Shown here piece after piece: positions 1 to 53,563 of a stretch of 53,563 bases of DNA. A program made the position numbers and the translations under genes. How positions within the stretch are numbered: the stretch's first letter is position 1; each line of letters opens with the position of its first letter. This stretch comes from Deltaproteobacteria bacterium (GTDB lineage: Bacteria > Desulfobacterota > Syntrophia > Syntrophales > UBA2210), in NCBI GenBank assembly GCA_026388515.1, contig JAPLJO010000126.1, forward strand, positions 1 through 53,563, given 5' to 3'. The notes beneath the pieces are model-generated. The model did not search any database. It was not told where the DNA came from and was given only the letters and a program-made list of their open reading frames with translations.

Positions 1-966
1 AAGAACGGTAATATTCGTCAGCTTTGCACCGTCAGGCGATGTGACGGCGATGGTGATTTTCCCCGTCCCCGGAGCGGCGGCGATGGTCGCCTTCGTGGCA
101 TCATCGGGGAATTCGTCCACGTCATTGGGAACGCCGTCACCGTCGGAGTCATTGGAGATGGTTCCGATGACCAGGCGGAAGCCAGTATCAGCCCAAGCGT
201 ATCCTACGGGATTCTGCAATAGGCGATTACTTGAAGTGCAACCTTCTACCCCCACGACACTGCCATCTCCGCTATCATAGGCACCACCCCGGATTACTTT
301 CCCCACGCCGGCCGCCGGACCGGTGGGATCGGTCTCACTGTCCGACGAGTAGGTACCGTACCAGTCCTGGCACCATTCCCAGACGTTTCCGTGCATGTCG
401 TAGAGACCCCAGGGATTTGCCGCTCTTGTTTTTACCTGGTGGGGCCACTGCTCATCGGCATCCCATGCATTATCACAATACCAGGCGAATGTGCCCAGGT
501 CTGCGGGCTCGTCCCCGAAGGAAAATACGGTTGCGGTGCCCGCGCGGCAGGCATACTCCCACTCCGCCTCCGTGGGAAGGCGATAGTTGTACGTGCCCTC
601 GGCATTCTTTGCGTCAATAAATGCCTGGACATCGTTCCACGACACATAGGTGGCAGGATAGCTGTCGCCGTCTTTCACATACTGCCGGCCGGCCCAGGGC
701 TTTGTGCCCATGACGTCATACCATTCCTTCTGGGTCACTTCCGTAATCCCGATATAGAACCCTGTCGAGATGGTGACCGTATGGACAGGCTGTTCATCCG
801 CGAATCCGCTTATGCTCCCCATTTGAAACGAGCCTGGCTGGATATAGACAAACCCGCTGATTGCTTCTGCTGCCGCCGCCGGGGGAACGGGAATCGCGAA
901 TGTAAACATCATGACGGCAATCAATGTGAAAACCGGAACGGTGTTTTTATGAAACGCCTTTTTCAT
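1..966 (-). CDS. SUMF1/formylglycine-generating-enzyme-like domain protein, C-terminus off the window
   Basis: My minus-strand translation from ATG at 966: MKKAFHKNTVPVFTLIAVMMF... signal peptide, then GSFQMGS...EQPVHTVTIS...ITEVTQKEWYDVMG...RLPTEAEWEYACRAGT...GLYDMHGNVWEWCQDWYG...VIRGGAYD...GFRLV, then SDGDGVPNDVDEFPDD. Open to the window edge, so absent from the ORF track. Confidence 0.9.
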   Translation of the reverse strand, partial: MKKAFHKNTVPVFTLIAVMMFTFAIPVPPAAAAEAISGFVYIQPGSFQMGSISGFADEQPVHTVTISTGFYIGITEVTQKEWYDVMGTKPWAGRQYVKDGDSYPATYVSWNDVQAFIDAKNAEGTYNYRLPTEAEWEYACRAGTATVFSFGDEPADLGTFAWYCDNAWDADEQWPHQVKTRAANPWGLYDMHGNVWEWCQDWYGTYSSDSETDPTGPAAGVGKVIRGGAYDSGDGSVVGVEGCTSSNRLLQNPVGYAWADTGFRLVIGTISNDSDGDGVPNDVDEFPDDATKATIAAAPGTGKITIAVTSPDGAKLTNITVL

Positions 967-1330
967 GGCCTCTGTCCTCTGTGTGATGTGTGTCAGTGTG
1001 ATTATGCTCATGACGTGCCGGAATGCGGCCGCCGGCTGCCCCGGCTTTTATGCATTCCCTCGATAGGATATTATTAATACAGGGCAGCGCCAAATAGCAA
1101 GCCGATTATAGGCGTACTGAAGTTCAGAGATAAGGCGTGAACCGGCGAAGGGGCTGGTATGTTTCCGGTTTCCGACTTTCCATTTCCCGATTTACATCTT
1201 GACCATTCCGGCGTGCCGTGATACGAAGACACCCACCAATCATTTGTTTTTGTGGACTTTTTGTGCGCACCGCGCATAGCGGCCGCGCATGTCAACGACA
1301 GTCGAATTCAATCAAAAGGAGAATCGGAAC

Positions 1331-2083
1331 ATGGAACAGCAGGGCATCTATAAGAACCCCATCTTTCTGAATTCAGTGACCCATCGGTCGGTCAGGGTGA
1401 CGCCGGTCACGGAATTCAAATTCGCGGGTGAACTCAATTCGGTGGTGATTGTGGGACAGGAGTTCCTCGAAGCGGCGAAGTTCTATCCCCTTGCATTTAC
1501 CAAGGCGCAGAATGAAGAAATCATTCCTGTGGCGATCATGGGATTGAGGAAAAAGGAAAACCTCTTTGTGGATGCCGACGGCGCGTGGCGCGAGGGAGCG
1601 TATATCCCCGCGTTCTTCCGCCGTTACCCCTTCATCCTCGCGAGCAACGTGGGGCAGGACGGTTCATTCGCGGTGTGCGTCGATTCGTCGTACGAGGGAT
1701 TCGGTGCGAAGAAAAAGAAAGAGGGCATCGTCCTCTTCGATGAGAAGGGGGAACAGACCGAGGAATTCAAGAGGGTCATCGAGTTTCTCCGGCGGTATCA
1801 GCTCCAGCATGAGAACACGAGGGAGTTTATACGGGTGCTCAAGGACTATGCACTCTTCAAGGATGTGTCGGCGAATATCACGCTCCCGGCGGGAGAGAAG
1901 CTCGGCTTCACCGGCCTCATGATGGTGGATGAGCCGAAGATGCTCCAGCTCGAGGACGACAAAATTCTTCACCTCGTGAGAACGGGATACCTTCCCTGGG
2001 TCTATGCCCACCTCTATTCGCTTTCGAATTTCCGGTCCCTCATGGGACTTGCGTCGCGCGGCAAGGGGGGAATCAAAGGCTGA
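1331..2083 (+). CDS. SapC family protein
   Basis: MEQQGIYKNPIFLNSVTHRSVRVTPVTEFKFAGELNSVVIVGQEFLEAAKFYPLAF... SapC-like; AAGGAG upstream of the ATG at 1331. Confidence 0.8.
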   Translation: MEQQGIYKNPIFLNSVTHRSVRVTPVTEFKFAGELNSVVIVGQEFLEAAKFYPLAFTKAQNEEIIPVAIMGLRKKENLFVDADGAWREGAYIPAFFRRYPFILASNVGQDGSFAVCVDSSYEGFGAKKKKEGIVLFDEKGEQTEEFKRVIEFLRRYQLQHENTREFIRVLKDYALFKDVSANITLPAGEKLGFTGLMMVDEPKMLQLEDDKILHLVRTGYLPWVYAHLYSLSNFRSLMGLASRGKGGIKG

Positions 2084-2110
2084 GAGGGTGTATACGGCGT
2101 GGAAGGGCCG

Positions 2111-2650
2111 TCAGTTGATCCGCCGCGGCTTTTCCATGGCTGCCGCCGGCGTTTTCTGAAGCGATACGGTGAGGGGCAGGTTCCATCCCGTCTTTTCAAC
2201 CGCATCGGCGATGAGCTTGCGGATGGAGTGGATGAGCGGGAGGGTCATGGCAAGATTGATGGACTTTCCCTCGGCAGTGACAAACGACATCGTATGATGG
2301 GGGCCCGGTCCCCGGTGTGCCTGGAGCTTTGAAATCAGAAGCGGCGCGGGGCCGAGTGGTGTTTCGGCGGTCGGTGCGGCGTAGGGCGTTTTGAAATCAG
2401 TTGTGGAGAGTGCGGCCTCCTGCTGGAATTCCTTCAATGCCTCGCGGTGATCCGAGGGGACGCCCTCGACGCGGCGGGTGTCGTCCTCGACAATGCGCTC
2501 GCAGACATTCCAGAAACCCTGGGCGAAACGGCGCGTGAGCCAGAGGCGGTATTCCGTGAGAGCGCCCTCCGACTCCGATGATATGCGGAGCAGGAGCCGG
2601 TCCTCGACGGGATTGTAGCTTATGTTTATCTGTTTCAGTTTTGTGGCCAT
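2111..2650 (-). CDS. conserved hypothetical protein
   Basis: MATKLKQINISYNPVEDRLLLRISSESEGALTEYRLWLTRRFAQGFWNV...; internal ATG at 2650 is a more plausible start than the ORF-track start at 2761. Confidence 0.6.
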   Translation of the reverse strand: MATKLKQINISYNPVEDRLLLRISSESEGALTEYRLWLTRRFAQGFWNVCERIVEDDTRRVEGVPSDHREALKEFQQEAALSTTDFKTPYAAPTAETPLGPAPLLISKLQAHRGPGPHHTMSFVTAEGKSINLAMTLPLIHSIRKLIADAVEKTGWNLPLTVSLQKTPAAAMEKPRRIN

Positions 2651-2808
2651 AATGCGTGGGGTCGGGCCGCGGCTTCTGCCGCCGGGCCCTTTTATTCTTT
2701 GATGGGGAAACCTATAGAGAAAAAGCCGATGCGTGTCAAGGATGAAGGGTGTGTGAACCACATGTGCACATCGATGACACGGACGGCGTTATCCGAGGGG
2801 TGGTAAAA

Positions 2809-3321
2809 ATGAAAAAGACGATAGTGGCGGTATGTGTGGCATTGGCGTTCGTTGCCGGCGTGGCGATGGCTTTCGCGGCTGACTCGAAGGTAGGCTACAT
2901 CAATGTGCAGAGGATCGTGAGCGAGTCGGATATCGGGAAGGTGGCGAAGCAGGACGTGGACAAACTGCGGCAGGAAAAGCAGGCTGAGGTCAACGGGAGT
3001 GCGGCGGCGATAAACACGCTCAAGACGGATATCGATACAAAGAAAGGTGCCATGCAGGCGAAGGAACTGCAGGAGAAGACGCTGAAGCTCCAGGACATGG
3101 TGAAGGAACACAAGCGCCTCGTTGCCGATGTCAATGACGAATTGACGAGAAAAGACAGGGAGCTGGTCGCCGATATTCTGAGGCAGGCCGACGGCGTCGT
3201 CAAGATGGTGGCGAAGAAGGGGAACTACACCATCATTATCAAAGATCCCAATGCCGTGGGCTACCTGGACCCGGCGTTCGACATCACCGATGAGGTGCTG
3301 AAGGAGTTGAATAAGAAGTAA
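2809..3321 (+). CDS. OmpH/Skp family periplasmic chaperone
   Basis: MKKTIVAVCVALAFVAGVAMAFAADSKVGYINVQRIVSESDIGKVAKQDVDKLRQEKQAEV... signal peptide plus coiled coil typical of Skp. Confidence 0.8.
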   Translation: MKKTIVAVCVALAFVAGVAMAFAADSKVGYINVQRIVSESDIGKVAKQDVDKLRQEKQAEVNGSAAAINTLKTDIDTKKGAMQAKELQEKTLKLQDMVKEHKRLVADVNDELTRKDRELVADILRQADGVVKMVAKKGNYTIIIKDPNAVGYLDPAFDITDEVLKELNKK

Positions 3322-3416
3322 AGAAGCGGCGGTAGTGTTTTAAAAAGATTTAAAGATTATCCGGTCATCTGTTATAGTATGGCGGAGTCTGCTCGCAGAG
3401 GAGGTGTGAATACGAG

Positions 3417-3608
3417 ATGGGAAAAGTTCACGCACAATATTTAATTGATGAGAAGGGACATAAAAAAGCTGTTGTAGTTCCTGTCGAGGAATACAAAGAA
3501 CTTCTCGAAGATCTCCATGATCTGGCAATTATTGCCGAGCGCAGGGATGAACCTGTAATCAGCTTCAGCGAATTAAAGAAACGGCTCGGAGCAGATGACA
3601 TCTTATAG
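3417..3608 (+). CDS. Phd/YefM-like antitoxin-type small protein
   Basis: 63 aa, MGKVHAQYLIDEKGHKKAVVVPVEEYKELLEDLHDLAIIAERRDEPVISFSELKKRLG; antitoxin-like composition. No adjacent toxin ORF seen. Confidence 0.55.
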   Translation: MGKVHAQYLIDEKGHKKAVVVPVEEYKELLEDLHDLAIIAERRDEPVISFSELKKRLGADDIL

Positions 3609-3632
3609 GAAGCATATATAAAAAGTAACACC

Positions 3633-3755
3633 TTATGCCTTTTTCCCCACCGCCTCGAACACTTCCTCCGCGCTGATATCCCGCATGCATTTCATGGTGT
3701 CGCATACATTCCCGTCACCAGTGGCGGGGCATCCTGCTGAATTTTCACACAATAA
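3633..3755 (-). pseudogene. C-terminal remnant of a GT9 heptosyltransferase-like gene
   Basis: Minus-strand frame ending at TAA 3633-3635 reads LCENSAGCPATGDGNVCDTMKCMRDISAEEVFEAVGKKA*, matching the C-terminus of the intact GT9 at 14905 (PCSPCFRKECDTMKCMREITVDEVFQAVFT*). It is cut off by the cusA 3' end. Confidence 0.7.
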
Positions 3756-3759
3756 AAAA

Positions 3760-6700
3760 TTATTTCAAAATCGATGAATTCTTGTAAAGCTCTTTTTTCA
3801 AGTCAAAGTGCCACTTCCAGATCTGGTAGATGGGCGGGTAGACAATCAGCTCCAGGATAAATGAAGTGAATATTCCGCCGATCATGGGTGCCGCGATACG
3901 CTTCATCACGTCAGATCCTGCACCCAGTGACCAGAGTATCGGCACGAGTCCCAGGAACGTTGTTGCCACCGTCATGAATTTGGGTCTGAGCCGCTTTACC
4001 GCACCGTAACGTATCGCTTCCTGCAGGTCTTCGAGCGAGCGCAGTCTACCTTCCTTCTTTGCCTGGTTATACGCAAGGTCAAGATAGAGGAGCATGAAGA
4101 CACCTGTCTCCGCATCGACGCCGAGAAGTGCGATGAGCCCCACCCAGACCGCGATGCTCATGTTGTAGCCGAGCAGATAGAGGAACCAGAATGCGCCGAT
4201 GGCGGAAAAGGGCACTGCCAAAAGCACGATGAATGTCTTGGTGATCGAGCGTGTGTTGAGCCACAGGAGAAAGAAGATCAGGAAAAGCGTGATCGGCACC
4301 ACCACTTTCAGCCGTTCCCTGGTCCGCTGCATGCCTTCATACTGGCCGCTCCACGAGATCGCATAGCCGGGCGGCAGGTTTACTTTTTCGCGAAGCAGTA
4401 GCGAGGCTTCGTCGATGTACCCTTTCGGGTCGCGATCCGCAATGTCTACATAGACATAGCCTGTGAGCAGGCCGTTTTCGTTCCGGATCATTGAGGGTCC
4501 GGTGGCGGTACTGATCTCGGCAAGGTCTGAAAGCGGTATATGGCGCTGTCCCCCGGAGGTAGTGACCAGCACGCGCCCCAGAGCGCCGATATCCTCCCTG
4601 AAATCGCGCATGTACCGGACATTCACGGGATACCTCTCGCGCCCCTCAACTGTTGTGGTCACGCTTTCTCCCCCGATTGCCCTAGCAACCACGTCCTGCA
4701 CCTCCTCCATGCTCAGCCCGTAGCGGGCAAGCTCCGTCCGGTTCCACTTGATATCAAGAAAACTGCCTGAGCCCGTGCGCTCTGCGAACACGCTGCGCGT
4801 TCCTTTCAAGGTGAGAAGCGCGCTTTCAACCTGCGCCCCGACTTGCTCTATAGCGGCAAGGTCTCCCCCTGAGATCTTGAGCCCGACGGGTGTACGCAGG
4901 CCGGTGCCGAGCATCTCGATCCGTCCCTTGATCGGCATCGTCCAGCCGGCTGCGAGACCTGGAAGCTGCAGTGCCTGGTTCATCTGGCCGATCAGCTCCT
5001 CTTGTGAGATGGTATCGGGAGTGATGTGGCGCAGGACCGCTTTCATCCAGGCGGGCGCCCAGGACGAGTACCAGGTTTCGGCCTGCCGCCATTCCTGCTT
5101 GGGCTTCAGGATGATCACGGTCTCGAGCATGGAGAGCGGAGCAGGATCGGTTGATGTATCGGCGCGCCCTGCCTTGCCCAAGACGTACTGCACTTCCGGG
5201 AACTGCTTTATTATCCTGTCCGTGACCTGCAGGAGCTTTTGGGCCTCGGTAATGGAGATGCCCGGCATGGTCGAAGGCATATAAAGAATGGAGCCTTCCT
5301 CGAGTGGCGGCATGAATTCAGAGCCGATCTTAAGATAGATGGGGACTGTGGCAATCACCATGACCAAGGCGCCGGCGATGACGGTCCATTTCCGGCGCAA
5401 CGCCCACGACGCCGCAGGCTCATAGATCCTGATGAGGAACCGGCTGACCGGGTGCTTGTCCTCGGAGCGGATCGTGCCAACCAATACCGAATTCAGCATA
5501 CGGCATAAGAAACGTGGCCGGAATACGAACGAGTTCATCTGCATGAAGAGGATGCGCAGGGCCGGATCGAGCGTGACAGCAAGCACGGCCGCGATGATCA
5601 TGGAGAGGTTCTTGGTGTAGGCGAGGGGTGTGAAAAGACGCCCCTCCTGCGCCTCCAGCGCGAGCACCGGGATGAATGATACAGCAATCACAAGGAGCGC
5701 ATAAAAGCTCGGGCCCGCCACCTGCTTGATGGCATTGACAACGACCGTACGGTACTCCTCGCGACGGCCTGCGCGGTCCCACTGCTCCAGGCTCTTGTGC
5801 GTCTGCTCCACCACGACGATGGCTGCGTCAACCAGCGCGCCGATGGCAATGGCGATGCCTCCCAACGACATGATGTTCGCCGTTATGCCCATCATCCGGA
5901 AGGGGATGAAGGCGAGCAGCACCGCAACCGGTATGGTGATCACGGGGATGATGGCGCTGGGAATGTGCCACAGGAAGAGCAGGATCACGAGGGCGACTGT
6001 GAAGATCACTTCCACGAGTGTCGATTTCAGGTTGTCGATAGCGCGATTGATCAAGTCTGAGCGGTCATAAATGGGAACGATTTTGACGCCTTTGGGCATG
6101 CCCGGCTCTATTTCCCTGATCTTCGCCTTCACGCGGTCGATCACATCGAGCGTGTTCTGACCATTGCGCATCACCACGATGCCTGATACCACTTCCCCCT
6201 CACCGTTGAGGTCGGATGCACCGCGGCGCAGATCGGGGCCCACCTCCACGGTTCCGATATCCCTGACACAGATGGGCGTGCCGGTCTCACTCACTGCAAC
6301 GACGATCTCCTCAAAGTCTTTGACCGAACGGGCATAACCGCGGCCGCGCACCATGTACTCGGTACCGCCGAACTCGATGAGTCGCCCGCCCGTCTCCGTG
6401 TTACCGGAGCGGACCGCTTCCACCACCTTGCTGATCGGCAGGCCGAATGACTGCAGGCGATTAGGGTCGACGTTCACCTGGTACTGTTTGCCGAAACCGC
6501 CTAACGACGCGACCTCCGCGACGCCGGGGACAGACTTCAGGTAGTAGCGCAGGTACCAGTCCTGGTACGTACGCAGTTCAGCCAGGCTTTGCGTGCCCGA
6601 TTCATCTACCAGGGCATACTGGAAGACCCAGCCCAGCGCTGTTGCGTCCGGCCCCAGTTCGGTGCGCACTCCCTGGGGGAGCGTGGGCAGCACGGAAGAA

Positions 6701-7038
6701 AGATACTCCTGTGTGCGCGAGCGCGCCCAGTAGGGGTCCGTGCCGTCCTCGAAGATGGCATAAACGTAGGAGTAGCCGAAATCGGAAAAGCCGCGCACGG
6801 CCTTCACGCGCGGGGCGCCGAGCATTGCGGTCACGATGGGATAGGTAACCTGGTCCTCGATGATGTCGGGACTCCGGTCCCAGCGCGAGTAGATGATGAC
6901 CTGCGTGTCTGAGAGGTCGGGGATGGCGTCGAGCGTGACGTGCATCATTGACCACCAGCCTGCGATACAGGCCGCGGCCACGAGAGCAAGCACGATGAAC
7001 CGGTTGTTAACGGAGAAATCGACGATGCGGTTAATCAT
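3760..7038 (-). CDS. cusA: HME-RND efflux pump, CusA-type Cu(I)/Ag(I) transporter
   Basis: 1092 aa, MINRIVDFSVNNRFIVLALV...DAIPDLSDTQVIIYSRWDRSPDIIEDQVTYPI...; Met positions resembling the CusA Met relay (LYMP, APLSMLET, IEMLGTG) are present. Confidence 0.9.
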   Translation of the reverse strand: MINRIVDFSVNNRFIVLALVAAACIAGWWSMMHVTLDAIPDLSDTQVIIYSRWDRSPDIIEDQVTYPIVTAMLGAPRVKAVRGFSDFGYSYVYAIFEDGTDPYWARSRTQEYLSSVLPTLPQGVRTELGPDATALGWVFQYALVDESGTQSLAELRTYQDWYLRYYLKSVPGVAEVASLGGFGKQYQVNVDPNRLQSFGLPISKVVEAVRSGNTETGGRLIEFGGTEYMVRGRGYARSVKDFEEIVVAVSETGTPICVRDIGTVEVGPDLRRGASDLNGEGEVVSGIVVMRNGQNTLDVIDRVKAKIREIEPGMPKGVKIVPIYDRSDLINRAIDNLKSTLVEVIFTVALVILLFLWHIPSAIIPVITIPVAVLLAFIPFRMMGITANIMSLGGIAIAIGALVDAAIVVVEQTHKSLEQWDRAGRREEYRTVVVNAIKQVAGPSFYALLVIAVSFIPVLALEAQEGRLFTPLAYTKNLSMIIAAVLAVTLDPALRILFMQMNSFVFRPRFLCRMLNSVLVGTIRSEDKHPVSRFLIRIYEPAASWALRRKWTVIAGALVMVIATVPIYLKIGSEFMPPLEEGSILYMPSTMPGISITEAQKLLQVTDRIIKQFPEVQYVLGKAGRADTSTDPAPLSMLETVIILKPKQEWRQAETWYSSWAPAWMKAVLRHITPDTISQEELIGQMNQALQLPGLAAGWTMPIKGRIEMLGTGLRTPVGLKISGGDLAAIEQVGAQVESALLTLKGTRSVFAERTGSGSFLDIKWNRTELARYGLSMEEVQDVVARAIGGESVTTTVEGRERYPVNVRYMRDFREDIGALGRVLVTTSGGQRHIPLSDLAEISTATGPSMIRNENGLLTGYVYVDIADRDPKGYIDEASLLLREKVNLPPGYAISWSGQYEGMQRTRERLKVVVPITLFLIFFLLWLNTRSITKTFIVLLAVPFSAIGAFWFLYLLGYNMSIAVWVGLIALLGVDAETGVFMLLYLDLAYNQAKKEGRLRSLEDLQEAIRYGAVKRLRPKFMTVATTFLGLVPILWSLGAGSDVMKRIAAPMIGGIFTSFILELIVYPPIYQIWKWHFDLKKELYKNSSILK

Positions 7039-7099
7039 GCGGCGGTCACCATGAATTAACGTTGTGCGGGGTTTGATGGTCGGGCGGCTGCCTGGCGCC

Positions 7100-8755
7100 C
7101 TACTCTTTCAGGTACTGTTCCGGCCCATTCTGGAATGAAACCTTACACTCGTTCCTGCAGAAGTAATACGTCTTGCCACGGTACTCCAGCATCCGGCCCG
7201 CCGCCGTCGCCGATGTAATATCCACCTCCATGCCGCAGACGGGGTCCATAGCCCGCTGAGGCGTCTGGGGCGCATCGGCTGCTGCCTTCATCCGGCTCTC
7301 CGACAGGTACTGTTCCGGCCCTTTCTGGAATGAAACCTTGCACTCGTTCATCTTGCAGAAGTAATACGTCTTGCCACGGTACTCCAGCATCCGGCCCGCC
7401 GCCGTCGCCGACGCAATATCCACCTCCATGCCGCAGACTGGGTCCATAGCCCGCTGAGTCGTCTGAGGTGCATCAGCTGCCGCATACATGCCGGCTGCTG
7501 CCGCCTTCATCCGGCTCTCCGAATCGATGAGGAACGTGCCTGAGACGACGATGCGCTCTCCTTCCATGAGGCCCCTGGTGATCTCCATTTGACTGTCCAA
7601 CCGCCAGCCTGTCTCAACCTGGCGAGGCTCGAAGAAGCCGTTGCCGCGGTCCACGAAAACGGTATTCCTGAGACCAGAACAGATGACAGCGTCTACAGGA
7701 ACAGTGATGGCTGCAGGCAGTTGCACGGGAAACTCTACATCCACAAACATGTCGGGCTTCAATAGATACCCGTGATTCTCCATTTCCAGGCGCACCTTCA
7801 GTGTGCGCGAGGTCGCGTCGAACTGGGGAAGCACATTGCTCACGATGGCTTGAAGCTCTTTCTTCTGATGAGGAACGATCACGCGCACCTTCATTCCCGG
7901 CTTGACGTACTCCGTCTCATTCCGGAAGAAATCGGCTAAAACCCAGACCCGGCTCAGGTCGGCGATGCGATACAACTCGGCGCCCTTCTCAAAGCGCTGG
8001 CCAACGGACACGTTTCTGGCGATGATGAAGCCCGTTGCCGGGGCGGTGATGTAAATGTTCTTTGTGTACTGCTTTGTGCGGGCTATTTCCTCGATCTGCA
8101 GATCGCTCATGCCCAGGTTGCTGAGCGAATCGACATACTGCTGGAAATTGATACTCGTCTGATTGATCTGGGCGGGTATTTCTTTGCTGCTTGCCTGGAA
8201 GCGGTCGAGAGAACTGAGGGCGTAAATGTACGCCTGCTCTGCACTAAGTAACTCGGGGGCATAATAGGAAGCCAGCCGCTCGTCCTTGTTCACGAGACTT
8301 CCTGTTGAATTGCCGTAGGTCTCTCTGATCCATCCATCGACGGCGGCGTTGAGCCGGTAGACGCGCGTCTCGTCAGTCGCCACCCTGCCGACGGTCCGCA
8401 TCACACGATGCACCGCGGCCTTTTCCACGACCGCAGTTTTGACTCCGATCACCTGCTGCTTTTCTGGGCTGACCCGTACCGTGCCCGGCGGCATAGCAGA
8501 AGACGCACCTCTGGCCATTTGCTGTGGAGTTCCCTCATCCACGTAAACCGGCTCCATATTCATGCCGCAGGGTGCGATCCCCGGCTTGTCCGACGTATGA
8601 GCCGGGTTCATGGGGTCCGCATAGAAGAGGATACGCCGTCCACCCTGGTTTACGTCCTTGCCACCGTCCCTCTTGCTGAACAAGGAACCTGCGGTAAAGG
8701 TGCAGATAAGAAGGAGCAGGATGACAACACCGAATAGAAATCTCTTCATTCGCAT
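7100..8755 (-). CDS. cusB: CusB-type membrane fusion protein with N-terminal heavy-metal-binding motif and two C-terminal YHS domains
   Basis: MRMKRFLFGVVILLLL...ILFYADPMNPAHTSDKPGIAPCGMNMEPVY...; RND adaptor body; tandem MDPVCGMEVDI.SATAAGRMLEYRGKTYYFC. Start at 8755 has GGAGGA upstream. Confidence 0.88.
   Translation of the reverse strand: MRMKRFLFGVVILLLLICTFTAGSLFSKRDGGKDVNQGGRRILFYADPMNPAHTSDKPGIAPCGMNMEPVYVDEGTPQQMARGASSAMPPGTVRVSPEKQQVIGVKTAVVEKAAVHRVMRTVGRVATDETRVYRLNAAVDGWIRETYGNSTGSLVNKDERLASYYAPELLSAEQAYIYALSSLDRFQASSKEIPAQINQTSINFQQYVDSLSNLGMSDLQIEEIARTKQYTKNIYITAPATGFIIARNVSVGQRFEKGAELYRIADLSRVWVLADFFRNETEYVKPGMKVRVIVPHQKKELQAIVSNVLPQFDATSRTLKVRLEMENHGYLLKPDMFVDVEFPVQLPAAITVPVDAVICSGLRNTVFVDRGNGFFEPRQVETGWRLDSQMEITRGLMEGERIVVSGTFLIDSESRMKAAAAGMYAAADAPQTTQRAMDPVCGMEVDIASATAAGRMLEYRGKTYYFCKMNECKVSFQKGPEQYLSESRMKAAADAPQTPQRAMDPVCGMEVDITSATAAGRMLEYRGKTYYFCRNECKVSFQNGPEQYLKE
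7111..7510 (-). repeat. 195-bp-period tandem duplication encoding two YHS domains
   Basis: ggtactgttccggccc recurs at 7111 and 7306; the peptides QRAMDPVCGMEVDI[AT]SATAAGRMLEYRGKTYYFC..NECKVSFQ.GPEQYL are near-identical. Confidence 0.92.
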
Positions 8756-8819
8756 GTTGATTCCTCCGCCAAGATCTATGTTCAATTATACTACAGATTG
8801 CCGCACATGCTAAGGCTTA

Positions 8820-8853
8820 ATCAGCAAGCCCCGCGAAAGCGAGGCCTGCTGAT
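8820..8853 (-). terminator. Strong hairpin between cusB and the upstream remnant/leader
   Basis: Minus strand ATCAGCAGGCCTCGC-TTTC-GCGGGGCTTGCTGAT: 15 pairs including two G.U wobbles that pair only in minus-strand RNA. No clear U-tract. Confidence 0.5.
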
Positions 8854-8874
8854 ATGCGAATTGGTCTTGAGTTG

Positions 8875-8919
8875 CTAAGTGACAACCAGCGGCCGCATCA
8901 TGTCGTGCGCTTCTCCATA
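8875..8919 (-). pseudogene. Possible multicopper oxidase C-terminal remnant
   Basis: Minus-strand frame reads YGEAHDMMRPLVVT*, resembling GHEENDMMRPMVFHV of the intact oxidase in this window. Very short. Confidence 0.4.
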
Positions 8920-9035
8920 ACTCCCTCCTATTGATTTAGAACCCCCTGCAAAAACGACGTTAGAGAACCAATTTTATTTTGATTGCCGATAGATTAACAC
9001 GAAAAATAAAATTAAGAAAAATTATTACAAAAACA

Positions 9036-9092
9036 TTGACATTTGTTATTTCATGATATAATTTACTATCAGAACGGTAGTATTTATAGTAA
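9036..9092 (+). promoter_or_regulatory. Promoter with overlapping dyad operator for the Rrf2 gene
   Basis: TTGACA 9036-9041, TG-A-TATAAT extended -10 at 9054-9062 (15-bp spacer); TTACTAT (9063-9069)/ATAGTAA (9086-9092) is a perfect inverted repeat, plus a near-match GGTAGTA at 9076-9082. Confidence 0.6.
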
Positions 9093-9104
9093 TTGAAAGG
9101 TCAA

Positions 9105-9569
9105 ATGAAACTGACGACGAGATCGCGGTATGGGGTTAGAATTATGGTGGCACTTGCTGATTCCAACGGCATGGGGCCGGTTTTCCTGAAGGACATCGCA
9201 AAACAAGAAGATCTCTCGGAAAAATATTTAAGCCTCATTGTTATTCCTCTGCGTCGTGCCGGCCTTATCCAGTCGACACGGGGGGCATACGGTGGCTATA
9301 TCCTGGCGAGGGATGCTAAAGATATTACAGTGGGAGAAATTGTTGATGTCCTTGAAGGCGGAACATGCGTTTCTGATTGTGTTGAAAACCCATCAAAATG
9401 TTCAAGAGCCTCTACCTGTGCAGTGAGAGATATATGGTCTGACCTGGGAGATTCAATTAAATCGACTTTAGACAGGATTACGCTTGCTTCTCTCGTTAAA
9501 AAAGCCCGGGCAAAAAAGAGTAATAACACCCCCAAGCGAGCTGGCAAATCTAAATCGCAGGGCGATTAA
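9105..9569 (+). CDS. Rrf2 family transcriptional regulator
   Basis: MKLTTRSRYGVRIMVALADSNGMGPVFLKDIAKQEDLSEKYLSLIVIPLRRAGLIQSTRGAYGGYILARDAKDITVGEIVDVLEG with three following Cys (C-x3-C-x6-C, C). Confidence 0.9.
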   Translation: MKLTTRSRYGVRIMVALADSNGMGPVFLKDIAKQEDLSEKYLSLIVIPLRRAGLIQSTRGAYGGYILARDAKDITVGEIVDVLEGGTCVSDCVENPSKCSRASTCAVRDIWSDLGDSIKSTLDRITLASLVKKARAKKSNNTPKRAGKSKSQGD

Positions 9570-9621
9570 ATGGTTTTGGAGGACGCGTATTATGCAGCGA
9601 AATTTATCAAAAATACCGTTA

Positions 9622-9658
9622 TAAGGTCTCCAATGTTCACTCATGATTGGAGACCTTA
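9622..9658 (+). terminator. Terminator-like hairpin after rrf2
   Basis: TAAGGTCTCCAAT / ATTGGAGACCTTA perfect 13-bp inverted repeat with 11-nt loop, followed by ATTTTA. Confidence 0.7.
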
Positions 9659-9757
9659 ATTTTACTGAGAGCGTTTGTAACAATTGTGGTGAGTTATTTA
9701 ATCGTGTGATTACAGCAGATCATTGTGTAGTTTCTTTGTTCGATAAGGAGAAGTAAA

Positions 9758-12700
9758 ATGAAAAGGCTCAAATTCTTAACTTATAGTATTGTGGTGCTGT
9801 TATCGGTTGCGCTTGTATTGAGTTACGACCTTACACAGGCGCAGCCCATGCCTAACAGTCGTGGTTCCATGATAAACCCTATTGAGATGATGAAGAAGAT
9901 GACGACACCTGCCCAGAGGAAGGCTGCGGCGAAGCGTTTCGCGGCAGCTCGCAAGGCAGCGGGAGCAAAGACAACTACAGCACCCACGTCAGGCATGACG
10001 ACACGTGGCGCGTTGGTGAGCGCGCCTGCTGTTCCCACTCCCGGCGGGACGCCTGATTATTTCGGTATTTACCCGAATTACGCCAACAGCCCCCTTCCTC
10101 AACTTGATGGGACCGGCAACGTAATTCCCGGCACCGGCATCAAAAAATTTGTCGATTCGCTGCCGGGGTTAGGGCCGAATAACGCAAACAACCTCGGACA
10201 GTACATTCCTGTGGCCAATCCTGATACCCTGGCATATCCGGGGTCTGATTATTACGAGATTGCCGTACAGGAATATTCCGAGCAGATGCATACAGACCTC
10301 ACTCCAACCAGACTCCGTGGTTATGTACAGCTTAATAATGGCACGGATACATCGGGTGCTAATACGCTGGCTCCCGCTCCAATTCATTATCTCGGACCAA
10401 TGATTATAGCTCAGAAGGACAGGCCGGTTCGTATTAAGCTTGTCAACCAGCTTCCTCTTACGGCTAACGGCGGCGATCTCTTCCTCCCGGTCGATACCAC
10501 TGTCATGGGTGCGGGAACCGGTCCCAATGGAGGCACTGAAACGTACACACAGAACCGCGCTGCAATCCATCTCCATGGCGGCTTCACACCGTGGATAAGT
10601 GATGGAACACCCCACCAGTGGATTACACCGGACGGCGAAAATACGAGTTATCCCGTAGGTCTGAGCCTGCAGGATGTTCCCGATATGCCGATTCCTCCCA
10701 ATGGGTCGGCAACTTTGTATTATCCTAACCAGCAGAGCGCCAGGCTTATGTTTTATCACGACCATGCCTACGGTATCACCCGGCTCAATGTGTATGCGGG
10801 CGAGGCGGCGGGGTATCTTTTGACGGACCCCGTTGAACAGGGTCTGATCAATTCCGGCATTATTCCCGCTGACCAGATTCCCCTGATAATCCAGGACAAG
10901 ACCTTCGTACCTGATACCGCGCAGCTGGCGGCCGAGGATCCTACGTGGGATACGGTCAACTGGGGTGCGCCCGGCGATCTGTGGCTTCCCCATGTGTACA
11001 TGCCGAACCAGAACATTTATGATCTCACTGGCACAAACGCGATGGGCAGGTGGGACTATGGCCCCTGGTTCTGGCCTCCTTATACCGGCTTGACAAACGG
11101 ACCCATTCCGAACCCCTATTACGATCCCACAAATGCACCCTGGGAGCCTCCGGATATTCCCGGCACGCCCAATCCGTCGATAGTCCCTGAAGCCTTCATG
11201 GATACCCCCGTCGTCAACGGCACGGCATACCCCGTACTGACGGTAGCGCCGAAGCCGTACCGGCTCCGTGTGCTCAATGCATGTAACGACCGGTTTCTCA
11301 ACCTGCAGCTCTATTATGTGGACCCGCTTCACCCTACGGAAGTTAAAATGGTTCCTGCATTCCCCAATAGCGGCTTGCCGCCGACCTGGCCGACGGATGC
11401 GAGGGACGGCGGTGTGCCGGATCCGACCACCGCAGGCCCCGACATGATTCAGATCGGCACGGAAGGAGGGTTTCTGCCCGCGCCGGCAGTGATCCCTGCT
11501 ACACCTGTTGGGTATAATTACAATCGCAGAGACATAGTAGTTCTTAATGTTTTAAACCATGCGCTCTTTCTGGGCCCCGCAGAGCGGGCGGACATCATTG
11601 TTGATTTTTCCGGTGTTCCTGACGGCTCCACACTCATTCTTTATAATGATGCACCGGCACCAGTCCCCGCATTCGACCCGCGCAACGATTACTATACGGG
11701 CAATCCTGATCAGACCGATATGGGCGGTGCGCCGTCAACGCTGGAGGGCTACGGTCCAAACACCCGGACCATCATGCAGATACAGGTGGCAGGAACTGCA
11801 TCAACTCCCTTCAACCTTACCGCATTAAGGACAGCTTTTGCCTCGAGCGTAGATACGTTAGGCAATCCCGTGCCGGGCGCCTTTGCCGCGTCTCAGGACC
11901 CGATCATCGTGCCGCAGGCCAGATATAATTCAGCGTACAACAAGGTATTCCCGAACGATGCCTTTGCAAGAATTCAGAGCACGTCCCTGAACTTTACTAC
12001 ACTCGACGGCACGCTGATGTCACTCTCCATGAAGCCGAAGGCTATTCAGGAACTCTTCGAACCTAATTATGGACGCATGAATGCCATACTGGGAGTCGAG
12101 CTGCCGAACACCAGCGCCACGATTCAGACAACCATTCCCTACTTCTATATCGATCCCCCTACCGAAACCATCGATGATTCCCTGTATATCGGCGCGCCGG
12201 TGGCGGGCGATGGCACACAGATCTGGAAAATAACGCATAATGGCGTGGACACTCACGCGATTCACTTCCACCTTTTCAATGTGCAGCTGATCAACCGGGT
12301 AGGCTGGGACGGTGCGGTCAGACCGCCCGATGCCAATGAGCTGGGATGGAAAGAAACCATCCGGATGAACCCGCTGGAGGATGCGATTGTGGCGATGAGG
12401 GCAACTGACCCACTGCTTCCCTTCGGTATTCCCGACAGCGTTCGCCCGCTCAACGTCACGGCGCCGATTGGCTCCACCATGGGCTTTACCAACATCGATC
12501 CAAATGGAAATCCGATTACTGTCACCAATGAATTGACCAACTTCGGCTGGGAGTATGTGTGGCACTGCCATCTTCTGGGCCATGAAGAAAACGACATGAT
12601 GCGCCCAATGGTGTTCCATGTTCCGAGTGTGGCGCCGGCTGCCCCATTCCTATCCGGTGCAATAGTTGGAAGCCAGGCGAACCTTACCTGGTCGGATGCG

Positions 12701-14092
12701 ACGCCTGCGGGCGGTCTCTTAGGCAGCTCTGCCAATGAAATTGGTTTCCGGGTGCAGAGGGCTACAGTGAATACTAACGGCATTCCCGGTACGTATTCGT
12801 TAATAGGGTCGGCTCTTGCAAACGCCACCAGCTATATAGATACTACAATCACACTTGGTGTGGTGTACAGTTATCGGGTTGTCGCGTATAACGCTGCCGG
12901 CAGTACAAATTCCAATGCGGTAACAGTCGGGGGTCCTCCGCCCGCGGCTCCGACAGGACTGACGGCGACACTGCAGACCGGGCTGCGGGTTCTTTTGTCC
13001 TGGACTGATAACGCTACAAATGAGACCGGCTTTGTAGTGGAACGCGCCGTGAACACCGGAGCCTTCGTTCAGATTGCTGCTCCTGGACCGAGAACCGGTA
13101 CGGGTACGGTGAACTACACCGACACGACGGTGACTCCGGGCAACACGTACGATTACCGCGTCAAGGCCGTGAATATCGCGGGATCATCGGCGTACTCAAA
13201 TACAGCCTTAGCAATCGTGCCCAGCCTGCCCGCGGCTCCGACCGGACTGACGGCGACACTGCAGACCGGGCTGCGGGTTCTTCTGGCCTGGACTGATAAC
13301 GCCACCAATGAGACCGGCTTTGTAGTGGAACGCGCTCTGAATGGCGGGGCCTTCGCTCAGATTGCCTTACCGGGAGCGGGTGCCGGGACAGGTGCACTTA
13401 ACTATACCGACACGACGGTGACTCCGGGCAACACATACGATTACCGCGTCAAGGCCGTGAATATCGCGGGATCATCGGCGTACTCAAATACAGCAAGTGC
13501 AATCGTGCCCAGCCTGCCCGCGGCTCCGACCGGACTGACGGCGACACTGCAGACGGGACCACAGGTTCTTTTGTCCTGGACTGATAACGCTACAAATGAG
13601 ACCGGCTTTGTAGTGGAACGCGCCGTGAACACCGGAGCCTTCGTTCAGATTGCTGCTCCTGGACCGAGAACCGGTACGGGTACGGTAAACTACACCGACA
13701 CGACGGTGACAGCAACCAATACCTACAGTTACCGCGTCAAGGCGGTGAATATCGCGGGATCATCGGCGTACTCGAATACAGCCAGCACTGCTGCCCCCAC
13801 CAGACCAGCAGCTCCTTCCCGTCTGACTGCAACGGTGAGTATTATCAACGCATCGAATGACCAGGTTGTGTTGAGATGGTCCGATAATTCCAATAACGAA
13901 ACCGGATTCACAATACAGCGGAGCACCAACTCGTTATTTACAGCTAACGTGAATAACAGTACGGTTGCGGCTAATACCACCACAACCAGTCAAACGGTGG
14001 CGCGTCGACTGACCCTCTATTACCGGGTCCAGTCGTTCAATGCCGCAGGCACATCGGCGTGGTCGAATATCGTCCGCGTCATTACACCGTAA
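9758..14092 (+). CDS. Large multicopper oxidase with C-terminal fibronectin type III-like repeats
   Basis: 1444 aa; copper motifs HLHGGFTPWISDGTPHQW, YHDHAYGITR, HAIHFHLFNVQ, WHCHLLGHEENDMMRPM; then repeated PAAPTGLTATLQTG...LSWTDNATNETGFVVERA... modules. Confidence 0.9.
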   Translation: MKRLKFLTYSIVVLLSVALVLSYDLTQAQPMPNSRGSMINPIEMMKKMTTPAQRKAAAKRFAAARKAAGAKTTTAPTSGMTTRGALVSAPAVPTPGGTPDYFGIYPNYANSPLPQLDGTGNVIPGTGIKKFVDSLPGLGPNNANNLGQYIPVANPDTLAYPGSDYYEIAVQEYSEQMHTDLTPTRLRGYVQLNNGTDTSGANTLAPAPIHYLGPMIIAQKDRPVRIKLVNQLPLTANGGDLFLPVDTTVMGAGTGPNGGTETYTQNRAAIHLHGGFTPWISDGTPHQWITPDGENTSYPVGLSLQDVPDMPIPPNGSATLYYPNQQSARLMFYHDHAYGITRLNVYAGEAAGYLLTDPVEQGLINSGIIPADQIPLIIQDKTFVPDTAQLAAEDPTWDTVNWGAPGDLWLPHVYMPNQNIYDLTGTNAMGRWDYGPWFWPPYTGLTNGPIPNPYYDPTNAPWEPPDIPGTPNPSIVPEAFMDTPVVNGTAYPVLTVAPKPYRLRVLNACNDRFLNLQLYYVDPLHPTEVKMVPAFPNSGLPPTWPTDARDGGVPDPTTAGPDMIQIGTEGGFLPAPAVIPATPVGYNYNRRDIVVLNVLNHALFLGPAERADIIVDFSGVPDGSTLILYNDAPAPVPAFDPRNDYYTGNPDQTDMGGAPSTLEGYGPNTRTIMQIQVAGTASTPFNLTALRTAFASSVDTLGNPVPGAFAASQDPIIVPQARYNSAYNKVFPNDAFARIQSTSLNFTTLDGTLMSLSMKPKAIQELFEPNYGRMNAILGVELPNTSATIQTTIPYFYIDPPTETIDDSLYIGAPVAGDGTQIWKITHNGVDTHAIHFHLFNVQLINRVGWDGAVRPPDANELGWKETIRMNPLEDAIVAMRATDPLLPFGIPDSVRPLNVTAPIGSTMGFTNIDPNGNPITVTNELTNFGWEYVWHCHLLGHEENDMMRPMVFHVPSVAPAAPFLSGAIVGSQANLTWSDATPAGGLLGSSANEIGFRVQRATVNTNGIPGTYSLIGSALANATSYIDTTITLGVVYSYRVVAYNAAGSTNSNAVTVGGPPPAAPTGLTATLQTGLRVLLSWTDNATNETGFVVERAVNTGAFVQIAAPGPRTGTGTVNYTDTTVTPGNTYDYRVKAVNIAGSSAYSNTALAIVPSLPAAPTGLTATLQTGLRVLLAWTDNATNETGFVVERALNGGAFAQIALPGAGAGTGALNYTDTTVTPGNTYDYRVKAVNIAGSSAYSNTASAIVPSLPAAPTGLTATLQTGPQVLLSWTDNATNETGFVVERAVNTGAFVQIAAPGPRTGTGTVNYTDTTVTATNTYSYRVKAVNIAGSSAYSNTASTAAPTRPAAPSRLTATVSIINASNDQVVLRWSDNSNNETGFTIQRSTNSLFTANVNNSTVAANTTTTSQTVARRLTLYYRVQSFNAAGTSAWSNIVRVITP
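12941..13804 (+). repeat. Three tandem 288-bp repeats encoding FN3-like domains
   Basis: Unit starts cccgcggctccgac[a/c]ggactgacggcgacactgcag at 12941, 13229, 13517; the next, diverged unit starts at 13805. Exact 288-bp period. Confidence 0.93.
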
Positions 14093-14099
14093 GCAGCAA

Positions 14100-14130
14100 C
14101 TCCGGTGTCAGCGTCGAGCTGACACCGGAG
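14100..14130 (+). terminator. Hairpin after the multicopper oxidase gene
   Basis: CTCCGGTGTCAGC-gtcga-GCTGACACCGGAG perfect 13-bp stem, 8 nt after the stop codon; no clear U-tract. Confidence 0.6.
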
Positions 14131-14157
14131 GATATCATATGGATATAATAATTAACC

Positions 14158-14199
14158 GTGTCGCCGTTTTTCACCCTCCATGGGCAGAAACGGCGACAC
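14158..14199 (+). other. Second hairpin, upstream of the FKBP gene
   Basis: GTGTCGCCGTTT / AAACGGCGACAC perfect 12-bp inverted repeat with 18-nt loop, ending 23 nt before the FKBP ATG. Confidence 0.55.
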
Positions 14200-14222
14200 A
14201 CTTATAATAAAATGGTGAAACC

Positions 14223-14912
14223 ATGAAATTCAAAATCATCCCGATTGTAATGCTTGCGCTGTTTGCCGTTCAGGCGGGCGCACAGGAGCCAACGGATCTC
14301 ACAACGCAGAAGGATAAGGTAAGCTACAGTATCGGTGTCGACGTGGCGAGAAACTTCAAGCGCCTGGGAATTGATCTCAATACGGACATCCTTGTGAATG
14401 GACTGAGAGACGAGATGAAGGGCAACAAACTTCTCATGACGGAGGCTGATCTCCGTGAAACCATGAATGCCTTTGAAACTGAACTGAGACAGAAGCAGAT
14501 AGACGCGACGAAAGTCGCAAGAGAAAAAAATAAGATAGAGGGCGATGCATTTCTGGCGGCAAACAAGACAAAAGAAGGCGTCATAAGCCTGCCAAGCGGA
14601 GTGCAATACAAGATTATCAAAAAGGGAGATGGCAAGCTGCCGACGGATGCCGACACGGTGGAATATCATTACCGGGGTGTTTTGATTGACGGGACGGAAT
14701 TCGACAGCTCCTATACAAGAGTACAACCCTCGATCTTCAAGCTCTCAGGGATCATACCGGGCTTAAGGGAAACCCTGAAGCTTATGCCGGTAGGCTCCAT
14801 GTGGCAGATATTCATTCCCCCACAGCTTGCATACGGAGAGCGGGGAGCGGGACGCGACATCGGGCCGAATGCCACACTCATCTTTGAAATAGAACTTCTC
14901 GCTATTAAGTAA
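14223..14912 (+). CDS. FKBP-type peptidyl-prolyl cis-trans isomerase
   Basis: MKFKIIPIVMLALFAVQAGAQEPTDLTTQKDKVSYSIGVDVARNFKRLG...GDGKLPTDADTVEYHYRGVLIDGTEFDSSY...LMPVGSMWQIFIPPQLAYGERGAGRDIGPNATLIFEIELL. Confidence 0.92.
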   Translation: MKFKIIPIVMLALFAVQAGAQEPTDLTTQKDKVSYSIGVDVARNFKRLGIDLNTDILVNGLRDEMKGNKLLMTEADLRETMNAFETELRQKQIDATKVAREKNKIEGDAFLAANKTKEGVISLPSGVQYKIIKKGDGKLPTDADTVEYHYRGVLIDGTEFDSSYTRVQPSIFKLSGIIPGLRETLKLMPVGSMWQIFIPPQLAYGERGAGRDIGPNATLIFEIELLAIK

Positions 14913-15930
14913 AGACCGCCTGGAACACTTCATCCACGGTAATTTCACGCATGCATTTCATGGTGTCGCATTCCTTGCGGAAGCAGGGGCTGCAGGGCAG
15001 GTCCTTCCGGATGACGGTGTGGCCAGCGCCGTAAGGGCCGGTCCTTTTGGGGTCCGTGGGGCCGAAGAGGGCGACCGTGGGCGTCGTCCCGACGGCGGCC
15101 GCGATGTGCATGGGGCCGGAGTCCGTCGTGATGACGAGACGTGATATCCGGTAGAGGTATGCAAGATCTCTCAGTGACGTTTCCCCTTCGAGGCTGACCG
15201 AAGGTGTGGTCATCATGGCCCGTATCCGCGCGATGGTGTCATCGCCTCCGCTCCCCGTGAATATGAGTTTCATACCCATTTCACTCGCGATTCTGTCGCA
15301 GAGGCAGGCGAACTTTTCGTTTTCCCAGAGCTTAGTGTCCCAGTAAGCAACGGGGTTTATCGCCACGAATGCTTCCGCGGGGTCGATGCCCTTCGAGGAG
15401 AGAAGGGTGTGGACCCTTTTTCTGTTTTCGTCATCGATGGGGATTATGAATTCCGCCTCTGCCGACGGTGCGCCGAGATGCCGGACGAAGTCGAGGTAGC
15501 GGTCCACGGCATGCTTTGCCATGTCTTCGGGAATTTTTTCGCTGTAGAAGAGCCCGGAGAGTTCCTGCATGCTCTTGTACCCTAACTTCCGCCTGCCCCT
15601 GCTCACGAGCACAATCACTGCGCTTTTGAAGAGACCGTGAAAATCTATGACGAGATCGTAGCGCCGGTCGCGCAGCGTCTTCAGGAAGGATGAAATTTCA
15701 CTCATCGTTCTTCCTGGTGTGCGCAGATGCACGAGCGAATCCACCCAGCGCTTCCGGGATGAGACAATGACGCGGTTGAGATCAGGGTGGCCCGCGAGAA
15801 GGTCCGCCGCCGCCTCTTCGATGACCCATGAGATATGGGCGTCGGGGTAGAGTTTTCGGAGCGCCCGGAGCGACGGAAGCGTGTGCACCACGTCGCCGAT
15901 GGCGCTCAGCTTGACGATGAGGATATTCAT
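14905..15930 (-). CDS. waaC: Lipopolysaccharide heptosyltransferase I-like (GT9)
   Basis: MNILIVKLSAIGDVVHTLPSLRALRKLYPDAHISWVIEEAAADLL...TTDSGPMHIAAAVGTTPTVALFGPTDPKRTGPYG. The ORF track extends too far upstream; ATG at 15930. Confidence 0.88.
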   Translation of the reverse strand: MNILIVKLSAIGDVVHTLPSLRALRKLYPDAHISWVIEEAAADLLAGHPDLNRVIVSSRKRWVDSLVHLRTPGRTMSEISSFLKTLRDRRYDLVIDFHGLFKSAVIVLVSRGRRKLGYKSMQELSGLFYSEKIPEDMAKHAVDRYLDFVRHLGAPSAEAEFIIPIDDENRKRVHTLLSSKGIDPAEAFVAINPVAYWDTKLWENEKFACLCDRIASEMGMKLIFTGSGGDDTIARIRAMMTTPSVSLEGETSLRDLAYLYRISRLVITTDSGPMHIAAAVGTTPTVALFGPTDPKRTGPYGAGHTVIRKDLPCSPCFRKECDTMKCMREITVDEVFQAVFT

Positions 15931-16499
15931 CTTTTCCGTTCCCCTGTAATCCAGCGGACCGCGTCGAGCACGTGATGGGCGTGATACGCGGCGGATTCGG
16001 GAAGCGTGAGGTTTTTGCCATGCCCCGTTTTCACCAGTACGCCGGTGACGCCGGCGTGTGCCGCCGTTTCCATGTCTTCGAGGGTGTCGCCGATAAGGTA
16101 CGATCCGGCAAGGTCGATCGCCAGTTCGTCGGCGGCCTGGAAGAGCATTCCCGTTTTCGGTTTCCTGCACTCACAGGAGGTGAGGTAATCCCCCCGTCCC
16201 TCCTTAGGGTGGTGCGGGCAGTAGTAGAAGCGGTCGATGCGCGCTCCCCCGGCCGCGAGAAGCTCATTGATGCGGTCGTGAACGGTGCCGACAAACTCCT
16301 CGTCAAAGAACCCCCGGGCAATGCCGGACTGGTTGGTGACCACCACGGCCCAGAGGTCGTGCTCGTTGATGAGCCGTATCGCATCGCCGGTGAAGGGGAA
16401 GAGCCGCAGCTCTTCGAGGCGGCGCAGGTACCCGACTTCCTCGTTTATCGTGCCGTCCCTGTCCAGAAATATGGCGCCGCGTTTCGTTTTCTTTCCCAT
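15927..16499 (-). CDS. gmhB: D-glycero-beta-D-manno-heptose 1,7-bisphosphate 7-phosphatase (HAD-IIIA)
   Basis: MGKKTKRGAIFLDRDGTINEEVGYLRRLEELRLFPFTGDAIRLIN...VVTNQSGIARGFF...CPHHPKEG...CECRKPKTGM. Confidence 0.9.
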   Translation of the reverse strand: MGKKTKRGAIFLDRDGTINEEVGYLRRLEELRLFPFTGDAIRLINEHDLWAVVVTNQSGIARGFFDEEFVGTVHDRINELLAAGGARIDRFYYCPHHPKEGRGDYLTSCECRKPKTGMLFQAADELAIDLAGSYLIGDTLEDMETAAHAGVTGVLVKTGHGKNLTLPESAAYHAHHVLDAVRWITGERKR

Positions 16500-16507
16500 G
16501 TGCCTGT

Positions 16508-17143
16508 CTATGACCGGACGATGGTGAGCATGAACTGCATCACCATGTCGCCGATGGAAGAGTCCGGATGAAGCACCGAGACCATCTCCCGGATCTCGAT
16601 GAGTACGATGAGCCACAGGAATACACCGGCATCGGACACAGCCCTTGCCATTGCCGCCGGTCTGATTTCGATAATCGTCCGTGACCGGTAGTTTCCGAAG
16701 CGCGGGAGTAGCCGCCCCGTTTTGTCAGAGTACGCCCGGAACCTGTCCCCGAAGAGGTCGCGAAGGCGCTCCTCCTCCGACGTAATGACAAAGTAATAAT
16801 ACACCCAGAAGAGCGGGATTGACGCGAGAAGGAGGGGTATATTCTGAATGGCACACATGACTCCCGTGATACCCATGAAGGAAAAGAGATAGAGCGGATT
16901 CCGGCAGAGCGAGTATGGCCCGTCCGTGCAGAGTTCCTTATCCTTCCTGCCGGTGATATAGATGTTGCACCAGATTCTCCCCAGTGCGGCCCCGATGATG
17001 AGGGCGTATCCCAGTATCTTGAGTGATTTGTAGAGCGCCGCCGATGGCGGGGGGACTTCGCTGAATGCCACGATGGTAAGAAAGACCAGCGCCGCAATCC
17101 AGCTCATGGACCGCCGCAGGCGTTCAACGGAACTGTGCCGCAT
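16508..17143 (-). CDS. Isoprenylcysteine-carboxyl/phospholipid methyltransferase-like membrane protein
   Basis: Multiple hydrophobic segments; DGPYSLCRNPLYLFSFMGITGV...EEERLRDLFGDRFRAYSDKTGRLLPRF, typical of the ICMT/PEMT-like family. Confidence 0.75.
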   Translation of the reverse strand: MRHSSVERLRRSMSWIAALVFLTIVAFSEVPPPSAALYKSLKILGYALIIGAALGRIWCNIYITGRKDKELCTDGPYSLCRNPLYLFSFMGITGVMCAIQNIPLLLASIPLFWVYYYFVITSEEERLRDLFGDRFRAYSDKTGRLLPRFGNYRSRTIIEIRPAAMARAVSDAGVFLWLIVLIEIREMVSVLHPDSSIGDMVMQFMLTIVRS

Positions 17144-17392
17144 ATCTCACTTCCTTTGAGAGGTCGCCACTCCCTCTGGACCCCCGCTTTCGAGACTGTG
17201 TCGCAATAGGAGAAAGCAGCTTCAAAACCGTCAATCTCCCTGTAGCGGAGAAGGTCGCGCTCTTTTAAAACGGATTTTTTATACCACAAACAGGCAGGCG
17301 CGCATACTCTCAATCTTTGCGGGGGACCGGCGGACTCTGATTGCCGCAGGGTTTCTGTGAAAGCCCTTTTCAAAGATGAGCGCATCTGTCTT

Positions 17393-18475
17393 TCATGCGG
17401 GACGGATGATCCCGGGTTCACCGGAAAGCAGTCTCTCCGCCGCCTCAATGACGTCATCCGCACCGATGAGGTCCATACAGGCAAAATCGGTGGGGCATTT
17501 CTTTTTAAGGCAGGGACTGCAATCGACGGGCTTACGAACGATGACGCTTTTCATCCCCGGGGGTGAGGTGGTGGCTGGATTGGTGGAGCCGAATACGGCG
17601 ACGAGCGGCACACCGAGGGCGCCAGCGACATGCATCAGTCCCGAGTCGTTGGAGATGAAGATGCGGCATTTCGCTATCATTGAAACGGCCTCCGTGAGAT
17701 TTGTCTTTCCCGTGAGGTCGATAAGGGGATGGCGGGCGTGATTCCTCACGCGCTCGGCCTGCGGGAGGTCGCCCGCGCTTCCGAAGAGAAGCACCTCAGC
17801 GCCGTACCGCTCGATAAGGCGGTCCGCCACGGCGGCGAACCTTTCCGCAAACCACATCTTTGCCGGTCCGTAGGCGGCGCCGGGCGCCATGCCGATAAGC
17901 ATGGAATCAGCGGGAATGGAAAATGCCGCCATGACGCCTGCCGCCTTTTCTTTATACGAATCGTCGAGGGAAAGCACGGCGTCCCTTGATGCCGCCCCGA
18001 ATCCCAGTGCGGTGAGCATCTCTATGTAGTAGTCGATCTGATGGACCAGCCTGATTTCCTTCGTGCGCGCCACCGAGTGGGTGAGGAGAAATCCCCTCCC
18101 GTCGGAGTTATATCCCGCGCGGACGGGTATTCCCGCGAGCACGGTGATGATGGCAGCCTCGATGGCGTTCTGGAGGAGAATGGCGGCGTCGAAGCGCCTT
18201 TGCCGGAGCTCCCCGGCGAGCTTTACCAGTCCCGCGATGCCCTCGTGCCGCCCCGGTTTCTCATAGACAAGGACCGAATCAACGGCGGGAGAGAGGCGGT
18301 AGAGGTCGGCCACCCAGGGCCGGGCAAGTACTGTGATGCGGGCCGCGGGAAGCGTTTTCTTCACCGATGCGACGGCGGGAAGCGTCATCACGACATCGCC
18401 GAGCCAGTTGGTGCCCCGGATGAGGATATTCCGGGCACTCTGTATGGGAAATGTTTTTCTTCCGCGTACGTGCAT
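17393..18475 (-). CDS. waaF: Lipopolysaccharide heptosyltransferase II-like (GT9)
   Basis: ILIRGTNWLGDVVMTLPAVASVKKTLPAARITVLARPWVADLY...MAPGAAYGPAKMW...SNDSGLMHVAGALGVPLVAVFGSTNPATTSPPG. Confidence 0.9.
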   Translation of the reverse strand: MHVRGRKTFPIQSARNILIRGTNWLGDVVMTLPAVASVKKTLPAARITVLARPWVADLYRLSPAVDSVLVYEKPGRHEGIAGLVKLAGELRQRRFDAAILLQNAIEAAIITVLAGIPVRAGYNSDGRGFLLTHSVARTKEIRLVHQIDYYIEMLTALGFGAASRDAVLSLDDSYKEKAAGVMAAFSIPADSMLIGMAPGAAYGPAKMWFAERFAAVADRLIERYGAEVLLFGSAGDLPQAERVRNHARHPLIDLTGKTNLTEAVSMIAKCRIFISNDSGLMHVAGALGVPLVAVFGSTNPATTSPPGMKSVIVRKPVDCSPCLKKKCPTDFACMDLIGADDVIEAAERLLSGEPGIIRPA

Positions 18476-18546
18476 GATCGTCTCGTGATTCTGACTCTTC
18501 CCCCATCAAGGGGGAGATGATTCTGCGGGCGCGGCATGTGGTGCCC

Positions 18547-19476
18547 TTATTGTATGCCGTTATGCCTTTGAGCCGCTCTGCCCCGGGGCTGCCCCTCTTT
18601 TGCCTGTGTCTTCTTCGTCTTCCAGCGCTGATGCAGCCAGAACCACTGCTCGGGGTACGCCCTCACCATGTCCTCGATGATGTTCGTGATCCGGCGGGTA
18701 TTTTCGTAAATGTCCCGCTCGCGGTCGCCGCTGCGGACGATTTCCACCTCTTCCTTGATGATTAACCGGTACGTGCCGTCGGGCATCCTGACATTGAACG
18801 TGGGCAGCACCGGTGCACCAGTATCGAGGGCGAGCGTCGCGAGCCCGGTGGTGGTGCAGGCGGGCCTGCCGAAGAAATCCACGAATACACCCTCGCGCCA
18901 GGATACGTTCTGGTCCATGAGAATGCCGACGAGCTCGTTATTTTTCAGCACCTCGCGTATCTTCAGCGTCGCTCCGCCCTTCGGTATCAGGGCATTGCCC
19001 GTTAACGCACGCTCCCATGAGGCGAGGCACTCCAGCGTGGGATTGTCAAGCGTCCGGTAAATGATATTGACCTTCTGCAGCCGAAGCCCGAAGTAGGCGA
19101 CTCCCAGCTCCCAGTTTCCCAGGTGTGCCGTGAACGCGAGCACACCCTTTCCCTGGGACATTACCTTCCGGTGGTGTTCCATGCCTTCCACACTCATGAT
19201 ACGTTCAAAGCCGCCGGTCTTGACGAGCGTGGGTATCTCGAAGAATTCCGCCGCCATTATCGCGAGGTTTCCGTAGGCGCTCTTCGCGATCCCTTTGATT
19301 TCTTCGGCACTTTTTTCAGGGAATGAGCACGTGAGATTGTGAATAGTGATAATCCGGTGTTTGAGTGACGCATGGTAAAACAGGTGAAAGAGCCCGCGGA
19401 AAATCGCTTTTCTCAGAGGGAGCGGTATTGTGCGGAATACGGCGATGATGATTCGTGCGCCCGGCGTGAGTTTCAT
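18547..19476 (-). CDS. lpxL: LpxL/HtrB-type lysophospholipid acyltransferase
   Basis: GVLAFTAHLGNWELGVAYFGLRL (HX4E-type motif)...VGILMDQNVSWREGVFVDFFGRPACTTTGLATLAL. Confidence 0.85.
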   Translation of the reverse strand: MKLTPGARIIIAVFRTIPLPLRKAIFRGLFHLFYHASLKHRIITIHNLTCSFPEKSAEEIKGIAKSAYGNLAIMAAEFFEIPTLVKTGGFERIMSVEGMEHHRKVMSQGKGVLAFTAHLGNWELGVAYFGLRLQKVNIIYRTLDNPTLECLASWERALTGNALIPKGGATLKIREVLKNNELVGILMDQNVSWREGVFVDFFGRPACTTTGLATLALDTGAPVLPTFNVRMPDGTYRLIIKEEVEIVRSGDRERDIYENTRRITNIIEDMVRAYPEQWFWLHQRWKTKKTQAKEGQPRGRAAQRHNGIQ

Positions 19477-20564
19477 GTGGCGATTCGCTCCAGGATCGTG
19501 TGTTCGAATGCGGCGGAGGGTTGTATTTCCATCACAATTCTGAGGACGGAGATATTCCGTACAAAGTCGGGAAAGTCAACCAGTTTTACGGCGTCTTTTT
19601 CGGTGGTGAGGATGCAGTCCGCGCCGGATTCCTGCTGGGCCCTGCGGATACGATCGATATCGCCCCCGCCGTAGCGGTGATGGTCGGGAAAGGTAATGAA
19701 GCGGACGAGCCCGCCCGAGAGCGGTGCCGCGGTCTTTTGAAATCCTTCGGGATTTGCGATGCCCGAGAAGGCAAGCACCTTCTTTCCCGCAAGTGACTCC
19801 GGCGTCCCGGCGGGGTTGAGAAATCCGTCGGTGATTTCAGCGACCCTGCGGTATCCGTGGAAGAGCGGCGCCGCAGGAGAGTATGCGGCAAGCGTCTCTT
19901 TCAGGTTCCCTTTTTCCTCCCGGCCCTGCGCCGAGGCGGTTGCAACGATGACCGTGGCGCGCGAAAGGCTTTTCATCGGCTCGCGGAGCATTCCCCGCGG
20001 GAGCATGCAACCGTTGCCGAAGGGGCGTGCCGCGTCGAGAAGCACGATGTCTACATTCCTCGCGAGGGCGCGGTGCTGAAAACCATCATCGAGGATGAGC
20101 ACATTCGCACGGAAACGATCTATCGCAATGATGCCCGCACGGTGGCGTCGCGTTCCCGTGATCACGGGAACAGACCGGAGGCTCTTCGCAATGAGCACCG
20201 GCTCATCGCCCGCAACTGTATGGTCCACGAGCACCGATCTCCCGTCGGAGACCACAATGATATCACTTCCGCTCTTTCCTCCGTACCCGCGGCTGAGGAC
20301 GGCGGGGCGGTACCCGCGCTCGAGAAGAAGTTTCGCGAGCATGATGACCGTGGGGGTTTTCCCGGTCCCTCCCACGGTGAGGTTTCCCACACTGACGACG
20401 GGGCAGGGCAGGCGGCGGACCGGCAAGAGCTTCCCGTCGTAGAGACGGTTCCTGCATTCGACGGCGCCGCCGTAGAGAAGAGAGAAGGGATAGAGGACGT
20501 GGTGTACCGCCCGGCGGCGATCGTCGTGAATGATATTTGATGCAATTTCACGGAAGTTTTTCAT
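19473..20564 (-). CDS. lpxK: Tetraacyldisaccharide 4'-kinase
   Basis: LPCPVVSVGNLTVGGTGKTPTVIMLAKLLLERGYRPAVLSRGYGGKSG...GDEPVLIAK...VLILDDGFQHRALARNVDIVLLDA. Confidence 0.93.
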   Translation of the reverse strand: MKNFREIASNIIHDDRRRAVHHVLYPFSLLYGGAVECRNRLYDGKLLPVRRLPCPVVSVGNLTVGGTGKTPTVIMLAKLLLERGYRPAVLSRGYGGKSGSDIIVVSDGRSVLVDHTVAGDEPVLIAKSLRSVPVITGTRRHRAGIIAIDRFRANVLILDDGFQHRALARNVDIVLLDAARPFGNGCMLPRGMLREPMKSLSRATVIVATASAQGREEKGNLKETLAAYSPAAPLFHGYRRVAEITDGFLNPAGTPESLAGKKVLAFSGIANPEGFQKTAAPLSGGLVRFITFPDHHRYGGGDIDRIRRAQQESGADCILTTEKDAVKLVDFPDFVRNISVLRIVMEIQPSAAFEHTILERIAT

Positions 20565-20620
20565 ATGAATGCATATATTCCGGCGGAGTGCCGGCGGGAA
20601 TTACAGGGAATGTCGCCGCC

Positions 20621-22429
20621 TCACTCCGTTGCCGGCGAAGTTTCATTTTCCGCAGCGGGTATGTCAGGATGTCGACCGGCATCGCTTCTGAACTGCATGG
20701 TGTAGAGTTTGTAGTATTCTCCCTGCGCGGCGAGCAGTGACTGGTGCGTGCCTTCCTCGACAATTCTTCCGTCGGCAAGCACGATGATGCGGTCGGCATT
20801 GCCGACGGTGGAGAGCCGGTGGGCGATGACAAGGGTCGTTCTCCCTTTCATGAGCGTCTCCAGCGCCTCCTGCACTTCCACTTCCGATTCCGTGTCGAGA
20901 GACGAGGTGGCCTCGTCGAGAATCAGGATCGGTGCATCTTTCAGAAGTGCCCGCGCGATGGTGATGCGCTGGCGCTCGCCGCCCGAGAGCCGGGCGCCCT
21001 GTTCACCGATAACCGTATCGTAGCCCTTGGGAAGCGCCATGATGAAGTCGTGGGCGTTCGCCATCTTCGCCGCACCGATGATGTCGTCGTCATTTTTCCT
21101 GATGTCGCCGTAGGCGATGTTATTGCGCACGGTGTCGTTGAAGAGAATGGTCTGCTGGGTGACGATGCCGATCTGGCTTCGCAAGGACTCGACGGTAACG
21201 TCGCGGATATCCCGGCCGTCGATGAGGATGCTTCCCTCCGTCACGTCATAGAACCGCGGTATGAGGTTGACAAGCGTGGTCTTTCCGCCGCCGCTTGTTC
21301 CCACGAAGGCCACCACTTCGCCGGCGTTCACGTGAAGATTGACGTGTTTCAGCACCGCCTCATCGCCGTAGCTGAAGGTGACGTCCCGGATTTCGATGCC
21401 CTTCTCGATCCGGGGGAGCGCCGTGGCGCCTTTGCGGTTCACGATTTCGGGCTCTATGTCAAGGACGGAAAATACCCGGACCGCCGCCGAAATGCCCTGC
21501 TGTATCGTGTTATTCACGTTAGTCAGCCTTTTGACCGGTTCGTAGAGCATGATGAGTGCCGCAAGAAAGGAAAAAAAGGTGCCCGGCGTGGAGGCCCCCT
21601 GGATGACCTGGTACCCGCCGTAGGACACGATTGCCGCGACGCCGATACCGCCCAGGAATTCCATGAGAGGCGTCGAAAGGGCCTTGATCGACACCGACTT
21701 CATGAAAAGTCCGAAGAGCCGCTCACTTTCCTTTTCGAACCTTCTGCCTTCGTATGCTTCCATGCCGAAGGCCTTGACGATTCTCGTGCCGGAGATGGTT
21801 TCCTGGAGGAGGCTCGTGAGGCTTCCCAGGGTCACCTGTGTCTTCGTCGCCACCTGCCGCATTTTTTTGCCGAACCGGGCGATGGGGTACACGCTGAAAG
21901 GGAATACGATACTGGCGATGAAGGCGAGTTGCCAGTCCTGGTAGAATATGACAAAGATGAGTCCCACCAGCGTGAAGGTGTCCTTGAGGACGCTGGTGAC
22001 CGCTTCGGAGACGGCACCCTGGATGTAGGTCACATCGTTGGTGATGCGCGAAATGAGAATACCCGTGGGGTTTTTTGAAAAGAACGAAAGCGACTGCCGC
22101 TGGATGTGGTGGTAGAGCTGATTCCGGAGATACATGATGACCCGCTGGCCGATGAAGCTCATCAGCACCGTCTGCCCGTAATTGCAGGCGCCCTTCACGA
22201 AATAGAGGATAACGACGAGGACCGGAATGACAACGAGCATGTGAAGGTTTCTGTTGAAGAAAATCTCGTCCAGCGCGGGTTTTATGAGAAAGGCAAGCGC
22301 CGAGGTGGCGACGCCCACGGCAAGCATGCAGAGCATCGCGAAGATAAACTTCGCCGTGTGCGGTTTCGCCATTTTCAGAAGCCGTATATAGATATTGATT
22401 CCGTGTTCCTCTGCCACCTGTCGCTCCAT
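20621..22429 (-). CDS. msbA: Lipid A export ABC transporter MsbA
   Basis: 602 aa ABC half-transporter with Walker A GTSGGGKTTL, signature LSGGERQRITIARALL, Walker B ILILDEATSSLD; located between lpxB and lpxK. Confidence 0.9.
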   Translation of the reverse strand: MERQVAEEHGINIYIRLLKMAKPHTAKFIFAMLCMLAVGVATSALAFLIKPALDEIFFNRNLHMLVVIPVLVVILYFVKGACNYGQTVLMSFIGQRVIMYLRNQLYHHIQRQSLSFFSKNPTGILISRITNDVTYIQGAVSEAVTSVLKDTFTLVGLIFVIFYQDWQLAFIASIVFPFSVYPIARFGKKMRQVATKTQVTLGSLTSLLQETISGTRIVKAFGMEAYEGRRFEKESERLFGLFMKSVSIKALSTPLMEFLGGIGVAAIVSYGGYQVIQGASTPGTFFSFLAALIMLYEPVKRLTNVNNTIQQGISAAVRVFSVLDIEPEIVNRKGATALPRIEKGIEIRDVTFSYGDEAVLKHVNLHVNAGEVVAFVGTSGGGKTTLVNLIPRFYDVTEGSILIDGRDIRDVTVESLRSQIGIVTQQTILFNDTVRNNIAYGDIRKNDDDIIGAAKMANAHDFIMALPKGYDTVIGEQGARLSGGERQRITIARALLKDAPILILDEATSSLDTESEVEVQEALETLMKGRTTLVIAHRLSTVGNADRIIVLADGRIVEEGTHQSLLAAQGEYYKLYTMQFRSDAGRHPDIPAAENETSPATE

Positions 22430-22435
22430 GGCGGT

Positions 22436-23608
22436 CTATTGTGCCGGTATGGCGAGGGTGCCCTCGTCGAGCAGCTCGCAGGCAAGCGCTGCCGCACGCT
22501 CCGCCGCCCCCGGGCTTCCCAGGAGGGACCGTACACCGGCGAGGTCTTTCCGCATGGCTTCCCTCCGGCGTGTGTCTAAAAGTATCGCCTCCGCCTCGCG
22601 GGCGATGGCCGGGGCGCCGGCGTCCTGCTGAATCAGTTCGGGGACGATCTTCCTGCCCGCAATCAGGTTGACGAGCCCGATGAAGTCAACCTTTATGAAA
22701 AGCCTTCCCAAAAGGTATGAAAAAGCGGAGACCCGATAGATGATGACCATCGGTGTTTCCAGTAGGGCTGTCTCCAGCGTCGCCGTACCGGAAGCCACGA
22801 TGGCCACATCCGATGAAGCGATGGCATCGTACGTCTCCTCTTCTGTCACCGTCACTCTGGTCCGGTAGCGCCCGAGAATATCCGCCACATAGGCGCGGGG
22901 TATCGTATTCGCCAGCGGCAGCACAAACTGTCGCGGCAGGGGATTCTTTTCGAGAAGTGCCGCCGCCTCCATCATCACGGGCAGAAGCCGTCCCACCTCG
23001 CTCTCCCTGCTCCCGGGAAGGAGCGCCACCGTCGTGATGTCGGCTCGGAGGCTGTAGCGGCGGCAGAACTCTTCCCTCGAACACGTTCTCTTTACCACAT
23101 CGAGGAGCGGATGTCCCACAAACCGTACATCGAGGCTCGTATCCCCGTAGACCTTTTTTTCAAAGGGAAGAATGACGACCATGCGGGTGACGTATTTTTC
23201 CAGGTCACGGATTCTCCCTTTTCGCCACGCCCATACCTGGGGGCTGATATAGTAAAAGACCCTGATACCCTCCCGGTGAGCCGCCTTTGCAAGCGATATG
23301 TTGAAATCGGGGTAGTCAATGAGAATGACGAGGCCGGGGCGCTGTTCTCTGAGCGATTGTTTCAGCCTGCGCCGGACGTCCAGGATGCGCCCCAGTTTCG
23401 AGGCCACTTCCGTGAATCCCACCACGGCCATTTCCGACGAATGCGCGACGAGTTCCACGCCGGCGTCTTTCATGCGTTCCCCGCCGATGCCGTAGAAGGA
23501 GAGGCCGGGATTCCCGGCACGCATCGCAGTCACGAGGCATGCGCCGTGAAGGTCCCCGGAGGCTTCTCCCGCCACGATGAGTACGTTGTGTCGTTCGGCC
23601 TTGTTCAT
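22436..23608 (-). CDS. lpxB: Lipid-A-disaccharide synthase
   Basis: MNKAERHNVLIVAGEASGDLHGACLVTAMRAGNPGLSFYGIGGERMKDAGVELVAHSSEMAVVGFTEV...FYYISPQVWAWRKGRI...LPGSRESEV. Confidence 0.93.
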   Translation of the reverse strand: MNKAERHNVLIVAGEASGDLHGACLVTAMRAGNPGLSFYGIGGERMKDAGVELVAHSSEMAVVGFTEVASKLGRILDVRRRLKQSLREQRPGLVILIDYPDFNISLAKAAHREGIRVFYYISPQVWAWRKGRIRDLEKYVTRMVVILPFEKKVYGDTSLDVRFVGHPLLDVVKRTCSREEFCRRYSLRADITTVALLPGSRESEVGRLLPVMMEAAALLEKNPLPRQFVLPLANTIPRAYVADILGRYRTRVTVTEEETYDAIASSDVAIVASGTATLETALLETPMVIIYRVSAFSYLLGRLFIKVDFIGLVNLIAGRKIVPELIQQDAGAPAIAREAEAILLDTRRREAMRKDLAGVRSLLGSPGAAERAAALACELLDEGTLAIPAQ

Positions 23609-24708
23609 TCCAGCGGTACACCGCGTATGACGTCGCAGACGCGGATGACTTCCTTCTCCGTGAGTTCCGGGAACATGGGGAGCGAAAGTACGAGGGCGGC
23701 GCACCTGTCGCTGACGGGGCAGCCGCCGTCCTTCCGTCCTCCCGCCGCGAACACCTCCTGGCGGTCGAGGGGGAGGGGATAGTAGACCGCCGACGTGATG
23801 TCGTTCTTTTTCAGTGCGTTCATGACGGCGTCCCTGTGTTTCGCGCGGATGGTGAACTGGTGATAGACGTGTTTCGCCCAGGGTGCTTCACCGGGAAGAT
23901 GCACGCCCCCGGCCCCGGCAAGGTGCGTCCGGTAGAGTTCGGCGGCTCTGCGCCTTCCCTCGTTCATGCGGTCGATGTGGCTGAATTTCACGAGCAGGAT
24001 GGCGGCCTGGATTTCGTCGAGTCTGCTGTTGTAGCCGAGCATCGAGTGATAGTATTTCACGGCGCTGCCGTGATTGCGGAGCATCCGCACCGTTTTCGCC
24101 GTTTCCTCGTCGTCGGTAATGACCATTCCCCCGTCCCCGCAGCAGGCGAGGTTTTTGCTCGGGAAGAAACTGAAGCAGCCGCACCTTCCGAAGGAGCCCG
24201 CCTTTTTCCCTTTGTATTCGGCGCCGAAGGACTGGGCGCAGTCCTCGATGACTGTGAGCCCGCGTGTCTTCGCGATGGCGAGGATGGGGTCCATGTCGGC
24301 GGGATGGCCGAAGAGATGGACGGGAAGAATCGCCTTCGTGCGGGGGGTTATTTTCTTTTCTATGAGCGCCGGGTCGATGTTGAATGTATCGGGATCTATG
24401 TCGGCAAAGACGGGGGTCGCCCCCAGTCCCGCGATGACCTCGGCGGTGGCGATAAAGGTAAAGGGGCTCGTAATGACTTCGTCCCCCCTGCCGATGCCGC
24501 AGGCCCGGAGCGCGAGAAGCAGCGCATCGGTACCGTTCCCGACACCGATGGCATGTCCCACGCCGTGGTACGCCGCGATTTTCTTTTCAAGCTCCGCCAC
24601 CTTCGGTCCCAGTATAAAATGGCTGTGAGCCAGCACATCGGCGACGGCATCGTCGATTTCCTTTTTGAGAGTCAGGTACTGTCTGCCCAGATCAACCATC
24701 TGTATCAT
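23605..24708 (-). CDS. DegT/DnrJ/EryC1/StrS aminotransferase, GnnB-like
   Basis: MIQMVDLGRQYLTLKKEIDDAVADVLAHSHFILGPKVAELEKKIAAYHGVGHAIGVGNGTDALLLALRA...FSFFPSKNLACCGDGGMV; lies between gnnA-like and lpxB. Confidence 0.88.
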   Translation of the reverse strand: MIQMVDLGRQYLTLKKEIDDAVADVLAHSHFILGPKVAELEKKIAAYHGVGHAIGVGNGTDALLLALRACGIGRGDEVITSPFTFIATAEVIAGLGATPVFADIDPDTFNIDPALIEKKITPRTKAILPVHLFGHPADMDPILAIAKTRGLTVIEDCAQSFGAEYKGKKAGSFGRCGCFSFFPSKNLACCGDGGMVITDDEETAKTVRMLRNHGSAVKYYHSMLGYNSRLDEIQAAILLVKFSHIDRMNEGRRRAAELYRTHLAGAGGVHLPGEAPWAKHVYHQFTIRAKHRDAVMNALKKNDITSAVYYPLPLDRQEVFAAGGRKDGGCPVSDRCAALVLSLPMFPELTEKEVIRVCDVIRGVPLE

Positions 24709-25654
24709 GTCGAATAATCTCCTGTGCGGTGTGTATCCGTTCGAGTATCAGGAGCGCGAGATCGAGGGATTTGCGCGCCTCTTGCCCCGAGACGAGGGGC
24801 TGTGTCCTTGTCATTACCGATCCGGTGAACGCCCGTATCTCCTCCTCAAGAGGGTCGCAGGGTTCCACCGCCACATCATTCTCGGTGATTTCCGTGGCGC
24901 CTGCGGGGGTGATGCTTCTCCGGAGCGACAGCAGTTCGCGCTTCGCGTAATCCACCGAGTGATATCCGTTCATATCGAAAAAGCGTATTTTCTGCATCTT
25001 TTTATTCGAGATTCTACTCGCGGTGATGTTGGCGACGCAGCCGCTCTCGAAGGTGACCCTGGCGTTAGCGATATCCACCTTGTCGGAGAGCACCGACACC
25101 CCGACGGCGTCCACACCGCTGACCGGGGACTGCACGCAGCTGATGATGATATCGAGATCGTGTATCATCAGGTCGAGTATCACGTCCACGTCGGTGCCGC
25201 GTGAGAAAAAGGGATGCAGACGGTGTGACTCGATGAAAAGCGGGCGTGTGATGACATGCCCCAGGGCCGTGACGGCGGGATTGAACCGCTCGATGAGACC
25301 CACCTGAAGAATCGCGCTGCGGGACTCGGCGAGTGCAATGAGATCGTCCGCCTCCGCGAGGGTTTTCGCAATCGGTTTCTCCAGGAAGACGTCGATGCCG
25401 CGGGCGAGAAAGTCGCGTGCGACGGCGTGGTGATGCTCCGTGGGGACGGTGATACTCACCGCATCCACTTCGTCCTGCATGGCACGGTAATCCGTATATG
25501 CCCTGCAGCGGTACGTGTCCGCAGCGCCCCGCGCCCGCTCTTCCAGCGTGTCGGCCACGGCGGCAATGCTGCAGTGGGGAAGCATATGGTATTTCTGGAG
25601 GTGGTACGTGCCAAGATGGCCGATGCCTACCACCCCGATTCGAATGGTATCCAT
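24692..25654 (-). CDS. Gfo/Idh/MocA family oxidoreductase, GnnA-like
   Basis: MDTIRIGVVGIGHLGTYHLQKYHMLPHCSIAAVADTLEERARG...VPTEHHHAVARDFLARGIDVFLEKPIAKTLAEA. Confidence 0.88.
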   Translation of the reverse strand: MDTIRIGVVGIGHLGTYHLQKYHMLPHCSIAAVADTLEERARGAADTYRCRAYTDYRAMQDEVDAVSITVPTEHHHAVARDFLARGIDVFLEKPIAKTLAEADDLIALAESRSAILQVGLIERFNPAVTALGHVITRPLFIESHRLHPFFSRGTDVDVILDLMIHDLDIIISCVQSPVSGVDAVGVSVLSDKVDIANARVTFESGCVANITASRISNKKMQKIRFFDMNGYHSVDYAKRELLSLRRSITPAGATEITENDVAVEPCDPLEEEIRAFTGSVMTRTQPLVSGQEARKSLDLALLILERIHTAQEIIRHDTDG

Positions 25655-25673
25655 GTCGTGAAGTCCTGAGGGA

Positions 25674-26447
25674 TTATCGACAGATTCCCCGCGCCGACCC
25701 TTTGATGAATTCAATAAAATGGTTGACCTCGGGGACAGCCTCCACTTCCTGTGACGCCCGTTCGAGGGCGTCGGAGAGCAGAAGGGATGATCTGAAGATA
25801 ATCCGGTACGCCTTCTTCAGGGCGTTGATTGATTCCTCGGGGATACCTTTCCGCTGGAGACCGATGACGTTGAGTCCGAAGAGTTTCGCGTGGTTCCCCG
25901 CCGCCAGCACATAGGGAGGCACGTCCTGGGCGACGCCGGATGCGCCGGCGACCATGGCATGGCACCCGATGCGGGTGAACTGGTGGATGCCCGTGAGTCC
26001 TCCGATGATGGCATAGTCCTCCACGTGGATATGCCCGGCGAGATTGACCGCATTGGCCATGACAATGTGATTCCCTAACTTGCAGTTATGGGCCACGTGG
26101 CAGTAGGCCATGAGAAAGTTGTGGTCCCCCAGCACGGTCATGCCGATATCCGCCGCGGTGGAACGGTTGATGGTGACAAATTCCCTGATTCTGTTATCGT
26201 TGCCGATAATCACCGGGCACTGCTCGCCCTTGTACTTGAGATCCTGGGGATCGGCGCCGATGGAGGCGAACTGGAATATGCGGCAGCGCTCCCCGATGGT
26301 CGTGGGGCCTTCGATGACCACGTGGGGTCCCACGACGGTGTCTTTGCCGATGGTGACGCCGGCACTGATGATGCTGTAGGGGCCGATTTCCACCCCTTCA
26401 GTGAGTACCGCCTTCGGTGATACGATTGCCGTCGGATGTATATTCAT
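25674..26447 (-). CDS. lpxA: Acyl-ACP--UDP-N-acetylglucosamine O-acyltransferase family
   Basis: [27 protein letters not shown]...[15 protein letters not shown]...[43 protein letters not shown]...[21 protein letters not shown]. Confidence 0.94.
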
Positions 26448-26459
26448 CAGCAGCTTCCC

Positions 26460-27527
26460 CTACCTTGTGTCCCTTGAGAGTTCTTCTTTCAATTTCTTCA
26501 GTTCGTGCTCCAGTTCCTCGACGCGCTTCCGGAGGGTGAGTATCGTCTTTCTCATCTCGGGGAGCTTCGGCATCGTGCTGTTTACCCTGAGAAATTCCTC
26601 GTGCGGCATCTGGACGAATCCCGATACAATCTGGTGCGCAGCGACGTCCCTGTGGATGCCCGTCTTTGCCGCCACCATGGCGTGGTCGCCGATGGTGATG
26701 TGTCCCGCGACACCCGCCTGGCCGCCCACGAGGACACCCTTACCCAGTTTTGAACTTCCCGAGATGCCGACCTGGGCCACGATAATCGCGTTTTCGCCTA
26801 TCACCACGTTATGGCCGATCTGCACGAGATTATCCATCTTGACTCCCCGCTGAATCCATGTTCTGCCGAGAGCGCCCCTGTCGATGGTACAGTTGGCGCC
26901 GATCTCGCAATCATCGTCGATCTGCACCGTGCCGACCTGGGATACTTTTATATTGTCCGTACCGGGGCTGGCGAATCCGAATCCGTCGCTTCCCACCACG
27001 ACTCCCGCGTGCAATATGACGCGCCTGCCGATGGTGCACCGCCGGTACACGGTGACATTCGGGTACAGCACCGAATCTTCCCCGATGTGCACGTGGTTTC
27101 CGATAGAGACGCCGGGATGGATAACGGCGCCCCGTGCGATGACCGCGCCCCGCCCGACGAAGGCGCCGGGATAGATGGTGACATCCGCGGCGATGCGGGC
27201 GCCTGGGTCGACATGGGCTTTTGCGCTCACGCCGGTGTGATCGGGTTCTTCGCGGTAAAAGAGGGGGAGCAGCCGTGCGAGCGCGACGTAGGGTTTTTCG
27301 ATGATGAGCAGGTTCTTCGAGGACTTCCCCATGTCCGGCGGCACGATGACGGCGGAGGCGGCGGTGGTTTCCAGAAACCGGCGGTACTTCGGATTCGCAA
27401 TGAAGGTGATGTCGCCGGTGCCCGCCTCTTCAATACCACGGACGCCGGTGATTTCCACCGTGCCGTCGCCGGCGACGGTACCTCCGAGAAACGCCGCAAG
27501 CTCCCTAAGCGTCTTTGTCACTGCCAT
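26460..27527 (-). CDS. lpxD: UDP-3-O-acylglucosamine N-acyltransferase
   Basis: [53 protein letters not shown]...; left-handed beta-helix hexapeptides; [39 protein letters not shown]. Confidence 0.94.
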
Positions 27528-27558
27528 CGTATGATTCCCGGCACGCCGTCACGGATGC

Positions 27559-28086
27559 CTATTTTTTCTTCGCCGCGTAATCCTTGTTGTACTTTTCGAT
27601 TACTTTCTTGGTGATGTCCAGCTGCTTCGAGTAATAGGGCATGTTCATCGAACCGACATCGAGCACCATGGTGTAATTGTCGCTTTCACCCATGGACGAT
27701 ACCACCTTGAGTATCTCGGGAATGAGCGTCTGGAATACCTCCTGCTCCCGCTGTTTCATCTCTTCATTGGCGTCTTCGATGAAGCGCTTGTAATTTTTAA
27801 ACTTAGCCTGGTAATCCGCCTCTTTGTCCTTGAGCGCCGATTCGGTGAGCGTGAGCCGCTGCTTGTCCAGCTCGTCCTTCACTTTCTTTAGGTCATCTTC
27901 CATTCCCTGAATCTGGGTCTTTTTCTTGCCGGCGATCTTCTCCAGATCAGCCGCGGCTTTCTTGCCCGCGTCTGACTTGAAGACGATTTCCTTCATGTCG
28001 ATGAACCCGATCTTGGTCTCCGCATAGGCGAACGCCCCCGAGAGCACGAACACCGTGATGATGACGACATACATGATTTTTCTCAT
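27559..28086 (-). CDS. OmpH/Skp family chaperone
   Basis: MRKIMYVVIITVFVLSGAFAYAETKIGFIDMKEIVFKSDAGKKAAADLEKI...; next to bamA. Confidence 0.85.
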   Translation of the reverse strand: MRKIMYVVIITVFVLSGAFAYAETKIGFIDMKEIVFKSDAGKKAAADLEKIAGKKKTQIQGMEDDLKKVKDELDKQRLTLTESALKDKEADYQAKFKNYKRFIEDANEEMKQREQEVFQTLIPEILKVVSSMGESDNYTMVLDVGSMNMPYYSKQLDITKKVIEKYNKDYAAKKK

Positions 28087-28109
28087 AACCCGATCCCCTT
28101 TCGAATAAT

Positions 28110-30746
28110 TTACATGAACATACCGATGGTGAATTCCCATCTGCTTTCCGGTTCGTCTATTTTTCTGTCGAGCACGTATCCATATTCAAGGCGAAGCGGC
28201 CCCATCGGTGAGTACCAGCGGATGCCCGCGCCCGCCGTCTTTCTCATGTCATCCGGATGGTAGCCGCTCTCCCACGCGTTACCAGTATCAAAGAAGAGCA
28301 CACCTTTCAAGCCCGCATCCTTGATGATGGGGATGATGAGCTCCGCATTGAAATTGAGCATTGTTTCTCCGCCGATGACGTCGCCCGTGTCGGGGTCTAT
28401 GGGTCCGATATTCCTGAGTCCCCTGAGAGAATTGATGCCCCCGAGGTAGAAGCGCTCGTAAATGGGGACCTCTTTTCCGTCGTTGCCATGCACGTACCCG
28501 ATCCTTCCTCTGCCGGCGATGACAAGGTCCAGGGGCAGCGGGAAAAACCAGCTCGAGGTGCCCTGGTATTTCGTGTAGCTCACGTCTCCCCCAAATACGG
28601 TGCCCGTGTGTTCCACTGATACGCTGTTTTTCGACCCCTTCGAGGGGAAGATAATGTCGTCCGTGGTATCCCTCGTCAGCGTCACGGTGACACCGCTGGA
28701 AGTCGTCTCGCCCTCCTGTTCCTTGATATACGTGGCGGCGTTGCTCGTGACGTTTGCCACGTCATCGAAGGCGAGGCGGTATCCCACATATCCCACCACC
28801 TTTTCAAAGAGCGGGTATCCCAGGGTGACATTGGAACCCTTCGAGTCGAGATCGTAGGAATCGTATTCATGTTTCATGCTCCACAGGTCTAACTTGCTCC
28901 AGAGGGGGATGTCGAAGAGCCAGGGTTCGATGAAGGAAATCTCGTAGTTCGTTTTCTTGGCGCCGAGGTAGGCATTGAGCGTGAGCGTCTGCCCTCGTCC
29001 AAAGAGATTCTGCTGAGTGACCTTGCCCATCAGGATGAAGGAATCCTCGGCGCTGTACCCCGCGCCGATGCTGAACATGCCCGTAGGCTGTTCCTTCACG
29101 TTGATGTTGATATCCATGAGGTCTTCTTTCGGCCCTTTTTCGGTATTGAAGTTGATTTCACTAAAATACCGGAGTCGGTTGAGTCCCGCGTAGCTCGACT
29201 TGATATTGCCGCGGTTGTAGAGATCTCCTTCCGTGACATCGAGTTCCCGCCGGATGACCTTGTCGCGGGTGGAGCTATTGCCCGTGATGGAGATCCTGTT
29301 GATGTAGACGAGGTCTCCCTTCTGGATGAGGTAGGTGACGTCGACTTCCTGTTCCTTTTCGCGGGGTACCGTCTGGGGTATGATGTTGGCGTAGGCGAAG
29401 CCCTCGTTGTTGCAGGCCTCGGTGAGATAATCGATATCCTTCATGATTGCTTCACGGTCGAAGTAATCCTTTTGCCTGATGGTGAGTTTATCCATCAGTT
29501 CCTCGCGGGATACCGCCAGCGTGTCCCCCGTGATTTCCACTCTGCCGATTTTGAACTGCTTTCCTTCCGAGACGGCGATGGTGATGTAGATCCATTTTTC
29601 ATCGTGGGTGACAACGGGATCCCCCACCTGGGCGTTGATATAGCCGTTGTTGAGATAAAAGGCGGCGAGCTTGCTCACGTCCTGGTTCAGCTTGTCCTCG
29701 TTCAGCACGCCGGATTCGGTGATGAAGGACCAGATGCGCCACTCGGAGGTCTCCATCATGCCTTTCAGCTCTTTCTCCGTGTAGGCCTTGTTGCCCTCGA
29801 AGGTAATGGTCTTGATGCTGAACTGCTCGTTTTCCTTTATCTCGAAGGTGACCTTTACTTTATGTTCCTGCTCGTCGAGCAGGTACTCCACGGATGCTTC
29901 GAGATATCCCTTGTTCCGGTAGAAGGCCTTGATGTTTTCGGTGTCGGCCTTGAGCTTGTTGAGGTTCAGGATCCGGTGCGGCTCCACGGAAATGAGGCCT
30001 TTGAGGTCGTCCTTTTTCACCTCGTCGTTGCCGGTGATGTCCACTTCCGAAACCAGCGGCATTTCCTGCACGGTGAAGGTGAGGACGATGCCCGAGGGGG
30101 TTTCCTCCACTTCCGCCCGGACGTCCTGGAAATAGCCGATGCGGTAGATGGACTTGATATCCTCCGCCAGGGCTTTTCTGGAGAAGAATGTGCCCTCGGC
30201 GCCGGTGAGCGTATTCATGATGACGCTTGACTCGATACGGTTGTTGCCCTTGATTTCCACCCGCAGGATTTTTTTATCCTGGAAGTGCCTGGTGAGTATT
30301 TCCCGGGTGAGCTGCACGGCGAGCGCCCTCAGGTGCTCGCCCGTCGCGCCTTCGGTCTGGCCGAATATTCCGTAGGTGACGGCCCCCGTCGCCATGGTGA
30401 CCGTCAGGAGATCGGCGCTCACGCGTTCCCCCAGTCTGGTGATACTTCCGAAAATGACCAGGTCCGCCCCGAGAAGCTCGCCCGCCCGGAGCGCCGTTTT
30501 TTCGTTCACCTTTTTACCCATGAGAGCGGCCTGGACCGCCGCGTCGGGGAGGATGGTTGCGTAACCGGTACGGTCCAGCTCCGTAGCCAGGTTCCCCGCG
30601 ATGTCTCTCTGCAGGACCTCCGCCGCTGCGGGGCTGAACACAGTGAAGGGGAGAATGGCGATTTTCCCGGGCGACCCGCAGGCCGCCGCGGCATACAGGA
30701 GCATCGCCATGATGATGGCAATTGTTTTTCCTGATTTAAAGGTCAT
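28110..30746 (-). CDS. bamA: Outer membrane assembly factor BamA with extra N-terminal domain
   Basis: 878 aa; five POTRA-like repeats starting at KKILRVEIKGNNRIESSV, C-terminal barrel (FYLGGINSLRGLRNIGP...GAGIRWYSPMGPLRLEYGYVLD). About 130 aa precede POTRA1. Confidence 0.92.
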   Translation of the reverse strand: MTFKSGKTIAIIMAMLLYAAAACGSPGKIAILPFTVFSPAAAEVLQRDIAGNLATELDRTGYATILPDAAVQAALMGKKVNEKTALRAGELLGADLVIFGSITRLGERVSADLLTVTMATGAVTYGIFGQTEGATGEHLRALAVQLTREILTRHFQDKKILRVEIKGNNRIESSVIMNTLTGAEGTFFSRKALAEDIKSIYRIGYFQDVRAEVEETPSGIVLTFTVQEMPLVSEVDITGNDEVKKDDLKGLISVEPHRILNLNKLKADTENIKAFYRNKGYLEASVEYLLDEQEHKVKVTFEIKENEQFSIKTITFEGNKAYTEKELKGMMETSEWRIWSFITESGVLNEDKLNQDVSKLAAFYLNNGYINAQVGDPVVTHDEKWIYITIAVSEGKQFKIGRVEITGDTLAVSREELMDKLTIRQKDYFDREAIMKDIDYLTEACNNEGFAYANIIPQTVPREKEQEVDVTYLIQKGDLVYINRISITGNSSTRDKVIRRELDVTEGDLYNRGNIKSSYAGLNRLRYFSEINFNTEKGPKEDLMDININVKEQPTGMFSIGAGYSAEDSFILMGKVTQQNLFGRGQTLTLNAYLGAKKTNYEISFIEPWLFDIPLWSKLDLWSMKHEYDSYDLDSKGSNVTLGYPLFEKVVGYVGYRLAFDDVANVTSNAATYIKEQEGETTSSGVTVTLTRDTTDDIIFPSKGSKNSVSVEHTGTVFGGDVSYTKYQGTSSWFFPLPLDLVIAGRGRIGYVHGNDGKEVPIYERFYLGGINSLRGLRNIGPIDPDTGDVIGGETMLNFNAELIIPIIKDAGLKGVLFFDTGNAWESGYHPDDMRKTAGAGIRWYSPMGPLRLEYGYVLDRKIDEPESRWEFTIGMFM

Positions 30747-31404
30747 AGGTTGTTCCGTCTTTCAGGCCGATGGTGCGGGACATGCGGCCGGCAAGTTCAA
30801 GATTGTGCGTCACGATGACGAGGATGGTGCCCTTGGCGGCATTCAGATTCAGGAGCAGGTCCTCGATCTTGCGGCCCGTGTCCGTATCAAGATTTCCCGT
30901 GGGTTCGTCGGCGAGGATGATGTCCGGTTTCATGATCATGGCGCGCGCAACCGCAACCCGCTGCTGCTCACCGCCGGAGAGCTCGCCGGGTTTGTGCGTC
31001 AATCTATCACCAAGGCCTGATTCAGTCAAGGTTGCCTCGGCCATGGCGCGGGCCTGACGTGGGGGAATGCCGCGTATGAGCGCCGGCATCATCGTATTCT
31101 CAAGGGCGGTGAATTCCGGAAGCAGATGGTGAAACTGAAAGACAAACCCGATTTTTCTGTTCCGGAAATCAGCCCGCTTCCGCTCGCTCCACGAACACAC
31201 GTCGATGTTGTCGTAACTGATATCGCCGGAAGTCGGGTGATCGAGGATGCCGAGTATCTGGAGCAGCGTCGTCTTCCCCGCGCCGGAGGCCCCCAGGATG
31301 GCCAGCGACTCGCCGGAGGCGATGGTGAGGTTGAGCCCCCGCAGCACTTCGATTCTGCGCGAATTCTTGATGAAGGTCTTGACGAGGCCGGCAACCCGTA
31401 TCAC
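30736..31404 (-). CDS. lolD: Lipoprotein-releasing ABC transporter ATP-binding protein
   Basis: VIRVAGLVKTFIKNSRRIEVLRGLNLTIASGESLAILGASGAGKTTLLQILGILDHPTSG...LSGGEQQRVAVARAMIMKPDIILADEPTGNLD; likely GTG start at 31404. Confidence 0.88.
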   Translation of the reverse strand: MIRVAGLVKTFIKNSRRIEVLRGLNLTIASGESLAILGASGAGKTTLLQILGILDHPTSGDISYDNIDVCSWSERKRADFRNRKIGFVFQFHHLLPEFTALENTMMPALIRGIPPRQARAMAEATLTESGLGDRLTHKPGELSGGEQQRVAVARAMIMKPDIILADEPTGNLDTDTGRKIEDLLLNLNAAKGTILVIVTHNLELAGRMSRTIGLKDGTTYDL

Positions 31405-31424
31405 TGTGCGTCCGCCATTTCCAG

Positions 31425-32693
31425 TTATTCGTACCGGAGTACTTCCGCCGGTTCGAGCCGTGATGCGCGCCACGAGGGGTACATGGCCGCGAGAAAACAC
31501 AGGAGCATTGCCACGATGATGATAAGTCCGACGTCCGTGTAGTTCACCTGCGCGGGAAGCTCGCTGAGATAGTACACGTCAGGCGACAGCACCTTGAAGC
31601 CGAAGAGCCTCTCCACGAATCCCATTACCTTCTCGATATTGAGGGCGATGAAGATTCCCGCCATGCACCCCAGGGTCGTGCCGACGGCGCCTATCACCAT
31701 GCCTTGGACCAGGAATATCTTCATGATGCCTCCCGAGGTTGCACCCATGGATTTCAGTATGGCGATGTCGCGCGACTTTTCCATCACCGTCATGATGAGC
31801 GTCGTGATGATGTTGAAGGCAGCGACCAGCACAATCAGGCTCAATATGATGAACATCACCCTTTTTTCCAGCTTGAGCGCCGCGAAGAGATTCTTGTTCA
31901 TCTCCATCCAGTGCCGCGCCCAGAAAGGGAATCCCAGTTTCGTCTCGATGTCTTTCGCGATGTCGCGCGCCCTGTAGATATCGGCGACCTTGATTTCAAG
32001 GCCCGTGACCTCGTCGCTCATGTCGAGAAAGTTCCTGCATTCCCCGAGTGAGACCAGGACCAGGGTGGAATCGTATTCATAGGAGCCCGATTCGAATATC
32101 CCGGCGACGCGGAATTTCTTTATCTTCGGCACCATGCCCATGGGTGTTGAGATTCCCATGGGAAGCAGGACCTCCACGGGATCGAAAAGGGTGACGCTCA
32201 ACGTGCGGGCGAGTTCCTGCCCTATGAGTATGCCCGGGTACGCGGAGGCATCCGCGCCTCTGCCGCGCAGTTCACCGGAGACGCCGCCGAAATCTCCCGC
32301 GTTCATTTTCCCCAGGGTGATGACGTTGAGGGCGGTCTTCGCCTCCACGCCCCTGACGACGATTCCCGTCACGCGGTCACCGTTCTTTATCATCGCCTGG
32401 GTGTAGATGAAGGGTGTCGCGGCGACCACGCCGGGCATGCGCTCCACTTCCTTCATCACCGTTTCGTGATTTTTCATCCCTCCGGTATATTCCATGAGCA
32501 CGATGTGGGAATTGATGCCGAGAATCTTGTTCCGCAGCTCCGTTTCAAAGCCCGTCATCACGGCGAGCACCACGATGAGTGCCGCCACCCCCAGAAAAAT
32601 ACCCGCGATGGAGATGCACGTATTGACGGAGATAAAGATGTGCGTGCGTTTCGCCCTGAGATACCTGCGTCCTATGAAAAATTCGTATGACAT
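31425..32693 (-). CDS. LolC/LolE family lipoprotein-releasing permease
   Basis: MSYEFFIGRRYLRAKRTHIFISVNTCISIAGIFLGVAALIVVLAVMTGFETELRNKILGINSHIVLM. Confidence 0.92.
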   Translation of the reverse strand: MSYEFFIGRRYLRAKRTHIFISVNTCISIAGIFLGVAALIVVLAVMTGFETELRNKILGINSHIVLMEYTGGMKNHETVMKEVERMPGVVAATPFIYTQAMIKNGDRVTGIVVRGVEAKTALNVITLGKMNAGDFGGVSGELRGRGADASAYPGILIGQELARTLSVTLFDPVEVLLPMGISTPMGMVPKIKKFRVAGIFESGSYEYDSTLVLVSLGECRNFLDMSDEVTGLEIKVADIYRARDIAKDIETKLGFPFWARHWMEMNKNLFAALKLEKRVMFIILSLIVLVAAFNIITTLIMTVMEKSRDIAILKSMGATSGGIMKIFLVQGMVIGAVGTTLGCMAGIFIALNIEKVMGFVERLFGFKVLSPDVYYLSELPAQVNYTDVGLIIIVAMLLCFLAAMYPSWRASRLEPAEVLRYE

Positions 32694-32765
32694 AGTTTAT
32701 AAGGGGGAGGAACCGTTCAATCCGCGTGCACCACGGTGCGCCGCTCCCTGCGTTCCTTCAGTTTT

Positions 32766-34283
32766 TTATCCTTTTGAGCGCATGTGCGGGAACAGAATGA
32801 CGTCGCGGATCGAGGGCGAATCGGTGAGGAGCATTACCAGCCGGTCAATTCCGATCCCTTCACCCGCGGCGGGAGGCATGCCGTACTCGAGCGCCAGTAT
32901 GTAGTCCGTATCCATTTCATGGGCCTCCGTATCGCCCGCTTCCCTCTCTTTCAGTTGCATGAGAAACCGTGCGTTCTGATCTTCAGGGTCGTTCAGCTCC
33001 GAGAAGGCATTCGCGATTTCCCTGCCGCCGATATAGAGCTCGAACCGATCGGCGATATCCGGGTTCACGTCATTTCTTCTCGACAGCGGCGACACCTCGA
33101 TGGGATAGCGGGTAATGAAGGTCGGCTGGATGAGCGTGTCTTCCACCGCCTGCTCGAATATGGCCATGATGACCTTTCCCGGCAGTGTGCCCTCCTCGAC
33201 GTCGCACCCCAGGTCCTTTGCGCATCTGAATGCCCGGGCGGGGTCGTCGAGTATGGCGGGGTCCACTCCGGCGAACCGGATAATGGCGTCCCTCACCGGG
33301 ACACGCTTCCAGGGCGGCGTGAAGTCGATCTCCATGCCCTGGTACTGAAGGGTGAGGGAACCAAAGAGATGCCGTACCAGGTGGCAGATGAGCTCTTCCG
33401 TGAGGTCCATCAGGTCTTCGTAGGTGGCATAGGCCTGGTAAAATTCCATCATCGTGAATTCGGGGTTGTGCTGTGTCGAGATTCCCTCGTTTCTGAAATT
33501 CCGGTTGATTTCATAGACCCGCTCGAAGCCGCCGACGACGAGGCGCTTCAGATAGAGTTCCGGTGCGATTCGCAGAAAGAGGTCCATATCGAGGGTGTTG
33601 TGATGGGTCTTGAAGGGCTGTGCCATGGCGCCGCCGGCGATGGGCTGCATCATGGGCGTCTCCACCTCGAGAAAATCCTTCTCGTTCATGAATTGCCGCA
33701 TGAGTGTGATGATGCGGCTCCTCGTTTCAAAGACCTTCTTCACATGGGGGTTCATGATGAGGTCGAGGTGGCGCTGGCGGTACCTGGTTTCCACATCCGT
33801 GAGGCCGTGCCATTTCTCCGGCAGGGGGCGCAGTGCCTTGGTGACGAGCCTCACCTCGTCGGCGTCGATGGTCAGTTCGCCCGTTTTTGTCTTGAAGGGC
33901 TTTCCCGTCACGGTGACGATATCGCCGATATCGAATTTTTTGAAATGGTCGTAGGAGGCGGCCCCTATGCGGTCTCGGGCGACGTAGACCTGAATCCGCC
34001 CCTTCCCGTCCATGATATTGATGAAGGATGCCTTTCCGAATTTGCGCACCGCCATGACGCGGCCTGCGAGGGTAACGCGGTGAGGTGCTTGTAGCGCGTA
34101 CATCACGCTTTCGCGGTCCTCCACCTTCGCGAGGGACTCCTCGTCCATCCCGGCATACCGGGCGATGACGGACTCCGTCGTGGCCGTTACCCTGACATCG
34201 TTGGGGTAGAGGGGAACGCCTTCCGATTTCAAGGCACTGATTTTTTCCTGTCTCTTGAGAAAAAGTTCGCTTTTTTCGTCCAT
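32766..34283 (-). CDS. lysS: Lysyl-tRNA synthetase, class II
   Basis: 505 aa; [31 protein letters not shown]...[79 protein letters not shown]. Confidence 0.96.
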
Positions 34284-34666
34284 AATTATGGTCCTGAAGG
34301 GTTACTGGCGGCCGTCTCTTCCGGCACGCCCGGCGGCAGCACGTTCACTCGCCGTAAGGGTGATTACCTATATTGTTTCAACGCGTTAGTCAAGCCTTTT
34401 AAGGTCGGGGACTGTCATTGCGGGGGTATTCCCCGGGCCGCCATAGAGATTCTTCCGGTGAATGCACGATGTTTTTCAGTGAAAAGCCGCCCGTCCGTCT
34501 GCATACCATGGGCGGACGGGGCATTTCATCCGCCGCCGGCCTTCTGCACAGGTGCTTTTGTCAGTGTTTCCCTGCAATTATTCCTGACGGCCCGGACGAG
34601 AAAATGGTTGACAAATGAGGGTGGTGATAATAGCATTCACCTTCCAAATTGCGGATATACATTCTG

Positions 34667-34688
34667 AAATGTCCCGGAGGGGACATTT
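34667..34688. other. Hairpin in the leader region upstream of the hldA-like gene
   Basis: AAATGTCCC-GGAG-GGGACATTT: 9-bp perfect stem, followed by TTCATC. Confidence 0.5.
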
Positions 34689-34779
34689 TCATCATTCCGG
34701 AACGGGCGGCTATACGGCGGATGCGCAAGAAAGGCCGGTTTCTCCGCGCCTGAATTCATTTACTACCATCGGACGGGAT

Positions 34780-35817
34780 ATGGGCGACAGGTTACTGGAA
34801 AGGAAAAGAGCTCTCGATATCATCGGCAACTTTCGCCAGGCGAAGGTGCTTGTCGTCGGCGATATCATGGCGGACCAGTTCATATGGGGGAAGGTGTCCA
34901 GGATCTCCCCCGAGGCGCCCGTACCCGTGGTCCGCGTCACCTCGGAAAGCTACCTTTTAGGCGGCTGCACCAATGTGGTGAACAATATTTTCACCGCCGG
35001 GGGGAAGGCCGCCGTCTCGGGCGTTATCGGCGCCGACGCCCTCGGCAACTGGATTGCGGGTGAGCTTTCGAAGAGGGATATCGACACCGGAGGTCTCGTG
35101 ATCGAAGAGGGCCGCCCCACCATCGTCAAGACACGGATTGTCGCCCACGGCCAGCAGGTCGTGCGGTTTGACCGGGAAGTGACCGATGCAATCCGCGCCG
35201 CGAGCACGCGCCGCATCGTCGAGTATGTGAAAGGCATCCGCGATGAAATCGGCGCCATCGTGATTTCCGATTACAGCAAGGGCGTGGTGACGCGGCGTCT
35301 CGTGAACGAGATCAGGAAGGCCATACGGGGGGAAAAGATCGTCCTCTGCGTGGATCCAAAGCAGGACGGATTTTCGCTCTACCGCGATTGTGACGTGATT
35401 ACCCCGAACCATCATGAGGCGGGACGCGCACTTGGCAGAGAGTTCACCACGGCGGAGGATGTGATACGGGGAGGGAAGTCCCTGGTGAAAAAATTCAATT
35501 TCAGGGCGGTGCTCATTACGCGGGGGGAAGAGGGGATGACGCTCTTCGAGCGGACCGGTGATATGATGAATATTCCTACCAAGGCCAAGGAGGTCTACGA
35601 TGTCACGGGCGCCGGCGATACGGTGATCGGGATATTCGCCCTCGCGGCCGCCGCGGGCGCCACCCTGAAGGAGGCCGCGATGATTGCAAATATGGCGGCG
35701 GGAATTGTGGTTGGAAAAGTGGGGACGGCAACGGTCACCCAGCAGGAACTGAAAAGGGTATTTCCTCCCGTACTTACGGCGACGGTGACCCGGAAGGAAC
35801 CGGCGGGGGCGGCATGA
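34780..35817 (+). CDS. PfkB-family D-glycero-beta-D-manno-heptose-7-phosphate kinase (RfaE1/HldA-like)
   Basis: MGDRLLERKRALDIIGNFRQAKVLVVGDIMADQFIWGKVSRISPEAPVPVVRVTSESYLLGGCTNVVNNI...DVTGAGDTVIGIFALAAAAGA. Confidence 0.88.
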   Translation: MGDRLLERKRALDIIGNFRQAKVLVVGDIMADQFIWGKVSRISPEAPVPVVRVTSESYLLGGCTNVVNNIFTAGGKAAVSGVIGADALGNWIAGELSKRDIDTGGLVIEEGRPTIVKTRIVAHGQQVVRFDREVTDAIRAASTRRIVEYVKGIRDEIGAIVISDYSKGVVTRRLVNEIRKAIRGEKIVLCVDPKQDGFSLYRDCDVITPNHHEAGRALGREFTTAEDVIRGGKSLVKKFNFRAVLITRGEEGMTLFERTGDMMNIPTKAKEVYDVTGAGDTVIGIFALAAAAGATLKEAAMIANMAAGIVVGKVGTATVTQQELKRVFPPVLTATVTRKEPAGAA

Positions 35818-36368
35818 GCAGGCCCGCATCCCCGGAGGCGGTGAAGCTCATCGCGAGCGTTCTTTCGGCCGACCGGGACGTCATGGCCGGAGCCCTTGCC
35901 ATGCTCGCGGACCGTTTCGGCCCGTTCGATTTCGTGAGTGAGTACCTTCCCTTTGAGTATACCGATTACTACAGAGAGGAGATGGGAGAAGGTCTTTTCA
36001 GGCGGTTCGTTTCCTTCGAGGAACTGGTGCCGCCCGATGACCTGCCCGCCATCAAGCACAGTACCAATGATATGGAGGCCCGTTTCGGAGAGAGAGGCAG
36101 GCGGCGCGTGAATATTGATCCCGGGTACCTTTCGCGGTCTCAGCTTGTCCTCGCCACGGGAAAGCCTTACGCGCACCGGCCCTATCTCAGGGACGGCATC
36201 TACGCGGATGTGACCCTTCTCTTCAGGAACCGTTCATTCCAGGCGCTCGAATGGACCTATCCCGATTATGCCGCGGAGCCGGCACGACACCTCTTTACGA
36301 TGCTGCGGGAACGATATCTCCTGCAGCGCGCCGCGGAGGACAAAGGAAAGGCAGGAAACGACGGATGA
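35814..36368 (+). CDS. DUF4416 family protein
   Basis: VKLIASVLSADRDVMAGALAMLADRFGPFDFVSEYLPFEYTDYYREEMGEGLFRRFVSFEELV...; ATGA overlap with the upstream gene. Confidence 0.8.
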   Translation: MSRPASPEAVKLIASVLSADRDVMAGALAMLADRFGPFDFVSEYLPFEYTDYYREEMGEGLFRRFVSFEELVPPDDLPAIKHSTNDMEARFGERGRRRVNIDPGYLSRSQLVLATGKPYAHRPYLRDGIYADVTLLFRNRSFQALEWTYPDYAAEPARHLFTMLRERYLLQRAAEDKGKAGNDG

Positions 36369-37249
36369 TACGAAGCATGACCGGCTACGGCCGGGCTGAA
36401 TCGATGCTGGGCGGCAAGAAAATCGTCGCGGAGATAAAATCGGTCAATCACCGGAACGCGGAAATCGTGACGAGGTTTCCCGGGTTCATGGCCGCCCTCG
36501 AAGTGGAAGCGAAAAAGCTGGTGAGCGGAAAGATTTCCAGGGGGCGCGTGGAAATCACGGTGCGTGTTGATTCGGAACAGTGCGGCTCCGTGGGCGAGAA
36601 GCTCGAGATCAATATGCCGCTCATCCGGAACTATTACGAAACCCTCCGGGAAGTCAAAAAAGAGCTGAAACTGAAAGACGGAATTACGCTTGAGATGATC
36701 GCGGCCCTTAAGGGCGGCATCTCCACCGTCGAGTGTTTCCTCGACGTGGAAGAGGCGCGGCACACGCTTCTGGTAATCATGGAAGAGGCGATGCAGGGTC
36801 TTCAGCAGATGAGGGAGCGGGAAGGTGAGAATCTTCGCGCCGACGTGGAAATGCGCCTCGGTCTCATCCGCAGGCACATGGAAGCGGTGGAGGCAAAGGC
36901 GCCTGAGGTGCCTGTCTGCTGGCGGGACAAGCTCGCGGAGCGCCTGCGTGAACTCACGGGAGGCGCCGGGATTGATGAAATGAGGCTCATGCAGGAAGTC
37001 GCCCTGATGGCCGACAAGTGCGATATTACCGAGGAGATTGTCCGCTTTGCGAGTCACCTCACCCAGTTCGGCGAGCTTCTCGACGGCGACGATGCCGCGG
37101 GGCGCAAGATGGATTTCCTACTCCAGGAAATGCACCGGGAAATCAACACGGTGGGATACAAATGCGCCGACCTTGCCGTTGCCCGCTCCGTTATCGAAGT
37201 AAAAACGGAGCTTGCCAAACTCAGGGAACAGGCGCAAAATATCGAATAA
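36365..37249 (+). CDS. YicC family protein
   Basis: MIRSMTGYGRAESMLGGKKIVAEIKSVNHRNAEIVTRFPGFMAALEVEAKKLVSGKISRGRVEITV...DEMRLMQEVALMADKCDITEEIVRFASHLTQF. Confidence 0.93.
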   Translation: MIRSMTGYGRAESMLGGKKIVAEIKSVNHRNAEIVTRFPGFMAALEVEAKKLVSGKISRGRVEITVRVDSEQCGSVGEKLEINMPLIRNYYETLREVKKELKLKDGITLEMIAALKGGISTVECFLDVEEARHTLLVIMEEAMQGLQQMREREGENLRADVEMRLGLIRRHMEAVEAKAPEVPVCWRDKLAERLRELTGGAGIDEMRLMQEVALMADKCDITEEIVRFASHLTQFGELLDGDDAAGRKMDFLLQEMHREINTVGYKCADLAVARSVIEVKTELAKLREQAQNIE

Positions 37250-37964
37250 ATACGTTGCCGGCAAGGATGGTCTTGTGCAGACGGGAAATGATAACATTCC
37301 CCTTCATGAAGTGCCGCCGGGCGGCGGCGGGAATCTCGTGCTGGTGGTGTCCGCGCCCTCGGGCACCGGCAAGACCACGATCTGCCGGGAACTCCTGAAA
37401 CAGGAACCGCAGCTGTCCTTTTCCGTGTCTCACACGACGCGCCCGCCGCGGAGGGCAGAGAAGGACGGCAGGGACTATCATTTTGTCTCCGAGTCCGAAT
37501 TCAGGGAGCGTATCGCCCGCGATGAATTCATCGAATGGGTGGAAAATTTCGGCCACCTTTACGGCACCTCGCGGGATACCGTGAATCAGTGTATCCAGAG
37601 CGGCCGTGATGTGCTCCTCGATGTGGAACCCCGGGGAGCGAAGACGTTGAAGCGTATCTATCCCTGGGGTGTCTTTGTGTTCATGCTCCCGCCCTCGTTT
37701 GCGGTGCTGGCGGAGCGGCTCGGGAGACGGGGGTCTGAAGGCGAGGACATGAGAAAGCAGAGGACCGACAGGGCGGTTGAAGAAATTCGTGAAGCGACGT
37801 GGTACGATTACATCGTGACGAATGATTCGGTTTCTCATACCGTTACGCTGCTTCATTCCATCTATGTAGCGGAAAAAAACCGGAACGTGCAATCGGAACG
37901 CAGGATCGCCGCATTACTGAAAGTGACGGGAGGTATCACACATTATGGCACGCATAACCGTTGA
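37212..37964 (+). CDS. gmk: Guanylate kinase (start uncertain; GTG at 37275 possible)
   Basis: LVLVVSAPSGTGKTTICRELLKQEPQLSFSVSHTTRPPRRAEKDGRDYHFVSESEFRERIARDEFIEW...YGTSRDTV. Confidence 0.93.
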   Translation: MPNSGNRRKISNKYVAGKDGLVQTGNDNIPLHEVPPGGGGNLVLVVSAPSGTGKTTICRELLKQEPQLSFSVSHTTRPPRRAEKDGRDYHFVSESEFRERIARDEFIEWVENFGHLYGTSRDTVNQCIQSGRDVLLDVEPRGAKTLKRIYPWGVFVFMLPPSFAVLAERLGRRGSEGEDMRKQRTDRAVEEIREATWYDYIVTNDSVSHTVTLLHSIYVAEKNRNVQSERRIAALLKVTGGITHYGTHNR

Positions 37965-38229
37965 AGACGCCCTCGAGCAGGTCAAGAACAGGTTTGCCCT
38001 GACCATGCTTGCCGCGCAGCGGGTGAGACAGTTGTTCAGGGGTTCAAAACCACTGAGTTTAAAAAAGAGCAACAGGGAGGTGGTGACCGCCCTCAGGGAA
38101 GTCGCCGAAGAAAAAGTGAAATTTGCCCACCCGGAACTCTTTCAGAAGTTCGGGTCGCAGGTGGTGCTGACGAGATCGAAGGAAAAAGATAAGGTAAAAG
38201 CCCTCCCGGAAGGTAAGCATGGCAAGTGA
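37945..38229 (+). CDS. rpoZ: RNA polymerase omega subunit
   Basis: MARITVEDALEQVKNRFALTMLAAQRVRQLFRGSKPLSLKKSNREVVTALREVAEEKV. Confidence 0.92.
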   Translation: MARITVEDALEQVKNRFALTMLAAQRVRQLFRGSKPLSLKKSNREVVTALREVAEEKVKFAHPELFQKFGSQVVLTRSKEKDKVKALPEGKHGK

Positions 38230-38998
38230 AAGCGGCCGGGAACGCCTCATATTCGCCCTCGACATGGCGGATGACGTCGAGGATATCCTGGGGTGGGTAA
38301 GACTCCTCAGTGATCATGTGGGTATGTTTAAAATCGGCAAAGAGGCATTTACCTGTCACGGTCCGTCGCTGGTGGCGAAAGTGCGGGATGCGGGGGGACG
38401 CATATTTCTTGATCTCAAGTATCATGACATTCCCGCCACGGTGGCGCGGGCATCCGAGGCGGCCGTGGGTCTTGGGGTGTCCATGTTCAATGTGCATGCC
38501 CTGGGCGGCGTGCGCATGATGAAGGATACCGCGGACGCGGTGACGAAGAGGGCGGAGGCGCTCGCAGTGGCACGGCCGGTGGTCCTCGCGGTGACGGTGC
38601 TGACGAGCCTTGACGGCGGTGATCTTGCGGATATGGGCTTTGATCGTTCGCCGGGAGACCTCGCCGTTCGTCTCGCGGGGCTTGCGAAAAAGGCGGGTCT
38701 CGACGGCGTAGTGGCCTCGGCGCACGAAGTGGCGCCGCTGCGGCAATCCCTTGGTGACGGATTCATTATTGTCACGCCGGGGATCAGGAGTGCCGCCTCA
38801 GTGCACGGTGACGATCAGAAGAGAGTGCAGACCGCGAAGGATGCGGTACGAAGCGGAGCGGATTACGTCGTGGTGGGACGCCCCATACGGACCGCCGGGA
38901 ACCCGGTGGAGGCGGCCCGTGCAATCACCGAAGAGATAACCGAAGGCCTTCGCCTGCGAAGAGCCGGGAATGACGGCGGGCGGAAAGCGCTTCCCTGA
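38219..38998 (+). CDS. pyrF: Orotidine 5'-phosphate decarboxylase
   Basis: LIFALDMADDVEDILGWVRLLSDHVGMFKIGKEAFTCHGPSLVAKVRDAGGRIFLDLKYHDIPATVARA...VVGRPIRTAGNPVEAA. Confidence 0.93.
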   Translation: MASESGRERLIFALDMADDVEDILGWVRLLSDHVGMFKIGKEAFTCHGPSLVAKVRDAGGRIFLDLKYHDIPATVARASEAAVGLGVSMFNVHALGGVRMMKDTADAVTKRAEALAVARPVVLAVTVLTSLDGGDLADMGFDRSPGDLAVRLAGLAKKAGLDGVVASAHEVAPLRQSLGDGFIIVTPGIRSAASVHGDDQKRVQTAKDAVRSGADYVVVGRPIRTAGNPVEAARAITEEITEGLRLRRAGNDGGRKALP

Positions 38999-39010
38999 AA
39001 AAGCGGCATC

Positions 39011-39748
39011 ATGCAGATTATCTACGGTATTCATCCCGTCCTGGAAACCTTGAAACGCACACCCCGTGAAATCGAAAAAATCATCCTCACTTCGGGCAGG
39101 AAGGGAAAAGAGATTGAGGAAATCGTCTCCCGCGCGGAGCGGAACCGCGTTCCTCTCGAATACCGTCACCGTGAGTCGCTGGAGGCAATGACCGGGAGCC
39201 GGGTTCACCAGGGAGTGGCCTGTGTGTGTAAGGACTTTCACTATACCGACGTTGATGAACTGCTTGCCAGATGCCAAAATTCATGCAATGATAGTGTCAT
39301 TCTTCTGCTCGATTGTATTGAGGATCCGCAGAATCTTGGTTCTCTCATTCGCACCGCCCACTGTTTCGGCGTGGACGGCATCATCATTCCGGAGCGCCGC
39401 GCCGCCCCGGTGACGCCCGCGGTTATCAAGGTGTCGGCCGGTGCCGCCCGGTATATACCGATCGCCCGTATCTCGAACCTTGCCGATGTGCTGGATCGTA
39501 TGAAGGAAGCAGGGTTCTGGATATTCGGGACATCTGCGGAGGGCGGACGTCATCTTCGCGGGCTTGAATACGGGAAGAAGGCGGCTCTTGTTCTCGGCGG
39601 CGAAGGAAAGGGCATGAGACCGCTCATACAAAAGAAATGCGATTTTCTGATTTCCATTCCGATGGCCGGGAGTATTGATTCTCTCAATGTAGCGGTGGCC
39701 GGAGGAATTATTATGCATGAAATTATGAGCCGCACCGTGAAATCGTAG
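39011..39748 (+). CDS. rlmB: 23S rRNA 2'-O-methyltransferase, TrmH/SpoU family
   Basis: IIYGIHPVLETLKRTPREIEKIILTSGRKGKEI...LLLDCIEDPQNLGSLIRTAHCFGVDGIIIPERRAAPVTPAVIKVSAGAARYIPIARI...SLNVAVAGGIIMHEI. Confidence 0.92.
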   Translation: MQIIYGIHPVLETLKRTPREIEKIILTSGRKGKEIEEIVSRAERNRVPLEYRHRESLEAMTGSRVHQGVACVCKDFHYTDVDELLARCQNSCNDSVILLLDCIEDPQNLGSLIRTAHCFGVDGIIIPERRAAPVTPAVIKVSAGAARYIPIARISNLADVLDRMKEAGFWIFGTSAEGGRHLRGLEYGKKAALVLGGEGKGMRPLIQKKCDFLISIPMAGSIDSLNVAVAGGIIMHEIMSRTVKS

Positions 39749-39820
39749 CTGCGGCGTCAAGGTTTGACGGGTACTCGGGTACTATGCAAACCTGTAACCG
39801 TGAAGAGAAGGGGGATTACC

Positions 39821-41029
39821 ATGCCTGTATATCTGTGGGAAGGGGTCAATCGTAAGAACGAGCAGAAAAAGGGCGAACTGGAAGCGGCAGACGACAGTGC
39901 CGTGAGGATTATGCTCCGCCGGCAGGGGATCAAGATCACCGCCGTCAAGAAAAAACCGGAAGACCTCATGGAAAAATTTCCGCTCTTCAAGCAGAAGGTG
40001 AAGGAAAAAGAGGTGGTCATATTCTCGCGGCAGTTCGCGACGATGATCAACGCCGGTCTTCCCATCCTCCAGTGCCTTGATATTCTCAGCGCGGAAGAGC
40101 CGAACAAGGTATTCAAGAAAATCATCACGGGGCTCAAGGATGACATTGAGGGAGGAAGCTCGCTTACCGACGCGCTGAAAAAACATCCCGAGGTCTTCAA
40201 TGAGCTCTTCATCAATCTCGTGGCCGCCGGCGAGGCGGGCGGTATTCTTGACATCATTCTCAACCGTCTTTCCGCCTACATGGAAAAGGCAATGAAACTC
40301 AAGGGGAAAGTGAAATCAGCCATGACATACCCTCTCGCCACAATGGTGATTGCCATTGCCGTGGTCATCCTGCTTCTCTATAAGGTGGTTCCCGTCTTCG
40401 AGGATATGTTCTCGAGTTTCGGGTCGGCACTGCCCGCGCCCACGCAGTTTCTCGTGGATGCCAGCAAGTTCGTCCAGCACAATATTCTTTATATTATCGG
40501 CACTTTTGTTGCCATCGTGATTATTTTCGTGCGGTACTACCGGACGGAGCGGGGAAGGCTGCAGATAGACACCATGATTCTCAAGGCCCCCGTGTTCGGC
40601 CTGCTGATAAAAAAGGTGGCCGTCGCGAAATTTTCACGGACCCTGTCAACGATGATGTCGAGCGGCGTGCCCATTCTCGAAGGCCTGGAAATCTGCAGCA
40701 AGACGGCGGGAAACAAGGTCATCGAAAACGCCCTGATGGATACGAGAAAAAGCATCAGCGAGGGGAAGACAATCGCGGAACCGCTTGCGAATGCCGGCGT
40801 ATTCCCCTCCATGGTGGTTTCCATGATCGGCGTAGGTGAAAACACCGGCGCCCTCGATGCGATGCTCTCCAAGATTGCCGATTTCTACGATGATGAAGTT
40901 GACTTGGCGGTTGACGCGATGACGTCGCTTCTGGAACCGTTCATGATGGTTTTCATCGGCGGCGTCGTGGGAGGCATGCTGATTGCCCTCTATCTGCCCA
41001 TTTTTACGATGGCGGGGGCGATAGGCTGA
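39821..41029 (+). CDS. pilC: Type II secretion/type IV pilus inner-membrane protein PilC/GspF
   Basis: MPVYLWEGVNRKNEQKKGELEAADDSAVRIMLRRQGI...VVIFSRQFATMINAGLPILQCLDILSAEEPN...GVGENTGALDAMLSKIADFYDDEVD. Confidence 0.92.
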   Translation: MPVYLWEGVNRKNEQKKGELEAADDSAVRIMLRRQGIKITAVKKKPEDLMEKFPLFKQKVKEKEVVIFSRQFATMINAGLPILQCLDILSAEEPNKVFKKIITGLKDDIEGGSSLTDALKKHPEVFNELFINLVAAGEAGGILDIILNRLSAYMEKAMKLKGKVKSAMTYPLATMVIAIAVVILLLYKVVPVFEDMFSSFGSALPAPTQFLVDASKFVQHNILYIIGTFVAIVIIFVRYYRTERGRLQIDTMILKAPVFGLLIKKVAVAKFSRTLSTMMSSGVPILEGLEICSKTAGNKVIENALMDTRKSISEGKTIAEPLANAGVFPSMVVSMIGVGENTGALDAMLSKIADFYDDEVDLAVDAMTSLLEPFMMVFIGGVVGGMLIALYLPIFTMAGAIG

Positions 41030-41035
41030 AAAAAA

Positions 41036-41112
41036 TGGTCGGGATGGCGCGATTTGAACGCGCGACGCCTGCGTCCCGAACGCAGTGCCCTACCAGGCTG
41101 GGCCACATCCCG
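41036..41112 (-). tRNA. tRNA-Pro (anticodon CGG), CCA encoded
   Basis: Minus strand CGGGATGTGGCCCAGCCTGGTAGGGCACTGCGTTCGGGACGCAGGCGTCGCGCGTTCAAATCGCGCCATCCCGACCA folds as a cloverleaf; loop TTCGGGA; followed by TTTTTT. Confidence 0.95.
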
Positions 41113-41248
41113 ACGGTTCACATCCCTATATAATTTGACCGGAAATGTCCATAAAAAAATGGACTTCCGTTGCGCGGTGTGGAAGTCCGCACATTGTTTT
41201 CGTCGGTATTTGATGGTAATGTGGGTGTGAAGTGATTGAGGTGGGACA

Positions 41249-41662
41249 GTGATAATTTACGATTTGCGATGCGAGAAAGAACATACCTTTGAAGGCTGGT
41301 TCAAGGACAACGCCGCATTTGAAGGGCAGAAGAAGAGCTCGCTCATTGTCTGTCCCGTCTGCGGCAGTACGCACATACAGATGGTTCCTTCTTCCATTAC
41401 CTTCATGGGGAAAGACACGCGTGAGCCGCAATCGGTCCGCGGGGAACTCTCGCCCATGAAGACGGTCCGGATGTTCCAGGAATATATCAACAAGACCTTT
41501 GAAGACGTGGGCAGCCGGTTTGCCGAGGTGGCACTGAAAATTCACCGGGGCGAAGACGACCCGAAAAACATACGGGGCGTGACCACGCACGAAGAGGAAA
41601 AAATGCTCGGGGAAGAAGGAGTTGAGTTCATAAAGATTCCTGTTCCCAAGTATGACAGTTAA
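41249..41662 (+). CDS. DUF1178 family protein
   Basis: MIIYDLRCEKEHTFEGWFKDNAAFEGQKKSSLIVCPVCGSTHIQMVPSSITFMGKD. Confidence 0.85.
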   Translation: MIIYDLRCEKEHTFEGWFKDNAAFEGQKKSSLIVCPVCGSTHIQMVPSSITFMGKDTREPQSVRGELSPMKTVRMFQEYINKTFEDVGSRFAEVALKIHRGEDDPKNIRGVTTHEEEKMLGEEGVEFIKIPVPKYDS

Positions 41663-41737
41663 CCCGGGACACGGCTCGGGAATTCTGAAAGCGGGAAGGG
41701 TCGGAATACGGGCCCTTTTTTTGTAAAACGGGGCATT

Positions 41738-44053
41738 ATGAGTGACGCGCGCGGAAATATTCTCGATTTAATCGGGTCCACTCCACTCGTCGAGATCAGG
41801 CGGCTGAATACGGCGAAAAACGTGAAGGTGTTCGCCAAGCTCGAGAGTTTCAATCCCGGGGGATCCATCAAGGACAGGGCGGCTCTCTTCATGATCGAGC
41901 AGGCGGAAAAGCGGGGCGTCCTCTCAAGGGACAAGACTATCCTCGAAGCGACCAGCGGAAATACCGGCATCGGGCTGGCCCTTGTGGCGGCCGCGAAGGG
42001 ATACAAGCTCATGCTCGTGCTCTCGGAGTCCGTCAGCGAAGAGCGGAAGAAGATTCTGAAGGCCCTGGGTGCGGAACTTCACTTCACCCCGGCACGTCTC
42101 GGCACCGACGGCGCCATTGAGGTGGTCTATGAGATGATGAGGGAAAATCCCAACGCCTATTTTGTGCCCGATCAGTTCAATAACGAAGACAATGTGCTGG
42201 CGCATTATTACGGCACGGCGGAGGAAATCTGGCGGCAGACGGACGGCGGGGTGACCATGGTGGTCTCGGCACTGGGGACCACGGGAACAGCCATGGGAAT
42301 CTCCCGGCGGCTGAAAGAGCTGAAGAGCTCCGTCCGTATCGTCGGCGTCGAGCCGTACCTCCATCACCGTATTCAGGGACTCAAGAACATGAAAGAGTCC
42401 TACCGTCCCGGGATTTTCGAAAGATCCCGTCTTGATGAGAAGGTAAACGTGCACGACGACGATGCATTCCGCACGGCGCGCGCCATGGCCCGCGAGGAGG
42501 GACTCTTCGTCGGCATGAGTTCCGGGGCGGCGGTCTTTGCGGCGCTCACGCTCGCGAAGGCCATGCCGGAAGGTGTCATCGTCGCCATATGCCCCGACAG
42601 CGGCGAGCGCTACCTCAGCACGGAGCTTTTCGCCGATAGGGGCGAAACGACGCTGAGAATTTACAACACTCTCACGAAAGCCAGGGATTCCTTCAGGCCG
42701 CTGACCCCCGAAATGGTGCGCATGCATTCCTGCGGACCGACTGTCCACGAGGTGCCCCACATAGGAACCTATCGACGCTTCGTCGTTGCCGACATGATCA
42801 TGCGGTACCTGAAATTCAGGGGATACCGGGTGACACATGTCACCAATATCATCGATATGGCGGACCGCTCCATTAAGGGCGCCGACCAGGCGGGCATGGA
42901 TGTCCGGGAGTACACCGAACGTTTTGTGCAGGTGTTCCGGGACGATGCCCGGAAACTCAACATCGGCGACGGCAATCCCTATCCGCGGGCGAGCGGGCAC
43001 GTGGAGGACATGATCGCGCTGACCGAAAAGCTTGTGGACAAAGGATTCGCCTATGAGAAGCTCCGCTCCGTGTACTTCGATATTTCGCGGCTGGAGGGCT
43101 ACGGGGCGCTCTCCCGTATCGATCTTGAACGGGCCAGGCACACGCAGACCATCGATAACGACGACTATGAAAAAGACAACCCCGCGGATTTTACCCTGCT
43201 CAAGCGCTCAACCCTGGCGGAACTGAAAAAGGGAATCTTCTTCAAGACGAAATGGGGGAATGTTCGGCCGGGCTGGCATCTCGAGTGCGCCGCGATTTCC
43301 ATGAAGTACCTGTCCGCGAATTTCGATATCTACGTGAGCGGAACGGATATCATTTTCCCCCACTGCGAGAACGTCATGGCCATCGGCAGGGCGGCGACGG
43401 GGAAGAACCTTGCGAATTACTGGGTGAACAGCGATCTGGTGATGAGCGAGGGGAAGAAAATGTCCCGTTCCCTCCAGAACGTATTCACCGTTGAAGATCT
43501 TGAAAAAAAAGGGTATAAAGGTACGGAAATCAGGTACTTTCTTCTTAGTACCCATTACCGGAAGCCCCTTCACTTCTCCCTCGGGGCTCTCGATACGGCG
43601 CGGAACACAGTACGGCGGCTCAACGATTTCATACACCGCCTCATCCACTTTACCCCCGGCGAGGGCTGTGGTGAGATCGACCAGCTGATATACGACGTGA
43701 TGAAGGGCTTCGGTGATGCGATGGATGATGATTTCAATATTTCCGGGGCGATGGCAGCCCTCTCTGATTTCACGAGGGTAGTAAATGCACACTTGGCCCG
43801 GAACCGCCTGAACCAGGCGGAACGTGACGGGGTGATGGACACGCTCAGGAAGATTGATACGGTGCTCGGCATGCTCACCTTTGAAGAGGATATGCTCTCC
43901 GAGGAAGCGCGCCGTCTCATCGGTGTCCGTGAAGAGGCGCGCCGCCGCCGCGCGTGGGATGAATCGGACCGCCTGCGCAGAGAGCTTCTCAAAATGGGAA
44001 TTGTCGTCCACGATACGCCCGCCGGGACCACGTGGACACTCAGGCAGCCGTAA
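41738..44053 (+). CDS. Fused cysteine synthase (CysK/CysM-like)/cysteinyl-tRNA synthetase (CysS-like)
   Basis: 771 aa single ORF: ILDLIGSTPLVEIRRLNTAKNVKVFAKLESFNPGGSIKDRAALFMIE...EATSGNTGIGLAL...GTTGTAMGISRRLKE, then from about 42645 TLRIYNTLTKARDSFRPLTPEMVRMHSCGPTVHEVPHIGTYRRF...RPGWHLECAAISMKYL...EGKKMSRSL. Confidence 0.95.
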   Translation: MSDARGNILDLIGSTPLVEIRRLNTAKNVKVFAKLESFNPGGSIKDRAALFMIEQAEKRGVLSRDKTILEATSGNTGIGLALVAAAKGYKLMLVLSESVSEERKKILKALGAELHFTPARLGTDGAIEVVYEMMRENPNAYFVPDQFNNEDNVLAHYYGTAEEIWRQTDGGVTMVVSALGTTGTAMGISRRLKELKSSVRIVGVEPYLHHRIQGLKNMKESYRPGIFERSRLDEKVNVHDDDAFRTARAMAREEGLFVGMSSGAAVFAALTLAKAMPEGVIVAICPDSGERYLSTELFADRGETTLRIYNTLTKARDSFRPLTPEMVRMHSCGPTVHEVPHIGTYRRFVVADMIMRYLKFRGYRVTHVTNIIDMADRSIKGADQAGMDVREYTERFVQVFRDDARKLNIGDGNPYPRASGHVEDMIALTEKLVDKGFAYEKLRSVYFDISRLEGYGALSRIDLERARHTQTIDNDDYEKDNPADFTLLKRSTLAELKKGIFFKTKWGNVRPGWHLECAAISMKYLSANFDIYVSGTDIIFPHCENVMAIGRAATGKNLANYWVNSDLVMSEGKKMSRSLQNVFTVEDLEKKGYKGTEIRYFLLSTHYRKPLHFSLGALDTARNTVRRLNDFIHRLIHFTPGEGCGEIDQLIYDVMKGFGDAMDDDFNISGAMAALSDFTRVVNAHLARNRLNQAERDGVMDTLRKIDTVLGMLTFEEDMLSEEARRLIGVREEARRRRAWDESDRLRRELLKMGIVVHDTPAGTTWTLRQP

Positions 44054-44069
44054 AAGGGGACTACAGCAC

Positions 44070-44711
44070 ATGGCACAGAGCAGGGTTTCATTCTCACGGA
44101 TTTGCATCATCCCGATGCTGGCGGGGGCGGCGGCCTTGCTTCTGGCGGTCTTGGCGGCGCCAATGCCGGCACATGCCGATATCTACATGTACCAGGACGA
44201 GGAAGGCATCATGCATATGACCAACGTGCCCGACTCGAATAAATACAAGCTGTTCATGCGTGAGCCGCGGCCGAAATCGAAGCGGGGGAGTGGGAGTTCG
44301 TCCGGCGATGTCCGCCTCTATGACGGCATGATCAGCGAAGCGGCGAAACTCTACGAGCTTGAGGTGTCCCTGATAAAGGCGGTCATGAAAGTGGAGTCCA
44401 ATTTCAATCCCAATGCCGTCTCGGTGAAGGGGGCGAAGGGGCTCATGCAGATTATGCCGCAGAATTACGATTCCCTCGATATCAGAAACCCATTCGACCC
44501 GCACGAGAATATCATGGGGGGCGTGAAGTACCTGAAACAGCTTCTGGAGCGTTACGAGGGCAGGAAGCACTTGGCGCTGGCGGCCTATAATTGCGGTCCC
44601 GATACGGTGGACCGCTACCGCACCATCCCGCCGATTGATGAGACGGAACAGTACGTAAAAAAAGTTCTCGAATATTATAAGGTCTACAAGGCAAAAGGAA
44701 TCTCGACCTGA
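44070..44711 (+). CDS. Lytic transglycosylase (SLT domain) with DUF4124-like N-terminus
   Basis: HADIYMYQDEEGIMHMTNVPDSNKYKLF...YELEVSLIKAVMKVESNFNPNAVSVKGAKGLMQIMPQNYDSLDIRNPFDPHENIMGGVKYLKQLLERYEGRKHLALAAYNCGP. Confidence 0.92.
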   Translation: MAQSRVSFSRICIIPMLAGAAALLLAVLAAPMPAHADIYMYQDEEGIMHMTNVPDSNKYKLFMREPRPKSKRGSGSSSGDVRLYDGMISEAAKLYELEVSLIKAVMKVESNFNPNAVSVKGAKGLMQIMPQNYDSLDIRNPFDPHENIMGGVKYLKQLLERYEGRKHLALAAYNCGPDTVDRYRTIPPIDETEQYVKKVLEYYKVYKAKGIST

Positions 44712-44716
44712 ACTGC

Positions 44717-44778
44717 GTGATCCGATAGTCCTTCCTGAAGTCTTGCGTTACGTTATTCTTTGATTGATGCAGACTTTC
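44717..44778 (-). pseudogene. Coding relic, copy A (ESLHQSKNNVTQDFRKDYRI)
   Basis: Similar to copy B at 45620-45683 with mostly synonymous codon differences across the aligned 16 codons; no start codon or full ORF. Confidence 0.5.
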
Positions 44779-44989
44779 TATCAGCAATCATAAATCATGT
44801 ATGCTTTTGACTTTGTCATATCGGCATGAGATAGTGCAGTCAGCTCATAACATTCATAAGGTTTTTTCTTAAACTGCCCTAAGGGGGCATCAACTTTTAC
44901 GGTAATAATGGAGGTCATTACCTTACTTTGCTTCAGCTGATACCGGAATTGAAGAATTCAACACAGCCTTAATTCAGTCAAATAAGGAG

Positions 44990-45562
44990 GTGACACTCGA
45001 AGATACCTACGCTATGGCATATGGAAAAAGTCTCGCCGAAGCGGGACCCACCGGCGACACGGGACAGATATTCGTTGCCATGAAAGATGCCACAGGGTTC
45101 TTCCAGAAGGTATTACAAGGGCATGGAATACCTAATGCGGATAAATATATTATAGCCAGTGTCGATACGGCGAATGAAGATGGATACACCCTTTTTGCTT
45201 TTGTTTATAGACCGTATGATACTATCACTATTATCGATAAATACGACAGAACAACTCGAAAAACACTAACGAAAGAAGACCGTTCCTTTTATGACCCTTA
45301 TAGGACCGACGTAGATGGACGTTCTATAGATACGATAGTTGACTGGGCCGGGCTACCTATACGTTCCTATGATAAGCAAAAGAATCAGGCCATCATGCTG
45401 ACACTGGCAGCCAATAGGGTATTAGAAAGGGCTACGAGAGATGATTATTGGCAGGCTGAACAGCGCTGGCTTGATGGTCAATTTGGTGCTGTATGCAGTG
45501 AACAAGATCAGAAAACCTGCAGTATTCTTGGCATTAAGAAGGGATTCATGAAAGAGTACTAA
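44990..45562 (+). CDS. Hypothetical protein, probably 5'-truncated
   Basis: 190 aa ORF; open frame runs further upstream (FASADTGIEEFNTALIQSNKEVTLEDTYAMAYGK) to a stop at 44906 without an ATG; AAGGAGG directly abuts the GTG. Confidence 0.5.
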   Translation: MTLEDTYAMAYGKSLAEAGPTGDTGQIFVAMKDATGFFQKVLQGHGIPNADKYIIASVDTANEDGYTLFAFVYRPYDTITIIDKYDRTTRKTLTKEDRSFYDPYRTDVDGRSIDTIVDWAGLPIRSYDKQKNQAIMLTLAANRVLERATRDDYWQAEQRWLDGQFGAVCSEQDQKTCSILGIKKGFMKEY

Positions 45563-45599
45563 TGATTTTATAATCGTCAAATCTTGATAGTTAAGCCTC

Positions 45600-45683
45600 C
45601 TATATAGATAGCAGTTTGTCGATTACGCTCCGTTCCTTCCTGAAATCGTTCGTCACTACCATTTTTGATTTATGCAAGCTTTC
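45600..45683 (-). pseudogene. Coding relic, copy B (ESLHKSKMVVTNDFRKERSVIDKLLSI*)
   Basis: Minus-strand frame ending at TAG 45600-45602; 12 of the first 16 residues identical to copy A. Confidence 0.5.
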
Positions 45684-45957
45684 AAACCGTAATAAACGGT
45701 AAAATTCTTACTTGACATGTAATACAAGTATCGGAGGCAGGTCACCTGCTCGCCGCATCATTATTGCGAACTGTTTCGGCCTATCGGGCGCTCGATTCAA
45801 ACAATCAACCCAAGCAAGACACATTGCTAATCATACACCCCGTGACACTGCCGATTGTAATAATCTGTCATTGATGAATAGTAACTTGATAAAGGGGCTT
45901 GACAATAAAGCCTGAATAATACATGGTATGCCAAATATCCGTGGTGAGGATACTTGT

Positions 45958-46389
45958 ATGCCAGATAAATATGATGCACGGTCACATATCTGTTTTAACC
46001 TCGGCAGGGTCATGCGAAAGGTCTATGAACACTACCAGGTGCAACTGTCATCCTTCGGAATAACCCCGCCGCAGTATTTTGTGTTCAATGCCCTTTGGAT
46101 GGGAGATGGCATAACTATCGGAGAGCTGTGCGATCGCGTATCACTGGATAGTTCCACGATCACGGGCATTATCGACCGGCTGGAAAAGAGCGGGTATGTT
46201 GAACGGAGACCCAATCCGGAGGATAGACGATCGGCAATGGTCTATCTCACTGCAGAGGCAAGAAAAGTAGGCCCTAAACTTCTTAAATATGCCGATGAAC
46301 TGGACGCTGAAATGCGAAAAAGATTCTCCGCCAAGGACATGAAAGTATTCGAGACAATTCTCAGGGAACTCGGTGAACCCCAAAAGTAA
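45958..46389 (+). CDS. MarR family transcriptional regulator
   Basis: MPDKYDARSHICFNLGRVMRKVYEHYQVQLSSFGITPPQYFVFNALWMGDGITIGELCDRVSLDSSTITGIIDRLEKSGYVERRPNPEDRRSAMVYLTAEARK. Confidence 0.92.
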   Translation: MPDKYDARSHICFNLGRVMRKVYEHYQVQLSSFGITPPQYFVFNALWMGDGITIGELCDRVSLDSSTITGIIDRLEKSGYVERRPNPEDRRSAMVYLTAEARKVGPKLLKYADELDAEMRKRFSAKDMKVFETILRELGEPQK

Positions 46390-46426
46390 CCGTCATTAAT
46401 ATATTGCGGGACTTGAGGAACTACTC

Positions 46427-47614
46427 ATGGCACACAGAGATGATACATCTATTTCGGTTGAAGATAAAAAAGAAATCTACCGGGCATTTATTGAATGGAT
46501 GAAAAATGGCTGGTACGGGGTACCCGAGTCAGATGAAGTAGAACCCCTGATGATGGCACGTTACTCTCCGGAAGAAGCTACCTTGCTCACCGGGTTCCCT
46601 TTCGCGCCAATGAGCCTGGACGAATTATCGCAATTGAAAAAGATACCCGCATTGGAGCTTGAGCACAAGCTCGTGGAACTCGCGAGAAAAGGGATTGTGT
46701 ACCGTTACGTGAACAAGAACACTGTATTCTATAGCCTCCATGATACCTTTTCAATGCTGCGCACACTCGGTTGGCAGGGTAAAACCGACGACTATACCAG
46801 GACAGTAAGCCCCATCCTCAACAGATACTGTGCGACAGGGTTCTTGTCTCCCTGGAAATTAACAACACATCAGGCGTTACGTGTGCTGCCCATTGAAAGT
46901 ACCATAAAAGACGGACGCCAAGTGATTCCCTATGAGGAAGTCACCAAGATCCTGGATAATGTTACGTACTTCACCGTAAGCCCCTGCCCCTGTGCACATC
47001 GCAATAATCTTGATTCTGAGCGCCATGACTGCACCTATCCTATTGAACGATGTCTCCATTTCGGCCGATTGGGTCATTATATTGTTGAGCAGGGCATGGG
47101 ACGTGAAATAACCCGTCAGGAAACAGAGGAACTATTACGTAAGTGTGAAGAATTGGGACTGGTACACGCCATCTCAAACCAGCAGGAAAATCCCGATACC
47201 CTCTGCAACTGTTGCCCGTGCTGCTGCATGTGGTTTGAAGCCTACCACAAGCTCGATCATCCCATGAGTATGTCGCCCTCTCATTACCGGGCACATACCG
47301 GCGACACGACGTGCACGGGCTGTGGCCTCTGTGTCAAACGGTGTCCTATGAAAGCGATTCAATTAAAAGAGATGCCCGAAGCGAAGGGTCGGAAGACCGT
47401 CGTGACGGAGGAGAAAAAAGGAACCCGGACGTTGACAAACAAATTAGGCAAGGTGGCTGAAGTCACCACGGAGAGATGTATCGGATGTGGTGTATGTGTC
47501 CATAAATGTCCGAGCGGATCATTATCGCTCACACAATCAGAATCGGTTCAGGACCCGCCAAAAACCATTCGTGACTGGGCAATTCAATTTATGACGGACT
47601 GCAGGAACTCATAA
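46427..47614 (+). CDS. 4Fe-4S ferredoxin-type protein with Cys-rich central domain (paralog 1)
   Basis: CPCAHRNNLDSERHDCTYPIERCLHFG...CNCCPCCCMW... plus ferredoxin motifs CTGCGLCVKRCPMKAI and CIGCGVCVHKCPSGSL. Confidence 0.85.
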   Translation: MAHRDDTSISVEDKKEIYRAFIEWMKNGWYGVPESDEVEPLMMARYSPEEATLLTGFPFAPMSLDELSQLKKIPALELEHKLVELARKGIVYRYVNKNTVFYSLHDTFSMLRTLGWQGKTDDYTRTVSPILNRYCATGFLSPWKLTTHQALRVLPIESTIKDGRQVIPYEEVTKILDNVTYFTVSPCPCAHRNNLDSERHDCTYPIERCLHFGRLGHYIVEQGMGREITRQETEELLRKCEELGLVHAISNQQENPDTLCNCCPCCCMWFEAYHKLDHPMSMSPSHYRAHTGDTTCTGCGLCVKRCPMKAIQLKEMPEAKGRKTVVTEEKKGTRTLTNKLGKVAEVTTERCIGCGVCVHKCPSGSLSLTQSESVQDPPKTIRDWAIQFMTDCRNS

Positions 47615-47640
47615 ATTATTATCTTGAGGAGGATTAAAGT

Positions 47641-48720
47641 ATGTCGACTGAAATTTACCAGGAATTTTGTGATATTATGAAGAAACGGGGCGGGATGTAC
47701 CCCGGTGCGGATATCCCGGAGTTCTATCCTCTCGTTAAGGAACTGTTCACGCCGGAAGAGGCAGCCGTCAGTATTGCCCTGGACCTGGGATTCAGCCCCG
47801 CGAGTGATGTCGCCACAAAAATGGGAAAGGGCGCGAAAGAAGTGGAGGACATGCTCGAAGCAATGGCATACAAAGGCCTCTGCATATCCGCAGACCTGGG
47901 TGGTACTATTTATTACGGAGGTCCTCCCTTTGTCCCCGGCATCTTTGAATTTCAGTTCATGCGGGGAACAAAAACCGAAAAAGATAAGAAACTGGCAAAA
48001 CTCATCCATGCGTACAAGGCGGCATACAGGGTAGCCTATCCCCCCAAGCCGCCGAGTTTTCCGCAGGCCAGAGTCATCACCATCGACAAGGCCGTCAAAG
48101 CGGATAACATGGTATATCCCTATAATCAGGTTGCCCATTATATCGAGACTAATGATCCTTTGGCCGTCTGTACCTGCTTCTGCCGCCATGAAGCCAAACT
48201 GATTGATGAAAAAGATGACTGCAAGGTGCCTGATGAATCCTGCATGATGTTCGGTACCGCGGCCCAGTTTGTGATTGACAGAAAAATAGGCCGAAAAATC
48301 ACTAAAGAGGAAGCTCTGAAGATTCTGAAAGATACTGAGGATGCCGGTTTGGTCCATGCCGGAATCAATAAGCAGAAGCTCGATTTCCTCTGCAACTGCT
48401 GCAGGTGTCATTGCATGATCCTAAAAACAGCCCTGGCGTATCCAAAGCCCGGAGAAGAACTTGCTTCCGGATTTCAACCGGTCTGGGATGCGGAGTTTTG
48501 TAGTGGCTGTGAAACTTGTGTCGATCGATGCCCAATGACGGCACTTACGTCGGGTGAAGAGAATGTGCCGGTGCTGAATCTGGATCGATGTATTGGATGT
48601 GGTGTGTGCTTAACCGGTTGTCCTATGGAGGCAATAAGCCTGGAAATGAGACCCGGAACCATCGTGCCACCTGTTGACGATGCGGCCTCGCGTGAAGCCA
48701 TGCGAGCGGGACGAGTGTAA
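47641..48720 (+). CDS. 4Fe-4S ferredoxin-type protein with Cys-rich central domain (paralog 2)
   Basis: CTCFCRHEAKLIDEKDDCKVPDESCMMFG...CNCCRCHCM... plus CSGCETCVDRCPMTAL and CIGCGVCLTGCPMEAI. Confidence 0.85.
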   Translation: MSTEIYQEFCDIMKKRGGMYPGADIPEFYPLVKELFTPEEAAVSIALDLGFSPASDVATKMGKGAKEVEDMLEAMAYKGLCISADLGGTIYYGGPPFVPGIFEFQFMRGTKTEKDKKLAKLIHAYKAAYRVAYPPKPPSFPQARVITIDKAVKADNMVYPYNQVAHYIETNDPLAVCTCFCRHEAKLIDEKDDCKVPDESCMMFGTAAQFVIDRKIGRKITKEEALKILKDTEDAGLVHAGINKQKLDFLCNCCRCHCMILKTALAYPKPGEELASGFQPVWDAEFCSGCETCVDRCPMTALTSGEENVPVLNLDRCIGCGVCLTGCPMEAISLEMRPGTIVPPVDDAASREAMRAGRV

Positions 48721-48740
48721 TTTATAAAAAGGAACGATGA

Positions 48741-49208
48741 ATGACACACTCTGATAATGGTCCGGGTATACTATTCCCGCCTCCCCTCAATTATTTCATC
48801 GGGTTTCTCTTTGCCTACGCCATGAATAGATTTTACCCGATCCCCATGGTTGGTCCTCCGCTGTCGATTGTTCTGGCACTGATCGCTGTCACACCTTCGG
48901 CAGTTCTTGGACTCTGGAGCCTGCTGGAATTCTGGCGCGCCAGGACCAATTTCTTGCCTCATAAACCGTCTTCGTCCCTTGTTATCGTTGGCCCCTATCG
49001 CGTCACCAGAAATCCCATGTATCTCTCCCTCGCCTTACTCTATGTCAGTTTTGGATTTTTGCTGAGTATAGCCTGGACATTTATTATCCTGCCGATGGTT
49101 ATATTCATTATGAATGTGTACGTGATCAGACGAGAAGAATCATATCTTGAATCCAGATTCGGTGAACAGTATCGGGCTTACACACAGCAGGTACACCGCT
49201 GGCTGTAA
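48741..49208 (+). CDS. Isoprenylcysteine methyltransferase-like membrane protein
   Basis: Multiple hydrophobic segments; VGPYRVTRNPMYLSLALLYVSFGFLLS...REESYLESRFGEQYRAYTQQVHRWL. Confidence 0.82.
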   Translation: MTHSDNGPGILFPPPLNYFIGFLFAYAMNRFYPIPMVGPPLSIVLALIAVTPSAVLGLWSLLEFWRARTNFLPHKPSSSLVIVGPYRVTRNPMYLSLALLYVSFGFLLSIAWTFIILPMVIFIMNVYVIRREESYLESRFGEQYRAYTQQVHRWL

Positions 49209-49257
49209 TGTGATTGACAATCCATGAATGGTCATATCCTTATTTATCAAAGGAATA

Positions 49258-49932
49258 ATGGATAGAGTTCAAACGCTCCTAAAACGTATTAAGGATAAGC
49301 GAAGCAAGCAGGTTGTGTTCTTGTCGCATTGTATTCTGAACGAGAATACACGATACCTTGGTGGGGCTTGTACGGGATGCTTTGTCCCGGAGATAATGGA
49401 TAGTGTCTTTAAGAATAATTTAGGTGTTGTCCAAATGCCCTGCCCGGAACAGCACGCCTGGGGAGGTGTCAATAAGAGGATGCTGCTCCTCGCTTATGGT
49501 GCAAAAGGGACAATTTTATATAATTTTCGATATATCATCATCCCGGCACTACTGTTGTATACAAGAGTCATTTATCGATGGATAGCTCGGAAAAAAGCAA
49601 GAGAGATACAAGATTACATTAATTCAGGCTACTCGGTTACTGCAATAGTTGGCATTGATGGATCTCCTTCGTGTGGTGTGAATACGACTCTGGATTTCTG
49701 GAAGGCGTTCGAGGTGCTTGCTGAAATTAACGTGAATTCCGTTACGTTAGAAGATGCAAATGCTGTGGTCACAAAATGTCTGACAGATGGACAAGGGCTT
49801 TTTACGATTGCATTACAAGACGAGCTAAGAAAGCGACACATATCTATTCCCTATCTCGCGCATGATTTGATTGCTGAAATTAAAGGGAATAAATCTGATC
49901 TGGGTTTCCCTTCTCAGACTTTTCTCCGCTAA
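49258..49932 (+). CDS. TudS/DUF523-related (CD3072-like) putative desulfidase
   Basis: VVFLSHCILNENTRYLGGACTGCFVPEIMDSVFKNNLGVVQMPCPEQHAWGGVNKR...AIVGIDGSPSCGVNTTL. Confidence 0.7.
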   Translation: MDRVQTLLKRIKDKRSKQVVFLSHCILNENTRYLGGACTGCFVPEIMDSVFKNNLGVVQMPCPEQHAWGGVNKRMLLLAYGAKGTILYNFRYIIIPALLLYTRVIYRWIARKKAREIQDYINSGYSVTAIVGIDGSPSCGVNTTLDFWKAFEVLAEINVNSVTLEDANAVVTKCLTDGQGLFTIALQDELRKRHISIPYLAHDLIAEIKGNKSDLGFPSQTFLR

Positions 49933-50118
49933 TATTCTAAATCAATTCCCTGACATTTATTAGGAATTGTAGATGGAAAACGATAGAAATTTGTTTTGAA
50001 TTCAAAAGACTTTTGTATTGGAAAAATCAGGTATGAAAATGCAATGGAAGTATTATGTTAGTAATTAGTATAATCTATCTGATGAGTAATATCGAATTAA
50101 CTAAAAGGGGAAAATCAT

Positions 50119-50607
50119 ATGGCACGCTTACAGGAGAAAATACTTGATACAGGAGATATTTTTCCGTCATTCGAATTTAATACAACGGAAGGGAATCAGA
50201 TAATACTACCGCGCGATTTCGATAGTAGATGGAGTGTAGTATTCACACTTCGCGGCTACTGGTGACCATTCTGCCGTCAACAGGTGGTTGACTTTGAAGG
50301 CAGGATCGAGGAATTTAGCAAACTCAACATTCAGATTATGACTGCATCTGCCGATTCTCTGGAAGATGCCCGCAAAATGAAAGAGGAAAACAAACTATCG
50401 TTTAAAGTAGGCTGGGGACTTAACGCACAAGAAGTGTCAGCAAAAATAGGCGCATTTTTTGACGCCAAACGAAACTATGTCCAGCCTACGGGCTTTATCA
50501 TCAACCCAAGTGGAAAAATTATCATCGCCACCTACAGTACGGGAGCTATAGGACGTCTTACCGCTTCTGACACTTTGACGCTCATTGTGTATCTAATGAA
50601 CAGGTAA
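50119..50607 (+). CDS. Candidate selenocysteine-containing AhpC/TSA (peroxiredoxin-like) protein; in-frame TGA at 50263-50265 read as Sec49
   Basis: MARLQEKILDTGDIFPSFEFNTTEGNQIILPRDFDSRWSVVFTLRGYWUPFCRQQVVDFEGRIEEFSKLNIQIMTASADSLEDARKMKEENKLSFKVGWGLNAQEVSAKIGAFFDAKRNYVQPTGFIINPSGKIIIATYSTGAIGRLTASDTLTLIVYLMNR; the ORF track shows only the part after the TGA. Confidence 0.85.
50263..50303 (+). promoter_or_regulatory. Candidate bacterial SECIS element
   Basis: Directly 3' of the TGA: GTCAAC (50276-50281)-AGGTG-GTTGAC (50287-50292) perfect apical stem, lower stem CTGCC (50271-50275)/GGCAG (50299-50303), loop containing GGU. Confidence 0.7.
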
Positions 50608-50696
50608 TGTGCGGAGCGATAGAAAGACCTCTAATTGTGCCTCCTTTTACGTTCACTCAAATGATGTTCCGCCCTGTCCAAGGGCGTCCAGATCAG

Positions 50697-50932
50697 TCAC
50701 TTGATGTGGATTTTGTTTTCTTGAGAAAGGAAGAGATTAGGAATCGCAGTGAGTTCACATCCAGGATTTGCCACAAGTCCTCCGATGAGAAACGAAATAC
50801 CCAAAAATGCCAGTGCGCCCGTGCCAATCGGTGTAAGGGTGTTCACACCGATAGCATAAATCAGCACAAGTGAACCGACACCAACAAGCACACGTGTCAC
50901 ACGTCCAAACAACAACGGCACTAGCCTATCCA
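50697..50932 (-). CDS. DUF2892-like small membrane protein
   Basis: MDRLVPLLFGRVTRVLVGVGSLVLIYAIGVNTLTPIGTGALAFLGISFLIGGLVANPGCELTAIPNLF; two TM segments and PGCEL. Confidence 0.6.
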
Positions 50933-51237
50933 TGGCTCGTTTTTCTGTCATCGCTAATCCAGTTTTCTATTACACCTATTGATGGTTATATATTATTTTG
51001 CATATATTTAGCAAAATTGATTCTCGGAAGTTCCGTTTTCTTCTTTCTGAAGTCTTGTTTATCCTATTCTTCTTGTCCATAAGTATTTTAAGTAAATAGT
51101 CAAAAAATAGCAGAACTCAAACTTAACGTGTGGTACATAATATTTCTCTGAAAATTGGTTTTCATATTAAGACCACGCTTATAAATCTGTTTTGAAAGAA
51201 AAGAGAAATCCCAGGCGTGAGTAGGGGTAAAGTCGCT

Positions 51238-53205
51238 ATGGAACAAAAATACGGCTACTTTGGCCAGATATTATGGGTGGATCTTTCTTCGGGAACTATT
51301 GAAAAAGAAGCCATTCCGGATCAATTCTATGAAGATTATATCGGAGGATATGCGCTCGGCGCCAAAATTCTTTTCGACAGAATGCCCCCTAAATCAGATC
51401 CCCTTGGCCCGAATAACATTATAGGCTTTCTCCCGGGACTGTTCACGGGATCTTCAGCCCCTTTCTCCGGTCGATACATGGTGGTGGGAAAATCTCCATT
51501 GACAGGCACATGGGGTGATTCAAACAGCGGCGGATTCTTCGGGCCTGCCATAAAAAAATGCAGTGTAGATGGTATCTTTTTCAAAGGTGTTGCTCAGAAT
51601 CCCGTCTACCTTTTGTATGATGGGACACAGCCGCATTTGCTAAGCGCAAAACAAATATGGGGCCTGGATGCAATCGATACGGAATCCGCTCTTAAAGAGA
51701 TACACGGGGAGTCAGCCCAGGTTGCCTGCATAGGAACAGCCGGTGAGAAGCTTTCCCTGATCTCATGCATCATTAACAATGGCGGACGTGCCGCAGCACG
51801 ATCGGGACTCGGCGCAGTCATGGGATCAAAAAACCTGAAAGCCGTTGTTCTCAATGGTAAAGAGAAACTTTCAGTTTACGCCCCGGACAGATTAAAAGAT
51901 ATTGTTCGGACCTATAATAAGAAAATTCAAGCGGACCCCAATCTGCTCTTAAGAATTATGGCGAAGGTTTTACCCAAAACGATCAGCGTTATTGCAAGAC
52001 TGAAGTTCAAGCTGAAAGTGACGCCCGATCTATGGATCATGGCATCTAAGGAACAGGGCACATCCGTTGCCAATGCAATCAGCTCTGAAACCGGCGATTC
52101 ACCGGTTAAAAACTGGAAAGGCGTCGGGAGAATTGACTTCCCTCAAACGAAATCGCAAAAGATCAGCGGACAACAATTCCTGAAATATAAGAAGAAAAGT
52201 TACGGTTGTGCTGCCTGTCCACTCAGGTGCGGAGCCATTCTTTCCGTACCGGAGATAGGTCTGAAGGAGACGCACCGCCCCGAGTATGAAACATCCTGCA
52301 TGTTCGGGACATTCCTGCTTAACGATGATGTATTGTCCATTCTGGAACTGAATGAAATGTGTAATCGTGCCGGTATGGACACGATCTCCACCGGGTCCAC
52401 AATAGGATTTGCCATGGAGTGCTATGAGAAAGGGATCATTTCAGATAAGGATACCGGTGGCATAGCGCTTCAGTGGGGCAACGCAGAATCAATTAAAACT
52501 ATGCTGAAAAAAATGATCGATCGCGATGGCCTGGGAGATATCCTCGCCGATGGTGTAAAAAGAGCAAGTGAGCGCATTGGGAAAGGGTCCGAAGAATATG
52601 CCATGCACTTTTACGGTCAGGAGATACCAGCGCACGACCCGAAGCACATGCCCTCGATGGCGCTTACATACAATACGGATCCCACACCGGGAAGGCATAC
52701 CGCGGCAGATACAGATTTCTTTTTTGATGTCCTTTCCGTTGATAAGATAATGAAAGAAATTGAATTGCCAAGAAATAGAACTAGTGCTGCCGCAAAGATG
52801 CAAAGCCAAAAAATTGTTGTGGCGCTTACACAGGTTCTCAACGCATTAGGCATCTGTCAATTCGGTTTTGCATGTGGTCGTATGCCTGTCTTTGACCTCC
52901 TTGAAGCGGTGACAGGATGGAAGTGGTCTTATGGCAAGTTCATCCAGACGGGACTTCGGATTCAGAATTTGAGGATAGCCTTCAATCTCAGAGAAGGGAT
53001 CAACCTGTATCTGCAGGAACTCCCAGGTAGGATTACGGGGAAGGACCCTCTGAGGGATGGCCCGCATCGGAATGTTACTATAGATGTTGATGCATTCAAG
53101 AAGCAGTACTGCAATATCATGGGATGGAACCCGGAAACAGGTGTGCCATATGATGCAACACTCCGCGACCTCGGACTGGAATATGTCATTGATCAGATCA
53201 AATGA
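51238..53205 (+). CDS. Aldehyde:ferredoxin oxidoreductase (AOR) family protein, probably tungstopterin-dependent
   Basis: MEQKYGYFGQILWVDLSSGTIEKEAIPDQFYEDYIGGYALGAKILFDRMPP...GRYMVVGKSPLTGTWGDSNSGGFFGPAIKKC...GCAACPLRCGAIL...GRHTAADTD. Confidence 0.92.
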   Translation: MEQKYGYFGQILWVDLSSGTIEKEAIPDQFYEDYIGGYALGAKILFDRMPPKSDPLGPNNIIGFLPGLFTGSSAPFSGRYMVVGKSPLTGTWGDSNSGGFFGPAIKKCSVDGIFFKGVAQNPVYLLYDGTQPHLLSAKQIWGLDAIDTESALKEIHGESAQVACIGTAGEKLSLISCIINNGGRAAARSGLGAVMGSKNLKAVVLNGKEKLSVYAPDRLKDIVRTYNKKIQADPNLLLRIMAKVLPKTISVIARLKFKLKVTPDLWIMASKEQGTSVANAISSETGDSPVKNWKGVGRIDFPQTKSQKISGQQFLKYKKKSYGCAACPLRCGAILSVPEIGLKETHRPEYETSCMFGTFLLNDDVLSILELNEMCNRAGMDTISTGSTIGFAMECYEKGIISDKDTGGIALQWGNAESIKTMLKKMIDRDGLGDILADGVKRASERIGKGSEEYAMHFYGQEIPAHDPKHMPSMALTYNTDPTPGRHTAADTDFFFDVLSVDKIMKEIELPRNRTSAAAKMQSQKIVVALTQVLNALGICQFGFACGRMPVFDLLEAVTGWKWSYGKFIQTGLRIQNLRIAFNLREGINLYLQELPGRITGKDPLRDGPHRNVTIDVDAFKKQYCNIMGWNPETGVPYDATLRDLGLEYVIDQIK

Positions 53206-53563
53206 ATCATTTCAAGGATTTTATCCTGGACTTTTTTCAGGATCTAAACCGTGAAGTCGCTTATGAGGACAATGGTTTGAAAGTATACGTCACCGGCGGT
53301 TCAGGATTTGTGGGGAAAAGCCTGATAAAAAGGTTGAAAGAAGAAAGACATGACGTACGCGCTCTGGCTGTGTCTTCCGATGATGCTCAAATTCTCAAAG
53401 ATCTGGGAGCGGAGGCGATTGTAGGAGATGTAAACCAAATTCAAGTTTTGAAACAGAGCATCTATGGATGTGATGTGATTATCCATCTCGCGGCCATCAT
53501 GAAAATAATGGGGAACTATAAAGAGCTTTACCAGGTGAATGTGGATGGGACAAAAAACATGTT
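53202..53563 (+). CDS. NAD-dependent epimerase/extended SDR, truncated by the window end
   Basis: My translation from ATG 53202 (ATGA overlap with the AOR stop): MNHFKDFILDFFQDLNREVAYEDNGLKVYVTGGSGFVGKSLIKRLKEERHDVRALAVSS...GDVNQIQVLKQSIYGCDVIIHLAAI...YQVNVDGTKN. Confidence 0.88.
   Translation, partial: MNHFKDFILDFFQDLNREVAYEDNGLKVYVTGGSGFVGKSLIKRLKEERHDVRALAVSSDDAQILKDLGAEAIVGDVNQIQVLKQSIYGCDVIIHLAAIMKIMGNYKELYQVNVDGTKNM

Follow-up and report, generated by a model that had tools for sequence, protein, structure and literature searches.

Within the analysed window, which comprises a contiguous stretch of 53,563 nucleotides, a peroxiredoxin-like (Prx-like) gene is interrupted by an in-frame TGA codon. 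Comparative sequence analysis indicates that this is very probably a real selenoprotein gene, with the TGA decoded as selenocysteine (Sec). The assignment follows from the presence of the sel machinery in the genome, the retention of the TGA across genomes, a SECIS-type hairpin, and the pairing of Sec with Cys in homologs from aerobic bacteria. Sec decoding had already been proposed in a sequence-only reading of the DNA, and it is upheld by the sel genes, the TGA in 12 other genomes, the hairpin and the Cys residues of the aerobic homologs. The encoded protein would most likely be a thiol/selenol oxidoreductase that depends on Sec and has disulfides or peroxides as its substrates.

Gene structure and reading frame

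The gene (Table 1) runs from ATG 50119 to TAA 50605-50607 and encodes 162 residues if the TGA, which is codon 49 and the sole in-frame stop within these limits, is read through. The sequence-only reading had described this frame and its coordinates exactly. It had also pointed out that standard ORF calling keeps only the C-terminal piece; indeed, ordinary table-11 calling starts at GTG 50284 and yields a fragment of 107 amino acids. Both halves around the TGA are colinear with the AhpC-TSA model PF00578, in agreement with the colinearity noted earlier for the flanking sequences; the match spans residues 12-134 and scores 73.1 bits against a cut-off of 26 (E=2.5e-20). At this base composition the chance of a 161-codon stretch without TAA or TAG is ~9e-4, but the comparative test is decisive, as 12 other genomes carry the TGA at this very codon. 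Elsewhere in the window, a codon-score screen for further TGA-interrupted genes returned mostly antisense noise, and a tRNA was the only match in an Rfam search at the gathering threshold.

Table 1. Positions of the gene, its redox-motif codons and the associated predicted elements in the window.
Feature	Position	Strand	Basis
Full CDS, predicted UxxC selenoprotein of Prx-like type, 162 aa including Sec49	50119..50607	+	Reading frame, PF00578 match, homologs
In-frame TGA, predicted Sec49 of RGYW-U-PFC	50263..50265	+	TGA also in 12 other genomes at this codon; aerobic homologs have Cys
Cys52 codon (sole Cys, partner of Sec49)	50272..50274	+	Aligns with peroxidatic Cys of Prx
C-terminal fragment from standard ORF calling	50284..50607	+	ORF listing
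Predicted bacterial SECIS core GUCAAC-AGGUG-GUUGAC, 16 nt from UGA to loop	50276..50292	+	Pairing in 13 sequences; rules of PMC13188914
Extended predicted SECIS with lower 7-bp stem and 6-nt bulge	50269..50305	+	Window sequence only; MFE -14.6 kcal/mol, z -2.37
Shine-Dalgarno-like AAGGGGA, ending 7 nt before ATG	50105..50111	+	Sequence itself

Predicted fold and catalytic mechanism

An AlphaFold2 model of moderate confidence (pLDDT 65, pTM 0.65, with residues 1-25 below 50) predicts a Prx/thioredoxin-type fold, in which the UxxC motif would lie at the N-terminal end of a helix formed by residues 50-61. The best structural matches of the model are to AhpC (E 3e-8, TM about 0.66), and other peroxiredoxins are matched as well. 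A candidate for the cis-Pro that faces the CxxC in thioredoxin-type oxidoreductases is Pro122; the aligned residue is also Pro in one homolog (G317) and is Ala in most others. The N-terminal sequence contains no hydrophobic signal, which suggests a cytoplasmic location.

The protein combines an AhpC-TSA domain above the gathering score (73.1 versus 26 bits) with Sec as the first residue of UxxC. In a pairwise alignment to a solved peroxiredoxin, Sec49 falls on the Thr of the PxxxTxxC signature and Cys52 on the peroxidatic Cys, while Arg45 falls on the signature Pro and Ile135 on the second Arg ('TVR'). Where catalytic peroxiredoxins have PxxxTxxC and a second Arg, the window protein thus has R45xxxU49xxC52 and Ile135. 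By these features it is classed as Prx-like and not as a true peroxiredoxin. The earlier description as peroxiredoxin-like therefore holds for the AhpC-TSA domain and the UxxC motif, but does not extend to the catalytic signature of peroxiredoxins, given R45, U49 and Ile135. A reading in which Sec replaces the peroxidatic Cys has to be revised, because Sec49 aligns with the Thr of TxxC and the peroxidatic place is held by Cys52. The functional Sec enzyme proposed in the sequence-only reading would be a Prx-like UxxC protein.

Since Cys52 is the sole Cys of the protein, any redox couple confined to a single chain must consist of Sec49 and Cys52. In the proposed mechanism Sec-tRNA(Sec) would be brought to codon 49 by SelB, led there by a SECIS hairpin that starts 11 nt past the UGA. 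The resulting UxxC redox centre, made up of Sec49 and Cys52, would lie where an α-helix of the peroxiredoxin/thioredoxin fold begins. The Sec selenolate would attack the oxidised substrate, either a disulfide or a peroxide, after which Cys52 would resolve the Sec, giving a Sec-Cys selenenylsulfide that could be recharged by a thioredoxin-type or FAD-dependent disulfide reductase. For this chemistry we infer that Sec49 is probably, though by no means certainly, the attacking residue.

The main rival to attack by Sec49 is a true peroxidase, in which Cys52 attacks and Sec49 serves as a built-in resolving residue. Such a mechanism would agree with the alignment of Cys52 on the peroxidatic Cys and of Sec49 on the Thr of TxxC, with AhpC and other peroxiredoxins being the best fold matches of the model, and with the C-terminal Y-S-x-x-x-x-G-R motif, invariant in the aligned set, whose G-R falls on the 'IGR' of the solved peroxiredoxin. 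However, Sec usually sits at the attacking position, and the signature Pro and Thr of peroxiredoxins are replaced by R45 and U49 and the second catalytic Arg by Ile135. In addition, homologs with such a motif have been catalogued as thiol:disulfide oxidoreductases (PMC13188914). A Cys52-based peroxidase is accordingly regarded as a possible but not a favoured explanation. The more specific proposal of a Sec-resolved peroxidase, with Sec at the place of the Prx Thr and the usual roles of Sec and Cys exchanged, in a subfamily that is confined to one anaerobe phylum as sampled and is without an NCBIfam model, appears unlikely.

Genomic neighbourhood

The surroundings of the gene do not support the redox operon suggested by the sequence-only reading: a gap of 186 bp separates it from its upstream neighbour, the next gene-like ORF downstream lies on the other strand, and a comparison of the ORFs within 6.5 kb on either side in 12 genomes revealed no conserved neighbour. 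Upstream, on the plus strand, are a DUF523-like gene (matching a 2-thiouracil desulfurase model below its cut-off) and a gene for a PEMT/ICMT-type methyltransferase. Downstream, a small minus-strand ORF is followed by an aldehyde:ferredoxin oxidoreductase gene 0.6 kb away. In one relative (G030) the gene is directly preceded, at 23 bp, by an FAD disulfide reductase gene, and on two Deinococcus plasmids a gene for a TrxR-like or FAD-dependent oxidoreductase lies directly upstream of the homolog. These flavoprotein genes, which are absent at the other loci, point weakly to a reductase as partner.

Further upstream in the window (46427-48720), two adjacent genes for 4Fe-4S proteins stand behind a MarR-type regulator; beyond their ferredoxin motifs these proteins contain the Cys clusters 'CPC', 'CNCCPCCC' and 'CNCCRCHC'.

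Conservation of the TGA codon

Homologs were searched for in relatives of the host, in class samples and in a 395-genome sample of the phylum. The TGA is present at the same codon in homologs from 12 other genomes of anaerobic bacteria, all of the same phylum and belonging to about nine families. The nearest of these are 43-49% identical to the window protein over the full length, and between the 13 TGA-bearing proteins the differences reach more than half of the residues. No homolog with Cys at this codon turned up in the 395-genome phylum sample (E<=1e-20) or in either of two class samples (E<=1e-12), and no phage match was found. A scan of genome contigs recovered only a distant relative from Micrarchaeota (28% identical), as the Sec codon was rendered as Cys in its query patterns. 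Coding-type purifying selection acts on both sides of the TGA, with dN/dS values of 0.37 before and 0.20 after the codon for the pair G030/G090, and of 0.44 and 0.17, based on few changes, for G033/G115.

A few copies have decayed. In a thirteenth relative (G200) only the C-terminal half is left and the motif is gone, and in G124 the frame is lost near residue 110. The copy in G114 (L042) carries two in-frame TAGs, more stops upstream and a broken N-terminus, with the Sec-TGA and the SECIS stem still intact; the genome of G114 still holds selA and selB. The broken copies in these three genomes imply that some lineages can do without the gene.

Outside the phylum, members of the same subfamily with Cys at the Sec position (YRGxWCP[YF]C, i.e. 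WCPYC or WCPFC) are encoded on plasmids of Deinococcus, Mycobacterium and Rhizobiales. They are 31-40% identical to the window protein over more than 90% of the length, and their Cys aligns with the in-frame UGA. The sequence-only reading had placed the TGA where the family has the first Cys of RGxWCPFC, and these homologs indeed have Cys there. The phylogenetic tree leaves the number of Sec/Cys exchanges inside the subfamily undecided. On a plasmid of Deinococcus sp. QL22 (L066, 1971-2463) the annotation splits the homolog into two overlapping ORFs, with an apparent frameshift, and Arg replaces the first Cys (DWRPFC).

Predicted SECIS element

A hairpin beginning 11 nt after the TGA is common to all 13 TGA-bearing sequences, with a stem of 5-6 bp and a loop of 5 nt. 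Published rules for bacterial SECIS elements cover the stem length, a 5-nt loop whose second base is G and whose third is G or U, and the distance between UGA and loop (PMC13188914); the window hairpin, with its 6-bp stem, AGGUG loop and 16-nt spacing, conforms to all of them. Outside the window the hairpin reads xUCAGC-(A/C)G(U/G)U(A/G/U)-GCUGAx. Five or six of the six pairs form in each sequence, the five core pairs being present in all, while the outermost pair is A-U, G-C, G-U or open, depending on the sequence. One pair is compensated in the window, where G-C has become A-U (CAAC/GTTG versus CAGC/GCTG). Four of the five core pairs are invariant, and covariation alone is therefore a weak signal, with 18 of 500 shuffles reaching a score as high.

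Over the 13 sequences, 72 pairs were observed versus 49.1 +/- 2.7 expected upon synonymous recoding of each gene, and 0/20,000 trials were as high, a count that treats related sequences as independent and is not a strict probability. In the Cys homologs the number of pairs formed is 1-2 out of 6. For the lower stem of the extended hairpin (Table 1) the evidence is the fold of the window sequence only, and no conservation is claimed.

Selenocysteine machinery and alternative readings of the TGA

The window corresponds to contig C69 of the host draft genome (G000; 2.68 Mb in 175 contigs, completeness 100%, contamination 4.84%). All components required for Sec incorporation were detected in this genome, i.e. 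selA (580 bits), selB (352 bits, cut-off 242), selD (388 bits) and a tRNA-Sec (selC; 72.8 bits, anticodon TCA according to ARAGORN). They are located on contigs other than that of the window, in a draft with 4.8% contamination. The selD gene (L038, contig C126, 1501-2490, minus strand) contains an in-frame TGA of its own in the active-site sequence GAG-U-ACKLGP, and the host SelD is itself a predicted selenoprotein. Among the 13 relatives with the gene or a remnant, selB exceeds its curated cut-off in 12, and so does selA; the gaps concern selB in G231 and selA in G124, whose genomes are 85% and 88% complete, respectively.

Three circumstances had been named in the sequence-only reading as speaking against Sec decoding, i.e. 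a genome without sel genes, a read error at the TGA, and homologs surviving only as decayed copies. None of them applies, as the host has the four sel genes, one and the same TGA recurs in 13 genomes, and the majority of the homologs are intact.

Loss of function by a nonsense mutation in a former Cys codon (TGC/TGT -> TGA) would fit the decay seen in some relatives, but is highly improbable given the same TGA in 13 diverged genomes, purifying selection on both sides of it and the maintenance of the SECIS hairpin; this 13-genome conservation and the sel genes led to its rejection. A sequencing or assembly error, conceivable in a draft genome, would have to recur identically in 12 other assemblies, and with the sel genes present it was rejected as having next to no probability. 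Genome-wide reassignment of TGA, e.g. to Trp, is equally negligible. It was rejected in view of the 13-genome conservation and the full Sec machinery of the genome; in the window, large table-11 ORFs from recognisable families have normal ends, and the homologs have Cys, not Trp, at this position.

Comparison with known selenoproteins

The gene represents a clean case of a selenoprotein split by standard annotation. With 13 TGA-containing sequences, a conserved SECIS element and Cys counterparts in aerobic bacteria, the material is sufficient to define the subfamily for automated annotation, and it adds further evidence that anaerobes place Sec where aerobic relatives place Cys in the same redox site. 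The recoding mechanism itself holds nothing new, the protein being an ordinary selenoprotein in kind.

Prx-like selenoproteins with a UxxC motif have been known since 2005 from the catalogues of 2005-2008, and the window gene belongs to this kind. They were described as 'Prx-like' in the Sargasso Sea set (PMC1088965) and as 'Prx-like 1' in the GOS set (PMC2398784), and are listed under PF00578 in the catalogues of 2022 and 2026 (PMC9312934, PMC13188914; Table 1 of the latter), where UxxC-type homologs appear as thiol:disulfide oxidoreductases (PMC13188914). With these Prx-like thiol:disulfide oxidoreductases (PF00578, UxxC/UxxU) the window protein shares the AhpC-TSA domain, the UxxC motif with Sec first and the occurrence of Cys homologs elsewhere. 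Its subfamily is marked by the signature RGxW-U-x-FCxQQ and by Y-S-T-G-x-x-G-R near the C-terminus. In the phylogenetic tree a split with support values of 100/99 separates its group from the FNRGF-U-P[FY]C UxxC Prx-like selenoproteins of the same order, which suggests a separate subfamily by sequence, the comparison being with these proteins only.

The latter form a second Prx-like subfamily, FNRGF-x-U-P-[FY]C-R-x-H, with a conserved in-frame TGA in the same order (L022, L023, L024, L026, L030, L028). Two of its members score 73-79 bits with the SelL-related model, below the cut-off of 120, and in L028 FAQ replaces F/YCR, which leaves a UxxA motif from which the partner Cys is gone. Three other genes from relatives of the host (L031, L032, L034) are of AhpC/Prx type and resemble canonical Sec peroxiredoxins, a TGA standing where the peroxidatic residue would be expected (DFTFV-U-PTE).

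None of the NCBIfam models scores above its cut-off with the window protein. The Sec peroxiredoxin PrxU of the Eubacterium acidaminophilum type shares the fold superfamily and has Sec in the active-site loop. In PrxU, however, Sec is the peroxidatic residue (TxxU), whereas in the window protein it stands three residues earlier (UxxC), and the PrxU model gives only 22 bits, its cut-off being 270. The SelL-related redox protein (NF040769) is alike in having a Prx-like fold with a Sec/Cys UxxC motif; its score with the window protein is 32.9 bits, at a cut-off of 120. The proteins of Deinococcus, Mycobacterium and Rhizobiales annotated as 'peroxiredoxin family protein' or 'redoxin domain-containing protein' belong to the same subfamily and share its motif, but have Cys for Sec and no SECIS hairpin, and occur in aerobic hosts.
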